Positions 1 through 64,000 of a stretch of DNA of 64,000 bases are shown one piece after another (position 1 is the first letter of the stretch; the number at the start of each line of letters is the position of its first letter). The position numbers and the translations under genes were made by a program. A model generated the notes under the pieces. That model searched no databases, had not been told where the DNA came from, and was given only the letters and a program-made list of their open reading frames with translations. Source of the DNA: Bacillus sp. 103mf (GTDB lineage: Bacteria > Bacillota > Bacilli > Bacillales > Bacillaceae_G); contig NZ_FPAF01000009.1 of NCBI RefSeq assembly GCF_900116295.1, positions 1 through 64,000 of the forward strand, in the 5' to 3' direction.

Positions 1-1
1 A

Positions 2-77
<76 letters not shown>

Positions 78-87
78 TGTAAGTTTC

Positions 88-171
88 GGAGGGGTAGCGA
101 AGTGGCTAAACGCGGCGGACTGTAAATCCGCTCCTTCGGGTTCGGCAGTTCGAATCTGCCCCCCTCCACCA
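88..171 (+). tRNA. tRNA-Tyr (GTA)
   Basis: This is a long-variable-arm tRNA (84 nt with CCA). The acceptor stem GGAGGGG pairs with CCCCTCC and the anticodon in GACTGTAAATC is GTA. The extra arm CTCCTTCGGG matches class II tRNA-Tyr of Bacillus. Confidence 0.96.
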
Positions 172-185
172 TTTATATTTTATAT

Positions 186-259
186 AGGGGCATAGTTTAA
201 CGGTAGAACAGAGGTCTCCAAAACCTCCGGTGTGGGTTCGATTCCTACTGCCCCTGCCA
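186..259 (+). tRNA. tRNA-Trp (CCA)
   Basis: Acceptor stem AGGGGCA/TGCCCCT, discriminator G, encoded CCA. The anticodon loop CTCCAAA gives CCA, reading the Trp codon UGG. Confidence 0.96.
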
Positions 260-268
260 ACACAGCAT

Positions 269-345
269 GGCGGCTGTGGCGAAGTGGTTAACGCATCGGA
301 TTGTGGCTCCGACATTCGTGGGTTCGATTCCCATCAGTCGCCCCA
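269..345 (+). tRNA. tRNA-His (GTG)
   Basis: The anticodon in ATTGTGGCT is GTG. The gene shows the histidine-specific extra G at -1, which pairs with C73 before the encoded CCA. Confidence 0.96.
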
Positions 346-459
346 TTTTTAAATATAACTTTACAAAACAAATTGATTGTGATAATATACTAAATGTCCG
401 GTTCGGATATTTTAAGGAATAAAACAATTAATGCATCATATAATGTATTAATCACTCGG

Positions 460-534
460 TGGGCTATAGCCAAGCGGTAAGGCAACGGACTTTGACTCCG
501 TCATGCGCTGGTTCGAATCCAGCTAGCCCAGCCA
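460..534 (+). tRNA. tRNA-Gln (TTG)
   Basis: Acceptor stem TGGGCTA/TAGCCCA, encoded CCA, anticodon loop CTTTGAC giving TTG. It is separated from tRNA-His by about 115 bp of A+T-rich DNA, the largest gap in the array. Confidence 0.96.
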
Positions 535-539
535 TTTTT

Positions 540-614
540 GCGGAAGTAGTTCAGTGGTAGAATACAACCTTGCCAAGGTTGGGGTCGCGGGTTCGAATCC
601 CGTCTTCCGCTCCA
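540..614 (+). tRNA. tRNA-Gly (GCC)
   Basis: Acceptor stem GCGGAAG/CTTCCGC with encoded CCA; anticodon loop TTGCCAA gives GCC. A second glycine tRNA with anticodon TCC lies alone at 2721-2794. Confidence 0.96.
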
Positions 615-624
615 AATTTAATAT

Positions 625-698
<74 letters not shown>

Positions 699-704
699 TA
701 TTAT

Positions 705-786
705 GCCGATGTGGCGGAATTGGCAGACGCGCACGACTCAAAATCGTGTTCCTTCTGGAGTGTCGGTTCGACCCCGACCATCGGTA
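705..786 (+). tRNA. tRNA-Leu (CAA), no encoded CCA
   Basis: This is a class II tRNA with acceptor stem GCCGATG/CATCGGT and discriminator A786. The anticodon loop CTCAAAA gives CAA, reading UUG. The discriminator is followed by CTG rather than CCA, unlike the seven preceding tRNAs, so the CCA end must be added by the CCA-adding enzyme. Confidence 0.94.
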
Positions 787-794
787 CTGTTTAG

Positions 795-816
795 ACGAGG
801 TTACTCGTTTTTTTTT
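795..816 (+). terminator. tRNA array terminator
   Basis: The stem ACGAG-GTTA-CTCGT is followed by nine T. It lies 8 bp after the last tRNA, so it should end the array transcript. Confidence 0.75.
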
Positions 817-842
817 ATGAACGTAAATAAATCGATTATATT

Positions 843-877
843 AAGCGTTTTCTACTGTAGTAGAAGGCGCTTTTTTC
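843..877 (+). terminator. Second, stronger terminator after tRNA array
   Basis: A long hairpin, AAGCG..TTCTAC-TGTA-GTAGAA..CGCTT, is followed by TTTTTT. It probably backs up the shorter hairpin at 795-816. Confidence 0.8.
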
Positions 878-992
878 TTTCTAGTCCTTAAAATTACAAA
901 TTTGTAAGGAAGTTGTAAGAGAAATCAATTGGATATTTTTAAAAAGAAAGGTATTCTTAAATTAAGAGTAATGAATGTTGAAAGGAATGGGG

Positions 993-1766
993 GTGTCTGT
1001 TGTGAAGGAACGAACAGCATATCGCACTTTGCATCATAATATTTCTTTAACTCCGATAGCAAAGATTTTTTATAAAGCCCTTATATTATTATTATTGCTA
1101 AGTTGTATGCTAGTGTTTGCTGGAAATAAAATGATTGAAAGTAAGGATATAAGTAAATTGACAGTACCTGCTCAATTTGAGTTACCAGAGCAATTAGGGA
1201 ATGCATTTATCGCAACTGAGGATAAGAGGTTCTATCATCATAATGGATTAGATTATATTGCAATTGTTAGAGCTACAGTAGAAAATATAAAGGCTGGTGG
1301 TGTTGTACAAGGTGGCAGTACAATTACTCAGCAACTTGCAAAAAATGTTTTTTTAACAAGTGACCGAACATTTTCTCGTAAATGGAATGAAGTTTTCTAT
1401 GCAAAAAAAATAGAGCGAACATTTACGAAAAATGAGATTTTAAAACTTTATGTAAGCAATATTTATTATGGAGAAGGAGCATGGGGCATTGAGAAAGCTG
1501 CGAAACTTTATTTTGATAAGCAGGTAGATCAATTAACATTAAGTGAAAGTGCTATGCTAGCGGCCGTTGTGAAAGCACCAGCTTATTATTCTCCAATACA
1601 AAATTATGATAAGGCTGTAGAAAGACGTAATATTGTATTGAAGCTCATGGAGCGAGAAGGATATATTACTCATGCTGAATATGTACAAGCTGCAAGTGAA
1701 AAGCTTGTTATTCGTCATGACATTCCTAATAATCAACCAGCAGAGCGTGTGAAAGCTGTGAGTTAA
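993..1766 (+). CDS. Monofunctional peptidoglycan glycosyltransferase (GT51)
   Basis: Likely polymerises lipid II into glycan strands at the outer face of the membrane. One N-terminal membrane anchor (about residues 27-44) is followed by a single GT51 domain. Visible motifs are TEDKRFYHHNGLDY with catalytic Glu76, GGSTITQQLAKN, and KWNEVFYAKKIE with the second Glu133 (GTG993 numbering). At 257 aa it is far shorter than class A PBPs and has no transpeptidase domain, so it is a monofunctional MtgA-type enzyme. GTG993 is chosen because AAGGA lies 6 bp upstream; ATG975 and GTG1002 are alternatives. It appears monocistronic. The family call is sure; the physiological role is inferred. Confidence 0.9.
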   Translation: MSVVKERTAYRTLHHNISLTPIAKIFYKALILLLLLSCMLVFAGNKMIESKDISKLTVPAQFELPEQLGNAFIATEDKRFYHHNGLDYIAIVRATVENIKAGGVVQGGSTITQQLAKNVFLTSDRTFSRKWNEVFYAKKIERTFTKNEILKLYVSNIYYGEGAWGIEKAAKLYFDKQVDQLTLSESAMLAAVVKAPAYYSPIQNYDKAVERRNIVLKLMEREGYITHAEYVQAASEKLVIRHDIPNNQPAERVKAVS

Positions 1767-1956
1767 GAGTAAGTTCAAAAGAACTTACTCTTTTTATGTG
1801 AATGAATAGAAACGAATTGAGACACAATATTGTCACATTTGTTTGATTTTGCTTATTTTATGAGCTACTTCAATGGACTGTTTATATGAGAATTGATATC
1901 ATAAATATTGTATGTATAGTGGCATACAAAGAATAAAACATTAAAGAGGAATGTAT

Positions 1957-2607
1957 ATGAAGTCAAAAAATATTATGATTCTCGGTGTTATTTTTTCTGT
2001 TGCAGTGCTTATTGTAATTGGGACAATTGTATATAGTCTTGTGAACGATAAGAAGGAAAAAGGAAAAGATACGTTTTTATATGGCACGCAGCAATCTTTA
2101 GGAGAGAAAGATGCTACGATTCATATTGTTGAATTTGGAGATTTTAAATGTCCAGCTTGTCGTACATGGGATGTAACTGTATTACCACGCTTAAAGGAAG
2201 AGTATATTAATAAAGGAAAAGTTCAGCTTCATTTTATTAATTTTCCTTTTATTGGGAAAGACTCTGATTTAGGCGCAGCAGCTGGAGAAGCGATTTATAA
2301 GCAAGATCCAAAAGCTTTCTGGACGTTCTATGATGAAATATATCAAAATCAAAAGAATGAAAAAGAAGAGTGGATTACAGAGGCTTTAGTAGTAGATATA
2401 GTAAAGCAAAAGCTACCTACTATCGATGTAGAGAAGTTTAAAAAGGATTTAAAGAGTAAGGAAATAAAAGATAAAGTACAGAAAGATTTTGACCTTGCTC
2501 AAAAATTAAAAGTACAAGGTGCACCATCTATATATATAAATGGTAAACTTGTTAATCCAGATTATGATAGTATTAAGGCGGCAATTGATAAAGTTACGAA
2601 AAAGTGA
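1957..2607 (+). CDS. DsbA-family thiol-disulfide oxidoreductase, BdbD-like
   Basis: A predicted membrane-anchored, extracytoplasmic thioredoxin-fold protein that introduces disulfides into exported proteins. It has an N-terminal transmembrane segment (about residues 6-28), the active-site motif CPAC at Cys65-Cys68 (GDFKCPACRTWD) and the cis-Pro loop VQGAPSIYING near the C-terminus. The length, 216 aa, is usual for BdbD. ATG1957 is preferred over ATG1951 because AAGAGG sits 7 bp before it and would abut ATG1951. No BdbC-type DsbB partner gene is adjacent, so the reoxidising partner must be elsewhere. Confidence 0.9.
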   Translation: MKSKNIMILGVIFSVAVLIVIGTIVYSLVNDKKEKGKDTFLYGTQQSLGEKDATIHIVEFGDFKCPACRTWDVTVLPRLKEEYINKGKVQLHFINFPFIGKDSDLGAAAGEAIYKQDPKAFWTFYDEIYQNQKNEKEEWITEALVVDIVKQKLPTIDVEKFKKDLKSKEIKDKVQKDFDLAQKLKVQGAPSIYINGKLVNPDYDSIKAAIDKVTKK

Positions 2608-2629
2608 TGAGATATTCATCACTTTTTCG
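2599..2629 (+). terminator. Terminator after bdbD-like gene
   Basis: The palindrome AAAAGTGATGA-GATAT-TCATCACTTTTT begins at the stop codon. The arms have A and T runs, so it could work in both directions. Confidence 0.8.
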
Positions 2630-2720
2630 ACTTTTTTCGATAAAATTATTGCACCGCCTTATATTACATGCTATACTTCTTAACATAAGTTAACCAAAAA
2701 TTAATATTTTCTTCATATTT

Positions 2721-2794
2721 GCGGGTGTAGTTTAGTGGTAAAACAAGAGCCTTCCAAGCTCTGGTCGAGAGTTCGATTCTCTTCACCCGCTCCA
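2721..2794 (+). tRNA. tRNA-Gly (TCC)
   Basis: Acceptor stem GCGGGTG/CACCCGC with encoded CCA; anticodon loop CTTCCAA gives TCC, reading GGA/GGG. This is a solitary tRNA gene outside the main array. Confidence 0.95.
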
Positions 2795-2828
2795 GAAATT
2801 ATTTCGTATTTTTATAATCATTGTGATC

Positions 2829-2875
2829 AACGCAGTGTTTCGTTTCTTAGATAAACGAGGCATTGCGTTTTTTTA
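2829..2875 (+). terminator. Terminator after tRNA-Gly
   Basis: The imperfect hairpin AACGCAGTG..CGTTT - AAACGAGG..CATTGCGTT is followed by seven T, 35 bp after the tRNA. Confidence 0.75.
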
Positions 2876-3018
2876 TGTTTCGAGTGCATGGATATATGTA
2901 AAAATAGTAATGTGTAATTCGTTATGATATATTGCAAATGCTTTTGACTAATGAGTAATGGAAGTAAAATGACTGCTTGTGAAATAAAATAAATATGCAT
3001 GTTATAAGGAGAGTAAAT

Positions 3019-4158
3019 GTGAATTTTGAACAATTAAAACAAGATGTTATTGCGTATAGTAAAACAATTGGTATTGATAAGATAGGGTTTGCGAGTGCCA
3101 CGCCATTTGAGGAATTAAAGCAACGTCTTATTCAGCAGCAACAATTAGGATATCAATCCGGTTTTGAAGAATCGGATATAGAAAAGAGAACGAATCCGGA
3201 ATTGTTATTGCCAGGTGCAAAATCAATTATTGCTATTGCATTGGCGTATCCTTCGAAGTTAAAAAATGCACCACAAAGCAAACGAGGAGAGAGACGAGGG
3301 ATTTTTTGCCGTGCTTCTTGGGGACAAGATTATCATCTTGTTTTGCGTGATCGTTTAGAGAAGCTGGAGGCATATTTAATTGAACGTTTACCCAATATAG
3401 AAGTCAAATCTATGGTAGATACGGGAGAATTAAGCGACCGTGCTGTTTCAGAGCGAGCAGGCATTGGATGGAGCGGAAAGAACTGTTCCATTATTACGCC
3501 GGAATTTGGTTCGTATGTTTATTTGGGCGAGATGATTACAAATATTCCTTTTCCACCAGATACTCCAATTGAAGATCAGTGCGGGAGCTGTACAAAGTGT
3601 ATTGATGTTTGTCCGACAGGGGCGCTTGTCCAAGGCGGACAATTAAATTCTCAAAAATGTATTGCGTTTTTAACGCAAACGAAAGGATTTCTTCCGGAAG
3701 AATATCGAGACAAGATTGGAAATCGCATTTACGGATGCGATACGTGCCAAACTGTTTGTCCGAAAAACAAAGGGATAGATTTTCATAATCATCCAGAAAT
3801 GGAACCTGACCCTGAACTTGTAAAGCCGCTATTAAAACCCCTTCTGACCATTAGTAATCGCGATTTTAAAGAAAAGTATGGAATCATGTCTGGATCGTGG
3901 CGAGGGAAAAAGCCGTTACAACGAAATGCAATCTTGGCACTGGCTCATTTTAAAGACGAAACGGCCATTCCTGATTTAATTGCTGTAATGAAAGAAGATC
4001 CTCGTCCTGTTATTCGCGGCACAGCGGCATGGGCATTAGGAAAAATTGGCGGAGAAGGGGTGCAAGAGGCGATTGAAAAAACGAAAGAGCGGGAAAAAGA
4101 TGAAGAAGTGCTTCATGAGATGAATCGTGGCCTTGAACTATTAGCTAAGAAAAAATAG
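3019..4158 (+). CDS. queG: Epoxyqueuosine reductase QueG
   Basis: Last step of queuosine synthesis: a cobalamin-dependent, iron-sulfur enzyme that reduces epoxyqueuosine in tRNA to queuosine. The N-terminal catalytic half contains the conserved VDTGELSDR segment with Asp134. Two 4Fe-4S sets follow: CGSCTKCIDVCPTGAL (Cys188/191/194/198) and Cys214 with YGCDTCQTVCPKN (Cys240/243/247). The C-terminus carries HEAT-like repeats (GTAAWALGKIGGEG). The 379-aa length is typical. GTG3019 is chosen because AAGGAGAG lies about 6 bp upstream; the in-frame ATG2995 lacks a ribosome site. Confidence 0.95.
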   Translation: MNFEQLKQDVIAYSKTIGIDKIGFASATPFEELKQRLIQQQQLGYQSGFEESDIEKRTNPELLLPGAKSIIAIALAYPSKLKNAPQSKRGERRGIFCRASWGQDYHLVLRDRLEKLEAYLIERLPNIEVKSMVDTGELSDRAVSERAGIGWSGKNCSIITPEFGSYVYLGEMITNIPFPPDTPIEDQCGSCTKCIDVCPTGALVQGGQLNSQKCIAFLTQTKGFLPEEYRDKIGNRIYGCDTCQTVCPKNKGIDFHNHPEMEPDPELVKPLLKPLLTISNRDFKEKYGIMSGSWRGKKPLQRNAILALAHFKDETAIPDLIAVMKEDPRPVIRGTAAWALGKIGGEGVQEAIEKTKEREKDEEVLHEMNRGLELLAKKK

Positions 4159-4207
4159 CAGATTATCCTTCAGTCCCTCATATTGTAATAAGGGGAGGGG
4201 AGACTCT

Positions 4208-5104
4208 ATGTCTGTAAAACAGCATCTTCAACAGTGTCTGCAAAGGAAATTGGATTATATAACAAATAAACGTATGAATGAAGCAGAAATTTCAGATGAA
4301 ATTGTTGACATGTTACACCGTAAAAAGAAGCTCTGTAAAAGACGTAATGCTGAGATTGTAAAAAGCAATGCTAACGTATCTTTTCTTAGACAGTTAAAAG
4401 GTGTGAACTATGATGAAGTAGATTATCAAATTCATTTTCAGTATTTTATTCGTCATCATCATTTATTTTATGTAGAGGAAGAACAAATGGAGAGGCGTTT
4501 ACGATTAGAAGATGGATGTATTAAGCAAGATATAGCAATTGGAACGCCGATAGATGAACAGAAAGTTGGAACGTTAGAACGTGAAGTAACAAAGGGAAAA
4601 GGACAATATATTCCATACAGTTATAATCGCTTAGAGGCAGTGAAATATGCAGAGCGGTGGTGGGATGATCGGAATCCAGCTTATCAGAACTTCCAAGATA
4701 ATTGTACAAATTTTATTTCGCAATGTCTGCATGCTGGTGAAACACCAATGACTGGATATCCGAATATTCGCAGTGGATGGTGGCAGCAAAATCGCCAATG
4801 GAGCTGGAGCTGGGCGGTAGCTCATTCTTTTCATTGGTACTTATCAAGTGATTCTCTAGGACTTCGAGCAAAGCAAGTTGAGAAGCCACAGGATCTAATG
4901 CTTGGAGATATCATTGTATATGATTTTGAAAATGATGGCAGATGGAATCATACGACAATTGTCGTGGCAAAGGATGCTAATGGTATGCCTCTTGTAAATG
5001 CACATTCTGCCAATAGTCGCAGACGTTATTGGGATTATGAAGATTCAAGTAAGTATACACCGCAAATGAAATATAAGTTTTTTCATATTCTTGATAATGA
5101 CTAG
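4208..5104 (+). CDS. Putative amidase-domain protein (amidase_6 type)
   Basis: A 298-aa protein with a unique helical N-terminal half (1-130) and a C-terminal NlpC/P60-like amidase domain. The domain begins at YNRLEAVKYAERWW and has candidate catalytic Cys166 in DNCTNFISQ and His in WNHTTIVV. Related B. cereus-group and B. subtilis proteins are annotated as putative amidases of unknown substrate. There is no signal peptide or membrane segment, so the protein is probably cytoplasmic or engulfed in the spore/forespore. It lies 49 bp after queG with its own GGGGAGGGGAG site and could be cotranscribed with queG and trmL. The domain call is good; the substrate is unknown. Confidence 0.8.
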   Translation: MSVKQHLQQCLQRKLDYITNKRMNEAEISDEIVDMLHRKKKLCKRRNAEIVKSNANVSFLRQLKGVNYDEVDYQIHFQYFIRHHHLFYVEEEQMERRLRLEDGCIKQDIAIGTPIDEQKVGTLEREVTKGKGQYIPYSYNRLEAVKYAERWWDDRNPAYQNFQDNCTNFISQCLHAGETPMTGYPNIRSGWWQQNRQWSWSWAVAHSFHWYLSSDSLGLRAKQVEKPQDLMLGDIIVYDFENDGRWNHTTIVVAKDANGMPLVNAHSANSRRRYWDYEDSSKYTPQMKYKFFHILDND

Positions 5105-5159
5105 AGATTTTTTATCCAAGTGGTATAATACGTAGTAGAAAAAGATTGAGGTGAACATT

Positions 5160-5648
5160 GTGGGAATACATGTTGTTTTATATCAACCAGAAATTCCAGC
5201 GAATACAGGTAATATTGCGCGTAGTTGTGCAGCAACAGGTGCAGAATTACACTTAATTAGACCGCTTGGATTTTCTACTGACGATAAAGCGTTAAAGCGT
5301 GCTGGATTAGATTATTGGGAACACGTAAAAATTACGTATTATGACTCTATTGAGGAATTTTATGAGAAAAATGAAAATGGTGAGTTTTTCTACTTAACAA
5401 AGTATGGAGAGAAAGCACACACAACATTTGATTATAGCAACGTAGAAAAAGATTATTATTTTGTATTTGGAAGAGAAACAAATGGTCTTCCAGCAAATGT
5501 TATTGAACATAATTTTGATCGTTGCTTACGCATTCCAATGACTGATAAAGTTCGTTCTTTAAACTTATCTAATACTGCCGCTATTTTAATTTATGAGGCA
5601 TTACGTCAACAAAATTATCCAGGATTAGATGTAGAAATTGTTTATTAA
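5160..5648 (+). CDS. trmL: tRNA (cytidine/uridine-34 2'-O)-methyltransferase TrmL
   Basis: SPOUT-class methyltransferase that 2'-O-methylates the wobble nucleotide of tRNA-Leu species using SAM. Characteristic motifs are PEIPANTGNIARSC, FGRETNGLP and the knot segment LNLSNTAAILIYEALRQ. The 162-aa size matches the YibK/CspR family. GTG5160 is preferred over GTG5151 because AGGTGA is positioned for it. It sits about 55 bp after the amidase gene and ends before a strong bidirectional hairpin. Confidence 0.93.
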   Translation: MGIHVVLYQPEIPANTGNIARSCAATGAELHLIRPLGFSTDDKALKRAGLDYWEHVKITYYDSIEEFYEKNENGEFFYLTKYGEKAHTTFDYSNVEKDYYFVFGRETNGLPANVIEHNFDRCLRIPMTDKVRSLNLSNTAAILIYEALRQQNYPGLDVEIVY

Positions 5649-5685
5649 AAGCTGTCATATGGAGAGACTTTATTTTATAACAGGT

Positions 5686-5717
5686 AAAAAGTGATGAGCA
5701 AGCTCATCACTTTTTAT
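5686..5717. terminator. Bidirectional terminator, trmL / 29-aa ORF
   Basis: AAAAAGTGATGAGC-AA-GCTCATCACTTTTT is a near-perfect 14-bp palindrome with A and T flanks. It closes trmL on the plus strand and the small minus-strand gene whose stop codon lies at its edge. Confidence 0.85.
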
Positions 5718-5803
5718 TTTGTTCTTGGTTTATCATTGTATCCTGATGTAAAAATAGCAGTAAGAAATGTGAGCATAACACCTAAAATTAATAAAAGCTT
5801 CAT
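5714..5803 (-). CDS. Small membrane peptide (29 aa), unrecognised
   Basis: The minus strand reads MKLLLILGVMLTFLTAIFTS followed by a short polar tail (GYNDKPRTK). A single hydrophobic helix spans residues 2-20. A GGGGGC stretch lies about 9 bp before the ATG, and the stop falls at the arm of the bidirectional terminator, which suggests a real convergent transcription unit. No function can be assigned. It could be a small membrane peptide or a spurious ORF. Confidence 0.5.
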   Translation of the reverse strand: MKLLLILGVMLTFLTAIFTSGYNDKPRTK

Positions 5804-5987
5804 GAGAATAGCCCCCATTCATATTTATCTCTATCATTTTTATTATATCGAATTTTCTATCAATTTAGGTAATAAACTTTATAAAAGTTTGTGTATGATT
5901 TCATTTTGATTCGTATGAATGTTTAAGGACATCCTCGCATACTTTTATAATAATCCGCTTGAACAAGGAGATGGGGGAGGAGCTATA

Positions 5988-7883
5988 ATGGATATTTTAA
6001 AGAAAATCGAACAGCACCGGGAAGCAGAAGAGCGTTTAAAGTGGGAAGGGACATTTGCTGACTATTTAGAAATTCTAAAAGAAAGACCATGGGTAGCACA
6101 AACAGCGCATTCTCGTATTTATAATATGATAAAGGATGCTGGAATTGAAGAAGTAGATGGCAGAAGAAAATATAATTTCTTCAGTAATCAATTATTTGGG
6201 TTAGAAGAAGCATTAGAACGTCTTGTAGAAGAATATTTTCATCCATCTGCAAAACGATTAGACGTAAGAAAACGAATTTTATTATTAATGGGACCAGTTA
6301 GCGGCGGGAAATCTACATTAGTTACAATGTTAAAGCGTGGATTAGAGGCATATTCACATACTGATCGCGGTTCGGTTTTTGCAATAAAGGGTTGCCCCAT
6401 GCATGAAGATCCGCTTCATCTTATTCCGCATCATTTACGTGATGATTTTTATGCAGAGTATGGAGTGCGGATTGAAGGGAATTTATCACCACTAAACTTA
6501 ATGCGTTTAGAAAAAGAGTACGGCGGCAGAATTGAAGATGTAATTGTCGAGCGTATTTTCTTCTCGGAAGATCGGAGAACGGGGATTGGAACATTTAGTC
6601 CATCTGATCCGAAATCACAAGATATTGCTGATTTAACAGGTAGTATCGATTTTTCTACTATTGCTGAATATGGTTCAGAATCTGATCCGCGTGCTTACCG
6701 TTTTGACGGGGAGTTAAATAAAGCAAACCGCGGAATGATGGAATTTCAAGAGATGTTAAAATGTGATGAAAAATTTTTATGGCATTTATTATCACTAACG
6801 CAAGAAGGAAATTTTAAAGCAGGTCGATTTGCATTAATCTCCGCAGATGAGCTAATTGTTGCTCATACGAATGAAACAGAATATCGTTCCTTTATTTCTA
6901 ATAAGAAAAATGAAGCACTTCATTCACGGATTATTGTAATGCCAATTCCATATAATTTACGGGTAAGTGAAGAAGAGCATATTTATGAGAAGATGATTCA
7001 TGAAAGTGATGTTTCTGATGTGCATATTGCACCGCATACATTTCGCGTTGCAGCGACGTTTACAATTTTAACGCGCTTAAAAGATCCGAAGCGGCCAGAC
7101 ATCGATTTAATTAAGAAAATGCGTTTATATGATGGTGAGATGGTGGAAGGATACAATTCTATTGATGTAGAAGAATTACAGCGGGAATATCAAGATGAAG
7201 GTATGAGTGGAATTGACCCGCGTTATGTAATAAACCGTATTTCTTCTACGATTATTCGTAAAGAAGTAGCGTCAATTAATGCCTTAGATGTATTACGTTC
7301 TTTAAAGGATGGATTAGATCAACATCCATCCATTAGTAATGAAGATCGTGAACGCTACATGAATTTCATTTCATTAGCGCGTAAAGAGTATGATGAAATT
7401 GCGAAGAAAGAAGTACAAAAAGCGTTTGTATATTCATATGAAGAATCAGCGAAGACACTTATGGATAATTATTTAGATAACGTAGAAGCATATTGCAATA
7501 AGTCGAAACTGCGTGACCCGTTAACTGGAGAAGAAATGAGTCCTGATGAAAAACTTATGCGTTCTATTGAAGAACAAATTGGTATTTCTGAAAACGCGAA
7601 GAAAGCGTTCCGTGAAGAAATTTTAATTCGTATTTCTGCATATGCTCGCAAAGGGAAGCGGTTTGATTATAATTCGCATGAACGTCTTCGCGAGGCAATT
7701 CAGAAGAAGTTATTCGCTGATTTGAAGGATGTTGTCAAAATTACGACGTCAACGAAAACACCGGATGAGAATCAATTGAAGAAAATTAATGATGTTGTGG
7801 CGCGATTAATTGATGAACATGGTTACAACTCCACATCTGCAAACGAATTGCTCCGTTATGTAGGTAGTTTATTAAATCGATAA
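5988..7883 (+). CDS. prkA: PrkA serine protein kinase / AAA+ sporulation protein
   Basis: PrkA family protein (631 aa, the same length as the B. subtilis protein). It has an N-terminal AAA+ domain with Walker A GPVSGGKST, and a C-terminal region resembling PrkA kinase/lid domains. In Bacillus it is made during sporulation and functionally linked to YhbH and SpoVR (the yeaG-yeaH-ycgB set in enterobacteria). Reported activities include protein kinase and Lon-like protease, so the biochemical role is unsettled. ATG5988 has a very strong GGGGGAGGAG site; the longer in-frame ORF from 5919 lacks support. yhbH follows after about 0.7 kb that contains two bcr repeats. Confidence 0.95.
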   Translation: MDILKKIEQHREAEERLKWEGTFADYLEILKERPWVAQTAHSRIYNMIKDAGIEEVDGRRKYNFFSNQLFGLEEALERLVEEYFHPSAKRLDVRKRILLLMGPVSGGKSTLVTMLKRGLEAYSHTDRGSVFAIKGCPMHEDPLHLIPHHLRDDFYAEYGVRIEGNLSPLNLMRLEKEYGGRIEDVIVERIFFSEDRRTGIGTFSPSDPKSQDIADLTGSIDFSTIAEYGSESDPRAYRFDGELNKANRGMMEFQEMLKCDEKFLWHLLSLTQEGNFKAGRFALISADELIVAHTNETEYRSFISNKKNEALHSRIIVMPIPYNLRVSEEEHIYEKMIHESDVSDVHIAPHTFRVAATFTILTRLKDPKRPDIDLIKKMRLYDGEMVEGYNSIDVEELQREYQDEGMSGIDPRYVINRISSTIIRKEVASINALDVLRSLKDGLDQHPSISNEDRERYMNFISLARKEYDEIAKKEVQKAFVYSYEESAKTLMDNYLDNVEAYCNKSKLRDPLTGEEMSPDEKLMRSIEEQIGISENAKKAFREEILIRISAYARKGKRFDYNSHERLREAIQKKLFADLKDVVKITTSTKTPDENQLKKINDVVARLIDEHGYNSTSANELLRYVGSLLNR

Positions 7884-7904
7884 TAAGCATGGTTGTAGAA
7901 AAAG

Positions 7905-7938
7905 AAAAGCTGTCTCTTATTTGAGGCAGTTTTTTTGT
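7905..7938 (+). terminator. prkA terminator
   Basis: The hairpin CTGTCTC-TTATT-TGAGGCAG with a G-T pair is followed by seven T, about 25 bp after the prkA stop. Confidence 0.75.
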
Positions 7939-7947
7939 ATCTTTTGT

Positions 7948-8125
7948 TCAACATATAAGTTACCGCTATGCAGAACAAAACATGCCCGCTACTTGCTTGC
8001 CCCCTTTGTTTAAAACATGGCAAGTGGCAGAAAAAGGCCCTGATCGCTTCTACACACGGCCAGATGCTCCCGCCCTCCTAAAAAGAAAGAGGTTTTATGC
8101 CGTTTTTCAACGTAACTTTATATAA
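7948..8125 (-). repeat. bcr-type repeat, copy A
   Basis: Shares the family core: a pyrimidine-rich end complementary to CTTTCTTTTTAGG, then GGCCAGATGCTC, GGCAGAAAAAGGCCCTG and TTTGTTTAAAACATGGCA. It is inverted relative to the copies at 22.2 and 33.3 kb. It ends in ACTTTATATA, which is shared with copy B as a TTTAT-type junction. Confidence 0.8.
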
Positions 8126-8320
8126 ATCCATTTTAATATTCCAACACATAAGTCGCTACTATGCAAAACACAATATGCTCTGCACTTGCTTGCTACCTTT
8201 GTTTAAAACATGGCAAGTGGTAGAAAAAGGCCCTGCCCGCTTCTATGCATGGCCAGACGCTCTCGTCCTCCCTAAAAAGAAAAGGTTTTTTATGCCGTTT
8301 TTAACTGGAATTTATATATA
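8117..8320 (-). repeat. bcr-type repeat, copy B
   Basis: Direct neighbour of copy A in the same orientation. It is bounded by CTTTATATAAA on the left and GAATTTATATATA on the right, as expected if the element sits between TTTAT duplications. The core again has GGCAAGTGGTAGAAAAAGGC and ATGCATGGCCAGACGCTC. Confidence 0.82.
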
Positions 8321-8600
8321 GGCAATGCTTGTCCACTATGAATAAATTAAAATGCAATCTTATGAATTTATTTGTCAATTATTTTCACAATGAGCATATG
8401 ATAGAGTAACCAACCATTCATACAGAAAAAAGTCAACACAATACAATATGTTGCCTAGCTGTAAAGTGTGCAACAATGCATTGTGTTTCTTTCTTAATTA
8501 TGGAAGTGTATTTCTTCGTTGCTTATGTTCTAACTAAGAAACTTATGTTTTAGGATGTATTTTAATGAAAGCATAAAAAACTATGTAAGGAGGGAAAGGA

Positions 8601-9776
8601 ATGACAGAAGAAAATCAATCCAATTATACGATTTCACAGGAAAATTGGTCCCTCCATCGTAAAGGACATGATGATCAGCAACGTCATCAAGAAAAAGTAC
8701 AAGAGGCAATAAAAAATAATTTACCAGATCTTGTTACAGAAGAAAGTATTATCATGTCCAATGGCAGGGATGTTGTAAAAATACCAATTCGTTCACTAGA
8801 TGAATATAAAATTCGTTATAACTATGATAAAAATAAGCATGTTGGTCAAGGAACAGGTGATAGTAAAGTGGGTGATGTTGTAGCGAGAGATGGATCTAGT
8901 GGTCAAAAACAAAAAGGAGCAGGAAAAGGAAAAGGCGCAGGAGACTCGGCAGGAGAAGATTACTACGAGGCAGAAGTATCGATTTTAGAGCTTGAGCAAG
9001 CATTTTTTAAAGAGTTAGAGCTCCCTAATTTGAAGAGGAAAGAACTGGATGAAAATCGCATTGAACACATTGAATTTAACGACATTCGCAAAACGGGTCT
9101 TTGGGGGAACATTGATAAAAAACGGACGATGATGTCTGCGTATAAACGAAATGCAATGAGTGGCAATCCAGCCTTTCATCCAATTAAACGAGAAGATTTA
9201 AAATTCCGTACGTGGAACGAAGTTTTGAAACCAGAATCAAAAGCTGTTGTGTTAGCAATGATGGATACGAGCGGTTCGATGGGCCTTTGGGAAAAATATA
9301 TGGCTCGTAGCTTTTTCTTCTGGATGTCTCGCTTTTTACGCACAAAATATGAAACAGTTGATATTGAATTTATCGCACACCATACAGAAGCAAAAGTTGT
9401 CACAGAAGAAGAATTTTTTTCAAAAGGTGAAAGCGGTGGAACGATTTGCTCATCAGCATATAGAAAAGCATTAGAATTGATCGAAACAAAATATTCTCCA
9501 GACCGCTATAATATATACCCATTTCATTTCTCGGATGGAGATAATTTAACATCTGATAATGCACGTTGTGTCAAACTTGTGCAGGAGTTGATGAAAGTAT
9601 CTAATATGTTTGGGTATGGAGAGGTGAACCAGTACAATCGCCACAGTACACTCATGTCAGCATATAAAAATGTGAAAGATGAGAAGTTTTGCTATTATAT
9701 TTTAAAACAAAAAGCTGATGTGTTTCATGCGATGAAGAGCTTTTTCCGTGAAGAATCGAAAGAAAAGATGGCTTAA
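8601..9776 (+). CDS. yhbH: Sporulation protein YhbH (DUF444, VWA-like)
   Basis: A 391-aa DUF444 protein; B. subtilis YhbH is a sigma-E sporulation protein that acts with PrkA. The basic, charged N-terminal half includes a [17 protein letters not shown] linker. It is followed by a von Willebrand A-like domain with the metal-site motif MMDTSGSMG near residue 220. The start is fixed by AAGGAGGGAAAGGA directly upstream. A terminator overlaps the stop. Unlike most prkA/yhbH pairs, the gene is separated from prkA by a terminator and two bcr repeats, so it must have its own promoter. Confidence 0.95.
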
Positions 9777-9800
9777 CCTCCTAAGTGCAGGGGGTTTTTT
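9775..9800 (+). terminator. yhbH terminator
   Basis: The stem AACCTCC-TAAGTGCA-GGGGGTT followed by TTTT begins at the stop codon. Confidence 0.75.
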
Positions 9801-9887
9801 GCTTGTAACTATTTAGTCTTTAATAAATTTTTGTAGCATGTTTGATTCATTGATTATTAGTTAACAATTGAAATCCGGTTCCTTCTA

Positions 9888-9995
9888 CTATTTTTTTAAT
9901 GGAGGATGACTATCATACATACGTAATGCAATTGAGAGTTTATCTTTTTCTAATGTTGGTCTACCTAATTTTTTTTCGCGTTTTTCTACCTGCTT
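9888..9995 (-). pseudogene. Serine resolvase/invertase remnant
   Basis: The minus strand encodes KQVEKREKKLGRPTLEKDKL followed by SIALRMYDS, then a stop at 9888-9890. The GRP-x-ALRMYDS pattern matches the linker and start of the HTH domain of Tn3-type resolvases/serine invertases. The catalytic domain and the end of the HTH are absent, and a stop lies just upstream in frame. The rest of the 9801-10295 gap shows no convincing gene. About 60 bp away, a minus-strand GGTTCTGTTGTAAAG resembles an IS6 end (weak). Confidence 0.55.
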
Positions 9996-10295
9996 CTAAA
10001 CTTTCGACATACCCCTTGTACAATAAAAAGGCATTGGAGCCATTCATGCTCTTTACAACAGAACCACCCAGCCTATCTAAAGTTGATAAAAATTATCAAT
10101 TATCTTTTTGATTTTACAATATGATTCTAGGCAGGGTAAGGGACATTCACTTTTCATCCCGTTTTATGAACATCGGAACTAAAATCCCTTCTTTCTTTAT
10201 TTTATCTGCATTTCATCTGCATCTGTGCCCACTAAACTACATAATTGTAAGATGTATTTATGAAAATAGACTCATAAAAAAAGAGGGATCTACGA

Positions 10296-11264
10296 ATGAA
10301 AATAAACAAAATTCGATTATATATTCGGAATATCTTTTTGGATCGCAGCCATCAATCATTGAATAAACTTCAAGATAAAAAAAGATCCCCAATAAAATTT
10401 TGGGATTTTATGCAAAAGGATACAAGTATAGCATTCTTTTTTCTTCTACCAAGTGCAATTGGTTTTTCAATTTTTTATCTGATTCCATTTGTAATGGGAA
10501 TGATCTATTCGTTAATGGATGGCATGACTGATGGTTCTTTTGTCGGTTTAGCCAATTATAAAGAACTGCTGGGTAGTGCTTCTTTTCTCAAAGCAGCAAC
10601 GAATACGTTTTGGTTTACCGCAGTGAGTGTACCGCTCGTAATCATTATCTCTTTATTACTGGCACTTTGTTTGAATCAAAATATATATATTCAAAATTGG
10701 TTAAGAAGCGCGTTTGTACTACCACTTGTCGTTCCTGTGGCTTCTATTGTCATGCTCTGGCAAATTTTATTTGATTGGAACGGTACATTTAACGTATGGA
10801 TGCACAATATGGAGTTTGAACGAATTGATTGGATGAAATCCAGTTGGGCAATTGTTGTCTTGTCAATCGTATATTTATGGAAAAATATCGGATACAACAT
10901 TATTTTATTCTTGGCAGCTTTACAAAATATCCCCAAAGAGTATTACGAAACTGCAGAAATTGAAGGTGCAGGTCGTATGCATACATTTATAAATATTACA
11001 CTCATTTATTTAACACCAACAATGTTCTTTGTCATATTAATGTCGATTATCAATTCGTTTAAAGTCTTTCGGGAAACATATCTGATTGCAGGAAGTTATC
11101 CGCATGACAGCTTGTATATGATGCAGCATTATATGAACAATATGTTCGTGTCGCTTGATATTCAAAAGTTGACAGCGGCTGCCACGTTGATGGTGGCGGT
11201 TATTTCTATCATTGTATTCATATTGTTTGCAATAGAACGTCGTTTTCGAAAGTTTATGAATTAG
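10296..11264 (+). CDS. Carbohydrate-type ABC transporter permease (MalF-like)
   Basis: A 322-aa inner-membrane permease with about six transmembrane helices. The cytoplasmic EAA-loop EYYETAEIEGAGRMHTF couples to the ATPase. The family is binding-protein-dependent sugar importers (MalF/UgpA/LacF). The start is supported by GAGGGAT upstream of ATG10296. It is the first gene of a five-gene cluster; the MalG-like partner follows after 13 bp. The substrate cannot be read from sequence. Confidence 0.9.
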   Translation: MKINKIRLYIRNIFLDRSHQSLNKLQDKKRSPIKFWDFMQKDTSIAFFFLLPSAIGFSIFYLIPFVMGMIYSLMDGMTDGSFVGLANYKELLGSASFLKAATNTFWFTAVSVPLVIIISLLLALCLNQNIYIQNWLRSAFVLPLVVPVASIVMLWQILFDWNGTFNVWMHNMEFERIDWMKSSWAIVVLSIVYLWKNIGYNIILFLAALQNIPKEYYETAEIEGAGRMHTFINITLIYLTPTMFFVILMSIINSFKVFRETYLIAGSYPHDSLYMMQHYMNNMFVSLDIQKLTAAATLMVAVISIIVFILFAIERRFRKFMN

Positions 11265-11277
11265 GTGGGAAAAGCAG

Positions 11278-12141
11278 ATGAAAAAAGAAAATGTATTTCG
11301 TAAATGGATGTTAACGCTATTTTTGACTATAGTAGCGGTTATGATGCTATTTCCAATCATATTTACCCTAACGAATTCATTCATGACTGAGCATGAGATT
11401 GGATACAATTATGATTCGATTGGAGAAATGAAAAAGGATACACCGTTCGTTAATTTAAAATTAATCCCAGATTTAGTGTCATTTGAACAGTATGGAACAG
11501 TATTAGTGAAAAATCCGGCATTCTTAAAAATGTTTTGGAATTCAGTATTCATGGTTGTACCAATAATAGTAGGTCAAGTCATCGTTGCATCGTTTGCAGC
11601 CTATGTCTTTGCCAAGATTCAATTTCGAGGAAGAGACAAGTTGTTTATAGTTTATCTTTTGACAATGCTTATGCCATTCCAAGTTACACTGGTACCGAAT
11701 TATATCATGGCAGATAAACTTGGAATATTAAACAGTACAGCGTCTATTATTCTTCCAGGAATCTTTGGAGCATTCGGTGTATTTATGCTCCGGCAGTTCA
11801 TGTTGCATATCCCGGATGCGTATATAGAGGCAGCTAAGATGGATGGAGCTGGCCATATTACAATCTTTTTTAAGATTATTCTTCCTCTTATTCGTCCTGG
11901 AATTGCTGCTCTTATTGTCTTATTATTTGCGGACTATTGGAATATGATCGAACAGCCACTTATTTTTCTGAATGATGAATCCAAACATCCATTATCGCTC
12001 TATTTATCAAAAATTAATGAAGGGGCACGCGGTGTGGGGTTTTCTGCTTCTATCCTGTATATGACCCCAATGATTCTGTTGTTTTTATATGCTCAGTCCT
12101 ACTTTATCAAAGGAATTCAATTATCAGGTGTGAAAGAATAA
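11278..12141 (+). CDS. Carbohydrate-type ABC transporter permease (MalG-like)
   Basis: A 287-aa MalG/LacG-family permease with an N-terminal membrane helix, further helices and the EAA motif DAYIEAAKMDGAGHITIFF at about residues 180-198. It forms the heterodimeric channel with the preceding permease. AGGTGGG lies just upstream of the start. A HlyD-like adaptor gene follows 51 bp later, which is unusual for a sugar importer. Confidence 0.9.
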   Translation: MKKENVFRKWMLTLFLTIVAVMMLFPIIFTLTNSFMTEHEIGYNYDSIGEMKKDTPFVNLKLIPDLVSFEQYGTVLVKNPAFLKMFWNSVFMVVPIIVGQVIVASFAAYVFAKIQFRGRDKLFIVYLLTMLMPFQVTLVPNYIMADKLGILNSTASIILPGIFGAFGVFMLRQFMLHIPDAYIEAAKMDGAGHITIFFKIILPLIRPGIAALIVLLFADYWNMIEQPLIFLNDESKHPLSLYLSKINEGARGVGFSASILYMTPMILLFLYAQSYFIKGIQLSGVKE

Positions 12142-12192
12142 CGAAAACTTATCATATAAGCTTTCTTTCGGAAAGATTTTAGGGGGAACAAA

Positions 12193-13446
12193 ATGGAAGA
12201 TACAAACGAACAAGTAGTAGCAAGAAAAAAACGAAATATCAAAATTATTTCCAGTTTATTTATAGGGCTCTTAATTATCCTTACACTCTTTAGCAATACG
12301 CTAGCGAATTGGAACTTGCCAAAGGTCACTACAGATAAGCCAAGAAATGGTCAGCTTACACAAACATTTACAGGTAATGGCGAGTTACTGCCACAGGAGG
12401 AAGCGAAGTTAAGTAATAGTAGCGTAGAGGCGAAAGTGAAGGAGGTACATGTAAAGGAAGGAGACCGTGTCAAAAAAAACCAATTATTAGTGACATACGA
12501 TAGTAAAAAGAGTGAACAAGAGATTCTTGATGAAGAAGCAACTCTTCAAATTAATAAATTAGCACTGAATGACGCTCAAGCGAACTATAATGAAGCAAAA
12601 AAAAATCAACAAGAAAACAGATCAAATGATCAACCAAATAATGAACAGGATAATCAACAAGAAAACAAATCAAATAATCAACCAAATGGGGGGATAAGTG
12701 AGACAAGTATACAAAGTCTCAAAACAGCTGTGGAGAGCAAAAAAATTGAGATTAGTGTTCAAGAAAGAAAAATTAAAAATTTAAAAGAAGAATTGGAAAA
12801 GAGCAAGAACCTAATTGCTCCTTTTGATGGAGTTGTTACAAAAATAAATGCAAAGAAAGATCAACTTTCTGCGAAAGAAGAAGGAGATATAATTCTCTCT
12901 GATGAGAGTAAAGGCTTTAAAGTTGAATTACAAGTCCCTTCTGATTTAGCTATGCACTTGAAGGTTGGAGAAAAGATAGAGATGAAAGGAAATGCTAAAT
13001 CCTTAGAAGGTGAACTTATAGAGATTAAAAATATAGAAAGTAATGAAAATGAGAGACTGGAGGAACAAGGTAAACAGCAAGATGAACAAAAAGGCGAACA
13101 AACACCAGCAACTCCACAACCACAGAAACGTATTCTTGTAAAAGTACAAGGAGAAGAACTTAAAAAAGGGGAGCAGGTGGAAGCTAAACTGACTAAACAA
13201 ATTACTAAAGGCGTGCTTATACCAAATAAGGTGATCAAGAGGGATAATCAGGGAACATTTGTCTATACAATAGAAGAAAAAAAAGGACCTTTAGGTAATG
13301 CCTTTTATATAGAAAAGTCTCCTATTACTGTTGGTGAATCCAACGGGCAAGAAACAATAGTATTAGAAGGAGTATATGAGAAAGATCAAATTGTTTTAGA
13401 CAGCAGTGAGCCTTTGAAAAAAGGAGAACGAGTAAAGGTAAAATAA
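12193..13446 (+). CDS. HlyD/YknX-type membrane-fusion (adaptor) protein
   Basis: A 417-aa protein with an N-terminal membrane anchor (about residues 16-36). The two lipoyl half-motifs are EVHVKEGDRVKKNQLLVTYD and LIAPFDGVVTKINAKKDQLS, split by a coiled-coil hairpin, and a beta-barrel domain follows. Such adaptors normally serve exporters (for example MacA or YknX). Here it sits between importer permeases and the binding protein. The coiled coil holds a Q/N-rich tandem duplication (QQENRSNDQPNN / QQENKSNNQPNG), and a second charged insert precedes TPATPQPQKR. The family call is firm; its job in this operon is unknown. Confidence 0.85.
   Translation: MEDTNEQVVARKKRNIKIISSLFIGLLIILTLFSNTLANWNLPKVTTDKPRNGQLTQTFTGNGELLPQEEAKLSNSSVEAKVKEVHVKEGDRVKKNQLLVTYDSKKSEQEILDEEATLQINKLALNDAQANYNEAKKNQQENRSNDQPNNEQDNQQENKSNNQPNGGISETSIQSLKTAVESKKIEISVQERKIKNLKEELEKSKNLIAPFDGVVTKINAKKDQLSAKEEGDIILSDESKGFKVELQVPSDLAMHLKVGEKIEMKGNAKSLEGELIEIKNIESNENERLEEQGKQQDEQKGEQTPATPQPQKRILVKVQGEELKKGEQVEAKLTKQITKGVLIPNKVIKRDNQGTFVYTIEEKKGPLGNAFYIEKSPITVGESNGQETIVLEGVYEKDQIVLDSSEPLKKGERVKVK
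12604..12688 (+). repeat. In-frame tandem repeat within adaptor gene
   Basis: Two near-identical units start with AATCAACAAGAAAACA(G/A)ATC, 48 bp apart, and encode QQENRSNDQPNN and QQENKSNNQPNG. Because the period is a multiple of three, copy-number change would alter coiled-coil length without breaking the frame. Confidence 0.75.
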
Positions 13447-13469
13447 CAAAAATAAGGAGAGAATCTAAA

Positions 13470-14789
13470 ATGAAAAAGGTTTGTATGATGCTAGTAGCAA
13501 GCCTATCACTTATCTCTGTGGCAGCTTGTGGAAATAGTGATAGCAAAGAGGAACGAAAAACAAAAGATGGAAAAACGATAGTCGAAGTGTCGACTTTAGG
13601 TGCTACTGAGTCCCTAAAACAGGCAGAGAAACTATATGAACAAAAGAACCCTAAAATTGACATCCAGATAAAAGGGGCTTTTCCAGAAGATGGATCAAAA
13701 AAAGAAGGATCAAAGACAGACGAGACCTCCGCAGAGAAAACGATTAGTAAGGTGAATACAGAATTTTTATCAGGTAAAGGATCCGATGTGATTGTACTAG
13801 ACGGTTTACCAGCGGACAAGTACGGAAAGAAAGGCTTACTTACAGACTTAAATAAAATGATGGAACAGGATAAATCTTTTGATAAAAATCAATATTTTAA
13901 TAAAGTTTTAGATAATTCGAAAACAAACGAAAAACTTTACGGTATTCCATTATCTTTTTGGTTAAGTGGATTGCTGGGGGACGATACAGCGATACAACAA
14001 TCTGGAGTAAAAGTGAATGACAAAGAGTGGACTTGGAGTGAGTTCACAAGCATTGGAAAAGAATTAGCAAGCAAAGGAACACATACACATGTTATTGGAA
14101 ATACTCCTCCGGAACAAATGCTGCAATTTCTGGTGCAAGATCATTATGGTGAGTTAGTAGATAAAGCAAGTGGACAAGCAAAGTTCCAATCTGATTTATT
14201 TGTACAGATGCTGGAAGACGTAAAGAAGATGTATGACCAGAAAATAGCCACTGCAGATTCTGTGAGTTTAGGAGAAGCATATTTTGTCCGTCTACCAATG
14301 ATCATGTCGGTAGAAGATTATTTCAGTACGGGAGCTTCATTGGGGATAACAGGGGCAAAAATATATCAAAAACCACATATAGCTGGACAAAAAAAGGAAA
14401 TTGCTTTTACACCGAACACAACAGTAGGTATAAATGCGAAATCTCCGGTTAAAAAGGAAGCATGGAATTTTCTTAAGTTTTTAATGTCTGATGAGGTCCA
14501 AAGTAAAGGGAATGGATTTCCAATTAATAAAGCTGTATATGAACAACAAATCAAAACGCTGAAGGAAAAAGGAAAACTTGAGGGTCCAGTTGGTTCTATT
14601 AACGTTAGTGAGAGTGATATACAAGGATTAGAGAAAATGGTTGCTGAAATAGGCGTCCAGAGCCCACAAAGTACTAAAATTGAATCAATTATTGCTGAGG
14701 AGTCCAAGTCTTACTTTAGTGGTCAAAAATCAGCTAAGGATGTAGCAGCGCTGATCCAAAATCGAGTGACGACATATATCAACGAATAA
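13470..14789 (+). CDS. Extracellular solute-binding lipoprotein (sugar-type)
   Basis: A 439-aa family 1 solute-binding lipoprotein that delivers substrate to the two permeases upstream. The lipobox SVAAC places the lipidated Cys at residue 20. The mature part has the usual two-lobe pattern (KTIVEVSTLGATESLKQAEK at the start, KEAWNFLKFLMSDEVQSKGN near the end). It differs from well-known maltose/MalE-type proteins in an inserted Lys/Glu-rich segment (DGSKKEGSKTDETSAEKT) around residue 72. GGAGAG lies just upstream of ATG13470. It is 23 bp downstream of the adaptor gene, so cotranscription is likely. Confidence 0.9.
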   Translation: MKKVCMMLVASLSLISVAACGNSDSKEERKTKDGKTIVEVSTLGATESLKQAEKLYEQKNPKIDIQIKGAFPEDGSKKEGSKTDETSAEKTISKVNTEFLSGKGSDVIVLDGLPADKYGKKGLLTDLNKMMEQDKSFDKNQYFNKVLDNSKTNEKLYGIPLSFWLSGLLGDDTAIQQSGVKVNDKEWTWSEFTSIGKELASKGTHTHVIGNTPPEQMLQFLVQDHYGELVDKASGQAKFQSDLFVQMLEDVKKMYDQKIATADSVSLGEAYFVRLPMIMSVEDYFSTGASLGITGAKIYQKPHIAGQKKEIAFTPNTTVGINAKSPVKKEAWNFLKFLMSDEVQSKGNGFPINKAVYEQQIKTLKEKGKLEGPVGSINVSESDIQGLEKMVAEIGVQSPQSTKIESIIAEESKSYFSGQKSAKDVAALIQNRVTTYINE

Positions 14790-14861
14790 GTTGTATTTAT
14801 TTCATGACAGGTAGTAGTAATTAAAGAAAAATAAAAATAACTAGTAAAGTGAGGAATGGAA

Positions 14862-15794
14862 TTGAAGAAGAATAAAATGATCCTGATGTTATGTAGTAGC
14901 ATATTGCTAACTGGTATGGTGGCATGTAGTAACAACAGTGATGAGAGTTCAGTGAAAACTGTTGATCAAAAAAAGAGTGCAGAAAAAATGGAATCAACTT
15001 CTAAAGAAGCATCTGTTGAGGAAACTAAACTCTCTATAGAAGATACACTTTCAAAAGAAGATCAAGAAATTGTCGACGTATTGTTTAACTCGGTCCCTGA
15101 GATAAAAGATTATTATCAAAAAGACAAAGAATACACGATTTCATTAACAGCAGAAGTTACAAAACCGAATCCAAATTCAACGAATAAAAATGAGAAAGAA
15201 CATTATAAAGTGCATTTTCAAGGAAAGGTATTAGGAGGTTGGGAGTTTTATGTGAAGCCACACAGTAAAGAGGTTATATTTAAAGGAATATTTGTAGGAA
15301 ATAAGGGTCTTTATACTCTTGAAGAGTTCAAAAAAGAAGCAAATGAAACGGATGATTTCTATGCAAAACTGAAAGAGAAAGTGCCGGAGTTTAGAAAAGA
15401 TGTAAAAACAACTGTAGCAAAGAAACTTCAAAGTAAAGTAGCAAAAAAACAAGACATTAGTGATGAAGAAATCATAGCGTATCTAGATGAGGTTGCAGAA
15501 CCTGAGTTGAAGGTATGGAACCAAGCTATGGCGCAAAAAAAAGGACTAGACATAAAAAAAGAAGTAATCAAACCAGATCCAAGTGCAAAAGATCCACTAA
15601 AGAGGGATTTTTATCAAGTTAATATCCTAAAAGAAACTTTCCTTATTAAATCTACCTTTGAAGAAAAGGACATATATTTGGCTCTAGATCAACCTATTGA
15701 GAAATCGGGGAAAGAAGTGAATTCAGTACAAGTTTCTCGTTTTATAACATTTTCTATGGACATGCTTTCTCAGGATACAGCTAACAAAAAATAA
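14862..15794 (+). CDS. Unrecognised lipoprotein in ABC operon
   Basis: A 310-aa lipoprotein with a signal peptide and lipobox GMVAC (Cys22), then a Ser/Glu/Lys-rich linker and a globular region of about 250 residues. I do not recognise the fold. TTG14862 is preferred over ATG14856 because GAGGA lies 6 bp before the TTG and would touch the ATG. It ends the operon 66 bp after the binding protein and is followed by a terminator at 15889-15934. An accessory to the transporter or an unrelated secreted protein are both possible. Confidence 0.75.
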   Translation: MKKNKMILMLCSSILLTGMVACSNNSDESSVKTVDQKKSAEKMESTSKEASVEETKLSIEDTLSKEDQEIVDVLFNSVPEIKDYYQKDKEYTISLTAEVTKPNPNSTNKNEKEHYKVHFQGKVLGGWEFYVKPHSKEVIFKGIFVGNKGLYTLEEFKKEANETDDFYAKLKEKVPEFRKDVKTTVAKKLQSKVAKKQDISDEEIIAYLDEVAEPELKVWNQAMAQKKGLDIKKEVIKPDPSAKDPLKRDFYQVNILKETFLIKSTFEEKDIYLALDQPIEKSGKEVNSVQVSRFITFSMDMLSQDTANKK

Positions 15795-16180
15795 ATGTAA
15801 CTACTCAGCTACTAAATAAGATGACATACTCAATAAATTATGCCATACATGGTGACAACTGGACCATTGTTTCATAGAAATCCACGATAAATAAGAGAAA
15901 CTGCACAAAATTGAATGGCGGTTTCTCTTATTTTACTTCTTGAGTCAAAGGAACCATTTCGTTTTTTTTATACTGGTCTCATGCCTTGAAATACAGACTG
16001 GTCCTCTCAATTTATCCAGTAGAGTTTCCGAAGTATTATTGTTCGTTCGGATAGATGAGAAAAAGCTTGTGGGGTTCAACATGAACATGTGAATTTTGAA
16101 TTCATACTATATCTTTAAAAATTCGGGGAAAACAAAAATGATAAAAACATATATAGTTTTTTTATTACAGGAGGTAAAAC
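15795..16180. other. Intergenic, no gene seen
   Basis: Holds the hairpin at 15889-15934 and the leader of the ATPase gene. No ORF with a ribosome site and no repeat family member was seen. It separates the ATPase from the permease operon, so the ATPase should have its own promoter in this stretch. Confidence 0.6.
15889..15934. terminator. Terminator after lipoprotein gene
   Basis: AATAAGAGAAACTGC and GCGGTTTCTCTTATT form a 14-bp stem with one G-T pair and a 13-nt loop, followed by TTTT. The A-rich 5' side could allow action in both directions. Confidence 0.8.
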
Positions 16181-17278
16181 ATGACAGAGGTAGTATTAAA
16201 AAATATTTATAAAATATATGACAATAATGTACCAGCGGTGGAGGATTTTAATCTTCATATTCAAGATAAAGAATTTATAGTATTTGTTGGTCCTTCTGGA
16301 TGTGGTAAGTCGACTACTTTACGTATGATTGCTGGGTTAGAGGATATTTCACAAGGAGATTTATATATTGATGAAAAATATGTGAATGACATACCACCAA
16401 AGGATCGTGATATCGCAATGGTATTCCAAAATTATGCCCTCTATCCTCATATGACTGTGTATGATAATATGGCATTCGGTTTGAAAATTCGTAAGTTACC
16501 AAAAGATGAAATTGAGCGTCGTGTTCACGACGCAGCAAGAATTCTTGGATTAGAGGAACTTTTAAAGCGGAAACCAAACGCGTTATCGGGCGGTCAGAGA
16601 CAACGTGTTGCTTTAGGGCGTGCGATTGTGCGTGATGCAAAAGTATTTTTAATGGATGAGCCATTATCAAATTTAGATGCAAAACTACGTGTTACTATGC
16701 GCTCTGAAATCTCTAAACTGCATCATCGCTTACAAACAACAACTATTTATGTTACGCATGATCAAACAGAGGCAATGACAATGGCAACGCGCCTGGTAGT
16801 TATGAAAGACGGACGGATACAACAAGTTGGTACACCAAAAGAAGTATATGAATATCCCGAAAACGTATTTGTTGGTGGCTTTATTGGTTCACCAGCCATG
16901 AATTTCTTTACGGGGAAAGTGGAAAATGGAAAATTTGTTTTAGGTCATATCAAACTAAGCATTCCAGAAAAAAAATTAGAAGTACTGCGTGAAAAAGGCT
17001 ATGAAAATAAAAACATAATTCTTGGTATTCGCCCGGAACATATAAATGATAGTCCAAGTATGTTAGAAACTTTACCTGATAATATTATAAATATCAAAAT
17101 TGAAGTTGCCGAATTGCTTGGAGCTGAATCAATGATTTATGCTACGTTACACAATCAATCCTTTATTGCACGTCTAGATACACGTAATGATTATCGAACA
17201 GGCGAAGCTATGCAACTTGTATTTGACATGGAGAACGTACATTTCTTTGATGTTGAAACACAGTTACGTATTAAATAA
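16181..17278 (+). CDS. Sugar ABC transporter ATPase (MsmX/UgpC-like)
   Basis: A 365-aa ATPase. Motifs in order: Walker A GPSGCGKST, signature LSGGQRQRVALGRA, Walker B VFLMDEPLSNLDAKLR, H-loop YVTHDQTEAMTMA, then a C-terminal TOBE/OB regulatory region (HFFDVETQLRIK at the end). MsmX-type ATPases can energise several sugar importers, so its pairing with the 10.3-12.1 kb permeases is likely but not exclusive. A GGAGG site is 7 bp upstream. Confidence 0.93.
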   Translation: MTEVVLKNIYKIYDNNVPAVEDFNLHIQDKEFIVFVGPSGCGKSTTLRMIAGLEDISQGDLYIDEKYVNDIPPKDRDIAMVFQNYALYPHMTVYDNMAFGLKIRKLPKDEIERRVHDAARILGLEELLKRKPNALSGGQRQRVALGRAIVRDAKVFLMDEPLSNLDAKLRVTMRSEISKLHHRLQTTTIYVTHDQTEAMTMATRLVVMKDGRIQQVGTPKEVYEYPENVFVGGFIGSPAMNFFTGKVENGKFVLGHIKLSIPEKKLEVLREKGYENKNIILGIRPEHINDSPSMLETLPDNIINIKIEVAELLGAESMIYATLHNQSFIARLDTRNDYRTGEAMQLVFDMENVHFFDVETQLRIK

Positions 17279-17395
17279 AATTGTATTTGATTGCAATGAA
17301 ACCTATCTATCATGTCGGGAATTTTGTACGTTTGGACACAAATAAACCTATTCTCTGTACGTTAAGAAAAAGGTTGAGATACTATCAAAATAAAT

Positions 17396-17432
17396 GAAAA
17401 AAAGTGTAGAATCTCCGTTCTACACTTTTTTC
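17396..17432. terminator. Bidirectional terminator, ATPase / histidine kinase
   Basis: AAAAAAGTGTAGAA-TCTCC-(G)TTCTACACTTTTTT is a 14-bp arm palindrome whose right arm overlaps the kinase stop codon on the minus strand. It serves both convergent units. Confidence 0.85.
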
Positions 17433-19264
17433 TGTAAATAGAAATAAAACAACACGCCATCAACTGTATTATTTACCCCATACTCTGCTCCATGAAGTTC
17501 TAAAATGTTTTTTGAAATAGCAAGTCCAAGTCCTGTCCCACCTTGTGAGCGATGACGTGCTGTATCAACCCGGTAAAAACGATCCCAAATTTTATCTAAT
17601 TGATCTTCTTCAATATGGGCGCCTTTATTTTCGATGCAAACTTTTATACGACTTGGCTCATCTATTGTAGAAATAATAATATCCTCTTTTTCTGGCGTAT
17701 AACGAATAGCATTCGTGATAAAGTTTGTGATTACTTGTTCCATACGACGATGATTTGCAATGACTTCAGTTGCAGCAAGATGTGTGTGAACATGTAATTG
17801 CTTTTTTGTTATCTCCAAAGATAATTGTTCACATATATGCGTAATGGCCTTTTCAATGCAAAAAACATCCATCTGCATTTTATACGTACCAGATTCAAAT
17901 TTTGCTAACTCAAGCATATCCACAATTAACATGTCCATCTTATCCACTTCTTTTTCCATTGCCTTAAAGTAATACTCTTTCTTATGACTTGCAACACCAT
18001 CTTTTAAGATAGAAATACAACTTTTCATAATACTTAGAGGTGTCTTTAACTCATGCGATACTCCTGAAATAAATTCTTTTCTTGTATGTTCTAATTTTTT
18101 TTCTTTCTCTATGTCTAGTTGCAATTGCTCAATATGTGAATGTAATGTATTTGAAAGTACATTAATATTTTGAGATAAATCACCAATTTCATCTTTTGAC
18201 ATGACTGGAACCCTTTCCGAGAAATCTAAGTTTGCAATTTTCCTGGTTGTCTTGTTTATTTGTAATAAGGGACTTGCAATCTTTTTTGAATAGTAAAAAG
18301 AAGCTAGAAAAATAAGAAGCAACACAAATATAATAATATAGACATAATACTCTTGTATCATGTGTACAGCTTCATCAACGGGCTGCAACGAAGTCATTGA
18401 AAAAATGTATGTTATTGCACCGTTCTTATCTTTTATCGGTTTGATTATGAGCTTATATTTAATATCATTTTGCTCATAATTGATTTCTTGTAATGAATCA
18501 TAGTTAGTACTCTTTTCATTTAGCAATAAGTCTGCCTGAAACTCTTGTATCCTTTCCATAAACAAGTTATTTGTATAAACAAAATTCGATTGTGTACTGT
18601 CAGCCGAAAGTTGAACCTTTGTAATTTTCCCTTCTATATATTTTTGAGGTACTTGTTCATCAAGTTCTTTTGTATGTTCAAGCTTCTCTTTAGAACTATA
18701 TTTATTTTTAAGTTCTTCACCAAGTTCATTCATTTTTTTTTCTAATGTCGTATTTACCAAATTTGGAGTTTCTGTTTTGAAGAATACATAATAAGGAATA
18801 AATGTAGCATTTTTTTCTATACCCCTCAAAGTAACTGTTTCTCCTAAAGGGAATATTTCATTTGAAATATTCCTCGCATGATCGTCCGCAACCTTGAAAT
18901 TATAAAGAGGTATGGTCATTGTAGAATTAGCAAATTGATTTTCTTTATTTTTAGACTGATCTAATTTTACTTCTATATAAAAATCATTTACATTCTTTAA
19001 GTTCCCATTAGTATCTAATGTTGTGATCCATGTATTATGTTCTCGATAAAAATCTTGTTCTAACTTTTGGATGACTTGTGAATTTCCGCCACTATTTAAA
19101 TAATCTGTTTCAAAAGATTTCATGTTTGTTTTGATATCATCTACTTTTTTATTCGCATAAAATTGCTTAAAGAATATCGTTTGTCCAACAAAAATGGTTG
19201 CCAAGATCAACATACATAACACTGTTGTTAACATAAATAATTTTAATACAATTCCTCTTTTCAT
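17420..19264 (-). CDS. Sensor histidine kinase, large extracytoplasmic domain
   Basis: A 614-aa membrane kinase. TM1 is at about 9-31, an extracytoplasmic sensor of about 270 residues follows, TM2 is at about 305-326, then HAMP, HisKA with phospho-acceptor His404 (GVSHELKTPLS), and HATPase_c with N-box NFITNAIRYTPEK and G2-box GTGLGLAISKNILELHG. Its ATG overlaps the stop of the upstream response-regulator fragment (ATGA), the usual coupling of RR-HK operons. That response regulator is decayed (19261-19515), so the kinase is orphaned locally. The signal it senses is unknown. Confidence 0.92.
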   Translation of the reverse strand: MKRGIVLKLFMLTTVLCMLILATIFVGQTIFFKQFYANKKVDDIKTNMKSFETDYLNSGGNSQVIQKLEQDFYREHNTWITTLDTNGNLKNVNDFYIEVKLDQSKNKENQFANSTMTIPLYNFKVADDHARNISNEIFPLGETVTLRGIEKNATFIPYYVFFKTETPNLVNTTLEKKMNELGEELKNKYSSKEKLEHTKELDEQVPQKYIEGKITKVQLSADSTQSNFVYTNNLFMERIQEFQADLLLNEKSTNYDSLQEINYEQNDIKYKLIIKPIKDKNGAITYIFSMTSLQPVDEAVHMIQEYYVYIIIFVLLLIFLASFYYSKKIASPLLQINKTTRKIANLDFSERVPVMSKDEIGDLSQNINVLSNTLHSHIEQLQLDIEKEKKLEHTRKEFISGVSHELKTPLSIMKSCISILKDGVASHKKEYYFKAMEKEVDKMDMLIVDMLELAKFESGTYKMQMDVFCIEKAITHICEQLSLEITKKQLHVHTHLAATEVIANHRRMEQVITNFITNAIRYTPEKEDIIISTIDEPSRIKVCIENKGAHIEEDQLDKIWDRFYRVDTARHRSQGGTGLGLAISKNILELHGAEYGVNNTVDGVLFYFYLQKKV

Positions 19265-19515
19265 ACTTTATCCTCCGGTTTACAAACTGCTCGAACAATG
19301 ATTATAACACTCTTAGATTTATCTCCCCATTTATTTCGCAATGTACTAATGTGACTATTTACTATACAATCATCATCAACAAATTCATAGCTCCATATTT
19401 TTGTAATTAACTGTTCTCTCGTAATGACTATACCTTGATTTTGCATTACATATGAGTCAGGTTAATGTCTTTCCCATCTATTGCTTCTAATACTTCATAT
19501 CCTGAATCTAATTAA
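19261..19515 (-). pseudogene. Response regulator remnant (OmpR family)
   Basis: The minus strand retains a piece of receiver domain (LDSGYEVLEAIDGKDIN), then a stop, then most of a winged-helix output domain. That domain has VITREQLITKIWSYEFVDDD and VNSHISTLRNKWGDKSKS, ending in VRAVCKPEDKV where intact proteins usually have RGVGYKFED. The phosphorylation site, most of the receiver and the linker are missing, by internal deletion. The 3' end still overlaps the kinase start. It is non-functional as a phospho-receiver, although a 61-aa DNA-binding peptide could in principle be made. Confidence 0.8.
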
Positions 19516-19531
19516 AATGACTACTGAACAC

Positions 19532-19573
19532 AAAAAGCCAAATTGCTCTTGATTAGCAAGAATTTGGCTTTTG
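19532..19573. terminator. Terminator after ykyA-like gene
   Basis: AAAAAGCCAAATT and AATTTGGCTTTT form a 12-bp stem around a 16-nt loop, with A and T runs. It would end minus-strand transcription from the YkyA-like gene before the pseudogene. Confidence 0.8.
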
Positions 19574-19625
19574 AGGTTTGAATTATAAAAAACTCTCACA
19601 ATACACTTCGTCTTTTACAATCGTT

Positions 19626-20291
19626 TTATTTTTTAATTTCTTTAATTTTAATATTTGCTTGTTTATAAAAGGCTAATTTCTTCTGATTATACTCATTCGT
19701 GTATTTATTAAATCTATCCTTTTCTAAATGAATTTGTTCATAAGATTGATTGATAGTTTTTATTTTCTCATTAATTGATTTAAGTTTTTCATCTTTCGCT
19801 TGTAGCATTTTGTACAGTTCTTCTTCTAATTGTAATGATTTTTTATAACTATTATACAATTTTTTGAAAGAATCAGCGCGATTTCTATACATATCTTGAA
19901 CTTCTTCTGCCTGTTCTTGTAATTTCTTATCTTCTAATTTCTTTATATAGTTATCAACAGACTTCACTTCTTTTTGTGCATTGTCTAAGGCGGTTTTTTC
20001 TTTCTCTAATATTTTTTTACGGTCATGTATATTTGTTACAGCTTGATCTAACTTTTCTTTCACTACTTGATTATTTTCTTTTCCTTCAATTGTAATTTGC
20101 GTATATAACTCTTGTCCTTGCTTTTCTAATGCTGCTAATTTTTTCGTATCTTCAAACATTGTCTTTTCTTGTTTTGTAGCACTTTCAAATGCTACATACA
20201 AATTTGCTTCTGGTTTTTGTCCTAAACAGCCTGACAACAAGGTTACAGATAGGGCTGTTATAAGTGCTATTTTTCTATATATCAACTGCAA
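19626..20291 (-). CDS. YkyA-family lipoprotein
   Basis: A 221-aa lipoprotein with signal peptide and lipobox LLSGC (Cys22), followed by an almost entirely helical Lys/Glu-rich coiled-coil body. The pattern (QKPEANLYVAFESATKQEK start) matches the YkyA putative cell-wall-binding lipoprotein family, whose function is unknown. It lies 10 bp after the polysaccharide deacetylase gene on the same strand, so the two are probably cotranscribed and both act at the cell envelope. Confidence 0.8.
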   Translation of the reverse strand: MQLIYRKIALITALSVTLLSGCLGQKPEANLYVAFESATKQEKTMFEDTKKLAALEKQGQELYTQITIEGKENNQVVKEKLDQAVTNIHDRKKILEKEKTALDNAQKEVKSVDNYIKKLEDKKLQEQAEEVQDMYRNRADSFKKLYNSYKKSLQLEEELYKMLQAKDEKLKSINEKIKTINQSYEQIHLEKDRFNKYTNEYNQKKLAFYKQANIKIKEIKK

Positions 20292-20301
20292 TTCCTCCTA
20301 C

Positions 20302-21099
20302 TTAGATACGATCATCTTTCCAAAAATTTAATGGGAAATGAGATGTTTCATCATACACTTCAAATTCATAACCTTTATTACGAAGGTCATTAATAATTCT
20401 TTGTAATGCCTGCACTGTCTGTGATTTTTCATGCATTAAAATGACTTCGCGATTTTGACCCACCTGAGAAATTGTTTTTTGAACCACAGCATCTGGATTT
20501 CCTGGGAACTTCCAATCTAAAGAATCTATTGTCCAATCCCACTCTTTCATGCCGACACTTACCATTTTATCCCGTAATTCCTGTTTAAGTCCGGGCATAC
20601 TCCCATACGGACAACGAACAAGATTTGGATGAATTCCAGTTACTTCTTTCATGATGTTTTGCGCTTGTTGCATTTCTTCAACAAATTTGCCTTGGATATA
20701 CAGCTTTTTATTATCGTGTGTCATACTATGAACACCTGGATAGTGACCTTCATTTACTAAGCGTTTTACGCTTTCTTTATGAGCTGGGATATTTCCACCA
20801 ATCATAAAGAACGTTCCTTTTATATTATTACTCTTTAAAATATCTAAGATTTCTTTTTGAAATTGACTTGGTCCATCATCAAATGTTAAGTATGCTACTT
20901 TACGAACCCGACCATTGTATTGATCTGGTGTTGTTTTTTTCATTTCTCCTTTTGTTTGCTCACTTGCCAGTTGAACAGTATTTTCTTGGTTCATTACCCC
21001 TTTGGCAGGTGATGTGAAGAATTGAAACATAAAAATTCCTAGTGTGATACAAGCAACTATTGATATAATCACCGTTATTTTTAGTCCTTTTGTAAACAT
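20302..21099 (-). CDS. Polysaccharide deacetylase (NodB domain)
   Basis: A 265-aa envelope enzyme with an N-terminal membrane anchor/signal (residues 7-28) and a NodB domain. Motif 1 YLTFDDGPS has the catalytic Asp pair and motif 2 HSMTHD has metal-binding His residues. Motif 3 RCPYGSMPG follows, then DWTIDSLDW and VILMHEKSQT. B. cereus-group members of this family deacetylate GlcNAc in peptidoglycan or act as related PDA enzymes. The exact substrate is not readable here. It lies between a 51-aa membrane peptide gene upstream and the YkyA-like lipoprotein downstream. Confidence 0.88.
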   Translation of the reverse strand: MFTKGLKITVIISIVACITLGIFMFQFFTSPAKGVMNQENTVQLASEQTKGEMKKTTPDQYNGRVRKVAYLTFDDGPSQFQKEILDILKSNNIKGTFFMIGGNIPAHKESVKRLVNEGHYPGVHSMTHDNKKLYIQGKFVEEMQQAQNIMKEVTGIHPNLVRCPYGSMPGLKQELRDKMVSVGMKEWDWTIDSLDWKFPGNPDAVVQKTISQVGQNREVILMHEKSQTVQALQRIINDLRNKGYEFEVYDETSHFPLNFWKDDRI

Positions 21100-21139
21100 T
21101 CTAGTATGTCCTTTCTAGTAACCTTTAGTTTTAGATTTT

Positions 21140-21295
21140 CTACGAAATGATTCTATTTATTAAAATTGAAATTTGATCTTTTTTCGATAATGTATCTTCA
21201 TACATTGTTCCTTTTACTCTTGGACTGAATAAAAAATAGATCGATGTAATACATATAAAAATCAGTATAGGAAATATAATCATTTTTTTGTTCAT
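21140..21295 (-). CDS. Small membrane peptide (51 aa), unrecognised
   Basis: The minus strand encodes MNKKMIIFPILIFICITSIY then a short linker (FLFSPRVKGTMYEDTLSKKD) and a C-terminal IS-rich helix. One membrane segment spans residues 5-23. AAGGGG lies 8 bp upstream of the ATG. The gene ends 41 bp before the deacetylase start, so it likely heads the same minus-strand operon. The family is unknown. Confidence 0.6.
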   Translation of the reverse strand: MNKKMIIFPILIFICITSIYFLFSPRVKGTMYEDTLSKKDQISILINRIIS

Positions 21296-21647
21296 AAAAA
21301 AATCCCCTTTGGATCAACTTGCTTTTGATAATATGTTTACAATTTAATAGATTTTTTAAAAATAAAAATAATATCGTGAGCGTTACAAACCACCTACAAA
21401 ATATAAATGCATACGGTAAATTGATAAAATTCTCTTTGCTTAACCGTCTATAAATTTTGTCATACCTACTGGGTATACTTTTAGGATAAAAGTTTTATGT
21501 AAAGATTAAATGCAGATAACATGAATTTTTTTAAAAGATTGTTATCTGTAAAAGGGGATAGCGTACACATTCATCAACTGAAAGTATATGTTTGTAGAGA
21601 GGCTGGTTTTTCTATGTGATTTTTTATAGGGATCCCGACAGAAAAAC

Positions 21648-21698
21648 GGGTTCTGGTGCAAGGAATCTATAAAACTGGGAGGTTCTGTTGCAAAGTTT
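21648..21698. mobile_element. Two IS6-type terminal-repeat scars
   Basis: GGGTTCTGGTGCA at 21648-21660 and GGTTCTGTTGCAAAGTTT at 21681-21698 both resemble the terminal inverted repeats of IS6-family elements (IS240/IS257 type), in the same orientation and 33 bp apart. The second is correctly placed just outside the transposase tail that stops at 21738. Confidence 0.6.
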
Positions 21699-21737
21699 CT
21701 TCACACACAAAACGGTTGAGATGATTGCTGCTAAATG

Positions 21738-21893
21738 TTATGTAGCCGTTATTAATTTTTGTAATTCTTTATACGCTGAAAAAGCACAGTTTGTTTGAAG
21801 CCTGTGCTTTTGTTTATAAATGGCATGAATGGTTTCTATACTTTTTATGGTACGTGAAGCATGACGAAGATTTTGTGTAACCGCTAAATAAGA
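21738..21893 (-). pseudogene. IS6-family transposase, C-terminal remnant
   Basis: The minus strand reads SYLAVTQNLRHASRTIKSIE, continuing ETIHAIYKQKHRLQTNCAFS to a stop at 21738-21740. This is the recognisable C-terminal end of IS6/IS240-type DDE transposases. The catalytic domain is gone; the 5' side is cut near 21893 where other mobile debris begins. Confidence 0.75.
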
Positions 21894-21902
21894 TTGAACA
21901 CT

Positions 21903-22062
21903 TTACTGCTTGATAAGGCTGAACACTTTTTTCCAGTTCGCAGCACTCGCTTTACATGGAGAGGCGTGCATGATAGGCTGGATGGCCTTGCAAATTTCCT
22001 TATATGATGCAGCTTTTACAAGAACAGCTTGTGCGCATAGGCTCCATGTCAAGCGATCCTAG
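21903..22062 (-). pseudogene. Unrecognised ORF fragment in mobile debris
   Basis: The minus strand has an open stretch with WSLCAQAVLVKAASYKEICK and HASPCKASAANWKKVFSLIK before a stop. It overlaps the 196-bp element with inverted ends, which suggests transposon-derived coding sequence. I do not recognise the family. Confidence 0.35.
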
Positions 22063-22115
22063 TTGTGAACAAATTTCCAGAAATGTGTTCACTCTTATTT
22101 AACAAAAAGTGTTCA
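21920..22115. mobile_element. 196-bp element with 12-bp terminal inverted repeats
   Basis: TGAACACTTTTT at 21920-21931 is the exact reverse complement of AAAAAGTGTTCA at 22104-22115. A third related end (TGAACACTTTA) lies at 21896. The element begins TG and ends CA. No clear target duplication flanks it. Too short to code a transposase, it looks MITE-like or an internal deletion derivative. Confidence 0.6.
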
Positions 22116-22191
22116 TTTCTGTCAGGTGGTCGTTTAAAAGAAGTTCATCTATAAAGTAACAGCCAAGTGGTAAATTATCGAGTAAGAGGCC

Positions 22192-22359
22192 ATATAAATA
22201 CAAATTAAAAAATCGACATAAAAACCCTTTTTCTTTTTAGGTGGGTGAGAGCATCTGGCTGTGCATAGAAGCAGTCAGGGCCTATTTCTGCCACATGCCA
22301 GGTTTAAAACAAAAGGAGAAGGCGAGTGGATTGTAAAAATAATTTCCAATATATATATG
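22192..22359 (+). repeat. bcr-type repeat, copy C
   Basis: Plus-orientation copy bounded by ATATAAATA and CAATATATATA. The core has CGACATAAAAACCC, CTTTTTAGGTGGGTGAGAGC, ATCTGGCTGTGCATAGAAGC and TCTGCCACATGCC. The 3' part is diverged compared with the copy at 33.3 kb. Confidence 0.8.
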
Positions 22360-22420
22360 ACTTTACTTTTTATGTAAAATCTTATATTATATAAAATATA
22401 TAATATAGTAGTTTATTTTC

Positions 22421-22460
22421 AGGAGGAGGCTGTCAACGTAGCTTTCTCCTGTTCTTTTTT
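22421..22460 (+). terminator. Terminator/leader hairpin before yuaF
   Basis: AGGAGGAGGCT-GTCAACGT-AGCTTTCTCCT forms an 11-bp stem with two G-T pairs, followed by GTTCTTTTTT. It sits about 130 bp before yuaF with no gene between copy C and itself, so it either ends read-through or acts as a leader attenuator. Confidence 0.6.
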
Positions 22461-22587
22461 GGAGTCTGCAGTATAAGGCTCTTTTTTTAAAAAATAACTG
22501 AAAATTAAGATAACAAAGGAGGGGAGAATATATATTAAATAAGAACCTGTTAACAAGTTTCACTTATGTTGAAAGGAGTGAAGCAGT

Positions 22588-23130
22588 ATGTTATTTAACT
22601 TTCCAATTGAAACAATCTATTTATATGGGCTTATTATAACTGCAGCTATTGCCATTCTTTATTTGCTTTTCGGTGATATTTTAGAATCCCTTTTTAGTAT
22701 ATCAAGCGGAGCCACTTCGCCTTTTACACTTTTATTTAGTTTTCTTGCGATGCTATGTGGATTTGGTTACATATTAGAATATATATTTCCATGGAGCAGT
22801 ATTTCTATTTTTGTTATTTCTTTTTTTCTTGCACTTGTTGGTGTGATTACAGTGAAAATGCTTGTTTTAGCTCCAATTTCTAAAGCGGAGCAAAATACAA
22901 TGCACCGCATGGAAGAATTTATTGGTTGCAAGGGAGAAGTGATTATAACGATTCCGAAAGAAGGGCTAGGTGAGGTTTTGCTGGCTTCTCAATTTGGCAA
23001 TAATGCGATGCCAGCTAAGACGATAGGAAAGAAAGATATTTTACAAGGATCTTATGTCATTGTTGAGGCAGTGCAAGACGGTGTTTTACTTGTACAAAAT
23101 TTAGCAATTTCTTTAAAGAAACCGAAATGA
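22588..23130 (+). CDS. yuaF: YuaF-like NfeD-family membrane protein
   Basis: A 180-aa protein with three N-terminal transmembrane helices (about 10-30, 45-70, 75-98) and a C-terminal OB-like NfeD domain (EEFIGCKGEVIITIPKEGLG). NfeD proteins are paired with flotillins and act in membrane microdomains. Here the flotillin gene starts 15 bp downstream, matching the B. subtilis yuaF-yuaG operon. The ribosome site is AAAGGAGTG. Confidence 0.88.
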   Translation: MLFNFPIETIYLYGLIITAAIAILYLLFGDILESLFSISSGATSPFTLLFSFLAMLCGFGYILEYIFPWSSISIFVISFFLALVGVITVKMLVLAPISKAEQNTMHRMEEFIGCKGEVIITIPKEGLGEVLLASQFGNNAMPAKTIGKKDILQGSYVIVEAVQDGVLLVQNLAISLKKPK

Positions 23131-23145
23131 TAAGGAGGAGTTACT

Positions 23146-24678
23146 ATGGTTCCATTAATTATTGGCGGTGTTTTGTTAGCGATATTAGCTATTCTGATTT
23201 TAATCTTTATTACGAAATATCGAACGGTTGGACCCGATGAAGCGTTGATTGTAACGGGAAGTGGTTTAGGAAGCGGAAAAAATGTTGTTACAACAGATGA
23301 TGGCAAGAAGATTAAAATTATTCGCGGCGGCGGTACATTTGTTGTGCCGATTATGCAACAAGCAGAACCTCTTAGCCTATTAAACTATAAGTTAGAAGTA
23401 GGAACACGTGATACATATACGAAGCAAGGTGTTCCGGTAACAGTAAATGGTGTTTCTATTATTAAGGTGGGTTCTACAATTGAGGAAGTATCAACAGCAG
23501 CAGAACAATATTTAGGAAAAGAAACAGAAGAACTGAAGGTAGAGGCAAAAGAAGTGTTAGAAGGACATTTACGAGCAATTCTTTCTTCGATGACAGTAGA
23601 AGACGCGTATAGTAACAGGGAACAGTTTGCCCAGAAAGTACATGAAGTTGCTTCTACTGATTTGAAGAAAATGGGGCTGCGCATTGTATCATTTACGATT
23701 AAAGAAATTAGTGATAAAAATGGATATTTAGATGCGCTTGGTCAGCCGCAAATTGCGACAGTAAAACGTGATGCGCAAATTGCAAACGCAGAACGAGAAA
23801 AAGAAGCACGAATTGAGAAAGCGCGTGCCGAAAAAGAAGCAAAAGAAGCAGAGTATCAGCGTGATGCGCAAATTGCTGAAGCAGAGAAATATAAAGAATT
23901 AAAGGTGCAAGCATACAAAAAAGAGCAAGAACAAGCACGTGCTGATGCAGACCTTTCCTATGAGTTACAGCAAGCGAAGGCGCAGCAAGGTGTAACAGAA
24001 GAGCAAATGCGTGTGAAAATTATTGAGCGTGAAAGACAAATTGAATTAGAAGAAAAAGAAATTGCTCGTCGTGAAAAGCAATACGATGCAGAAGTGAAGA
24101 AAAAAGCAGACGCTGATCGTTATGCAGTTGAGCAAGCTGCAGAAGCAGAAAAAGTGAAACAAATAAAAAAAGCAGATGCTGAGCAGTATAAAATTGAAGC
24201 AGAAGCAAGAGCACGTGCAGAAGAAGTACGTGTTGAAGGTTTAGCAAAAGCAGAAATACAAAAGGCGCAAGGTACAGCAGAAGCGGATGTTATTAAACTA
24301 AAAGGTCTTGCAGAAGCAGAAGCAAAACAAAAAATTGCTGAAGCATTTGAACAATACGGTCAAGCAGCAATTATGGATATGGTACTGAAAATGTTACCAA
24401 GCTATGCGAAGGAGATTGCAAGCCCGCTTAGTAATATTGATAAAATTACTGTTGTGGATACCGGCGGCGGTGGAAAAAACAGCGGAGCTGGTAAAGTTGC
24501 AGGCTATGCGACTGACTTGATGGCAACGATGCAAGAAACTTTGAAGGCTTCTTCCGGTATTGATTTAAAAGAATTGCTGGAAAGTTTTGCGGGAAAAAGT
24601 ACAACGCAGCAACCTGTTAGTGAGAAGTCCGTTGTACAAGTAGGGGAAGAAAGTAAAAAGGAAAATAGTGAGCAGTAA
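23146..24678 (+). CDS. floT: Flotillin FloT (YuaG)
   Basis: A 510-aa flotillin scaffold of membrane microdomains. It has an N-terminal hydrophobic hairpin (residues 3-23), then an SPFH/PHB domain. A long Glu/Ala/Lys-rich coiled-coil follows (KAEIQKAQGTAEADVIKLKG and many EA/AE pairs), and then a polar C-terminus. Length and layout match B. subtilis FloT. AAGGAGGAG precedes the ATG, and the gene is coupled with yuaF. A bcr copy and a terminator follow. Confidence 0.93.
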   Translation: MVPLIIGGVLLAILAILILIFITKYRTVGPDEALIVTGSGLGSGKNVVTTDDGKKIKIIRGGGTFVVPIMQQAEPLSLLNYKLEVGTRDTYTKQGVPVTVNGVSIIKVGSTIEEVSTAAEQYLGKETEELKVEAKEVLEGHLRAILSSMTVEDAYSNREQFAQKVHEVASTDLKKMGLRIVSFTIKEISDKNGYLDALGQPQIATVKRDAQIANAEREKEARIEKARAEKEAKEAEYQRDAQIAEAEKYKELKVQAYKKEQEQARADADLSYELQQAKAQQGVTEEQMRVKIIERERQIELEEKEIARREKQYDAEVKKKADADRYAVEQAAEAEKVKQIKKADAEQYKIEAEARARAEEVRVEGLAKAEIQKAQGTAEADVIKLKGLAEAEAKQKIAEAFEQYGQAAIMDMVLKMLPSYAKEIASPLSNIDKITVVDTGGGGKNSGAGKVAGYATDLMATMQETLKASSGIDLKELLESFAGKSTTQQPVSEKSVVQVGEESKKENSEQ

Positions 24679-24681
24679 AAA

Positions 24682-24867
24682 ATATATACAGGTTAAAAAA
24701 ACAACATAAAAATCCCCTTTCCTTTTAGGGGGACGAGAGCATCTGGCCGTGCATAGAAACGGTCAGGGCTTTTTCCTTCTACATGCGATGTTTAAAACAA
24801 AAGTACAGGGGCATGTTGTATTCGGTATAGCGACTTATATGTTGAAAAATGAAAATGGATTTAAATA
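24682..24867 (+). repeat. bcr-type repeat, copy D
   Basis: Plus-orientation copy immediately after floT, bounded by AATATATAC and GGATTTAAATA. The core has CTTTCCTTTTAGGGGGACGA, GAGCATCTGGCCGTGCATAG and CTACATGCGATGTTTAAAAC, and it ends GACTTATATGTTGAAAAATG. Confidence 0.82.
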
Positions 24868-24905
24868 GTAAACCCTCTAGTGTGTCTAGAGGGTTTACTA
24901 TTTTA
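24866..24905. terminator. Terminator after floT/bcr copy D
   Basis: TAGTAAACCCTCTAG-TGTG-TCTAGAGGGTTTACTA is a nearly perfect 15-bp stem followed by TTTTA. It lies just past the bcr copy, and it would end the yuaF-floT transcript with the repeat as its 3' UTR. Confidence 0.85.
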
Positions 24906-25029
24906 GTATAGCTAACTAGAAAATGTAATACAATTCAAATCTTTTAAAATATAAAAGATCTGAAATAACAGTGATAGAATGGGTGAGGAAAATGAGATTT
25001 TGAATAGGAAAGCAAGGAGTAGAGCTCGT

Positions 25030-25284
25030 ATGAAAGCAGTTATTGAAAGCATTTATAGCCCATGTAATGGAGTAGTAGAAGAAGTGTTAATTAATGAAAA
25101 GTCTTATGTATATGAATGGGAAAAGCTACTTATTATTAGAAATAATAAAGGGATATTAGAAGAAGCAGCGGTTGGGATTAGTGGAAATGTATTGTCTGTA
25201 GATGTAGTAGTTGGACAGGAAGTAGATACGAATACAGTATTGTGTAAAGTAGAAGATGACTTGTTAATAACGGGCTGTGAATAA
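25030..25284 (+). CDS. Stand-alone biotinyl/lipoyl-like domain protein
   Basis: An 84-aa protein made only of a barrel-sandwich domain of the biotin carboxyl carrier/lipoyl type. The first half has SPCNGVVEEVLINEKSYVYE and the second GISGNVLSVDVVVGQEVDTN. At the hairpin where carriers have EAMKM it reads RNNKGI, so a Lys is present but both flanking Met are missing and modification is doubtful. ATG25030 with AAGGAG 10 bp upstream is preferred; ATG24979 gives 17 more residues without a good ribosome site. It appears monocistronic. Function unknown. Confidence 0.7.
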   Translation: MKAVIESIYSPCNGVVEEVLINEKSYVYEWEKLLIIRNNKGILEEAAVGISGNVLSVDVVVGQEVDTNTVLCKVEDDLLITGCE

Positions 25285-25291
25285 GTTTTAT

Positions 25292-25404
25292 CCCGCTATT
25301 CGTGGGCAGTAAGACCCCCACCTCAAGATTCAGAGAGAAACAAAGAAGATAGGTGGGGGATGAAGAAAACCCCCACTGACAGAAGTTTCACTTTATTTTA
25401 TTAA
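25292..25404 (+). repeat. Second repeat family, copy 1
   Basis: Contains CCCGCTATTCGTGGGCAGTA, AGACCCCCACCTCAAGATTC, AAGAAGATAGGTGGGGGATG and ACCCCCACTGACAGAAGTTT. Further copies or fragments lie at 33541-33702, 40903-40945 and 63955-64000. The two CCCCCAC/GTGGGGG blocks can pair, so an RNA copy would fold. Confidence 0.75.
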
Positions 25405-25420
25405 AATATAAAAAAGACAA

Positions 25421-25463
25421 AAACGAGTATGTGTGTAGGTATACAAGTACTCGTTTTTTTTTG
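25421..25463 (+). terminator. Terminator after lipoyl-like gene/repeat
   Basis: AACGAGTA and TACTCGTT flank an 18-nt loop, followed by nine T. Confidence 0.75.
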
Positions 25464-25553
25464 TAATGAAAAATGATATACCGAAGGGTTCTATTTATTG
25501 TTATCCATCAATATTTTTAATATTAATTAAAGATTGTTTTGTATGTATTTTTG

Positions 25554-25569
25554 TTATCATTTTTGATAA
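25554..25569. promoter_or_regulatory. Candidate operator before HTH regulator
   Basis: TTATCA-TTTT-TGATAA is a perfect inverted repeat 41 bp before the regulator ATG. It directly abuts TATAAT at 25570-25575, where a bound repressor could block transcription. Autoregulation is inferred. Confidence 0.5.
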
Positions 25570-25609
25570 TATAATCATAAGATGTAATAAAAGGGATAGG
25601 TGTAGATAC

Positions 25610-26155
25610 ATGAAAGAAAAAAAGATGGATATTCTGTTTCATCCGATCCGTTTTCAATTGATTCAAGAATTTATCGGAGGAGAGAAATTAACAGCAAAGC
25701 AGCTTGCAAAAAAGTTACCGCATATTCCACAAGCGACGTTATATCGCCACTTAGAAAAACTGACGACAGCACATATATTACAAGTTGCTCAGGAAACGCA
25801 AATACGAGGAACGGTTGAAAAGTTATATGCCTTGAATCACAGTATGGCTAGTGTTTCACAAAAGGATTTACAAGACGTAACGAAAGAAGAACATATGCAA
25901 TATTTTATGATGTTTGTCACCCATATTATGGCAAGTTTTAAAGATTACTTGCAGCAAGATCATGTCGATTTCGAAAAAGATGGAGTCGGATATCGGCAAG
26001 CAAGTTTTTATATGAGTGATGAGGAATTTAAAGAGTTTGCAGAGGAAATGAGTGGAGTATTTTTTAAAGCGATGGAGCGTAAACCATCTCCAGAGCGAAA
26101 GCGAAGAACGATTTCAACAATTATTATTCCTGAAAGAAATAAGAAGGGAGAATAA
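25610..26155 (+). CDS. HTH (ArsR/HTH_20-type) transcriptional regulator
   Basis: A 181-aa regulator with an N-terminal winged-helix domain: MDILFHPIRFQLIQEFIGGE, then LTAKQLAKKLPHIPQATLYR, with the recognition helix at QATLYRHLEKL. The C-terminal helical region is probably for dimerisation or ligand. ATG25610 has GGGATAGGTG upstream; the long 5' extension to 25466 runs through promoter DNA. It is 5 bp from the hydrolase gene, so the two form an operon and the regulator may control the hydrolase. Confidence 0.82.
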   Translation: MKEKKMDILFHPIRFQLIQEFIGGEKLTAKQLAKKLPHIPQATLYRHLEKLTTAHILQVAQETQIRGTVEKLYALNHSMASVSQKDLQDVTKEEHMQYFMMFVTHIMASFKDYLQQDHVDFEKDGVGYRQASFYMSDEEFKEFAEEMSGVFFKAMERKPSPERKRRTISTIIIPERNKKGE

Positions 26156-26160
26156 ACAAT

Positions 26161-27114
26161 ATGGGGAAAGAATTGTTCGTTACAATTGAAAGTATAGTTT
26201 CACTTCAAGGAACGTTAACAATTCCAGCATATGATGCAGCAACATATCCAGCTATTTTACTTATTGGTGGAACAGGAAAAGGGGATCGGGATGGAAATGT
26301 TCGCGGTTTACCACTACGTTTATATAAAGACTTAGCGGACTATTTCACTTCGTTAGGATTTGCGACTTTTCGTTATGATAAGCGTGGTACGCATAAAAGT
26401 GAAGGGAATTATTATGAAACAGGTGTTACAGATTTAATTGATGATGGAGTCGCTTGTGTACGTTTTTTAAAGGAGCATCCGCAAATTGATCCAAAGCGAA
26501 TTGTAATTGTAGGTCATAGTGAAGGAGCTTTACTTGCGCCCGCTATTTATGTAAGAGAATCGGTGGCCAATTTAATTCTACTTAGCGGTGCGGCTGAACC
26601 TTCAAAAACATTACTGCCAAAACAAATGAAAATGGCAGTTAAAGAATTAGAAGCAGCATCCGGATTTCGAGGATGGCTATACCGTTTTTTAAAACTTCCA
26701 CAACGTATGCAGAAACAAAATGAAGCAGTTATGGAAAAAATACAACAATCCTCAAAGCCTGTTATGCGAATTAAAGGAGTAAAGATAAATGCAAAGTGGA
26801 TACGTGAACAATTTCAATACAATGTCGTAGAGTATTTAGAAAGAGTTGAATGTCCTGTTTTAGCGATTACTGGAGATAAGGATATACAAGTACCGCCAGA
26901 GCAGGCAAGGGATATTGCGGAATATGCAGCAGGTGAGGCGGAGTGGCATATCATTCCTAATATGAACCACATTTTACGAGAAGTTGATAAAGATCATACA
27001 ATGCTAGGGTTAATGAAAGAATATAAAGGGCTTGTGAATAAAAGGATTCAAGAGGAATTATTGAATGTTATGAAGGAATGGTTGGCAAAGTATAATCTTC
27101 CTTTTAAAAGTTAA
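26161..27114 (+). CDS. Alpha/beta hydrolase
   Basis: A 317-aa cytoplasmic alpha/beta hydrolase. The oxyanion region is LLIGGTGKGDRDGN, the nucleophile elbow GHSEG (Ser in VGHSEGALLAP), then the acid region ITGDKDIQVPPEQ and the catalytic His in NMNHILRE. Similar proteins are annotated as esterases or dipeptidyl-peptidase-like hydrolases of unknown substrate. AAGAAGGGAG lies just upstream; the gene is cotranscribed with the HTH regulator. Confidence 0.85.
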   Translation: MGKELFVTIESIVSLQGTLTIPAYDAATYPAILLIGGTGKGDRDGNVRGLPLRLYKDLADYFTSLGFATFRYDKRGTHKSEGNYYETGVTDLIDDGVACVRFLKEHPQIDPKRIVIVGHSEGALLAPAIYVRESVANLILLSGAAEPSKTLLPKQMKMAVKELEAASGFRGWLYRFLKLPQRMQKQNEAVMEKIQQSSKPVMRIKGVKINAKWIREQFQYNVVEYLERVECPVLAITGDKDIQVPPEQARDIAEYAAGEAEWHIIPNMNHILREVDKDHTMLGLMKEYKGLVNKRIQEELLNVMKEWLAKYNLPFKS

Positions 27115-27223
27115 GTTATTTTTGGCGGATTGTATGAAAAATACTGTTTTACAGGACGCAAAACAATTAAATTGTATGATTGCTGTAAAGATCAAAACAC
27201 CAATCATACAAGAAGTATGTGGA

Positions 27224-27258
27224 AAAGACTAGCATCTAAATAGATGCTAGTCTTTTAT
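27224..27258. terminator. Terminator after hydrolase
   Basis: AAAAGACTAGCATCTA-AA-TAGATGCTAGTCTTTT is a perfect 16-bp-arm palindrome, symmetrical for both directions. Confidence 0.85.
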
Positions 27259-27353
27259 TTTAACAATATCTTTCTAGTTAGAAAATTGCGATATTAATAA
27301 AGTCTCTCTATAATATAAATTAACTTTTATAAATTAGAAAGAAGGAAATACAT

Positions 27354-28058
27354 ATGAGAAGGACGCTTGTGATCAGTGATATTCATGGTGAACTAGAGAG
27401 ATTTGAAATGTTATTAGAAAAAGTTGAATACACTTCAAAAGAGGATCAACTCATTTTGCTAGGAGATTATGTAGATCGTGGTCCGAATGCTAAAGAAGTA
27501 ATTGAAAAAGTGATGCAATTAAAAGAAGCCGGCGCGTTTGTCTTAAAAGGGAATCATGAAGATATGATGATAAAAGCTTTAACGACAGAGGAAGAAAAGT
27601 TTTGGAATCATTGGGTAAAGAGAAATGGAGGGGATCAAACGTTACATAGCTACGGTTTTTCTGAAAGTGATATTGCTGTAAATGAAGAGGAATTTATAAG
27701 ACCGCAGTTACATTCTGAAGTGTTAGAGAAACATTTAGAATTTATCCAAGGATTAGACCACTATATTGAAACAGATGAGTACATTTTTGTTCATGCGGGC
27801 GTACAACCAATGACACCTATTTCTGAAACAGATGCGCATACATTGATGTGGATTAGAAATGAGTTTCATAATGGATATAATGGTGAGAAGACCGTTGTCT
27901 TTGGGCATACAGAAACGAAACTTCTTCACGGTGATAACGAGAATTTTGGCGTGTATTTTGGCGGAAATCGTATCATTGGTATTGATGGCGGGGCTGTATA
28001 CGGCGGCCAGCTGAACTGTTTAGAATTGCCAAGTCAAAAAGTATATTCAGTTAAATAG
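27354..28058 (+). CDS. Metallophosphoesterase, PPP-type protein phosphatase
   Basis: A 234-aa dinuclear-metal phosphoesterase of the bacterial Ser/Thr phosphatase (PrpA/ApaH-like) group. Metal-binding motifs in order: SDIHGE, GDYVDRG, GNHED, FVHAG and FGHTETK. Substrate could be phosphoprotein or a dinucleoside polyphosphate; sequence alone does not decide. GAAAGAAGG lies upstream of ATG27354. It is flanked by terminators on both sides, so it is monocistronic. Confidence 0.88.
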   Translation: MRRTLVISDIHGELERFEMLLEKVEYTSKEDQLILLGDYVDRGPNAKEVIEKVMQLKEAGAFVLKGNHEDMMIKALTTEEEKFWNHWVKRNGGDQTLHSYGFSESDIAVNEEEFIRPQLHSEVLEKHLEFIQGLDHYIETDEYIFVHAGVQPMTPISETDAHTLMWIRNEFHNGYNGEKTVVFGHTETKLLHGDNENFGVYFGGNRIIGIDGGAVYGGQLNCLELPSQKVYSVK

Positions 28059-28088
28059 GAAAGATCCGCCTATTAATGTAGGAAAGAA

Positions 28089-28136
28089 AAAGAGATAAGG
28101 AATTCAAACAATAATGAAACCTTATCTCTTTTTTTA
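28089..28136. terminator. Terminator between phosphatase and DMT exporter
   Basis: AAGAGATAAGG and CCTTATCTCTT form an 11-bp stem around an 18-nt loop, with A-rich and T-rich flanks. It serves the convergent genes on both sides. Confidence 0.8.
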
Positions 28137-28158
28137 TGCTATGACTTGTTATTTTCTT

Positions 28159-29085
28159 TTACATGTGTTCGGTTGCTAATGTTGGTTTTACTTCTTTTTC
28201 TGGCAGGGTCAAAAAAATTACTGCGACAATAATGAAAGCGCCGCCTAATAATTGATATGTTCCAAACGACTCATTCAACCAGATAATCGAAACAACAGCT
28301 GCTACGAGTGGTTCAATACTTGATAAAATACTCGTTTCTGTTGCAGATAAATAGTTTAGACTACCGATATAGAGAAGGAAAGAAAGTGTACCACTTATAA
28401 TGATGAGCATAAGCATAGAAAATGTACTCATTGTTAATGTATTCGCTATATGTTGAAAATGAGATTCCTGATTATATAGAAACAAGGAAATTCCCCCGAG
28501 TAACATCCCCCAACCGACAATTACCGATGTCCCCCACTGTTTAATAAGCGAAGCAGGATGGAGTGTGTAAAAAGCAAAACCGATTGCTGTTAAAATACCA
28601 AATAATATTGCTTGTTTAGAAAGAATAATATTTTCAATTGATCCGTTGGTAATAAGGAAATACGTCCCCGCTAATGCAGCTATGATTGCTATGAATTGCG
28701 TAGTGGAGGGAAGTCTTTTGTGCTGCAGCGCAACGTAAATAGTAATAAGAACTGGACCGAGAAATTGAAATAATGTCGCAGTTACAGCATTGCTTATATG
28801 AACGGTTTCAATGAATGCATACTGAGCACCAAGCATGCCAGCAACTGAAAAAATTAGCAGTTGAATCCAATGACGTGGATACCTCCAAATTCCAAGTATA
28901 TTTTGTTTTGTAAATAGTAAGGAACATAAAATAAACATGCCTGCTAATAGGAGACGAATGACTAAAAAGTCACTAGATAATAGTTCGGTATGATGAAATA
29001 GCCATTGAATCATAGGGCCAGATAGTCCCCATAATGTCGCTCCGCTAATAATCATCATTAAACCGAGGCGTCGCGATGATTTCAT
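28159..29085 (-). CDS. EamA/DMT-family transporter
   Basis: A 308-aa, ten-helix drug/metabolite exporter with two EamA repeats (SGATLWGLSGPMIQWLF at the start, SSIEPLVAAVVSIIWLNESF in repeat two). It is divergent from the MocR regulator at 29214 with 128 bp between, an arrangement typical of a transporter controlled by its neighbour. Substrate unknown. The ribosome site GGAGGA is well placed before the minus-strand ATG. Confidence 0.88.
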   Translation of the reverse strand: MKSSRRLGLMMIISGATLWGLSGPMIQWLFHHTELLSSDFLVIRLLLAGMFILCSLLFTKQNILGIWRYPRHWIQLLIFSVAGMLGAQYAFIETVHISNAVTATLFQFLGPVLITIYVALQHKRLPSTTQFIAIIAALAGTYFLITNGSIENIILSKQAILFGILTAIGFAFYTLHPASLIKQWGTSVIVGWGMLLGGISLFLYNQESHFQHIANTLTMSTFSMLMLIIISGTLSFLLYIGSLNYLSATETSILSSIEPLVAAVVSIIWLNESFGTYQLLGGAFIIVAVIFLTLPEKEVKPTLATEHM

Positions 29086-29162
29086 GATGTATCCTCCTTT
29101 GTGTGAAAGCTCTTGATTTTATTTAATAGAAATGATAAGCATGAAAGTATTATATATAATCT

Positions 29163-29184
29163 CTGATACCATCAAAAGTATCAG
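29163..29184. promoter_or_regulatory. Candidate MocR operator
   Basis: CTGATAC-CATCAAAA-GTATCAG is a perfect 7-bp inverted repeat with an 8-bp spacer. It lies between the divergent DMT exporter and MocR genes, about 30 bp upstream of the regulator start. A role for the regulator here is inferred from position. Confidence 0.55.
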
Positions 29185-29213
29185 TTTTCTATAAAATAAA
29201 GGGGTCAGTTTGT

Positions 29214-30611
29214 ATGTTAGAATTAACGCCAAAACTTGATGTTCATAGTAAAGAACCACTATATGTACAACTATATAACTACATGAAAGAGGAAATGAAA
29301 TCTGGAAATGTAAAGCCTCATACGAAATTACCATCTAAGCGTAAATTAGCTCAATATTTACAAATTAGTAAAAATACAATTGAAGCTGCTTACAGTCAGC
29401 TTATTGCGGAAGGGTATATAGAGTCTGTCTCGCGTAAAGGCTATTTTGTATGTGAAGTGGAACAAAGTGTATTGCATGTGAAAGAAAAGATGCACGATGT
29501 AGAAGAAATATTTTGTTATGATCGTGACTATGCATTTGATTTTACGCATACAGGTGTTGATGCTCGCTCATTTCCATTTGCCTTATATCGCAAATTGGCA
29601 AATGAAGTACTACAAGTTGAGAATAAGCAAGTACTACTGCTTGGGCATCCACAAGGTGAACTTGGATTAAGAAAAGAAATTGCGCAATACATGTATGAAT
29701 CGCGCGGTGTACAATGTTCACCAAGTCAAATCATCATTGGGGCAGGAACGCAATATTTAATAAGAATGCTATTTCAATTGTTAAAAGAGAGTACATTTGC
29801 AGTAGAGAATCCAGGATACCACCGGAAAATGGTTACGTGTGAAAAAGGAGCGGAACATGTGGAAATGCTGCCGCTTGATGAAGATGGGATTATGATATCG
29901 AGTTTGGAAGAAAGGGATGCAGATGTGGTATTTGTGACACCATCTCATCAATTTCCATGCGGAATGATTATGCCGGCTTCGAGAAGAATGCAGCTTTTGC
30001 ATTGGGCAGAGAAAGAGGAAGGACGTTATATTGTAGAAGACGATTATGATAGTGAATTTCGATATTCAGGAAAACCAATTCCAGCTCTCCAAGGGTTAGA
30101 TCCAAATGGAAAGGTTATTTATATGAGTACTTTTTCAAAAGCGTTACTTCCATCGTTACGTATCAGTTATATGGTGCTTCCAAAAACACTTATTGAAGTA
30201 TATCAAAAAGAATATTTCTTTCATACGCAGACTGTATCGCGCATTGATCAAGAGATTGTGAAACGATTTCTCGAAGGCGGACATTGGGAAAAGCATATTC
30301 ATAAAATGAGAGTTGTGTATCGTAAGAAGAGGGATACATTGGTTTCAGCAATTTCAACATATTTTCCGAAATGCGTAGAAATACTTGGCCAAGATTCTGG
30401 GCTGCACATATTATTACGAGTAAATAATGGGATGACAGAGCAAGAGCTTATTGAGAAAGCGGCAGCATATAGTATAAAAGTATATCCAGTTTCTACGTAC
30501 TATGATGAGATGAAAGCTGATAATAAAACAATCTTGCTTGGCTTTGCTATTTTATCTGAGGAAGAAATTGAGGAAGCGGTTCAATTGCTTGGAAAAGCAT
30601 GGTTTAGTTGA
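29214..30611 (+). CDS. MocR-type regulator (GntR HTH + aminotransferase)
   Basis: A 465-aa fusion of an N-terminal GntR winged helix (LPSKRKLAQYLQISKNTIEA, wing GYIESVSRKGYFVCE) and a class I aminotransferase-like PLP domain. The PLP domain has the conserved DDYDSEFRY and the lysine region STFSKALLPSLRISYM. MocR regulators use PLP as cofactor to control nearby metabolic or transport genes. The divergent DMT exporter is the obvious target. AAAGGGG precedes ATG29214. Confidence 0.92.
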   Translation: MLELTPKLDVHSKEPLYVQLYNYMKEEMKSGNVKPHTKLPSKRKLAQYLQISKNTIEAAYSQLIAEGYIESVSRKGYFVCEVEQSVLHVKEKMHDVEEIFCYDRDYAFDFTHTGVDARSFPFALYRKLANEVLQVENKQVLLLGHPQGELGLRKEIAQYMYESRGVQCSPSQIIIGAGTQYLIRMLFQLLKESTFAVENPGYHRKMVTCEKGAEHVEMLPLDEDGIMISSLEERDADVVFVTPSHQFPCGMIMPASRRMQLLHWAEKEEGRYIVEDDYDSEFRYSGKPIPALQGLDPNGKVIYMSTFSKALLPSLRISYMVLPKTLIEVYQKEYFFHTQTVSRIDQEIVKRFLEGGHWEKHIHKMRVVYRKKRDTLVSAISTYFPKCVEILGQDSGLHILLRVNNGMTEQELIEKAAAYSIKVYPVSTYYDEMKADNKTILLGFAILSEEEIEEAVQLLGKAWFS

Positions 30612-30613
30612 AG

Positions 30614-30655
30614 GTATAGGAAAAGGGACTTTTAAAAACAAGTCCCTTTTCCCTA
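30614..30655. terminator. Bidirectional terminator, mocR / GNAT
   Basis: GGAAAAGGGACTTTT and AAGTCCCTTTTCC form a strong stem around AAAAAC, ending convergent genes. The right edge touches the GNAT stop codon. Confidence 0.82.
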
Positions 30656-31168
30656 TTTGTTTTCTTCATGTAAAAACAACACCATATGCTCTTCATCCCA
30701 ATACTGGTTATTATATTTTAACGAACGTTCTTGTACGCCAAATGTTTTAAATCCTAACGATTCATAGAGCTTTTTTGCACCTTCATTGCCAACGACAACA
30801 TCAAGCATAAGTTGTTCTACTTCTAATTCTTTTGCTTTTTCAATTGTTGCTTGCATAAGTGCTTTCCCGGCGCCCATTCCACGCGCTTTTGGAGAGACAT
30901 AAACAGAACCAATTTTCGCTTTATGTTCTTGCTTTAAAAATGATTTTGTTTCTAAAGTTGCCACGCCAATTAAATCGTCGTCTTTAAAAGCACCGAGCGT
31001 GTAATTTTCATTTTGGTCTAATATTTGCGCTTTATATTCAACAGGATCTTCCTTATTAATAATATCTTCATAAGAAGAACTGAACGCTTCTGGATTTTGT
31101 TTTAATCCCTCGACACGAAGTGCTAAATAAATTTCTGCATCTTTTTTCGTTAATACACGAATTTCCAA
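30653..31168 (-). CDS. GNAT N-acetyltransferase (paralogue 1)
   Basis: A 171-aa single-domain GNAT enzyme that transfers acetyl from acetyl-CoA. The CoA-binding segment is VYVSPKARGMGAGKALMQ, followed by GNEGAKKLYESLGFKTFG. It is a clear paralogue of the GNAT at 35022-35528 (shared KQEHKAKIGSVYVSPKARG and QYWDEEHM). Together they flank the two-component system and repeats. Substrate unknown. Confidence 0.88.
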   Translation of the reverse strand: MEIRVLTKKDAEIYLALRVEGLKQNPEAFSSSYEDIINKEDPVEYKAQILDQNENYTLGAFKDDDLIGVATLETKSFLKQEHKAKIGSVYVSPKARGMGAGKALMQATIEKAKELEVEQLMLDVVVGNEGAKKLYESLGFKTFGVQERSLKYNNQYWDEEHMVLFLHEENK

Positions 31169-31245
31169 TTGTATCGTCCTCCAATTCTTTGGTGGTAATG
31201 CTATATTTTATATTAAAATCATCATACTTTCAAAAAATAGGCTCG

Positions 31246-31446
31246 ATATATAAATCCATTTTAATATTTCTACATGAAAGCCGCTGCTATGGAGAAACAA
31301 GTAGCCTGCACTTGTTTTCTCCCTTTGTTTGAACCCTCGCCCGTGGCAGAAAAGGGCCCCGCCCGCTACTATGCATGGCCAGATGCTCTCGTCTATCTAA
31401 AAAGAAAAGGGTTTATATGTTGATGTTTCAATTGGTATTTATATAT
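31246..31446 (-). repeat. bcr-type repeat, copy E (tandem 1 of 3)
   Basis: Minus-orientation copy starting at ATATATAAATCCATTTTAAT and ending GGTATTTATATATA. The core has CGCCCGTGGCAGAAAAGGGC and ATGCATGGCCAGATGCTCTC. It begins about 75 bp from the GNAT start. Confidence 0.85.
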
Positions 31447-31638
31447 AAAATCCATTTTAATTTTTTAACATAAAAGCCACTGCTATGGAGAAACAAGTGG
31501 TCTGCACTCGTTTGCTCCCTTTGTTTTAACCCGTGCCCATGGCAGGGGCCCCGCCCGCTACTACGCATGGCCAGATGCTCTCGTCTATCTAAAAAGAAAA
31601 GGGTTTATATGTTGGTGTTTCAATTGGTATTTATATAT
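31439..31638 (-). repeat. bcr-type repeat, copy F (tandem 2 of 3)
   Basis: Same orientation as copy E with a 196-bp period. The middle reads CCATGGCAGGGGCC, a small deletion relative to its neighbours. It shares the ATTTATATATAAAATCC junction with copies E and G. Confidence 0.85.
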
Positions 31639-31838
31639 AAAATCCATTTTAATTTTTTAACATAAAAGCCACTGCTATGGAGAAACAAATAGCCTGCGCT
31701 TGTTTTCTTCCTTTGTTTGAACCCTCGCCCGTGGCAGAAAAAGGCCCTGCCCGCTACTATGCATGGCCAGATGCTCTCGTCTATCTAAAAAGAAAAGGGT
31801 TTATATGTCGGTTTTCCAACTTTCATTTATATATAAAT
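31629..31838 (-). repeat. bcr-type repeat, copy G (tandem 3 of 3)
   Basis: Third copy at a 192-bp period. It ends TTTCATTTATATATAAATGA, only a few bases from the stop codon of the histidine kinase, so it forms the kinase transcript's 3' UTR. Confidence 0.85.
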
Positions 31839-31847
31839 GAAAAATAG

Positions 31848-33224
31848 CTACTTGATAGGCAATTCTATAGTAAATGTAGTTCCGATTCCGACTTCGCTTG
31901 TTACATGTATAGAACCACCATGTAATTCTACAATTTCTTTTGCAACAGCTAAACCAATACCTTTTCCGCCAGTTGCTCGTGTTCGAGATTTATCAACTCG
32001 ATAGAAGCGGTCAAAAATATGTGGTAAGTCTTCACTTGGAATTCCTTCTCCTTCATCTTGTACTTGTATAAGAAAAGTATGCTCCTTTTTTAATACAAGT
32101 ACTGTAATATGAGAATTTTCGTGGGAATGCTGATGTGCATTATGTAATAAATTTAGCATGACTTGCTCCATGCGACGGTCATCTATGCAAGCATATAAAT
32201 CTTCTTGGCAATATAAAGAGATATCTATTTGCTTTTTTTTAAGAGATGGTTTTATTTTTTCAACCATACGCTCGGCGAATGGTAACAGTACGATTGGCTG
32301 TTTCTTTATCGTAAATTGGTGTTGTTCAAGCTGCGCAAGTTCAAATAAGTCTTGTACGAGTTCAGTAATATTTTCAGTTTCTTCTTCAATGATTTGTAAA
32401 TATTCTTCCCGTTCTTCTTTAGATAAAGACTCTCTTTTTGCAACTTTTGTGTATCCTTTTACATATGTAAGCGGGGTTAGCAATTCATGTGCAACGCTTG
32501 CAAGAAACTCGTTTCGTTCTTTTTTCATGTATGTTAACTCACTAGAAAGCCGTTCAATTGTTTCTGCTAAGCTTCCTAATTCATCTTTACTTTTAATACC
32601 TAAAGTAATTGGCTCATTTTGTTTCATCATTTTTTCAGTTGCTCGCTTCATTTTAATAAGCGGGTTTGTAATGACCCTTGAAAATAAAAATACTAAAATT
32701 GTTGTGAGAGCTACTGTTAATGCACCGATGGTAATAAATTGTTTTGTTAATCGAAAAATCATTTCTTTTATAGATGTAGTTTCTAAAAACATATGGACAT
32801 AGCCAGTTACTACTCCATATTTTACAATAGGGCTAACTGTTGAAATATATTTTGATTCTTTCCAGCGATCTTCTGTTATCATTCCACCTCTAGGAATGTA
32901 CGTAATCTTTTGGTCAAGTTGTTTGCGCATGTCTTTTGTAATGGCATCAGAGGAACCTATAATGTGACCTGTTGTATCTGTAATGACAAGTTTTGTATGA
33001 GCAGGAGAATTAGATTCCATCGTTGCTACACGTTCAAAAATTCCTTCTCTATAGCGCTTTTCTATAATGTTACAATACCAATTTCCTTTTTCTAATAAGG
33101 CCGTAGTTTCTTCGTCTACACGCATTTGTGCTAGTGTTGTATGAAAAGATACAAATAGTACGGATTCAATGCAAAGAGCTAATAATAAAAAGTACGTCCC
33201 AAGCTTTATAGAAAGTTTATTCAT
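31848..33224 (-). CDS. Sensor histidine kinase
   Basis: A 458-aa membrane kinase. TM1 is at 10-30, the extracytoplasmic sensor runs about 31-163, and TM2 is at 164-183. HAMP, HisKA with His246 (FLASVAHELLTPLTYVKGY) and HATPase_c follow (N-box NLLHNAHQHSHE, G boxes DEGEGIP and GGKGIGLAVAKEIVELHG). The cognate response regulator is probably the gene at 33698-34375 on the same strand. The usual few bases between RR and HK are here replaced by 473 bp of repeats. Confidence 0.92.
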   Translation of the reverse strand: MNKLSIKLGTYFLLLALCIESVLFVSFHTTLAQMRVDEETTALLEKGNWYCNIIEKRYREGIFERVATMESNSPAHTKLVITDTTGHIIGSSDAITKDMRKQLDQKITYIPRGGMITEDRWKESKYISTVSPIVKYGVVTGYVHMFLETTSIKEMIFRLTKQFITIGALTVALTTILVFLFSRVITNPLIKMKRATEKMMKQNEPITLGIKSKDELGSLAETIERLSSELTYMKKERNEFLASVAHELLTPLTYVKGYTKVAKRESLSKEEREEYLQIIEEETENITELVQDLFELAQLEQHQFTIKKQPIVLLPFAERMVEKIKPSLKKKQIDISLYCQEDLYACIDDRRMEQVMLNLLHNAHQHSHENSHITVLVLKKEHTFLIQVQDEGEGIPSEDLPHIFDRFYRVDKSRTRATGGKGIGLAVAKEIVELHGGSIHVTSEVGIGTTFTIELPIK

Positions 33225-33318
33225 TATGATTCACAACCTTTTCCTGTACTAACAGGCAGTAAGCTCTCTACCGTAAAGTTATGAAGAAACAACGAAATTC
33301 GATAGAAGAAAAACTGCT

Positions 33319-33516
33319 ATATAAATACAAATAAAAAATCGACATAAAAACGCTCTTTTTTTTTAGCGGGCGAGAGCATCTGGCCATGCATAGAAACGGT
33401 CAGGACCTTTTCCTGCCACATGCAAGGTTAAAACAAAAGAAGAAAGCAAGTAGCGGTCATGTTGTATTCTGCAGAGCTAGACAAAGCTGTCGAAAAATTA
33501 AAATGAATATATATAG
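33319..33516 (+). repeat. bcr-type repeat, copy H
   Basis: Plus-orientation copy (opposite to the flanking operon) bounded by TATATAAATA and GAATATATATAG. The core has AGCGGGCGAGAGCATCTGGC, CATGCATAGAAACGGTCAGG and CTGCCACATGCAAGG. The 3' end uses the variant AGAGCTAGACAAAGCTGTCG. Confidence 0.85.
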
Positions 33517-33540
33517 TATATGCCTGATTAGTTGAACTTT

Positions 33541-33702
33541 ATTTTTATCCCGCTACTTTAGGGCAGTAAGACTCCCGCCTCAAGATTCTGAAAAAACAAA
33601 GAAGATAGGTGGGAAATAACTGCCCGTAAGAGCTTGATTGGGTGGGCTTTCCATCAGTGGGGGATGAAGAAAAACCCCCACTGATGGAAGTTTCACTTTA
33701 TG
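33541..33702 (+). repeat. Second repeat family, copy 2
   Basis: Starts ATCCCGCTACTTTAGGGCAG, has CTCCCGCCTCAAGATTCTGA, AAGAAGATAGGTGGG and AACCCCCACTGATGGAAGTT, and ends at the response-regulator stop. It carries about 45 extra bases (TAACTGCCCGTAAGAGC...) relative to the copy at 25292. Confidence 0.75.
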
Positions 33703-34375
33703 AGGATTCACCTTTCCATTTGTAACCTATTTTATAAACAGTTTCTAGGTAATCTTCGATAGGAAATCCTGCTTTTCGAAGCTTTTCACGTATATTACGA
33801 ATGTGAGAATCAACGGTACGATATTCAATATCTGTTTGAAATCCCCATATTATTTCAATAAGTTCATCACGGCTATAAGCACGGTTTATATTTTGTAAAA
33901 AGAGTCCAAGTAAGGAAAACTCAATTGGCGTAAGAGAGAGCTTTTCATTATATACAGTTACGGTATGTCTAGTTTTATCCCATTCAATGCCGTTAAAGTT
34001 TACAAATCCCTCTTTCTTCGTACGACGGAGTACAGCTTCTATACGAGCAATTAATACTTGCTCATCAAATGGTTTTGTAATATAGTCGTCAGCGCCTAAT
34101 GTGAGCCCTTTCACCATGTCATAATTTTGATTACGCGCTGTTAGCATAATAATGGGGACGTTACTTATTTGGCGAATTTGAAAGCAAGCCTCCCAGCCGT
34201 CCATTTTTGGCATCATCACGTCTAGCAAAATAAGATCAAATTCTTTTTGCTGAATGAGTTCAAGAGCATCTTGGGCTGATGTTACTTTCATACAAAAATG
34301 TCCACGTGGACTTAAGAATAAATCTAATAAGCGAAGCATGCGTTCTTCGTCATCTACTAATAATAGTTTTGCCAT
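33698..34375 (-). CDS. OmpR-family response regulator
   Basis: A 225-aa regulator. The receiver domain has acidic pair DDEE at 8-11, phospho-acceptor Asp52 (LILLDVMMPKMDGW), the Thr/Ser position in MLTARN and the conserved Lys in DDYITKPF. The C-terminal winged helix includes LTPIEFSLLGLFLQNINRAY, RTVDSHIRNIREKLRKAG and VYKIGYKWKG. ATG34375 (MAKLLLVDDE) is preferred, with GAGGTG 9 bp upstream; GTG34387 would overlap that site. It pairs with the histidine kinase at 31848-33224. Confidence 0.93.
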   Translation of the reverse strand: MAKLLLVDDEERMLRLLDLFLSPRGHFCMKVTSAQDALELIQQKEFDLILLDVMMPKMDGWEACFQIRQISNVPIIMLTARNQNYDMVKGLTLGADDYITKPFDEQVLIARIEAVLRRTKKEGFVNFNGIEWDKTRHTVTVYNEKLSLTPIEFSLLGLFLQNINRAYSRDELIEIIWGFQTDIEYRTVDSHIRNIREKLRKAGFPIEDYLETVYKIGYKWKGESS

Positions 34376-34627
34376 AACGATGTACACCTCAAGTTTTCAT
34401 TATTTATGTTTATCCTGTATTAAGAGTTAGAAGGAAAAGATAAGAGAATCAAACTCTCACTAATAGAAGTTTCCTTTATATTATTCTACATGAACTTTAT
34501 AAAAAACACTGTTCATATGGTAAAGAAAAGGATAATTGCCATAAAAAATGCACTACTTTTGCACATTTTTTTTTTATAATAAGCAATGTAGCAGCACAAA
34601 AATACCCTATGTTGCGACATAACGTCA

Positions 34628-34651
34628 TGTCATTTTGATTTCAAAATGACA
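34628..34651. promoter_or_regulatory. Perfect 24-bp palindrome
   Basis: TGTCATTTTGA-TT-TCAAAATGACA has two perfect 11-bp arms and a 2-bp centre, in a gene-free stretch between the response regulator and a 38-aa gene. There is no T run, so it is more like an operator than a terminator. The bound factor is unknown. Confidence 0.55.
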
Positions 34652-34670
34652 AATTCCATTCTATTGTGTA

Positions 34671-34743
34671 CGTGAGATAGAGAACATTTTTCGTATTCAC
34701 CTCGCATCGGATAAGAAAAATTTCTATCTCACGGCTTTTTTTT
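34671..34743 (+). terminator. Long hairpin with T-run before 38-aa ORF
   Basis: CGTGAGATAG and CTATCTCACG are perfect arms spanning 61 nt, with inner CATTTTT/AAAAATTT pairing, followed by GGCTTTTTTTTT. The 38-aa ORF starts 27 bp later, so it may be a leader attenuator or the terminator of an unseen small RNA. Confidence 0.6.
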
Positions 34744-34769
34744 GAATGTAGATAAAGGGGATTTGGATA

Positions 34770-34886
34770 GTGAACAAAAAAGACCTTGAAAAGCAGAAAC
34801 AAGAACGAAATGTAGTTATAATCTGCATTGCGGTATCAATGATGATTATCGTTGTTTGTGCTAGAAAGTTTTTTTGGTTGTTATAA
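34770..34886 (+). CDS. Small membrane peptide (38 aa), unrecognised
   Basis: A GTG-start ORF encoding a charged N-terminus (MNKKDLEKQKQERN), one membrane helix (VVIICIAVSMMIIVVCA) and RKFFWLL. AAAGGGG lies 9 bp upstream and a strong terminator lies 23 bp downstream, which supports a real small gene. It is preceded by the long hairpin at 34671-34743 and the 24-bp palindrome. No family recognised. Confidence 0.6.
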   Translation: MNKKDLEKQKQERNVVIICIAVSMMIIVVCARKFFWLL

Positions 34887-34908
34887 AATAAATTGATTTG
34901 TTATAGAT

Positions 34909-34943
34909 AAAAAGCCTCGCACCGATTGTGTGAGGCTTTTGTA
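34909..34943 (+). terminator. Terminator after 38-aa ORF
   Basis: AAAGCCTCGCAC-CGATT-GTGTGAGGCTTTT forms a 12-bp stem with one G-T pair and a T tail. Confidence 0.82.
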
Positions 34944-34967
34944 ATGTAAAAATAATGATACATGAGA

Positions 34968-35007
34968 AACACCCACTTCAAGATTTGCAGGAGAGTGGGT
35001 GTTTTTA
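34968..35007. terminator. Terminator of GNAT paralogue 2
   Basis: AAACACCCACT and AGTGGGTGTTT flank an 18-nt loop with T/A tails, just past the minus-strand GNAT stop. The left arm plus loop (CCCACTTCAAGATT) resembles the second repeat family (CCCACCTCAAGATT), so it may derive from it. Confidence 0.78.
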
Positions 35008-35021
35008 TGTTAAAAGAAGAT

Positions 35022-35528
35022 TTAAGCATTGAGAAATAACATCATATGCTCTTCATCCCAATATTGTCCGTTATATTTTAAAGCACGTTCTTCTACACCA
35101 AATGTTTGGAACCCCAGTGATTCATATAGTTTCTTTGCCGGTTTATTTCCGACAACCACATTAAGCATAATTTGTTCTATATCTAATCTAGGGGCATTTT
35201 CAATGATAGTTTCAATTAACGCTCTTCCAGCACCAAGACCGCGTGCTTTTGGAGAAACATATACAGAGCCAATTTTCGCCTTATGCTCTTGTTTGACAAG
35301 TGGTTTTATTTCAAGAGTGGCAATACCGATTAATTCATCTTCTTGAAAAGCACCTATCGTAAACTTTTCAGGGTTATCTAACCGTTTTGCAATGGCAGCA
35401 ACGGGATCTTTTTGTTTCATAATATCTTCATAAGAGGAACCAAATGCTTCTGGATTTTGAGTTAATCCTTCTATGCAAAGCGGTAAATATATATCTGCAT
35501 CTTCTTTTGTTAATACACGAATGTTCAT
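35022..35528 (-). CDS. GNAT N-acetyltransferase (paralogue 2)
   Basis: A 168-aa GNAT enzyme with the CoA-binding loop VYVSPKARGLGAGRALIE and the C-terminal LYESLGFQTFGVEERALKYN. It is strongly similar to the product of 30653-31168 along the entire length, so they are paralogues. Gene order suggests duplication around the two-component system. GGAGGGTAAC lies just before the minus-strand ATG. Substrate unknown. Confidence 0.88.
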   Translation of the reverse strand: MNIRVLTKEDADIYLPLCIEGLTQNPEAFGSSYEDIMKQKDPVAAIAKRLDNPEKFTIGAFQEDELIGIATLEIKPLVKQEHKAKIGSVYVSPKARGLGAGRALIETIIENAPRLDIEQIMLNVVVGNKPAKKLYESLGFQTFGVEERALKYNGQYWDEEHMMLFLNA

Positions 35529-35622
35529 ATCAGTTACCCTCCTAATGGTTTTTATGTAATGAAATTATATATTAACTTTATTAACTATTCAATAGGTATA
35601 TATGTTACATTTTTATAACTAT

Positions 35623-35785
35623 ACGTATATAAGTAAAAAAGTGACATAAAAACCCTCTTTCTTTTTTAGGGATGGAGAGAGCAACTGGCCGTGCATAGAA
35701 ACGGTCAGTGCCCTTTTCTGCCACGTGCCATGTTTTAAACAAAGAGAGCTAGACAAAGATGTCGAAAAATAAATGAATTTAAATC
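35623..35785 (+). repeat. bcr-type repeat, copy I (internally shortened)
   Basis: Plus-orientation copy, GTGACATAAAAACCCTC to AATGAATTTAAATC. It lacks the AGCAAGTAGCGGTCATG section; AAACAAAGAGAGCTAGACAA joins directly to the 3' tail. Confidence 0.8.
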
Positions 35786-35830
35786 AAAAGATTTCTCATA
35801 TGAGAAACCTTTTGATCGCTTTATTTACGC

Positions 35831-36628
35831 TTACTGATGCCTTTCAATTCGCTCTGGGTGCGTGTAAATATTACAAGAATCACCGCGAATAAAGCCAACG
35901 ACAGTAATTCCTAAATCATGAGCAAGTTCTAGAGCTAATTTTGTCGGAGCGGATTTTGATAGGACAATTTCACAGCCGATTTTTGCAACTTTAAGTAAGA
36001 TTTCAGATGAAATGCGTCCGCTAAAGGCAATTACTTTTCCTGTTATCGAAATGTTGTTCCGTAAGCAATAACCGTAAATTTTGTCTAAAGCATTGTGACG
36101 ACCAATATCCATTCGTGAAACGAGAATTTGTTTTTTATCACATAATGCGGTGTTATGTACACCACCTGTTTCTTGGAAAGTAGTAGAGGATTGCTGCAGA
36201 TCATTCATGAGGCGAAAGCAATCTTCAGGTCCCAAGGTAATATGAATATCGTGCATCGTTTTGGCTTTTGCCGCATCATTTACAAAGACAAAGCCTTGTC
36301 TGCTTTTCCCGCAGCACGATGTCACATATCGTTTGTTATAGCAAGTTTGATAGAGTGGATTTGTTTGCGTTGTTGTGACATGCGCAAATCCTTTTTCTTT
36401 TTGGATCCATAATTGTTCAATGTGTTTATAGGAAGGAATAATACCTTCTGATACTAAGAAACCAACGACCATATCTTCAACATGATCGGGTGTACAGACA
36501 ATTGTTACATATTCTTCACCGTTTAGTTTAATTGTAAGTGGATATTCTGTTACAACCTCATCATCTTTTTGATGAAATGTCCCACCTTGGTAACGAACCA
36601 TTGTATATGTGCTTTGAACAGACTCCAT
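35831..36628 (-). CDS. fdhD: Formate dehydrogenase accessory sulfurtransferase FdhD
   Basis: A 265-aa maturation factor that transfers sulfur to the Mo-bisMGD cofactor of formate dehydrogenase. It has the Cys motif TSCCGKSRQG (expected sulfur-carrying Cys pair) and the conserved MDIGRHNALDKIYG and SGRISSEILLKVAKIGCEIV. ATG36628 is chosen because AAAGGGG precedes it; the ORF continues in frame upstream to 36676 without a ribosome site. It lies divergent from the formate dehydrogenase gene at 37229, with two bcr copies between. Confidence 0.94.
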   Translation of the reverse strand: MESVQSTYTMVRYQGGTFHQKDDEVVTEYPLTIKLNGEEYVTIVCTPDHVEDMVVGFLVSEGIIPSYKHIEQLWIQKEKGFAHVTTTQTNPLYQTCYNKRYVTSCCGKSRQGFVFVNDAAKAKTMHDIHITLGPEDCFRLMNDLQQSSTTFQETGGVHNTALCDKKQILVSRMDIGRHNALDKIYGYCLRNNISITGKVIAFSGRISSEILLKVAKIGCEIVLSKSAPTKLALELAHDLGITVVGFIRGDSCNIYTHPERIERHQ

Positions 36629-36701
36629 ACGATTTTCCCCTTTATCAATTATTCTCCCATGTTTATCATAAGCCAATAAAAAAAGAAAAGCATTCGTTTT
36701 G

Positions 36702-36840
36702 TATATAAATCAATTTAAACTTTTCAACCGCGCCGGTGGCAGAAACAGGATCCGACCGCTACTACGCAAGGCCAGACGCTCACGCCCACCTAAAAAAAGG
36801 GTTTTTTACACCCATTTTTCAAATTGATTCGCATATACAA
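36702..36840 (-). repeat. bcr-type repeat, copy J (truncated)
   Basis: Minus-orientation copy, TATATAAATCAATTTAAAC to CGCATATACAA. It lacks the AACATGCCCGCTACTCGTTTG section that copy K has. The core has GGTGGCAGAAACAGGATCCG and AAGGCCAGACGCTCACGCCC. Confidence 0.8.
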
Positions 36841-37024
36841 ATTCATTTTGTTTTTTACATATCAGTCGCTGCTATGCAGAAAAAACATGCCCGCTACTCG
36901 TTTGCTCCATTTGTTTTAAAACTTCGCCGGTGGCAGAAACAGGCCCTGACCGCTACTATGCAAGGCCAGACGCTCACGCCCACCTAAAAGAAAAGGGGGT
37001 TTTTAAGCCATTTTTTCATTTTGT
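36833..37024 (-). repeat. bcr-type repeat, copy K
   Basis: Full-length minus-orientation copy abutting copy J at ATATACAA. GCCGGTGGCAGAAACAGG and CAAGGCCAGACGCTCACGCC are shared with J rather than with other copies, so J and K probably arose by local duplication. Confidence 0.82.
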
Positions 37025-37176
37025 ACTTCCATACATTCCTTGGTTATTATTTGTATTCTACGATATAATAGAATCGTAGTCATATACATCAATTGTAAGC
37101 TTATTTTATACATCAAGAATCTACTTCTAAGAACTGTTTTTTCTGTTTTGAAAAAGAGCGTATAGCAACATCGTTT

Positions 37177-37190
37177 TGAAAACGTATTCA
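37177..37190. promoter_or_regulatory. Candidate CcpA cre site, formate dehydrogenase
   Basis: TGAAAACGTATTCA matches the cre consensus TGWAANCGNTNWCA at all but one position. It lies 39 bp before the start codon, so CcpA binding would be expected to repress. Confidence 0.45.
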
Positions 37191-37228
37191 AAATGTGTTG
37201 TATGGTTGGTTGTAAGGAGAGGATAAAG

Positions 37229-40171
37229 ATGTCGGAACACAAAATTCGTGTAACTGTCGATGGTACAGAGTATATTTCATCTAGTAAGAAAACGATATTG
37301 CAGTTATTAAACGAAAGAGAACTTGAACACCCGCAAATTTGTCACGTACCAGAAGTAGATCCAATTCAGACATGTGATACATGTATTGTTGAAGTAAACG
37401 GAAAGTTGATGCGCGCTTGTTCAACAAACCTTGAAGAAGGTATGCATATTGAAAGAAAATCGAAGCGAGCGGTTGAAGCCCAAACAGAAGCGATGGATCG
37501 CTTACTTGAGAATCATTTATTATATTGTACTGTTTGCGATAATAATAACGGAAATTGTAAAGTCCATAATACAGTGCATATGATGGGAATTGAAGAACAG
37601 AAATATCCGTACGAACCGAAAGTGAGCGCTTCGGAAGTCGATATGTCCCATCCGTTTTATCGTTACGATCCAAATCAATGTATTGCATGTGGTCAATGTG
37701 TAGAAGTATGTCAAAACCTACAAGTAAATGAAACTATATCCATTGATTGGAGCTTAGATCGTCCGCGTGTCGTTTGGGATGACGGCGTAGCAATTAATGA
37801 TTCCTCTTGTGTAAGTTGTGGACAATGTGTAACGGTTTGTCCATGTAATGCCTTAATGGAAAAATCGATGCTTGGAGAAGCTGGTTTCATGACCGGGCTA
37901 AAACAAGATGTATTAAATCCAATGATTGATTTTGTGAAAGATGTAGAACCGGGTTATAGCAGTATTTTAGCTGTTTCGGAAGTAGAGGCAGCGATGCGTA
38001 AAACGAAAATCAATAAAACGAAAACTGTTTGTACGTTTTGTGGTGTCGGATGTTCATTTGAAGTGTGGACGAAAGATCGTCACATTTTAAAAGTACAACC
38101 GTCATCGGATGCGCCGGTAAACGGGATTTCAACGTGTGTAAAAGGGAAATTTGGATGGGATTTTGTAAATAGTGAAGAACGTATTACAAAGCCGCTTATC
38201 CGTAAAGGAGACAGGTTTGTTGAAGCAACTTGGGAAGAAGCGCTAGAAGTTGTTGCAGCAAATATGAGTCATATTAAAGAGCAATATGGCAGTGATGCTT
38301 TTGGATTTATTTCTTCCTCTAAAGTAACGAATGAAGAAAATTATGTAATGCAAAAGTTAGCGCGCCAAGTATATGGGACAAATAATGTGGACAACTGTTC
38401 TCGCTACTGTCAATCACCAGCAACAGATGGTTTATTTAAAACAGTAGGCATGGGCGGTGATGCAGGAACAATTAAAGATATTGCAGAGGCAGGACTTATC
38501 ATTATTGTTGGAGCAAATCCGACAGAAGGTCATCCAGTTCTTGCAACGCGTGTGAAACGCGCACATAAACTGCATGAGCAAAAATTAATTGTGGCTGATT
38601 TACGTAAGCATGAAATGGCAGAGCGTGCCGATCTGTTTGTTCACCCAAGTCAAGGTACAGATTACGTTTGGCTAGCAGGTGTAACAAAATATATTATTGA
38701 TCAAGATTGGCATGATAAAGCATTTCTAGCTCAAAACGTAAAGAACTTTGATGAATATAAAACAATGTTAGAGAAGTATACGCTTGATTATACAGAAAGT
38801 GTAACGGGCATTTCGAAAGATACATTAATAGAAATGGCAAAAATGATTCGTGATGCAGATGGCACATGTATACTTTGGGGTATGGGAGTGACGCAAAATA
38901 CAGGTGGAAGTACGACATCAGCTGCAATCTCTAATTTACTTCTTGTAACAGGGAACTATCGTCGTTCTGGTGCAGGAGCATACCCGCTGCGCGGACATAA
39001 TAACGTACAAGGTGCTTGTGATATGGCAACATTACCAAACTGGCTGCCTGGTTACCAAGCAATATCCGATGATGCACTGCGCGCAAAATTTGAAAGAGCA
39101 TACGGCGTTTCGATTCCGAAAGAACCAGGATTAAATAACATTGCGATGCTGATTGCTGCAGAAGCAGGGAAATTACGCGGTATGTATGTGATGGGAGAGG
39201 AAATGGCATTAGTCGATTCTAACGCGAATCATGTGCAGCACATTTTAGAAAATCTTGATTTTCTTGTTGTGCAAGATATGTTTTTAACGAAAACAGCTCG
39301 TTTCGCAGATGTCATTTTACCAGCAGCGCCAAGTTTAGAAAAAGAAGGAACATTTACGAATACAGAACGTCGTATTCAGCGTTTATACGAAGTTATGCCG
39401 CCGCTTGGTGATTCAAAACCAGACTGGTGGATTCTTCAAAAGGTAGCTCGTGCATTAGGTGCAAATTGGAACTATGAACATCCAAGTGAAATTATGGATG
39501 AAATCGCATCACTTGCTCCTTTATATTCCCAGGCAACATATGATCGTTTAGAAGGATGGAACAGTTTATGCTGGGGTAGTCATGACGGCAGTGATACACC
39601 ATTATTATATGTAGATGGATTTAATTTTCCTGATAAAAAGGCACGTCTATCACTTGATGAATGGGTACCGCCGGTCGAGGCACCGGAAGAATATGATTTA
39701 TTATTAAATAATGGCCGAATGCTCGAACATTTCCATGAGGGGAATATGACAAAGAAATCGGCAGGTATTTTATCGAAAATGTCAGAGGTGTTTGTTGAGA
39801 TATCACCAGAACTAGCGATGGAGCGAAATGTGAAGGATGGAAGTCTTGTAGAACTTGCATCACCATTTGGAAAAATAAAAGTTCCAGCGCTTGTTACAGA
39901 TCGTGTAACTGGAAATGAACTATATTTACCGATGCATGCAACAGTAAATGAAGAAGCAATTAATATTTTAACAGGAACGGCAACTGATCTTTATACATGT
40001 ACACCAGCATATAAACAAACGCGTGTCAAAATGCGTGTGCTGCGTGAAAAAGGAAATCGTCCACTTCCTGCTTCCAACCCGCGAAATAAAAAGCGCCATC
40101 CGCAAAATGGTGTCGAAGTGCAGAAGAAATGGCAACGAAAACAATATGTATCACTTGTGGATGAAAACTAG
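37229..40171 (+). CDS. Formate dehydrogenase alpha subunit (Mo-bisMGD, Fe-S)
   Basis: A 980-aa molybdoenzyme. The N-terminus has a 2Fe-2S ferredoxin region (CHVPEVDPIQTCDTCIVEVN). Next come NuoG-like and 2x[4Fe-4S] motifs (CIACGQCVEVC, CVSCGQCVTVCPC), then CTFCGVGCSFEVW heading the molybdopterin domain. The active-site segment is NVDNCSRYCQSPATDG, with Cys rather than selenocysteine. It is the YjgC/YrhE type of cytoplasmic formate dehydrogenase. The first in-frame ATG after AAGGAGAGG is 37229, which gives MSEHKIRVTVDG. A DUF1641 partner follows 11 bp later; fdhD lies divergently upstream. Confidence 0.94.
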   Translation: MSEHKIRVTVDGTEYISSSKKTILQLLNERELEHPQICHVPEVDPIQTCDTCIVEVNGKLMRACSTNLEEGMHIERKSKRAVEAQTEAMDRLLENHLLYCTVCDNNNGNCKVHNTVHMMGIEEQKYPYEPKVSASEVDMSHPFYRYDPNQCIACGQCVEVCQNLQVNETISIDWSLDRPRVVWDDGVAINDSSCVSCGQCVTVCPCNALMEKSMLGEAGFMTGLKQDVLNPMIDFVKDVEPGYSSILAVSEVEAAMRKTKINKTKTVCTFCGVGCSFEVWTKDRHILKVQPSSDAPVNGISTCVKGKFGWDFVNSEERITKPLIRKGDRFVEATWEEALEVVAANMSHIKEQYGSDAFGFISSSKVTNEENYVMQKLARQVYGTNNVDNCSRYCQSPATDGLFKTVGMGGDAGTIKDIAEAGLIIIVGANPTEGHPVLATRVKRAHKLHEQKLIVADLRKHEMAERADLFVHPSQGTDYVWLAGVTKYIIDQDWHDKAFLAQNVKNFDEYKTMLEKYTLDYTESVTGISKDTLIEMAKMIRDADGTCILWGMGVTQNTGGSTTSAAISNLLLVTGNYRRSGAGAYPLRGHNNVQGACDMATLPNWLPGYQAISDDALRAKFERAYGVSIPKEPGLNNIAMLIAAEAGKLRGMYVMGEEMALVDSNANHVQHILENLDFLVVQDMFLTKTARFADVILPAAPSLEKEGTFTNTERRIQRLYEVMPPLGDSKPDWWILQKVARALGANWNYEHPSEIMDEIASLAPLYSQATYDRLEGWNSLCWGSHDGSDTPLLYVDGFNFPDKKARLSLDEWVPPVEAPEEYDLLLNNGRMLEHFHEGNMTKKSAGILSKMSEVFVEISPELAMERNVKDGSLVELASPFGKIKVPALVTDRVTGNELYLPMHATVNEEAINILTGTATDLYTCTPAYKQTRVKMRVLREKGNRPLPASNPRNKKRHPQNGVEVQKKWQRKQYVSLVDEN

Positions 40172-40182
40172 GGGGGAGCATT

Positions 40183-40668
40183 GTGGCAAAAGAAATTACA
40201 ATGATTCAAAAAACGGTTGTAACAGAGGAACAAAAGAAACAACAAGTTTCTGAGGAATTATTACAACAATTAGGAGAGAATCAACAGGCAATTGAAGAAA
40301 CGATTCATTTGTTAGCACAGCTTCAAAAAGCTGGTTTGTTAGATGCGGCAGTAAGCTTGCTGGCAGCGAAAGAAGATGTTTCGAAAATTGCGATTGAACA
40401 ACTAAACCGTGAACCAGTAAAAAATGCATTAAATAATATGATGGGTGCAGGAGAAGCGCTATCTTCAGTAGATCCAGAAGTGACTAAGCAAGTAACATCC
40501 AGTTTAGTGACAGGTTTACAATATGCAACTGATGAATTAAAAAAAGGTGAGAAAACAAGTGTGATGGATTTCTTTAAAGTATTACGAGACCCAGACATAA
40601 ATCGAGCAATTACATTTGGATTTAATTTTTTGAAAGCATTTGGTCAAGAGTTAGAAAAGAAGAATTAA
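40183..40668 (+). CDS. DUF1641 protein, YjgD/YrhD-like
   Basis: A 161-aa, fully helical acidic protein with no membrane segment. It belongs to the family (DUF1641) that accompanies YjgC/YrhE-type formate dehydrogenases, probably as an accessory or small subunit. It has a conserved-looking middle MGAGEALSSVDPEVTKQVTS and C-terminal VLRDPDINRAITFGFNFLKA. GTG start with GGGGGGAG upstream, 11 bp after the dehydrogenase; a terminator follows. Confidence 0.85.
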   Translation: MAKEITMIQKTVVTEEQKKQQVSEELLQQLGENQQAIEETIHLLAQLQKAGLLDAAVSLLAAKEDVSKIAIEQLNREPVKNALNNMMGAGEALSSVDPEVTKQVTSSLVTGLQYATDELKKGEKTSVMDFFKVLRDPDINRAITFGFNFLKAFGQELEKKN

Positions 40669-40673
40669 TAAGA

Positions 40674-40709
40674 AAAAGAGCGGTGGATTTAGAATCTATC
40701 GCTTTTTTA
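40674..40709 (+). terminator. Terminator after formate dehydrogenase operon
   Basis: AGCGGTGGAT-TTAG-AATCTATCGCT is an imperfect stem followed by six T, right after the DUF1641 stop. Confidence 0.7.
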
Positions 40710-40777
40710 CATGTTTAGTAGAATATATTATGATGAAAGAGATGAATTTTTATAACTACTCAGTCACTCTATGAAAA

Positions 40778-40889
40778 ACCGATAGAAAAGCATTTTTTTA
40801 AGTGGTCGAGAGGGACTGGCTATGTATAGTAGCGGTCAGGGCCTTTTCCTGCCACGCCCAAAGTTTGAAAACAAAGAAAGGCAGCGAGG
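40778..40889 (+). repeat. bcr-type repeat, copy L (partial)
   Basis: Plus-orientation fragment: AAGTGGTCGAGAGGGACTGG, CTATGTATAGTAGCGGTCAG and CCTTTTCCTGCCACGCCC. Both ends are degenerate, with no TTTATATA boundary seen. It runs into a second-family fragment at 40903-40945. Confidence 0.7.
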
Positions 40890-40902
40890 TGTAGGTCCAT
40901 TT

Positions 40903-40945
40903 TTACCCCGCTATTCGTGGGTAGTAATACTCCCACCTCAAAATT
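40903..40945 (+). repeat. Second repeat family, 5' fragment
   Basis: TACCCCGCTATTCGTGGGTA, GTAATACTCCCACCTCAAAA: matches the first 40 bases of the copies at 25292 and 33541, then stops where another repeat begins. Confidence 0.65.
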
Positions 40946-40955
40946 TGGCGAAAGC

Positions 40956-41115
40956 ATTGTCTAGTTCCAGTGGCTAGAATGTTCGGTGGCTTCGCTGCTT
41001 CCTACGAGGTAAGAAACACCTCTACGTCAGAAGCTCCATCCCCCTCACATTCTGGACGAGCCACTTCCACATTTCTTTGTTGTCCAGCTCTAGCGGCTAG
41101 AATCTCCGGTCGTTT
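40956..41115 (+). repeat. Third repeat type with direct-repeat ends
   Basis: A comparatively G+C-rich block. The left end GTCTAGTTCCAGTGGCTAGA and right end GTCCAGCTCTAGCGGCTAGA are related direct repeats about 126 bp apart, both followed by AT(G/C)T(T/C)CGGT. The middle contains CATCCCCCTCACATTCTGGA. I recognise this as a common intergenic repeat in the B. cereus group but cannot name it. Confidence 0.6.
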
Positions 41116-41186
41116 CGCCCCCCTAAAAAACAAGGGTTTTATGTTGTTTTTTAACTTAAATATAGTTTCAGAATATGGAGGAATCT

Positions 41187-43046
41187 ATGCTACACCGAAA
41201 AAAACTATCTATACCAGGGGTAATGAAACATTCCTTTCAGACAGTAAGGTTTGCCTTTGGAAATGTATTAGCGTTTCAACTTATGTACAAACTTCTAGCA
41301 GTAATTGTCTTTATCCCACTATTCGGTATGATTTTTAATAAGTTATTATACTGGGGTGGATATGCAAATGCGACAAATGATGAATTGTTTGCATTTTTTA
41401 AAACACCGTACGGAATTGCAGCTATTTTCATTTTACCTGTACTAGCACTTTTTCTCATTTTTATCGAATTTGCAGTGCTTATTATTATTTCGTATTTTGC
41501 ACATAAACGACAAAAGGTGAGACTGCGTCCAATTCTATATAAAACGGTAACGTATTTACCTTCTTTTTTCACATATTGCTTACCAGGATTTATTTTGTAT
41601 GTTGTAGTTTTACTACCTCTTTTAAGCATCGGTTATAAATCTGCACTTCTTCCTGAAATTCAGATTCCTAATTTTATTACAGGCGAATTACTGAAAACAA
41701 CAATGGGACAAGTCGGATATTATTTCTTTTTCGCCGTAGTTGCCTATGTAAATCTTCGTTGGATTTTTGTGTTACCTATCATTGTTTTAGAAGAAAAGCC
41801 GTTTCGCGTAGCTGCTCGTCAAAGTGCAATGTTAGTAAAGGAAAACTTTTTGAAAGTCCTGTTCTTTTTCATTGGATTTTTTATTTCGATAGGCATTGTT
41901 TTTCTGCTTTTTACAGGTGTTTATTTATTGTTACTGCTCGGGGTATATAAATTTACAAATCCAGAAGGAACATTTGCTTTATTAGCACAATCTACTCTAT
42001 CTGTATTTTTAACGAGTACATTTTATATATTTAGCTTTATTGTCACCCCGTTTTACATTATGGCACTTATAAGGTTGTATTTACAGAAAGTTCCCGTTGA
42101 AGCTGTTTTAGTAGAAGAGGGCCTTGACTATTTTAAAACAAAAGCAGAGAAATGCTTCTTTCAAAAGCATCGATTGAAATTTATTGGTGTATATATTTGC
42201 GGGGTTGTTGTAATGGGAATGGTTTTGGCCTTTATTGTAACCTTTATTACGAATTCTTATAAAGAGCCTATTATTATGGCGCATCGTGGTTACATCTCTA
42301 AAGGCGTAGAGAACACAAAAGAGTCAGTCCAAGGAGCGATTGATGCGAAAGCCGATTATGCGGAGATTGATGTATTGCAAACGAAAGATGGAGAATTGGC
42401 CGTTATACACGATTTGAAATTAAAGCGTCTTGCGAATGCAAATGTACAAGTGTCAGAATTAACGATGGATGAACTTCGAAAGCTTACGTTAAGGCAAGGT
42501 GAATTCTCAGGAGGAATCAGTACACTTGATGAAATTATTAAACTTGCAAAAGGGAAGATTAAGCTTAATATAGAAGTGAAGCTCCATGGAAAGGAAAATG
42601 AAAAGGATTTTGTAAAGAAAGTTTTAAAAACCATTGAGAGAAATGAATTTGAAAAGCAATGTGTGATTCAAACATTGCATTACCCGCTTATTAAAGAATT
42701 TAAACGTGCAAATCCCGATATAAAAGTAGGATATGTCCTATATGCAAGTGTAGCAAATTTAAAACATGTTCCAGCTGATTTTTATGTAGCGGAAGAATAT
42801 ATGTTGAATAAGCGCTTAGTCCAATCAGCTCGTAAATTAAATAGACCGATTTATGTATGGACTGTAAATGATATGGAAAACTTAAGGGGATATTATAAAT
42901 TGAATGTAGATGGAATTATTACAGACTATCCAGACGATGCGAGGAACACGATTAAAATGCTCAAAGAGCAAGAGGAAAATGAAACGGATATGTTTGAGAA
43001 AATTACGGAAACAACCGAAGACTTATTTGCAAAGCTATTTATGTAA
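41187..43046 (+). CDS. Membrane-anchored glycerophosphodiester phosphodiesterase
   Basis: A 619-aa protein of two halves. Residues 1-355 form a polytopic membrane domain (at least seven hydrophobic helices). The remainder is a GDPD TIM-barrel with the conserved start PIIMAHRGYISKGVENTKES, then IDVLQTKDGELAVIHDLKLK, IKLNIEVKLHG and VWTVNDMENLRGYYKLNVDG. It hydrolyses glycerophosphodiesters, possibly teichoic-acid or lipid derived, near the membrane. ATG41187 has TGGAGGAAT upstream; ATG41175 would overlap that site. A strong terminator follows immediately. Confidence 0.92.
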   Translation: MLHRKKLSIPGVMKHSFQTVRFAFGNVLAFQLMYKLLAVIVFIPLFGMIFNKLLYWGGYANATNDELFAFFKTPYGIAAIFILPVLALFLIFIEFAVLIIISYFAHKRQKVRLRPILYKTVTYLPSFFTYCLPGFILYVVVLLPLLSIGYKSALLPEIQIPNFITGELLKTTMGQVGYYFFFAVVAYVNLRWIFVLPIIVLEEKPFRVAARQSAMLVKENFLKVLFFFIGFFISIGIVFLLFTGVYLLLLLGVYKFTNPEGTFALLAQSTLSVFLTSTFYIFSFIVTPFYIMALIRLYLQKVPVEAVLVEEGLDYFKTKAEKCFFQKHRLKFIGVYICGVVVMGMVLAFIVTFITNSYKEPIIMAHRGYISKGVENTKESVQGAIDAKADYAEIDVLQTKDGELAVIHDLKLKRLANANVQVSELTMDELRKLTLRQGEFSGGISTLDEIIKLAKGKIKLNIEVKLHGKENEKDFVKKVLKTIERNEFEKQCVIQTLHYPLIKEFKRANPDIKVGYVLYASVANLKHVPADFYVAEEYMLNKRLVQSARKLNRPIYVWTVNDMENLRGYYKLNVDGIITDYPDDARNTIKMLKEQEENETDMFEKITETTEDLFAKLFM

Positions 43047-43087
43047 AAAGAGGCTGCTAGTGAAACACTAGCAGCCTCTTTTTTTGT
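43046..43087. terminator. Terminator after GDPD gene
   Basis: AAAAAGAGGCTGCTAGTG-AAA-CACTAGCAGCCTCTTTTT is a perfect 16-bp-arm palindrome with A and T tails. Confidence 0.88.
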
Positions 43088-43164
43088 ATGGAGAGATCTG
43101 TACTAAATTGTTAGTCGTATAAATAGGATGGTAGAAGAGCAGAGCAAAGCAAAGGAGGCCGAGA

Positions 43165-45504
43165 ATGGAACGGTATCGTGTCATAGGGAAAAGTGTGAAG
43201 CGAAAAGAAAGTGCTGATAAAGTAACGGGAAGAGCAAAGTATATTAATGATGAAATAGAGGTTGGCACGCTATATGCAAAACTTCTTACGAGTCCATATG
43301 CACATGCTTATATTAGGAGTATAGATATTCGTGAAGCGAAAAAAGTACAAGGCGTACATGCTGTGGTAACGGGAGCGGATTATCCTATTCTTGTCGGCTC
43401 TAGTATCGTTGATCGTCCTCTGTTAGCCTTTGAGAAAGTACGGTATTTTGGTGAACCGGTTGCACTTGTTGTGGCGGATAATGAAGCGATTGCAAGAGAA
43501 GCAGCAACACGGATCCGTGTTATATATGAAGAGCTCCCGATTATTCGTTCCCCTTTGCAAGCCTATAATGAGCCAAACATATTAGTTCATGAACACGTGG
43601 AACAATATAAATTAGAAGAAAAAGTATATCCAAAGCCGCATACAAATATCGCAAATCGGACGAAAATTCGTAAAGGTGATATTCAAAAAGGATTTGCTAG
43701 TAGTGACACGATTGTTGAGGAGACATTTTCTTTTCGGCAATCTGATCATGCGGCGATGGAAACGCGGTGCGCTAGAGTAGAAATGAAACCGAATGGAGAT
43801 GTGATTGTTCATTCTACATCACAGGCTCCTTTTGAAATAAAGAGGCAGTTAAGCGAAGCGTTTGAAATTGATGAAGGGAAAGTTATTGTACATGTGCCGT
43901 TAGTCGGGGGGGCATATGGTGGAAAAACAGCAGTACAGCTTGAATTTTTAGCATACATTGCTTCAAAAGTAGTAGGGGGAAGACGAGTTACTCTTCAAAA
44001 TAGTAGAGAGGAAGATTTCATAATGTCTCCTGTTCATATCGGTTTACAAGCAAAAGTAAAGCTTGGATGCACAAAAGATGGAAAGCTGCAAGCAGCAGAA
44101 ATTTTGTATTTATTTGACGGCGGTGCTTATGCTGATCGAGCGGTAACGATGAGTAAGGCGGCCGGGCTAGACTGCACAGGCCCATATGCGATCGAAAACG
44201 TATGGTGTGATTCACTTGGTATGTATACAAACCATACATATGCAACGTCGTTTAGAGGGTTTGGACATTCAGAGTATACATTTGTAATGGAACGAACGAT
44301 CGATATACTTGCTGAAAAGTTAGGGATGTGCCCGCTTATGTTTCGTTTGAAAAATGCGATTAGACCAGGAGATACAACGCCGACACAAGTGCTTGTAACG
44401 CCAAGTAATACGGGAGATGTGGCAGCGTGCTTACAAAAGTTACAATCGCTTATTAATTGGGAAGAGGGAAAGAAAGTGATTCTACCTAATGGCATGGTAC
44501 GTGCTAAAGGGGTTAGCTGCTTCTGGAAAAATTCGACTACGCCAAGTAATGCCGGAGCAGGTGCTGTGTTGACTTTTAACGGTGATGGTAGTGTCAATAT
44601 CAATTGCGGTGCTGTTGAAATTGGGCAAGAAACAAAAACGGTGCTAACACAAATGGTTGCTGAGAAAATGAACATGAATACTGATGATGTGCATATCATG
44701 ATGGAAGTCAATACACAAGTTTCTCCAAAACATTGGAAAACAGCAGCGAGCCGAACGACACTCCTTGTTGGAAATGCGGTTGTAATGGCTGCAGAAGACG
44801 CAATGAGGCAGCTCTGCCAAACGGCTTCAAATTTACTTGGATACCCCGCAGAAGAATTAGAGATTGCAGGAAAACAAGTTTATGTCAAAACGAATCCGAA
44901 TCTACATGTACCTTTTTCTAAAATTGCATTTGGGTATGTAGATGCAAATGGGAATGTAAAAGGAACAGAAGTGGTGGGAAGAGGGAGTTATGTACTGGAA
45001 GGAATTACAGACATTGATTATGAGACAGGAAAAGGGAAACAAGGACCGGAATGGGGAGTAGGGGCGCAAGCGGTAGAAGTGGAGTATAACCCTAAAGATT
45101 ATACATACCGATTGTTGAATGCTGTAACAGTTGCCGATGCGGGAATCGTTTTAAATAAAAAGGGAGCAGAAACGCAAATTATGGGGGCCATGAGTATGGG
45201 GCTCAGTTTTGCAACGCGAGAAACATTTCATTATGATGCGAAAGAAAGAAATTTGAATCATCAGTTTCGTTCTTATAAAGTCATCCATTACGGGCAACAG
45301 CCAAAATATATTGTCGATTTTGTAGAAGTACCACATAAAGAAGCTGCATTTGGTTCTAGAGGACTTGGGGAACATGGAATTATTGGCATGCCAGCAGCTT
45401 TAGGAAACAGCTTATCCATAGCAACTAGTATTTCATTACGAAACTTACCGCTTACGCCAGAGTTAATTTGGAAAGAGACGCAAAAAGGAGAAGGGATGGA
45501 ATGA
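43165..45504 (+). CDS. Xanthine dehydrogenase-type molybdopterin subunit (PucD-like)
   Basis: A 779-aa large subunit of the xanthine oxidase/dehydrogenase family that binds molybdopterin and the purine-type substrate. Visible conserved segments are GRAKYINDEIEVGTLYAKLL near the start, VPLVGGAYGGKTAVQLEFLA, SFRGFGHSEYTFVMERTIDI and the C-terminal GLGEHGIIGMP with the catalytic-type Glu. It heads a five-gene operon in which each next gene overlaps or nearly touches. Hydroxylation of hypoxanthine/xanthine is likely; other aldehyde or heterocycle oxidases are possible. Confidence 0.9.
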   Translation: MERYRVIGKSVKRKESADKVTGRAKYINDEIEVGTLYAKLLTSPYAHAYIRSIDIREAKKVQGVHAVVTGADYPILVGSSIVDRPLLAFEKVRYFGEPVALVVADNEAIAREAATRIRVIYEELPIIRSPLQAYNEPNILVHEHVEQYKLEEKVYPKPHTNIANRTKIRKGDIQKGFASSDTIVEETFSFRQSDHAAMETRCARVEMKPNGDVIVHSTSQAPFEIKRQLSEAFEIDEGKVIVHVPLVGGAYGGKTAVQLEFLAYIASKVVGGRRVTLQNSREEDFIMSPVHIGLQAKVKLGCTKDGKLQAAEILYLFDGGAYADRAVTMSKAAGLDCTGPYAIENVWCDSLGMYTNHTYATSFRGFGHSEYTFVMERTIDILAEKLGMCPLMFRLKNAIRPGDTTPTQVLVTPSNTGDVAACLQKLQSLINWEEGKKVILPNGMVRAKGVSCFWKNSTTPSNAGAGAVLTFNGDGSVNINCGAVEIGQETKTVLTQMVAEKMNMNTDDVHIMMEVNTQVSPKHWKTAASRTTLLVGNAVVMAAEDAMRQLCQTASNLLGYPAEELEIAGKQVYVKTNPNLHVPFSKIAFGYVDANGNVKGTEVVGRGSYVLEGITDIDYETGKGKQGPEWGVGAQAVEVEYNPKDYTYRLLNAVTVADAGIVLNKKGAETQIMGAMSMGLSFATRETFHYDAKERNLNHQFRSYKVIHYGQQPKYIVDFVEVPHKEAAFGSRGLGEHGIIGMPAALGNSLSIATSISLRNLPLTPELIWKETQKGEGME

Positions 45505-46343
45505 TACCATTTGATTTTGAGTATTATCGTCCGGATTCTATTCAAGAGGCTATTCGATTATTTCACCAACTAGATCAAGAGGGGAAGAAGCCGCTCTACT
45601 ATGGGGGCGGAACAGAAATTATTACGATGGGACGTTCGCAGCGCATTCGAACAAAAGCTGTTATTGATATAAAAGATATTCCAGAATGTAATGTTTGTGA
45701 ATGGCAGGGTGACAAACTTTTACTTGGTGCAACATTAACGATAACAAATGTTCAAGAAGCGCAAGTCTTTCCGCTCCTTGGGGAAACTGCTGGCCGGGCC
45801 GCAGATCGCACGGCAAGAAATAAAATTACAATTGGCGGAAATGTTGCGGGAAGGATCCGCTATAAGGAGGCGGTTCTGCCTTTTTTATTAGCTGATAGTA
45901 CATTTGTCATTGCCGGGATTGAGGGGATTCATTATGTACCTGCTCATCAAGCTTTTGTGGAAAAATTACAATTACAAAAGGGTGCGTTTCTTGTACAAAT
46001 GATTACAGATCGGCAGTATGTGACAGCACCGTATTATAGTGTAAAAAAACGCCAACTAGAAAAAATTGATTATCCCCTTGTAACGGTTGCGTCGATTAAA
46101 TATGATGACGAAATTCGAATGGCGTGCAGTGGCTTATGTGTGTTTCCATTTCGTTCACTTCAGATGGAAGCAGATTTAAATAATAAGCACATTCCATTTG
46201 AGAAAAGAATTGAACACGCCTTAACCCATATTCCAGCTCCTGTATTAGATGATATAAGAGGCTCGCGTGCTTATCGGACATTTGTATTTCAATCTGTACT
46301 GCAAGATATATTGCGAAATTTTGCAAAGGGGGACGAAAGATGA
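45501..46343 (+). CDS. Xanthine dehydrogenase FAD-binding subunit (PucC-like)
   Basis: A 280-aa FAD subunit that passes electrons from the Fe-S subunit onward. It has the FAD-binding pattern PLYYGGGTEIITMGRSQRIR and NKITIGGNVAGRIRYKEAVL. ATG45501 overlaps the upstream stop as ATGA, indicating translational coupling, so the in-frame extension to 45468 is unlikely. The next gene overlaps its end in the same way. Confidence 0.9.
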   Translation: MIPFDFEYYRPDSIQEAIRLFHQLDQEGKKPLYYGGGTEIITMGRSQRIRTKAVIDIKDIPECNVCEWQGDKLLLGATLTITNVQEAQVFPLLGETAGRAADRTARNKITIGGNVAGRIRYKEAVLPFLLADSTFVIAGIEGIHYVPAHQAFVEKLQLQKGAFLVQMITDRQYVTAPYYSVKKRQLEKIDYPLVTVASIKYDDEIRMACSGLCVFPFRSLQMEADLNNKHIPFEKRIEHALTHIPAPVLDDIRGSRAYRTFVFQSVLQDILRNFAKGDER

Positions 46344-46810
46344 GAAACGTCCAGCTCATTTTGGATGTCAATGGAGAAACGCGAGAGGTAGTTGGAAGAA
46401 TGGCCGATACGCTGTTACATATATTACGTCACGAACTGGATTTAACAGGAGCAAAGCCTGGCTGTGAAAACGGTGATTGTGGTGCTTGTACAGTTCTTGT
46501 TGAAGGGATACCAATCAAGTCTTGTATTATGCTGGGGGTTGAAGCAGTTGGAAGACAAATTATAACGATTGAGGGATTACATGAGACACCCATTCAACAA
46601 GCTTTTGAAGAGAAATGGGCTTTCCAATGCGGATACTGTACACCGGGATTTATTATGAATTGCCATGGACTTGTGTCGCAAAGGCCTGATGCAGATGATC
46701 ATGTTATTGAAGAATGGTTAAGTTCTAATATTTGCCGATGCACGAGTTATCAAGAGATTGAAGAAGCTGTAAAGTCTGTATTAGAAAAGCAGCGAGGGGA
46801 TTCAAAATGA
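46340..46810 (+). CDS. Xanthine dehydrogenase 2Fe-2S subunit (PucE-like)
   Basis: A 156-aa subunit with two [2Fe-2S] clusters: ferredoxin-like CENGDCGACTVLVEG with a further Cys in SCIM, and the helical CGYCTPGF / NICRCTSYQEI set. ATGA overlap with the FAD subunit stop shows coupling. A typical partner in three-subunit XDH enzymes. Confidence 0.93.
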   Translation: MRNVQLILDVNGETREVVGRMADTLLHILRHELDLTGAKPGCENGDCGACTVLVEGIPIKSCIMLGVEAVGRQIITIEGLHETPIQQAFEEKWAFQCGYCTPGFIMNCHGLVSQRPDADDHVIEEWLSSNICRCTSYQEIEEAVKSVLEKQRGDSK

Positions 46811-47763
46811 CTTCCGCATATGGTGTATTAGAAGCGTTGTTATGTTGCGAGGAACGCTGTGCATTAGCGACAATTATTCATGTTGAAGGATCGGCATATA
46901 GAAAAGAAGGAACGATGATGCTTTTTCAAGAAGATGGCACAAAAGTAGGAATGCTAAGTGCAGGGTGCATTGAAGAAGAGCTTTTCTACTATGCTGTAGA
47001 TGTTATGGAGCAAAATACTTGGGCGATTCATACATTTAATACAAAGGCAGAAGACGATTTGTCCTGGGGAGTAGGATGTAATGGTGTTATTCATGTATTA
47101 GTGGAACATATAGATGATACCTATAAAGCGATTTTACAAGACTTATATATTCACCTTGCTAATGGTTCCTCGGCTTGGATGGTGAAAAATCTTTCGTTAG
47201 AGCAAACTGCACTTATATATAATAATGGTAATACGTACGGTAATTGGGAAGGGGCTATTCCACAGGCAACTTACTTGAAAAATGGGTTGCAAGATGAATA
47301 TTATAGCCAACATTTTATACCAAAGCCCCGCCTGTTTATTTTTGGAGCAGGAGAAGATGTAAAGCCACTCGTTCGTTTTGCGAAGGAAACAAGCTTCTTT
47401 GTAACAGTTTGCGATTGGCGGGAGGCCTTATGTAATACGGATCAGTTTCCAAATGCTGATGCATGTGTGGTTGGTTTTCCAGTAGAAATGATACAAAAAC
47501 TTTCATTACATCCAAGCGATTTTCTTGTCATTATGACGCATCACTTTGAAAAAGATCGACAATTACTATCTCTTTTATTAGAAAAAAATGTTCGTTATAT
47601 AGGTGTTTTAGGACCGCGTCATCGCACGGAGCGCTTATTAGACGGTAAACCAGTTCCTCCTCATCTCCATTTTCCTGTTGGAATTTCAATTGGTGCACAA
47701 GGTCCAAGTGAAATTTCCGTTAGTATCATGGCTGAAATTATCGGGCAATTACGGATGAAGTGA
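46807..47763 (+). CDS. XdhC-family maturation factor (PucA-like)
   Basis: A 318-aa XdhC/CoxI-family protein needed for sulfuration or insertion of the Mo cofactor. The N-terminal half contains CALATIIHVEGSAYRKEGTM and GMLSAGCIEEEL. The C-terminal Rossmann half contains RLFIFGAGEDVKPLVRFAKE and IGVLGPRHRTERLL. It is coupled by ATGA overlap to the 2Fe-2S subunit, then followed 1 bp later by a MobA-like gene. Confidence 0.9.
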   Translation: MTSAYGVLEALLCCEERCALATIIHVEGSAYRKEGTMMLFQEDGTKVGMLSAGCIEEELFYYAVDVMEQNTWAIHTFNTKAEDDLSWGVGCNGVIHVLVEHIDDTYKAILQDLYIHLANGSSAWMVKNLSLEQTALIYNNGNTYGNWEGAIPQATYLKNGLQDEYYSQHFIPKPRLFIFGAGEDVKPLVRFAKETSFFVTVCDWREALCNTDQFPNADACVVGFPVEMIQKLSLHPSDFLVIMTHHFEKDRQLLSLLLEKNVRYIGVLGPRHRTERLLDGKPVPPHLHFPVGISIGAQGPSEISVSIMAEIIGQLRMK

Positions 47764-47764
47764 G

Positions 47765-48367
47765 ATGAAAATCATTGGTGTATACTTGGCGGCTGGAAAT
47801 AGTAGACGAATGGGACCGGGAATCCATAAACTTTCTCTTCCTTTACACAATGAACCACTTGGTAATGCAGCACTCAAAACTGCTTTGTCTTCAAATCTCG
47901 CAGGTATTATTATTGTCACAAATGATGAAAATTGGGTTTCACAATCATTACGACATGAGAACGTACACCTTCTTTCTTGTTTTGATTCTAGTCAAGGACA
48001 ATCCCATTCACTGCGCTGTGGTATTAAGAAAGCCATGCATATGAAAGCGGATGGAATTGTTGTCTTACTTGCTGATCAACCTTTTATTAAAACAGAGGTA
48101 ATTAATGAATTACTAGATTGTTATAAACAACATAAAACGGTCTATTATGTAGCAGCAAAGTATCGCGGAATTGTAAGGCCGCCTGTTTTGTTTGCAAAGA
48201 AAACATTTCCTCTCTTGCAAACATTAAAAGGTGATCAAGGAGCTCGCACTATTTTTCAACAGTCATTTATAAAGGGGATAACGATATCGTATGAAGAAGC
48301 GACCCTTTTTTATGATGTGGATAGTTGGAGTGATTATCAGAAAATGATACAGTATTACGGAAAGTGA
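47765..48367 (+). CDS. MobA-like nucleotidyltransferase (PucB-like)
   Basis: A 200-aa GT-A-fold nucleotidyltransferase, MocA/MobA type, expected to convert molybdopterin to its cytosine dinucleotide form for XDH-family enzymes. The nucleotide-binding start is VYLAAGNSRRMGPGIHKLSL, followed by ILLADQPFI-like VVLLADQPFIKTEV and RPPVLFAKKTFPLLQTLKGD. It is the last gene of the XDH operon, followed by a long hairpin. Confidence 0.87.
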   Translation: MKIIGVYLAAGNSRRMGPGIHKLSLPLHNEPLGNAALKTALSSNLAGIIIVTNDENWVSQSLRHENVHLLSCFDSSQGQSHSLRCGIKKAMHMKADGIVVLLADQPFIKTEVINELLDCYKQHKTVYYVAAKYRGIVRPPVLFAKKTFPLLQTLKGDQGARTIFQQSFIKGITISYEEATLFYDVDSWSDYQKMIQYYGK

Positions 48368-48406
48368 AAAACGAATTGTTTTATAGAGCATTCACAATCA
48401 AGTCTT

Positions 48407-48467
48407 ATTACTCAATTTCATCGGGCTTATCCAACAGGGATAGGTCTTTGCTATTGAGTGATTTTTA
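48407..48467 (+). terminator. Terminator after XDH operon
   Basis: ATTACTCAAT and ATTGAGTGAT close a 61-nt structure containing an inner TATCC-AACAG-GGATA hairpin, followed by TTTT. Moderate strength. Confidence 0.6.
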
Positions 48468-48468
48468 A

Positions 48469-48645
48469 CATATATAAGTGAAACAACGACATAAAAATCC
48501 CCTTTCCTTTTAGAGGGACGAGAGCATTTGGCCATGCAGGAGTTTCCTACTACATGCAAGGTTTAAAACAAAAGGAGAAAGCAAGTAGCGGTTATATTTT
48601 GTTCTACATAGCAGCGGCTTATATGTTGGAAAATTAAAATGGAAT
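48469..48645 (+). repeat. bcr-type repeat, copy M
   Basis: Plus-orientation copy, CATATATAAG to AAAATTAAAATGGA. The centre is deleted: CCATGCAGGAGTTTCCTACT replaces the AGAAACGGTCAGGGCCTTTT section. The 3' half is full length (GCTTATATGTTGGAAAATTA). Confidence 0.8.
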
Positions 48646-49002
48646 GGTCCATCTTCATAAATTATATCGATAAACAAATATTTAACAGGTTGCAAAAGTT
48701 TTGTAAGTCGTTAAGCAGGAGTTTATAGAAATTATTGACGGATTTTTGTATAACATTTATTTGTTAAAAAACTTTCTGAAAATAATAAATATAGAACGGT
48801 AAAAAAGAAATAGAGCACCTATTTCCTAATAAAATTAATTTACATTATTTACACTATTTCAAATATAAAAACTTTTACTTTTTTCATATGATAGCGTTTT
48901 CATAGATTGAAAGTTATGCTAGAATAAGTTCATAAGTTATTAACTATTATAAAAAGAAAAAAGAATTACTTTTTTCTGTTAATTATAAGGGGGCATTTCA
49001 TT
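48646..49002. other. Intergenic before ald, no gene seen
   Basis: About 350 bp of A+T-rich DNA, with a candidate cre site at 48889-48902 and a small GAAAAAAG-AATTA-CTTTTTTC hairpin close to the ald start. It presumably holds the ald promoter. No ORF or repeat was supported. Confidence 0.55.
48889..48902. promoter_or_regulatory. Candidate CcpA cre site, ald
   Basis: TGATAGCGTTTTCA matches TGWAANCGNTNWCA at 13 of 14 positions. It lies 101 bp before the ald start codon, in the presumed promoter region. Confidence 0.45.
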
Positions 49003-50136
49003 ATGCGTATTGGGGTACCAGCAGAAATTAAAAATAACGAAAACCGTGTAGCTATGACACCAGCGGGTGTTGTACATTTAATTCGTAACAATCACGAAGT
49101 ATTCATTCAAAAGGGTGCAGGATTAGGATCAGGTTTTCCTGATGAGCAATATGTAGAAGCAGGAGCAAAAATCGTAGAAACAGCTGAAGAAGCTTGGGCT
49201 ATGGAAATGGTAATGAAAGTTAAAGAGCCAATTGCAAGCGAATATAAATATTTCCGTGAAGGCCTAATCTTATTCACTTACTTACACTTAGCTCCAGAAC
49301 CAGAATTAACAAAAGCATTAATTGAAAATAAAGTAGCAGCAATCGCTTACGAAACAGTTCAATTAGAAAATCGTTCTCTACCATTATTAGCGCCTATGAG
49401 TGAAGTTGCAGGTCGTATGGCAGCACAACTTGGTGCACAATTCCTTGAGAAAAACAAAGGTGGAAAAGGTATTTTATTAGCAGGTGTTCCAGGCGTAAAA
49501 CGCGGTAAAGTAACAATTATTGGCGGTGGACAAGCTGGTACAAATGCTGCTAAAATTGCAGTTGGTTTAGGTGCTGACGTAACAGTTATCGACTTAAGCG
49601 CAGATCGTCTTCGTCAATTAGATGATATTTTCGGTAACCAAGTGACAACTTTAATGTCTAATCCTTACAATATTGCACAAGCTGTAAAAGAGTCTGATCT
49701 TGTAATCGGTGCAGTATTAATTCCAGGAGCAAAAGCACCAAAGCTTGTAACAGAAGAAATGATCAAGTCTATGGAGCCAGGTTCTGTTGTAGTTGATATC
49801 GCAATCGACCAAGGTGGTATTTTCGAAACAACTGACCGTATTACAACACATGACAACCCAACTTATGAAAAACACGGCGTAGTTCACTATGCAGTTGCAA
49901 ACATGCCTGGTGCGGTTCCACGTACATCTACACTTGCATTAACAAATGTTACAGTACCATACGCAGTACAAATCGCAAACAAAGGTTACAAAAAAGCTTG
50001 CTTAGAAAACACTGCATTATTAAAAGGTATTAACGCATTAGAAGGCTATGTAACATTCGAAGCTGTTGCAGAAGCACATGGTGTAGAATATAAAGCAGCA
50101 AAAGAATTATTAGAAGCAGAAGCAGTATCTTGCTAA
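49003..50136 (+). CDS. ald: Alanine dehydrogenase
   Basis: A 377-aa NAD-dependent enzyme interconverting L-alanine and pyruvate plus ammonia. The start [20 protein letters not shown] is typical. Also visible are the substrate-binding Lys in VMKVKEP, the NAD-binding [20 protein letters not shown] and the C-terminal [28 protein letters not shown] lies before the ATG. A terminator separates it from the amino acid permease, which may supply alanine or another amino acid. A cre-like site suggests carbon control. Confidence 0.97.
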
Positions 50137-50170
50137 TCTAAATATCGAACAATATTTTCATACAACAAGA

Positions 50171-50206
50171 TGAGAGCTAAGAGAAGTGCCTCTTAGCTCT
50201 TTTTAA
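50171..50206 (+). terminator. ald terminator
   Basis: GAGAGCTAAGAG-AAGTGC-CTCTTAGCTC is a 10-bp perfect stem followed by TTTTTA. Confidence 0.85.
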
Positions 50207-50225
50207 CTAGAAGGGGGCAAGAGTC

Positions 50226-51641
50226 GTGGCCAACTTATTTAAAAAGAAATCCGTGACACAATTGTTAAGCCAAAGTCAAAGTAAAACTTTGACAAAAACA
50301 TTAGGGGCATTTGACTTAACGATGTTAGGAATTGGAGCGATTATCGGTACAGGAGTACTCGTATTAACTGGATTAGTAGCAGCAAGAGATGCTGGTCCAG
50401 CTGTTATTTTCTCGTTTATGATTGCAGCAATTGTTTGTGGTTTTGCAGCATTATGTTATGCAGAAGTTGCTACAGCGCTTCCTGTATCAGGTAGTGTATA
50501 TACGTATGCATATGCAACAATTGGAGAATTTGTTGCCCATTTAATGGGATGGACATTATTGTCAGTTTATGTTTTAACAACAGCAGCGGTAGCCGGCGGC
50601 TGGACGGGTTACTTTAATAATTTAGTAAGCGGATTGGGATTAGAAATTCCGAAACAACTGTTAACGATTCCAGCTCACGGCGGAATTGTGAACCTTCCAG
50701 CGATTTGTATTACGTTAGTATTAACATGGTTACTATCTCGCGGTACGAAAGAAAGTAAACGTGTTAATAATGCAATGGTATTAATTAAAATTAGTATTGT
50801 TGTATTGTTTATTGCAGTGGGTGTATTCTATGTAAAACCAGTAAACTGGACGCCATTTGCACCGTATGGTATAAGTGGGATTTTTGCCGGAGGAGCTGCA
50901 GTATTCTTTGCTTTCTTAGGATTTGATGCATTAGCAACTTCAGCTGAAGAAGTAAAAAATCCACAGCGTGATTTACCGATTGGTATTATTGCATCGCTTG
51001 CTATTTGTACAGTTATTTATATTGCAGTTTGTCTTGTTATGACAGGAATGGTGTCATACAAAGAATTAAATGTACCAGAAGCGATGTCTTATGTATTAGA
51101 AGTTGTTGGGCAAGATAAAGTAGCAGGTGTTATCGCAATTGGTGCAGTAATTGGGATTATGGCCGTAATTTTTGCTTATATTTACGCGACAACACGTGTA
51201 TTCTTTGCGATGAGCCGTGATGGTTTACTTCCAAAATCATTTGCGAAAATTAACCAAAAAACAGAAGCGCCGGTATTTTCAACATGGTTAACAGGTATCG
51301 GAAGTGCTTTAATTGCCGGATTTGTCGATTTAAAAGAATTGTCAAACTTAGCGAATATTGGAGCATTATTAACATTTGCGATGGTAGGTGTTTCTGTACT
51401 GATCCTTCGTAAAACACATCCGAAATTACAACGTGGCTTTATGGTACCGCTTGTACCAGTATTACCGATTATTTCAATCGCATGTTGTCTGTTCTTAATG
51501 GTAAACTTACCGCTTACAACATGGTTATACTTCGGTGCTTGGCTTGTGCTAGGAGTTATCGTATACTTCGTATACTCTAAGAAACATAGCCACCTGCAAC
51601 AAGATAAAGGTTCGCAAGATCATTTAAAACAAGCAAATTAA
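50226..51641 (+). CDS. APC-family amino acid permease (YfnA-like)
   Basis: A 471-aa permease of the cationic amino acid transporter/APC group with twelve hydrophobic helices. The conserved first-helix motif is MLGIGAIIGTGVLVLTGLVA, followed by FLGFDALATSAEEVKNPQRD. GTG50226 is preceded by AAGGGGGC. It lies 90 bp after ald behind a terminator, so expression is at least partly separate. Substrate unknown, alanine-related use plausible from context. Confidence 0.9.
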   Translation: MANLFKKKSVTQLLSQSQSKTLTKTLGAFDLTMLGIGAIIGTGVLVLTGLVAARDAGPAVIFSFMIAAIVCGFAALCYAEVATALPVSGSVYTYAYATIGEFVAHLMGWTLLSVYVLTTAAVAGGWTGYFNNLVSGLGLEIPKQLLTIPAHGGIVNLPAICITLVLTWLLSRGTKESKRVNNAMVLIKISIVVLFIAVGVFYVKPVNWTPFAPYGISGIFAGGAAVFFAFLGFDALATSAEEVKNPQRDLPIGIIASLAICTVIYIAVCLVMTGMVSYKELNVPEAMSYVLEVVGQDKVAGVIAIGAVIGIMAVIFAYIYATTRVFFAMSRDGLLPKSFAKINQKTEAPVFSTWLTGIGSALIAGFVDLKELSNLANIGALLTFAMVGVSVLILRKTHPKLQRGFMVPLVPVLPIISIACCLFLMVNLPLTTWLYFGAWLVLGVIVYFVYSKKHSHLQQDKGSQDHLKQAN

Positions 51642-51647
51642 AGGGAT

Positions 51648-51686
51648 AAAGCCTTATGCGTTGGGGAGCGCATAAGGCTTTTTTAT
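51648..51686 (+). terminator. Permease terminator
   Basis: AAAGCCTTATGCG-TTGGGGAG-CGCATAAGGCTTT is an almost perfect 13-bp stem followed by TTT. Confidence 0.86.
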
Positions 51687-51754
51687 GTTTTTGAAGGGAT
51701 TTTAGGAAATCTCATAGAAACATATATGTCGAAAGATGGAAAAGGGGGATAATA

Positions 51755-52315
51755 ATGGTTGTAAAAGAGGGAGTAAAAGTTGTAGTTGGTGCAGAAGGAT
51801 ATAATAACAATCCAGGGTGGTTACATACACAAGAAAATGAACTAAATTTATTAAAAAGGGAAGATTGGGTGAAAAAATTTGCTCCAAACTCTATAGCAGC
51901 AATCTTAGCAGAGCATGTGTGGGAGCATTTAACATATGAAGAAGGAAGAGAAGCAGCAAAAATTTGTTATGAATTTTTACAGCCGGGTGGTCATCTTCGC
52001 TGTGCCGTACCAGATGCATTTTTCCCAGATGAAGATTATCAAGCAGGCGTACAAGTCGGCGGACCAGGTCCATTAGATCATCCGGCAGCGAGTCATAAAA
52101 TTGTTCATAATTATAAAACGATGACTTCGATGTTTGAAGAAGCTGGTTTTGAAGTGAAATTACTGGAGTATTGTGATGAAAACGGAGAATTTCATTATCA
52201 TGACTGGAATGAAAAAGACGGCTTTATTTATCGTTCCAAACGTTTCGATCATCGCAATCAAGATGGCCAACTTGGTTTTGTTTCGTTGATTGTCGATGCG
52301 GTTAAGGCTAAGTAA
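51755..52315 (+). CDS. Predicted SAM-dependent methyltransferase
   Basis: A 186-aa class I methyltransferase-like protein. It lacks an obvious full N-terminal SAM-binding GxGxG motif. It does have the post-I segments AILAEHVWEHLTYEEGREAA and CYEFLQPGGHLRCAVPDAFF usual in predicted methyltransferases, then HNYKTMTSMFEEAGFEVKLL. Small proteins of this type in Bacillus have no known substrate. AAGGGGGA is placed before the ATG. It appears to be monocistronic. Confidence 0.75.
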   Translation: MVVKEGVKVVVGAEGYNNNPGWLHTQENELNLLKREDWVKKFAPNSIAAILAEHVWEHLTYEEGREAAKICYEFLQPGGHLRCAVPDAFFPDEDYQAGVQVGGPGPLDHPAASHKIVHNYKTMTSMFEEAGFEVKLLEYCDENGEFHYHDWNEKDGFIYRSKRFDHRNQDGQLGFVSLIVDAVKAK

Positions 52316-52344
52316 AAGAAAAAAGCGCACAAATTTAGCATGTC

Positions 52345-52432
52345 GTTAATATATCAGCGATTCTTTGGGTATATCGGCGCTTTTTACAATATATCGACCG
52401 TTTTTTAGCATATATCGGCGATTCGACATGAT
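52345..52432 (+). repeat. Short periodic repeat, about 21-bp period
   Basis: Four imperfect units contain ATATATC(A/G)(G/A)CGATT or TATATCGGCGCTTTTT or ATATATCGACCGTTTTTT, starting near 52349, 52371, 52392 and 52414 (period about 21-22 bp). TTCGACA-type pieces continue to 52460. No ORF passes through it. Confidence 0.6.
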
Positions 52433-52471
52433 TTAAAGACCCTTCGACACTGTTCGACATACCAAACGTAC

Positions 52472-52511
52472 AAAGAGAACCCTTTAGTATAAATTAAGGG
52501 TTCTCTTTTAG
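52472..52511. terminator. Terminator after methyltransferase
   Basis: AAAGAGAACCCTT-TAGTATAAATT-AAGGGTTCTCTTTT is a perfect 13-bp stem. It is 157 bp past the methyltransferase stop, with the periodic repeat in between. Confidence 0.82.
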
Positions 52512-52559
52512 GTTCATCACTGTAACATGGGGTTGTTTTTTTGGAAATGAATCATTTTT

Positions 52560-52668
52560 CATACACGGAACGGAGAGTGGCGACTCCTGCGGGAATAGCG
52601 AGGAAAGTGAGACCCCGCAGGCTCGCTCTCGCCCGCGGAAAGCGTCCACTCGGAGTGGAGTGTACATC
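52560..52668. repeat. G+C-rich Bacillus intergenic repeat
   Basis: GGAGAGTGGCGACTCCTGCG, then GTGAGACCCCGCAGG, CCCGCGGAAAGCGTCCACTC and GGAGTGGAGTG. The pieces CTCCTGCGGG and CCCGCAGG, and ACTCGGAGTGGAGT with GGAGAGTGGCGACTCC, can pair. I recognise this as a repeat widespread across Bacillaceae genomes, much richer in G+C than its neighbours here. Confidence 0.75.
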
Positions 52669-52738
52669 TTATATGTCCCCCGTCTTTTGGTGATGAACCT
52701 TTTCTTATGAAATTTTCAAAAAATAAAACCAGAAATGA

Positions 52739-52768
52739 TTGACACATATGAACAATCACTCATATAAT
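52739..52768 (+). promoter_or_regulatory. Sigma-A promoter of metal efflux operon
   Basis: TTGACA (52739-52744), 18-bp spacer, TATAAT (52763-52768). The ArsR operator 52746-52765 overlaps the spacer and -10 region. Confidence 0.7.
52746..52765. promoter_or_regulatory. ArsR/SmtB-type operator 1
   Basis: ATATGAACAATCACTCATAT is an imperfect inverted repeat of the class bound by CadC/CzrA-type ArsR regulators. It differs from operator 2 at one base. Confidence 0.65.
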
Positions 52769-52781
52769 AAAAATATAAAAT

Positions 52782-52801
52782 ATATGAACAATTACTCATA
52801 T
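52782..52801. promoter_or_regulatory. ArsR/SmtB-type operator 2
   Basis: ATATGAACAATTACTCATAT, directly followed by GTTCA, gives an additional half-site. It lies 36 bp downstream of operator 1, consistent with a site around or after the transcription start. Confidence 0.65.
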
Positions 52802-52825
52802 GTTCAAATGAAGAGGTGAGCTATT

Positions 52826-53203
52826 GTGACGGAACAAAAAGTAGAAACAAATGAAGAAACGTGTTTACAAAATGTCATTCATCAAGAAGTTGTAGAAAAA
52901 GTACAACAAACGATTCCACAGGATGATAGCTTAAGTCAAGTAGCAGAGTTATTTAAAGTATTAGGAGACCGTACGCGCACACGTATTTTACACGCCTTAT
53001 TTGAGGCAGAAATGTGTGTATGTGATTTAGCATATTTACTCGGAATGACGCAGTCGTCTATTTCCCACCAATTACGTGTATTAAAGCAAGCGAAGCTGGT
53101 CAAAAATCGTAAAGAGGGAAAAGTAGTGTATTATTCACTTGCAGACCATCACGTTATTCATATTTTCGAGCAAGCATTTGAGCACGTAAATGAAGAAAAA
53201 TAG
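52826..53203 (+). CDS. ArsR-family metal-responsive repressor (CadC/CzrA-like)
   Basis: A 125-aa repressor with a winged-helix domain: FKVLGDRTRTRILHALFEAE, the metal-site motif MCVCDLAYLLG (CadC alpha-3 type Cys pair), recognition helix TQSSISHQLRVLKQAKLV and C-terminal DHHVIHIFEQAFEH (alpha-5 type His ligands). The motif combination fits Zn/Cd/Pb/Co sensing. GTG start with GAGGTGAG upstream. It is autoregulated by the upstream operators and sits 23 bp before the P-type ATPase gene. Confidence 0.92.
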   Translation: MTEQKVETNEETCLQNVIHQEVVEKVQQTIPQDDSLSQVAELFKVLGDRTRTRILHALFEAEMCVCDLAYLLGMTQSSISHQLRVLKQAKLVKNRKEGKVVYYSLADHHVIHIFEQAFEHVNEEK

Positions 53204-53226
53204 AAACAACACAAGGAGGAACAAGT

Positions 53227-55590
53227 ATGGGGGAAGCATTGGTAAAACGAAAACTTGTGTTAGAGGGATTGGACTGCGCAAACTGTGCAATGAAAATTGA
53301 AAAAGGTGTAGGAGAACTAGAGGATGTATCATCGTGTTCTGTTAACTTCGTAACGAAAACGATGACGGTAGAAACAGCGAAACAAAATGAAGAACATGTT
53401 GTCAAAGAAGCAACACAACTCGTAAATAAATTAGAACCGCATATTTATGTGAAAGAAGAACAAAAAACAAAAATAGCAAAAGAAACATTTATACTAGAAG
53501 GTTTGGATTGTGCAAACTGCGCGATGAAAATCGAAACAAAAATAAACGAAATGCCTGCAATTACATCCGCATCTGTTGATTTTGTTTCTAAAAAATTAAG
53601 AATAGAAGTAGCAAATAAACAAGAATTAGAGACAACTGTTGAGCAGATAAAAGAAGTCGTACAGAAATTAGAACCAGAAGTAAACGTAGTGCGTGAGAAA
53701 GAGAAAACAGAGCATAGTCATAGTCATGATCACGGAGAAGCGAATACGAAAAAAATGATTTGGCGGTTATCGATTGGGGCGATTTTAACTGCTATTGCTG
53801 CACTAGCTTCATTACCGCAAATCATCATAATTCCACTTTTCGTGATTGCTTATATGATTATAGGCGGCGATATAGTTTTACGTGCTGCAAAGAATATTGT
53901 ACGCGGACAGGTGTTTGACGAAAACTTTTTAATGGCAATTGCAACACTTGGTGCTTTTGGGACTCAAAACTATTCAGAAGCTGTCGCGGTAATGCTCTTT
54001 TATCAAGTAGGTGAACTGTTCCAAAGCATTGCGGTAAATCGTTCCCGTAAGTCAATTAGTTCATTAATGGACATTCGACCTGATTACGCAAACTTAAAGA
54101 TAGGAAATGAATCGAAACAAGTATCGCCAGAAGATGTGCAAATTGGTGATTTCATTATCGTCAAACCAGGTGAAAAAGTACCGTTAGACGGTAAAGTAAT
54201 CGAAGGAACATCGATGGTAGATACATCGGCGTTAACAGGAGAATCTGTACCTCGTGAAGTAGAAGTCGGCAGCGATGTATTAAGCGGTTTTGTGAATCAA
54301 AATGGTGTCTTAACAATCGAAGTGACGAAAGAATACGGTGAATCTACGGTTTCAAAAATTCTTGATTTAGTGCAAAATGCAAGTAGTCGTAAAGCACCGA
54401 CAGAAAACTTTATTACGAAGTTTGCTCGTTATTATACACCAGCTGTCGTCGTTACAGCTGCAGTATTAGCTTTTGTTCCACCGCTTATTATAGAGGGGGC
54501 AACGTTCTCAGATTGGATTTATAGAGCGCTCGTCTTTCTTGTTATCTCTTGTCCTTGTGCATTGGTTGTTTCGATTCCACTTGGGTTCTTCGGAGGTATT
54601 GGCGCAGCATCTAAGAGCGGAATTTTAGTGAAGGGCAGTAACTATTTAGAAGCATTAAATGATGTAAAACATATCGTATTTGATAAGACAGGTACGTTAA
54701 CAAAAGGTGTCTTTAAAGTAACAGATATGCAACCAGGCGAATTTGTGACGAAAGAAGAATTGTTACAGTATGCAGCATTTGCAGAGGTATATTCGAATCA
54801 TCCAATCGCGCAGTCCATTCGAGCTGCATATGGAAAAGTAGTCAATGAGCATATGATTGAAGAGTATAATGAAATTTCTGGTCACGGCACAGTTGTGAAA
54901 GTGAACGGAAAAGAGATCTCTGCTGGAAACGCAAAGTTAATGAGAAAAGAAAATATTCCATTCCAGCAACCGCAAACTGTTGGAACACTTGTACACGTAG
55001 CTGTAGATGGTATGTATGCTGGATACATTGTCATTTCTGATGAAATCAAAGAGGATGCTAAGCAAGCAATTCAATCGTTAAAACAACTTGGTGTAAAAAG
55101 AACCGTTATGTTAACCGGCGATGCAAAATCAGTCGGAGAAGCAGTTGGGAAACAACTGGGGATTGACGAAGTCCATGCCGAACTGTTGCCGCAGCAAAAA
55201 GTAGAAGAAATTGAGAAAATTGATGCGACGAAACATCCGAAAGAAAAAATTGCGTTTGTTGGAGACGGTATTAACGATACACCTGTATTAGCAAGAGCGG
55301 ATGTTGGGATTGCGATGGGTGGTTTAGGATCAGATGCAGCAATTGAAGCGGCTGACATTGTAATCATGACAGATGAGCCTTCGAAAATAGGAGCGGCTAT
55401 TCAAATTGCAAAACGCACGCGCAGTATCGTATGGCAAAACATCATTTTTGCCTTAGGGATAAAAGGAGTTGTTCTTTTATTAGGGGCATTCGGCATTGCA
55501 ACGATGTGGGAAGCTGTCTTCTCAGATGTTGGTGTAACGTTGCTGGCTGTGTTAAATGCGATGCGTGTGCTACGAGTAAAGGATTTGTAA
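53227..55590 (+). CDS. Heavy-metal P1B-ATPase (CadA/ZntA-like)
   Basis: A 787-aa metal-exporting ATPase. Two N-terminal metal-binding domains each contain GLDCANCAMKIE, unlike the usual single copy. They are followed by a His-rich linker HSHSHDHGE, the intramembrane SCPCALVVSIPLG, the phosphorylation motif DKTGTLTKG and GDGINDTPVLARADVGIAMG. CPC and HMA pattern fit Zn/Cd/Pb export. It is cotranscribed with the ArsR repressor. The terminator that follows is shared with pncB. Confidence 0.95.
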   Translation: MGEALVKRKLVLEGLDCANCAMKIEKGVGELEDVSSCSVNFVTKTMTVETAKQNEEHVVKEATQLVNKLEPHIYVKEEQKTKIAKETFILEGLDCANCAMKIETKINEMPAITSASVDFVSKKLRIEVANKQELETTVEQIKEVVQKLEPEVNVVREKEKTEHSHSHDHGEANTKKMIWRLSIGAILTAIAALASLPQIIIIPLFVIAYMIIGGDIVLRAAKNIVRGQVFDENFLMAIATLGAFGTQNYSEAVAVMLFYQVGELFQSIAVNRSRKSISSLMDIRPDYANLKIGNESKQVSPEDVQIGDFIIVKPGEKVPLDGKVIEGTSMVDTSALTGESVPREVEVGSDVLSGFVNQNGVLTIEVTKEYGESTVSKILDLVQNASSRKAPTENFITKFARYYTPAVVVTAAVLAFVPPLIIEGATFSDWIYRALVFLVISCPCALVVSIPLGFFGGIGAASKSGILVKGSNYLEALNDVKHIVFDKTGTLTKGVFKVTDMQPGEFVTKEELLQYAAFAEVYSNHPIAQSIRAAYGKVVNEHMIEEYNEISGHGTVVKVNGKEISAGNAKLMRKENIPFQQPQTVGTLVHVAVDGMYAGYIVISDEIKEDAKQAIQSLKQLGVKRTVMLTGDAKSVGEAVGKQLGIDEVHAELLPQQKVEEIEKIDATKHPKEKIAFVGDGINDTPVLARADVGIAMGGLGSDAAIEAADIVIMTDEPSKIGAAIQIAKRTRSIVWQNIIFALGIKGVVLLLGAFGIATMWEAVFSDVGVTLLAVLNAMRVLRVKDL

Positions 55591-55596
55591 AAGCAA

Positions 55597-55633
55597 AAGG
55601 AGAGAAGCGAGGTGCTTCTCTCCTTATTTTTTG
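55597..55633. terminator. Bidirectional terminator, ATPase / pncB
   Basis: AAGGAGAGAAGC-GAGGT-GCTTCTCTCCTT forms a perfect 12-bp stem. The right edge overlaps the pncB stop, so it serves both convergent genes. Confidence 0.85.
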
Positions 55634-57087
55634 ATAGAATTTACAATTTGTTCTCGCACAGTTTGAATATAATTCATTTTATGATCCCAGCACACTTGGC
55701 TTAAATCGACTGGATATTCTTCTGGATTCAGCGTCCGTTTATACTCTTCCCATAAGAAGGATAAGCTGCTTTGTGCATGGCGCTGAATATGAAGGATGTC
55801 AGGTAATTCGTATGTGAGCTGCCCGTTCACAAATATATCATGATGCAGCTCTTTTGCTTCAAAGTTCGTAACAAATTTACTAATATACGTATGAACAGGG
55901 TGGAACATTTTTAAACGCTCTTCTTGCTGCGGTTCTTCCGTTTCTAATGCAATATAATCGCCTTCTGCATGCTGATTGATACGATTGATAATACGATAGA
56001 TACGCTTTAATCCTGGTGTTGTAATTTTCTCAGGATTGGACGAAATTTTAATTGTGTCGTTTAGTGTACCGTTTTCATCTTCGATACAAACTAATTTATA
56101 AACAGCGCCTAATGCTGGCTGTTCAAACGATGTGATTAGTTTTGTTCCGACACCCCATACGTCAATTTTGGCTCCTTGCGATTTTAAATGTAAAATCGTG
56201 TATTCATCCAAGTCGCTCGAAGCAATAATTTTTGTATTGGTAAATCCAGCAGCATCTAACATTTTACGTGCTTCTTTAGATAAGTACGCCATATCGCCGC
56301 TATCGAGGCGGATGCCATGAAAGTTAATGCGATCACCAAATTCTTTTGCGACGCGGATCGCATTTGGTACACCAGATTTTAATGTGTCGTATGTATCAAC
56401 GAGAAAAACACATTTTTCATGTGTTTCCGCATATTTTTTGAAGGCTACATACTCATCGCGATACGCTTGTACAAATGAATGAGCATGTGTACCAGCAACA
56501 GGAATACCAAATCGTTTTCCAGCTCGAACATTACTTGTTGAAGAAAAACCGCCGATGAATGCTGCTCTTGTTCCCCAAAGTGCTGCATCAAATTCATGAG
56601 CACGGCGTGTTCCGAATTCAAGAAGTTCATCATCACCAGCTGCATGCTTCATCCGTGCAGCTTTTGTAGCAATTAATGTTTGGTAGTTCACAATATTTAA
56701 AAGTGCGGTTTCAATAATTTGTGCTTCTCCAAGTGGTGCTTCTATACGCAAAAGGGGTTCGTTATGAAAGACAACCTCGCCTTCCTGCATACTGCGAATG
56801 GAGCCAGTAAACTTCATATTTTGTAAGTAGTGTAAAAAATCTTCTTCAAATTGCAGCTCTTTGAGATAAGCGATATCACTTTCTGTAAACCGAAAGTTCT
56901 TCACATACTCTATAATCTTCTCGAGCCCTGCAAAAATAGCATAACCATTTTCAAAAGGCAGCTTACGAAAGTATAAATCGAATACTGCCCGGCGATTATG
57001 AATATTATCCTTCCAATATGTATAGGCCATATTCATTTGATATAAGTCTGTGTGTAAGGCGTAGCTATCGTCTTTATAATGCCCCAT
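55624..57087 (-). CDS. pncB: Nicotinate phosphoribosyltransferase
   Basis: A 487-aa NAPRTase of the NAD salvage pathway that makes nicotinate mononucleotide from nicotinate and PRPP. The start has YALHTDLYQMNMAYTYWKDN. The active-site region includes EFGTRRAHEFDAALWGTRAA with the catalytic-type His, then GIPVAGTHAHSFVQAY and the phosphate region GIRLDSGDMAYLSKEARKML. The minus-strand ribosome site GGAGGTG precedes the ATG. Divergent from nprR. Confidence 0.95.
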   Translation of the reverse strand: MGHYKDDSYALHTDLYQMNMAYTYWKDNIHNRRAVFDLYFRKLPFENGYAIFAGLEKIIEYVKNFRFTESDIAYLKELQFEEDFLHYLQNMKFTGSIRSMQEGEVVFHNEPLLRIEAPLGEAQIIETALLNIVNYQTLIATKAARMKHAAGDDELLEFGTRRAHEFDAALWGTRAAFIGGFSSTSNVRAGKRFGIPVAGTHAHSFVQAYRDEYVAFKKYAETHEKCVFLVDTYDTLKSGVPNAIRVAKEFGDRINFHGIRLDSGDMAYLSKEARKMLDAAGFTNTKIIASSDLDEYTILHLKSQGAKIDVWGVGTKLITSFEQPALGAVYKLVCIEDENGTLNDTIKISSNPEKITTPGLKRIYRIINRINQHAEGDYIALETEEPQQEERLKMFHPVHTYISKFVTNFEAKELHHDIFVNGQLTYELPDILHIQRHAQSSLSFLWEEYKRTLNPEEYPVDLSQVCWDHKMNYIQTVREQIVNSIKK

Positions 57088-57283
57088 AACATAAACACCT
57101 CCATATTTTGGTTATAGTATACCTCTTTTTTAAAGTTTTTTTGCTAAAAACTATACATATCATAAATGTTATAAAGTAAAAATAAAAAATCCTTCGGAAT
57201 ATTTTTATTTATCAATTTATATTTTGGTAAAATTTATGTATTATTAAAGTACTAGGGGATAACTTAGAATGGAGGAGGGGACT

Positions 57284-58555
57284 ATGCAACAAAATCTAGA
57301 AAAAATGGGTAAGCAAATTTTTTACAAACGACTCCAACAAAAAATGACACAAGAAGAACTTTGTCAAGGCATTTGTTCCGTCTCATATTTAAGTAAAATT
57401 GAAAATGGAAAAATTGAGGCCTCAGAAGAAATATTGCAGTTATTATGTACGAGATTAGAGATTGCAGTTTCGGATTTAAGAGATATTGAAGCTGAAGTGA
57501 AAGAAAAGTTAGAGGAGTGGTTAAAGGCACTAGTTCAATTAGATAAATATAAAGTTGAAGAGTTATATACAGAATTAGAAGCAGAAATGCAACAAATTGT
57601 AGATTTTGAAATTGTGAATTATTATAAGTTATTATATACAAGATATTTAATTATGAAGAGAAATATACCAGCCCTTAAAGAGGAGTTGGAGAAACTAAAA
57701 AAGGTTTATAAAAAATATTCTCCATTTCAGCAGCTGCTATATCAGTATAGTCAGGCTTTATGCTATTGCCTACAGCATAAATGGCCAGAGGGATTACGGT
57801 TTTTAATTCAGACAGAGTTAATGGCAAAAGAACAAGATTATTATGAAACTGGAATTTATTATAATTTAGCACTTGCATATACTCATTTGGAAATTCCACA
57901 TATGGCACTTCATTTTGCTAATATTGCCATGGAAGGATTTCGAAATGAATATAAATTTCGAAACGTAATTAATTGTCAAATCATCGTTGCGTTAAGCTAT
58001 ATTGAAAAAGGACAGTATGATGAAGCATTAAAAATTTATGAGAGTATACTACGTGAAGCGGATTCTTTTTCTGAAAAAGATGTATTGATGGCAATGGTAT
58101 TAAGTAATATTGGCACTATACATTATAGAAAAAAAGAGTATGAAGAAGCTAAAAAATACTATACAAAAAGTTTACACTATCAAAACATAGAAGATGTAAA
58201 CTACGTCGATACATTATATGAGATGGCGTTGCAATGTATTCACCTTGAACAATTAGAAGAAGCAAAAGAGTGGATTGACAAGGGTATTGCTTCTGCTAAG
58301 AAAGATGAAAGGTGTAATACGAAGTTGTACTTACTGCTTATGCTTCGTTATAAGTATTATACAGAACCAAGCGTAAATAAAGTATTCTTAGAAACTGAAG
58401 CAATACCTTTTTTCAAAAATGCAGGAAGTAAAAAAGAATTAAAGAAAGTATATATAGAACTTGCTGAGTATTTTGAGAATTATTCACAGTTCAAAGAAAG
58501 CAATCATTATTATAAGTTAGCAATTGAAGTGCTCGAAACGATACGGGAGGGATAA
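57284..58555 (+). CDS. nprR: Quorum-sensing regulator NprR (RRNPP family)
   Basis: A 423-aa Rap/Rgg/NprR/PlcR-type regulator. The N-terminal HTH_3 domain (FYKRLQQKMTQEELCQGICS, VSYLSKIENGKIEASEE) is followed by TPR repeats (ALAYTHLEIPHMALHFANIA, ALSYIEKGQYDEALKIYESI, NIGTIHYRKKEYEEAKKYYT). NprR binds imported processed NprX and then activates extracellular protease genes in stationary phase; apo-NprR also acts in sporulation control in known strains. ATG57284 has GGAGGAGGGG upstream. nprX starts 2 bp after its stop and nprA lies downstream. Confidence 0.95.
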   Translation: MQQNLEKMGKQIFYKRLQQKMTQEELCQGICSVSYLSKIENGKIEASEEILQLLCTRLEIAVSDLRDIEAEVKEKLEEWLKALVQLDKYKVEELYTELEAEMQQIVDFEIVNYYKLLYTRYLIMKRNIPALKEELEKLKKVYKKYSPFQQLLYQYSQALCYCLQHKWPEGLRFLIQTELMAKEQDYYETGIYYNLALAYTHLEIPHMALHFANIAMEGFRNEYKFRNVINCQIIVALSYIEKGQYDEALKIYESILREADSFSEKDVLMAMVLSNIGTIHYRKKEYEEAKKYYTKSLHYQNIEDVNYVDTLYEMALQCIHLEQLEEAKEWIDKGIASAKKDERCNTKLYLLLMLRYKYYTEPSVNKVFLETEAIPFFKNAGSKKELKKVYIELAEYFENYSQFKESNHYYKLAIEVLETIREG

Positions 58556-58557
58556 AG

Positions 58558-58686
58558 ATGAAAAAAGTAGTAATAGGTACGATTTTAACAATGGTGGCAT
58601 TAGTTGTAATAGCTAATCCGCAATATTCTCATGTACCAGATGTTTATGGACAAGCCGATGACACAGTTGAAACAGTAAATATATAA
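58558..58686 (+). CDS. nprX: NprX signalling peptide precursor, divergent pherotype
   Basis: A 42-aa pre-peptide with N-terminal export signal MKKVVIGTILTMVALVVIAN, then PQYSHVPDVYGQADD and TVETVNI. In characterised strains the exported precursor is cut to a heptapeptide (SKPDIVG) that re-enters and binds NprR. The equivalent segment here is SHVPDVYG, keeping x-PD-[IV]-x-G but changed at other positions. Only 2 bp separate it from nprR, and a GGGAGGG ribosome site lies inside the nprR end, so translation is coupled. Identity is sure from position; the mature ends are inferred. Confidence 0.9.
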   Translation: MKKVVIGTILTMVALVVIANPQYSHVPDVYGQADDTVETVNI

Positions 58687-58707
58687 GGTGTGACCATTGG
58701 GAATGAG

Positions 58708-58756
58708 ACTGACTCGAAATGTCGTTAAAAAACGGCCTTTTGAGTCAGTTTTTTTA
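58708..58756 (+). terminator. Terminator after nprX
   Basis: ACTGACTCGAAA and TTTTGAGTCAGT form the arms with a CGTT-AAAA-AACG inner hairpin, then TTTTTT. It separates nprRX from nprA. Confidence 0.82.
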
Positions 58757-58768
58757 TTCCTGTTTTTA

Positions 58769-58802
58769 AATTGTTCGTCAAAATTCTACAAAACTTGAGA
58801 AA
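58769..58802 (+). repeat. 34-bp direct repeat, copy 1, upstream of nprA
   Basis: AATTGTTCGTCAAAATTCTA followed by CAAAACTTGAGAAA, identical over 34 bases to 58914-58947. It lies after the nprX terminator and well before nprA, so a role as activator target is plausible. Confidence 0.85.
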
Positions 58803-58913
58803 TAAAAATATTTAAATATTAAGATTGCAGCTCGTTTATCACATTGTAATCAAGTTAATGTGAGTATAGAATAACAGCAAAACCCTCTGTCCTGATAAAC
58901 AGGAGGGCTAAAT

Positions 58914-58947
58914 AATTGTTCGTCAAAATTCTACAAAACTTGAGAAA
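58914..58947 (+). repeat. 34-bp direct repeat, copy 2, upstream of nprA
   Basis: Exact second copy of the 58769-58802 element, 145 bp downstream and about 90 bp before the nprA start. Sequence beyond the 34 bases differs. Confidence 0.85.
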
Positions 58948-59013
58948 AAAATTTTTTTAATTTTCAGTATTTTAATAGTGAAAACTTAATGCTACTATAA
59001 ATCTACTCTTTAA

Positions 59014-60702
<1,689 letters not shown>

Positions 60703-60723
60703 GTTCCACTCCCCTTTATATAA

Positions 60724-60752
60724 TGAAAAAGGAGCATATGCTCCTTTTTTCA
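60724..60752. terminator. Bidirectional terminator, nprA / VTT protein
   Basis: AAAAAGGAGCATATGCTCCTTTTTT is a self-complementary hairpin. It overlaps the minus-strand stop codon of the VTT protein gene. Confidence 0.85.
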
Positions 60753-61298
60753 TTTTTTCTTCCATGTTTTCCACAAATAAAATAAGCCCGCGCAACCAGC
60801 AATTGTTATAATCCATTTTGCTTCACTTGTTCCGTTTATAACTTGGTAGGTAGAATACACTTCAATAAGTAGAGCCGGTATTTTCCCGAGAGTACTAGCG
60901 ATGCTAAAAGTCAGAATGGACATCGTTCCAAGGGCTGCGAATAGTGTTACGATGCCAGACGGAATAAAGGGGATGAGACGAAACGATAAAACAAGAAAGA
61001 ATGCTTCTTTTCTTTGTACATAAAGAAGTTTTTGTACTTTTGGATATTTATCTATATTTTTTTGAGCAGCTTTTTGAAAACCAAGTCGATATAAATAAAA
61101 AGAAATAATAGCTCCTAATGATTCCCCTGCAATGGAGATGAGTGTTCCTGTTGTTACTCCAAATAATGAAATGTTAATAGCAGTCAAAAAAACACTAGGA
61201 ATAATAGCTGTTAGGCTAATAAGAATATTGAATAAGATGCTAAGCGGAATTGCCATTGTTTGATGCTCTATAAGAAAAGAATGAATCGTTTCTGCCAT
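60750..61298 (-). CDS. TVP38/TMEM64-family (VTT/DedA-like) membrane protein
   Basis: A 182-aa polytopic membrane protein. It has the DedA/VTT-like core SIAGESLGAIISFYLYRLGF, then FFLVLSFRLIPFIPSGIVTL with the typical FRLIP-like motif. The family is implicated in membrane lipid or undecaprenyl handling, but no reaction is assigned for this protein. Convergent with nprA; the upstream side is a bcr repeat and the toxin gene. ATG61298 selected as the first start. Confidence 0.82.
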   Translation of the reverse strand: MAETIHSFLIEHQTMAIPLSILFNILISLTAIIPSVFLTAINISLFGVTTGTLISIAGESLGAIISFYLYRLGFQKAAQKNIDKYPKVQKLLYVQRKEAFFLVLSFRLIPFIPSGIVTLFAALGTMSILTFSIASTLGKIPALLIEVYSTYQVINGTSEAKWIITIAGCAGLFYLWKTWKKK

Positions 61299-61322
61299 AT
61301 AAATTAGTTTTCCTTTGTTTTT

Positions 61323-61545
61323 TTATATACAAGTTAAAAAACCGACATAAAACCCCCTTTCTTTTTGAGAAGACAAGAGCATCTGGCCGGGCATAGAAGC
61401 GATCAGGACCTTTTCCTGCCACATGCGAGGTTAAAACAAAGAGAGCAAACGAGTATAGGTCATGTTGTATTCTGCATAGCAGCGACTTACAAAGAAAAGC
61501 AGAGCTAGACAAAGATGCTGAAAAATTAAAATCGATTTATATAGC
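61323..61545 (+). repeat. bcr-type repeat, copy N
   Basis: Plus-orientation copy, TTATATACAAG to CGATTTATATAG. It contains both alternative 3' variants in series: AGCAGCGACTTAC and AGAGCTAGACAAAGATGCTG. The core has GAGCATCTGGCCGGGCATAG. Confidence 0.83.
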
Positions 61546-61711
61546 ATTACATCATAGTTTTTATATTAGGACAATAGAATTGTGGGAAATCATAGATTTC
61601 TTTAAAGAAAAAGTCATATTTCTATAGAAAGAATTACTAGGAAGTAACAATAGGTACGATAAAATTGACTTTTTCTAAAGATAATACAATAATCATGAAA
61701 GAGGTGATACG

Positions 61712-62218
61712 ATGAAAAGATTAGGGAATGTTATGATAAGCATCATGCTTATGATGATACTTGTATTAACTGGATGTTCAAGTCAGACTAAGCCGAAAGA
61801 AAATAATGCAGCATCAGTTGTAAACGTTAGTGATAAGATTTTAGATGAAATGGAAGGACCGCCAAAAAATGGTCATACACTAGAACGTCACGTTGGCAAA
61901 ACAGATGAGCAGTTGAAAGAACGATTACGTACAGATAATGTATCTGCCGCAAGTACATATTATGATAAAGAAACAGCAACAAAGGCGGTAAAGGATAGCT
62001 TAAAACAGCATGAAAAAGAAATTGAAAAATGGTTGAAAGAATCGAAGGAAAATCGTCTTGTATTGAATACGAAGCATAACTTTGCAGTTGGAAAAACGGT
62101 ATTAAAAAAGGATATGCGCGTAAAAGATGGACTTCGTAATACAGTAACTGTGTTGCAAAGAGATAAAGGGAGTCAGCTTGGTTTTAAAATTATTACTTCT
62201 TATCCTTCTGAGAAATAA
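61712..62218 (+). CDS. Lipoprotein with bacterial (CdiA-CT) RNase A-like toxin domain
   Basis: A 168-aa protein with a Sec signal and lipobox LTGC (Cys22). A short linker leads to a domain of about 110 residues starting GHTLERHVGKTDEQLKERL. The LERHVGKTDEQL start, ISAAS-like VSAASTYYDKETATKAV and final IITSYPS match, from memory, the bacterial CdiA-CT RNase A fold (Pfam RNAse_A_bac). The expected His/Arg/Thr/Tyr catalytic set has candidates His60, Arg71, Thr162, Tyr164. This domain normally ends large polymorphic toxins; here it is stand-alone and membrane-tethered. A small gene follows after 16 bp. Activity is inferred. Confidence 0.75.
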   Translation: MKRLGNVMISIMLMMILVLTGCSSQTKPKENNAASVVNVSDKILDEMEGPPKNGHTLERHVGKTDEQLKERLRTDNVSAASTYYDKETATKAVKDSLKQHEKEIEKWLKESKENRLVLNTKHNFAVGKTVLKKDMRVKDGLRNTVTVLQRDKGSQLGFKIITSYPSEK

Positions 62219-62234
62219 GAAAGGCAGGGAATTT

Positions 62235-62507
62235 ATGTATTCAACATTTCAATATTTTCTTAGAGCGTATTGTACATTAAGTATATATGAAGAAGAAATG
62301 GCTCATCTTATGCAACAATTTAAAGAACAGGAAGAACAAGAAACGCAGGAAAAATTATTACAAGAATTTGCTCAAATGCAAAAAAGAGAAGATTGGAAGA
62401 AAGTAAGGAAAGAAGCTGAACAATATGGAAATCGTATGTGGACAATAGAAGAAGCAAAAGTACATATCGGTAATTTTATTTCTATATTACAAAACAAAAA
62501 GGCGTGA
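62235..62507 (+). CDS. Likely immunity protein for RNase A-like lipoprotein
   Basis: A 90-aa cytoplasmic, all-helical, Glu-rich protein (EEEMAHLMQQFKEQEEQETQ) with no signal peptide, ending in IGNFISILQNKKA. I do not recognise its family. It starts 16 bp after the toxin-domain lipoprotein with AGGCAGGGA upstream, is the only other gene in the unit, and has the size and compartment expected of an immunity protein for a secreted RNase. ATG62235 is preferred; the longer in-frame ORF from 62178 overlaps the toxin gene. Confidence 0.6.
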   Translation: MYSTFQYFLRAYCTLSIYEEEMAHLMQQFKEQEEQETQEKLLQEFAQMQKREDWKKVRKEAEQYGNRMWTIEEAKVHIGNFISILQNKKA

Positions 62508-62525
62508 ATCATCCCGCCTTTTTGT
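62496..62525. terminator. Bidirectional terminator, immunity / VanW
   Basis: AAAAAGGCG and CGCCTTTTT flank TGAATCATCC; both convergent genes end inside or at the hairpin. Confidence 0.83.
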
Positions 62526-63765
62526 ATGTGCTTTTTGAAATTTGACCGCTCGAGAGCACTTGCCCATTTTGTGTTACTTTTTTATATGTTACAGCCACAA
62601 TGCTTTTATCAGTTTCACTTATAACTTTCGAAGAAACCTCTACATTTTTTCCTGTATTTGTACCGAAAATACGAGCAGTTACACTACTGCCACTCGTGAA
62701 TGCTTGAATATAAATATATTTACCCGTATTATTTTTAAATTTCAAATCAGGGCCGTAGTCAGCAACTGCTGCATCTTGCCCAAGAGGTAAGTAATGGACC
62801 GGTAAAGAATGATTACTTCGAGCTACAACTCCTAAATCAGCTCGTAATACGGCACCATATAATGTGCTGCTTAATTGGCAAACACCACCCCCAGCACTTT
62901 GTTCTACTTTTCCGTTTACATATATACCTGCTGATTTATAACCATGTGCTGCATCTGTTATGCCAACACGACCATTAAAACTAAATGTCTCATCGGGTGC
63001 AACAAATACTCCCGTTAATGTATCGGCAGCACGTTCTACATTAAAAGTTTGACTTGAGTTTCGTCCAGCCAGTGGGGTAGAGTATTCAGCGATTACTTCT
63101 TGAATCCCCATCTTTTTTACATCTTCTGTTGAGCGCTCGGGTTTCAAGGCTGTAATTGGAACTTGAATATCTTGTTTATTTGTCGTAATGGCTTCTGTTG
63201 TGAGAGATTTTAATTTCTCTTTATCAACTTTTTCACCATCTTTACTTTCACTAATATTAATTGTTGTTCCAGAAATAGATAAGTCGGCATTAATAGGTTC
63301 TACTAAGGAATCATTATATTTTTCCTTAATAAATGCATCATATTTTGCTGCGTTTATAGAAGGCTCTAACTTATAGTCGCGTTTTAATTCACCTGTTTCA
63401 GCTTGTTTTCTCATTTTATAACGACTAGAAATATTGCCCTTTTGTTCTTTAAAAATTTTATCTGCAACATCTGTACTGTTATATTCAACCCCTAATTCTT
63501 GCCAAGTATATGTATGTTTGTCATCCTGTAAGGCATAATTCACAGATTTTTTATTTAACTCATCAATTTTTTGTTGAATTATTTTTTGAACGTCTGCTTT
63601 CTTTTTCCCATCTATGGAAATACCTTCAAATGTTGTGTGGGGTAAAACGTATGTATCTAACTGATGATTTAATTTGGACACATATTGATAAGCGCTAACA
63701 CCACCACCACAAAGAATGATTCCACCAGCAATCGCAGAACCAATAATCAAATTGCGTAATTTCAT
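62509..63765 (-). CDS. VanW-family protein (YoaR-like)
   Basis: A 418-aa surface protein with an N-terminal membrane helix (residues 6-26), a putative peptidoglycan-binding region of the PG_binding_4 type (residues 60-200), and a C-terminal VanW domain. The VanW domain runs from TFNVERAADTLTGVFVAPDE through GRVGITDAAHGYKSAGIYVN to GGGVCQLSSTLYGAVLRADL. VanW is associated with some vancomycin-resistance loci but has no established reaction. It is convergent with the toxin/immunity unit. CGGAGGG lies before the ATG. Confidence 0.9.
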   Translation of the reverse strand: MKLRNLIIGSAIAGGIILCGGGVSAYQYVSKLNHQLDTYVLPHTTFEGISIDGKKKADVQKIIQQKIDELNKKSVNYALQDDKHTYTWQELGVEYNSTDVADKIFKEQKGNISSRYKMRKQAETGELKRDYKLEPSINAAKYDAFIKEKYNDSLVEPINADLSISGTTINISESKDGEKVDKEKLKSLTTEAITTNKQDIQVPITALKPERSTEDVKKMGIQEVIAEYSTPLAGRNSSQTFNVERAADTLTGVFVAPDETFSFNGRVGITDAAHGYKSAGIYVNGKVEQSAGGGVCQLSSTLYGAVLRADLGVVARSNHSLPVHYLPLGQDAAVADYGPDLKFKNNTGKYIYIQAFTSGSSVTARIFGTNTGKNVEVSSKVISETDKSIVAVTYKKVTQNGQVLSSGQISKSTYKKAG

Positions 63766-63954
63766 TTATTTCCCTCCGAAAAGAAAATTTTTTAGATTAT
63801 TAATATGTATATTTCTAACGTATAAATGATAAAAGCAGTAATTCTTATACACTAGTATACTATTAATTTTATTACATGTGTAATATTTTGATAAAAAACG
63901 TTACATTTTTGTAATATAATTACCTATAACTAGAAAGTTTATGTAGCAGAGTAA

Positions 63955-64000
63955 AGTAAAAATTCCACCAGTGGGAGTTTTCTTCCTAATCTGTCTTCTT
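63955..64000 (-). repeat. Second repeat family, fragment at window edge
   Basis: ATTCCACCAGTGGGAGTTTT and CTTCCTAATCTGTCTTCTT, read on the minus strand, match the AAGAAGATAGGTGGGGGATG...ACCCCCACTGACAGAAGTTT end of the 25292 copy. It continues past the window. Confidence 0.6.

What the first reader, a model, noticed from the sequence alone, without database searches (positions are those of the whole stretch)
61712..62507. Stand-alone lipoprotein carrying a CdiA-CT RNase A-like toxin domain, with a candidate immunity gene
Seen: lipobox protein whose mature part has LERHVGKTDEQL, VSAAS and IITSYPS with His60/Arg71/Thr162/Tyr164 in the order expected for the catalytic set of the bacterial RNase A (CdiA-CT) fold; a 90-aa Glu-rich gene 16 bp downstream; one terminator after both. 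Known: this domain usually sits at the C-terminus of giant CdiA or LXG/WXG-type toxins, with an adjacent immunity gene. Inference: a minimal, membrane-displayed toxin in a Gram-positive, without delivery module or repeats, possibly for contact-dependent competition or self-directed RNA turnover. Proximity to the nprRX-nprA locus is intriguing but may be chance.
Basis: partly seen in the sequence, partly recalled or inferred. Interest (0 to 1): 0.88.

Follow-up and report, generated by a model that had tools for sequence, protein, structure and literature searches.

The report
Membrane-tethered RNase with its own inhibitor
A Bacillus-like bacterium carries a bacterial RNase A enzyme, normally the warhead of large killer proteins, as a small lipid-anchored protein, next to a gene whose product is predicted to have the shape of that warhead's known inhibitor.

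The parts
61699..61709 (+). ribosome-binding-site-like stretch before the lipoprotein start
   Evidence: sequence read directly; promoter-like sites in 61200-62700 are no more than chance (5 found, 5.9 expected)
61712..62218 (+). lipoprotein with bacterial RNase A domain (168 aa, mature part 147 aa from Cys22)
   Evidence: NF041883 9.8e-97 over 1-168; PF18431 9e-29; AF2 model pLDDT 84.8, 91-98 per ten-residue block from residue 61 on
61712..61777 (+). lipoprotein signal peptide and lipobox, up to the predicted lipidated Cys22
   Evidence: Gram-positive lipoprotein pattern (recalled) matches 7 of 7 lipoproteins incl. window
61778..61870 (+). 31-residue tether between Cys22 and the Gly-His start of the domain, with ILDEMEGPPKN motif
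   Evidence: tether 27-31 in 7 lipoproteins; [IF]LD.ME resembles the junction before the same RNase subtype in L063, L106 and L107 (seen by eye)
61871..62215 (+). RNase A-like catalytic domain; H60, R71, T162, Y164
62235..62507 (+). 90-aa partner without signal peptide, divergent relative of CdiI_2 immunity proteins (predicted inhibitor)
62488..62530 (.). hairpin with U tail on both strands, probable shared terminator with the convergent VanW gene
   Evidence: -16.7 and -18.2 kcal/mol, z -5.97 and -7.17; not listed by the consensus scan

Best explanation
The two genes are an RNase/inhibitor pair that works like barnase and barstar but with the enzyme lipid-anchored. The 168-aa protein is exported by Sec as a prolipoprotein, lipidated at Cys22, and holds an RNase A-like domain on about 30 residues just outside the cytoplasmic membrane, where it would cleave RNA that reaches the inner wall zone (RNA from lysed neighbours, or incoming RNA). 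The 90-aa product stays in the cytoplasm and binds the active site of any enzyme that folds before export or comes back in, as CdiI does with CdiA-CT. Both genes were taken as a unit from the toxin/immunity cassettes of polymorphic toxins (LXG, pre-toxin-TG, RHS-like); this happened at least twice. Shown here by computation: domain, fold, catalytic residues, the partner's fold and kinship, conserved pairing, two lineages of lipoprotein form. Inferred: lipidation, inhibition, direction of capture, location of action, substrate, purpose.
For: Enzyme. Partner. Pairing: 7 of 7 NF041883-type loci have the partner 0-16 bases downstream and L108 has one after 8, while flanking genes differ except between window and Ectobacillus and between the close relatives L043 and L044. 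Of 26 loci with a complete RNase A domain whose downstream gene I read, 26 have a same-strand gene of 86-109 aa that starts within 30 bases of the stop. Co-inheritance: Mantel r 0.912 in 19 pairs, 0.877 in 16 after removing near-copies, 0.796 in the 7 lipoproteins (p 0.0001, 0.0001, 0.0035); both 20-row trees keep the seven lipoprotein genes together (79/66 enzyme, 90/86 partner). Enzyme under purifying selection: dN/dS about 0.10 and 0.15 in two pairs; partner 0.45 and 0.33; the third pair (window/Ectobacillus) is saturated. Partner acidic without a membrane segment, enzyme domain basic, in 7 of 7. Two origins: L108 groups with LXG-type domains (96/88 with L074), one clade of all eight rejected p 0.0057, and its neighbour is a CdiI_2 protein of the other subtype (7.5e-16).
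Confidence: 0.6

Rival explanations
1. A lipoprotein toxin for competition: the enzyme leaves the cell by proteolytic release, lysis, membrane vesicles or lipoprotein exchange and enters neighbours, which survive only with the 90-aa immunity protein (a Gram-positive counterpart of myxobacterial SitA/SitI).
For: Domain and partner are kin of toxin/immunity cassettes; patchy distribution; lipoprotein toxins with downstream immunity genes are known as SitAI (PMC5562445, PMC8546572, passages read); partner relatives without an enzyme exist.
Against: SitA proteins have an escort domain of about 375 aa that sets the entry path; here 27-34 residues separate lipid and enzyme. No delivery gene recognised beside the pair (window neighbours scanned; others read by eye). 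Enzyme conserved under purifying selection; swapping of C-termini was not tested.
Confidence: 0.22
2. An intracellular toxin-antitoxin or self-directed RNA-turnover or anti-phage module in which uncleaved or misrouted enzyme acts in the cytoplasm when the partner fails.
For: Two-gene operon with a predicted cytoplasmic inhibitor; partner evolves faster than the enzyme in the two pairs measured.
Against: Signal peptide and lipobox kept in 7 of 7 and present in the separate L108; no defence-family match better than E 0.0082; toxin before antitoxin, unlike most TA operons (recalled); no match in 50,697 phage records, though one phage protein family shares the domain.
Confidence: 0.09
3. An RNase aimed at eukaryotic cells, like Ribocin of Pseudomonas aeruginosa, a stand-alone RNase A-like enzyme with a signal peptide that cleaves host rRNA.
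For: Ribocin shows that stand-alone members of this fold exist and act on animal ribosomes (PMC13189344, passages read).
Against: Anchored, not soluble; keeps an immunity-type gene, whereas the Ribocin text holds 'immunity' twice (host immunity and a reference title) and 'antitoxin' and 'lipoprotein' not at all; homologues occur in several families of Bacillales with varied neighbourhoods.
Confidence: 0.06
4. The 90-aa gene is only a neighbour with a common helical fold, and the lipoprotein has no inhibitor.
For: Window copy has no confident family match; weak Foldseek E; weak profile match to FHQD-type immunity proteins.
Confidence: 0.03

Closest known systems
NCBIfam NF041883 'RNase A-like domain-containing lipoprotein'
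   Same: Full-length match, 321.8 bits against a cut-off of 200: the lipoprotein is a member
   Different: Only a computed name; the model says nothing of the partner, origin or role. L108 is a lipoprotein of the same build outside it (69 bits)
CdiA-CT/CdiI of Yersinia kristensenii ATCC 33638 (PDB 5e3e)
   Same: Same enzyme fold and four catalytic residues; partner model has the fold of the other chain of the complex
   Different: There the domain is the C-terminus of a CdiA with CdiB export and delivery; here it is a 147-aa mature lipoprotein
LXG (L065), pre-toxin-TG (L063, L068) and RHS-like (L107, by eye) RNase A toxins with CdiI-type immunity genes in Bacilli
   Same: Homologous domain and a downstream gene of the same kind
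   Different: Larger N-terminal parts replaced here by a lipoprotein signal and a short tether
Barnase/barstar
   Same: Exported RNase, inhibitor in the cytoplasm, no polymorphic delivery protein (recalled); simple barnase-barstar pairs are called an incipient toxin-immunity order in PMC3482391 (passages read)
   Different: Different folds and families; barnase is freely secreted (recalled), this enzyme is predicted to be lipid-anchored
SitA/SitI of Myxococcus xanthus
   Same: Lipoprotein nuclease toxin with a downstream immunity gene (passages)
   Different: SitA has an escort domain and uses TraAB outer-membrane exchange, which a Gram-positive cell without an outer membrane cannot use; toxin families polymorphic
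Ribocin (RbcN) of Pseudomonas aeruginosa
   Same: Stand-alone RNase A-like enzyme with signal peptide and the same His/Thr/Tyr logic (passages)
   Different: 'lipoprotein' not in its text, no immunity partner in the passages read, 15% identity to CdiA-CT, host target

Membership tests
Bacterial RNase A (PF18431 / RNase A superfamily, bacterial branch) | profile match over the full domain | tested here: met
   101 bits, cut-off 27, positions 1-113 of 113
Bacterial RNase A (PF18431 / RNase A superfamily, bacterial branch) | fold | tested here: met
Bacterial RNase A (PF18431 / RNase A superfamily, bacterial branch) | His175/Arg186/Thr276/Tyr278 catalytic set | tested here: met
   H60/R71/T162/Y164 align to these numbers; conserved
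Bacterial RNase A (PF18431 / RNase A superfamily, bacterial branch) | metal-independent RNase activity | not testable with these tools
   needs protein
NF041883 RNase A lipoprotein | score over 200 bits, full length | tested here: met
   321.8 bits, 1-168 of 168
CdiI_2 immunity (PF18593) | profile score over 26.7 bits for the window protein | tested here: not met
   not listed at E up to 10; five of six lipoprotein-linked orthologues scanned, 14.2 to 26.4 bits, none over. Not filed as a Pfam CdiI_2 member, only as a divergent relative
CdiI_2 immunity (PF18593) | CdiI fold of 5e3e | tested here: met
CdiI_2 immunity (PF18593) | gene directly downstream of an RNase A domain | tested here: met
   16 bases here; 7 of 7 lipoprotein loci
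CdiI_2 immunity (PF18593) | binds and blocks the enzyme | not testable with these tools
   no complex prediction offered
CDI system (CdiBAI) | CdiB and large CdiA with delivery domains | tested here: not met
   168-aa protein; neighbours are VTT and VanW genes
LXG/T7SS polymorphic toxin | LXG or WXG N-terminus | tested here: not met
   signal peptide and tether only
SitAI lipoprotein toxins | escort domain between lipobox and toxin | tested here: not met
   31-residue tether, 27-34 in relatives; feature from PMC8546572
SitAI lipoprotein toxins | lipoprotein signal plus downstream immunity gene | tested here: met
   (by motif and kinship)
Barnase/barstar (works like) | sequence or fold kinship to barnase | tested here: not met
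   the domain's family and best structure are RNase A type, not barnase; likeness claimed is of arrangement only
Bacterial lipoprotein | lipobox with Cys after a signal peptide | tested here: met
   L-T-G-C22; pattern recalled, 7 of 7

The most novel reading that the evidence does not exclude
Bacilli have at least twice turned an RNase A toxin/immunity cassette into a lipid-anchored surface enzyme, and the lipid anchor is itself the delivery device: the lipoprotein rides on membrane vesicles or passes between cell membranes, making a minimal, escort-free Gram-positive counterpart of SitA/SitI kin discrimination.
Probability: 0.15. Interest if true: 0.85.

Novelty: new variant of a known kind. 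Interest (0 to 1): 0.6.

Why it matters
[quoted passage not shown] Here the immunity-type gene is kept and the delivery part is gone, in two separate lineages. That makes a direct test possible of what immunity proteins are for, protection from one's own enzyme or from neighbours, and of how toxin cassettes become surface enzymes. It also gives a probable function to a small gene that the family libraries miss.

Tried and rejected
No whole genome is held for the window. Plasmid records: 6 of 72,556 match, all under 40% identity, none covering 80% of the query, so no plasmid copy of the lipoprotein there; phage records: none of 50,697. Link to nprRX-nprA: rejected as conserved context, on one motif. 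Anti-phage library: only a weak AbiEi match, E 0.0082. Locus tags that I recalled for B. cereus and B. anthracis gave one unrelated paper, listing only. NprR paper PMC3325205: passages only, 'lipoprotein' 0 times. Batot 2017 and Cuthbert 2017 are not held; what I say of them comes from the review PMC9086364 (passages) or recall. Searches for the pairing in print: (0 papers each); only listings, and passages of the papers named, were seen. Weak or incomplete PF18431 hits (L029-L035, L037-L040, L042) and the partial or signal-only NF041883 hits were left out of all counts and trees; L042 lies in a frame that by eye is an RNase R and is probably false; L037/L106 is a truncated toxin gene with a partner 180 bases on. 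Architecture labels on the trees are partly by eye: of eight proteins scanned, L065 has LXG, L063, L068 and L070 pre-toxin TG, L072 peptidoglycan-binding repeats, and L067, L071 and L074 only the RNase domain; L107 is called RHS-like by eye. The bootstrap of the 26-row tree had not fully settled, and that tree leaves out the Pantoea plasmid row (long branch).

Full report
What is there. The coordinates and the description are right. The first gene (61712-62218) encodes 168 aa with a signal peptide, lipobox and Cys22; the second (62235-62507) encodes 90 aa and starts 16 bases later; a strong hairpin lies between this operon and the convergent VanW-domain gene.

Relatives. PF18431 was sought in 397 genomes of the order (21 with a match, 20 over the cut-off), 398 of the phylum (3 and 2), 19 of one family (1), and none of the 14 controls matched; these samples overlap. 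NF041883 was sought in three families (2 of 34, 2 of 16, 1 of 26 over the cut-off) and in 348 genomes of the class (17 with some match, 1 over the cut-off). All seven, window included, carry the partner 0-16 bases downstream. Flanking genes differ between loci except that L043 and L044, two close relatives, share theirs, and Ectobacillus shares the window's order VTT - pair - VanW, so at least there the pair is inherited in place. No thermolysin motif lies within the 9-13 kb read around the six others: closeness to nprA is not conserved.

Co-inheritance. Enzyme and partner distances correlate (r 0.912 in 19 pairs, 0.877 in 16, 0.796 in the 7 lipoproteins). Both 20-row trees put the seven lipoprotein genes together (79/66 enzyme, 90/86 partner), with L063 next (86/88 and 94/98); the 26-row enzyme tree gives the seven 92/93. 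Of 26 loci with a complete RNase A domain that I read, 26 have a gene of 86-109 aa starting within 30 bases of the stop on the same strand. Thirteen of these partners were run against Pfam: 4 pass the CdiI_2 cut-off, 8 match below it, the window's does not; eight more were judged by alignment and five by eye. Against a strict pairing, 14 of 17 further places with relatives of the partner had no RNase A gene directly upstream (one of the three exceptions, L082,'s coordinates); I take these for orphan immunity genes.

A second origin. L108, in another family of Bacilli (1 of 23 genomes there has the domain), is a lipoprotein by its LTAC lipobox, with a 34-residue tether. Its domain groups with the LXG-type toxins (side supported 95/97; 96/88 with L074), and a CdiI_2 gene of the FHQD subtype follows after 8 bases (7.5e-16). 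A tree that holds all eight lipoproteins together is rejected (p 0.0057); I suspected the second origin from the sequence before that tree was built. Since most other architectures read are larger, toxin-like proteins, capture of toxin cassettes by lipoprotein signals is the simplest direction, though the root is not inferred. The [IF]LD.ME stretch before the domain resembles the junction in L063, L106 and L107, which fits capture.

How it most likely works. With about 30 residues between lipid and enzyme, the RNase should stay close to the outer face of the membrane, inside the wall. The partner has no signal or membrane segment and is acidic, while the enzyme domain is basic. This is the arrangement of barnase and barstar: export of an RNase with a cytoplasmic inhibitor against enzyme that folds too early. 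Delivery to neighbours is not excluded, but nothing for it was found: SitA toxins, the closest lipoprotein toxins, carry an escort domain of about 375 aa (PMC8546572, passages). Substrate and benefit remain inferred; breakdown of RNA reaching the wall zone is my first guess.

Novelty. The lipoprotein family is named by NCBI; the fold and the immunity type are known. I found no paper on a Gram-positive RNase A lipoprotein with its inhibitor, nor on the repeated origin (one open-access library). So: a new variant of a known kind.

Noticed in passing
L072 7169-8446, L105 607-1896, L073 5658-6248: RNase A domains of one subtype, in L072 fused to peptidoglycan-binding repeats (PF01471; L105 alike by eye, L073 has such a frame just upstream), each followed by a CdiI-like gene: perhaps a third envelope-bound form of this enzyme.
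   Followed up: partly
L107 1-1926 and 1923-2213: An RHS-like toxin (by eye) ending in the window's RNase A subtype, with the window's partner subtype overlapping its stop by 4 bases.
   Followed up: partly
L081, L084-L089, L091-L093, L098, L100-L102: Relatives of the partner gene with no RNase A gene directly upstream; one (L086) is interrupted by a stop. They look like orphan immunity genes.
   Followed up: partly
window 58558-58686: Small signal-peptide ORF after nprR, probably the NprX pheromone precursor, with the stretch SHVPDVYG, unlike the SKPDIVG form that I recall from B. thuringiensis.
   Followed up: no
window 61712-62215: Match to phage protein family phrog_25038 (E 3.3e-16, C-terminal 343-475 of 476): some phages or prophages carry a large protein with this RNase domain.
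   Followed up: no
L002 and L003 5001-6257: Ectobacillus panaciterrae has two VanW-domain genes about 65% identical to the window's; only the one in L002 lies next to the RNase pair.
   Followed up: no
L117 554-4100 and 7952-10704: The L108 lipoprotein pair lies among several other lipoprotein-like genes and two genes of unknown type with similar N-termini.
   Followed up: no
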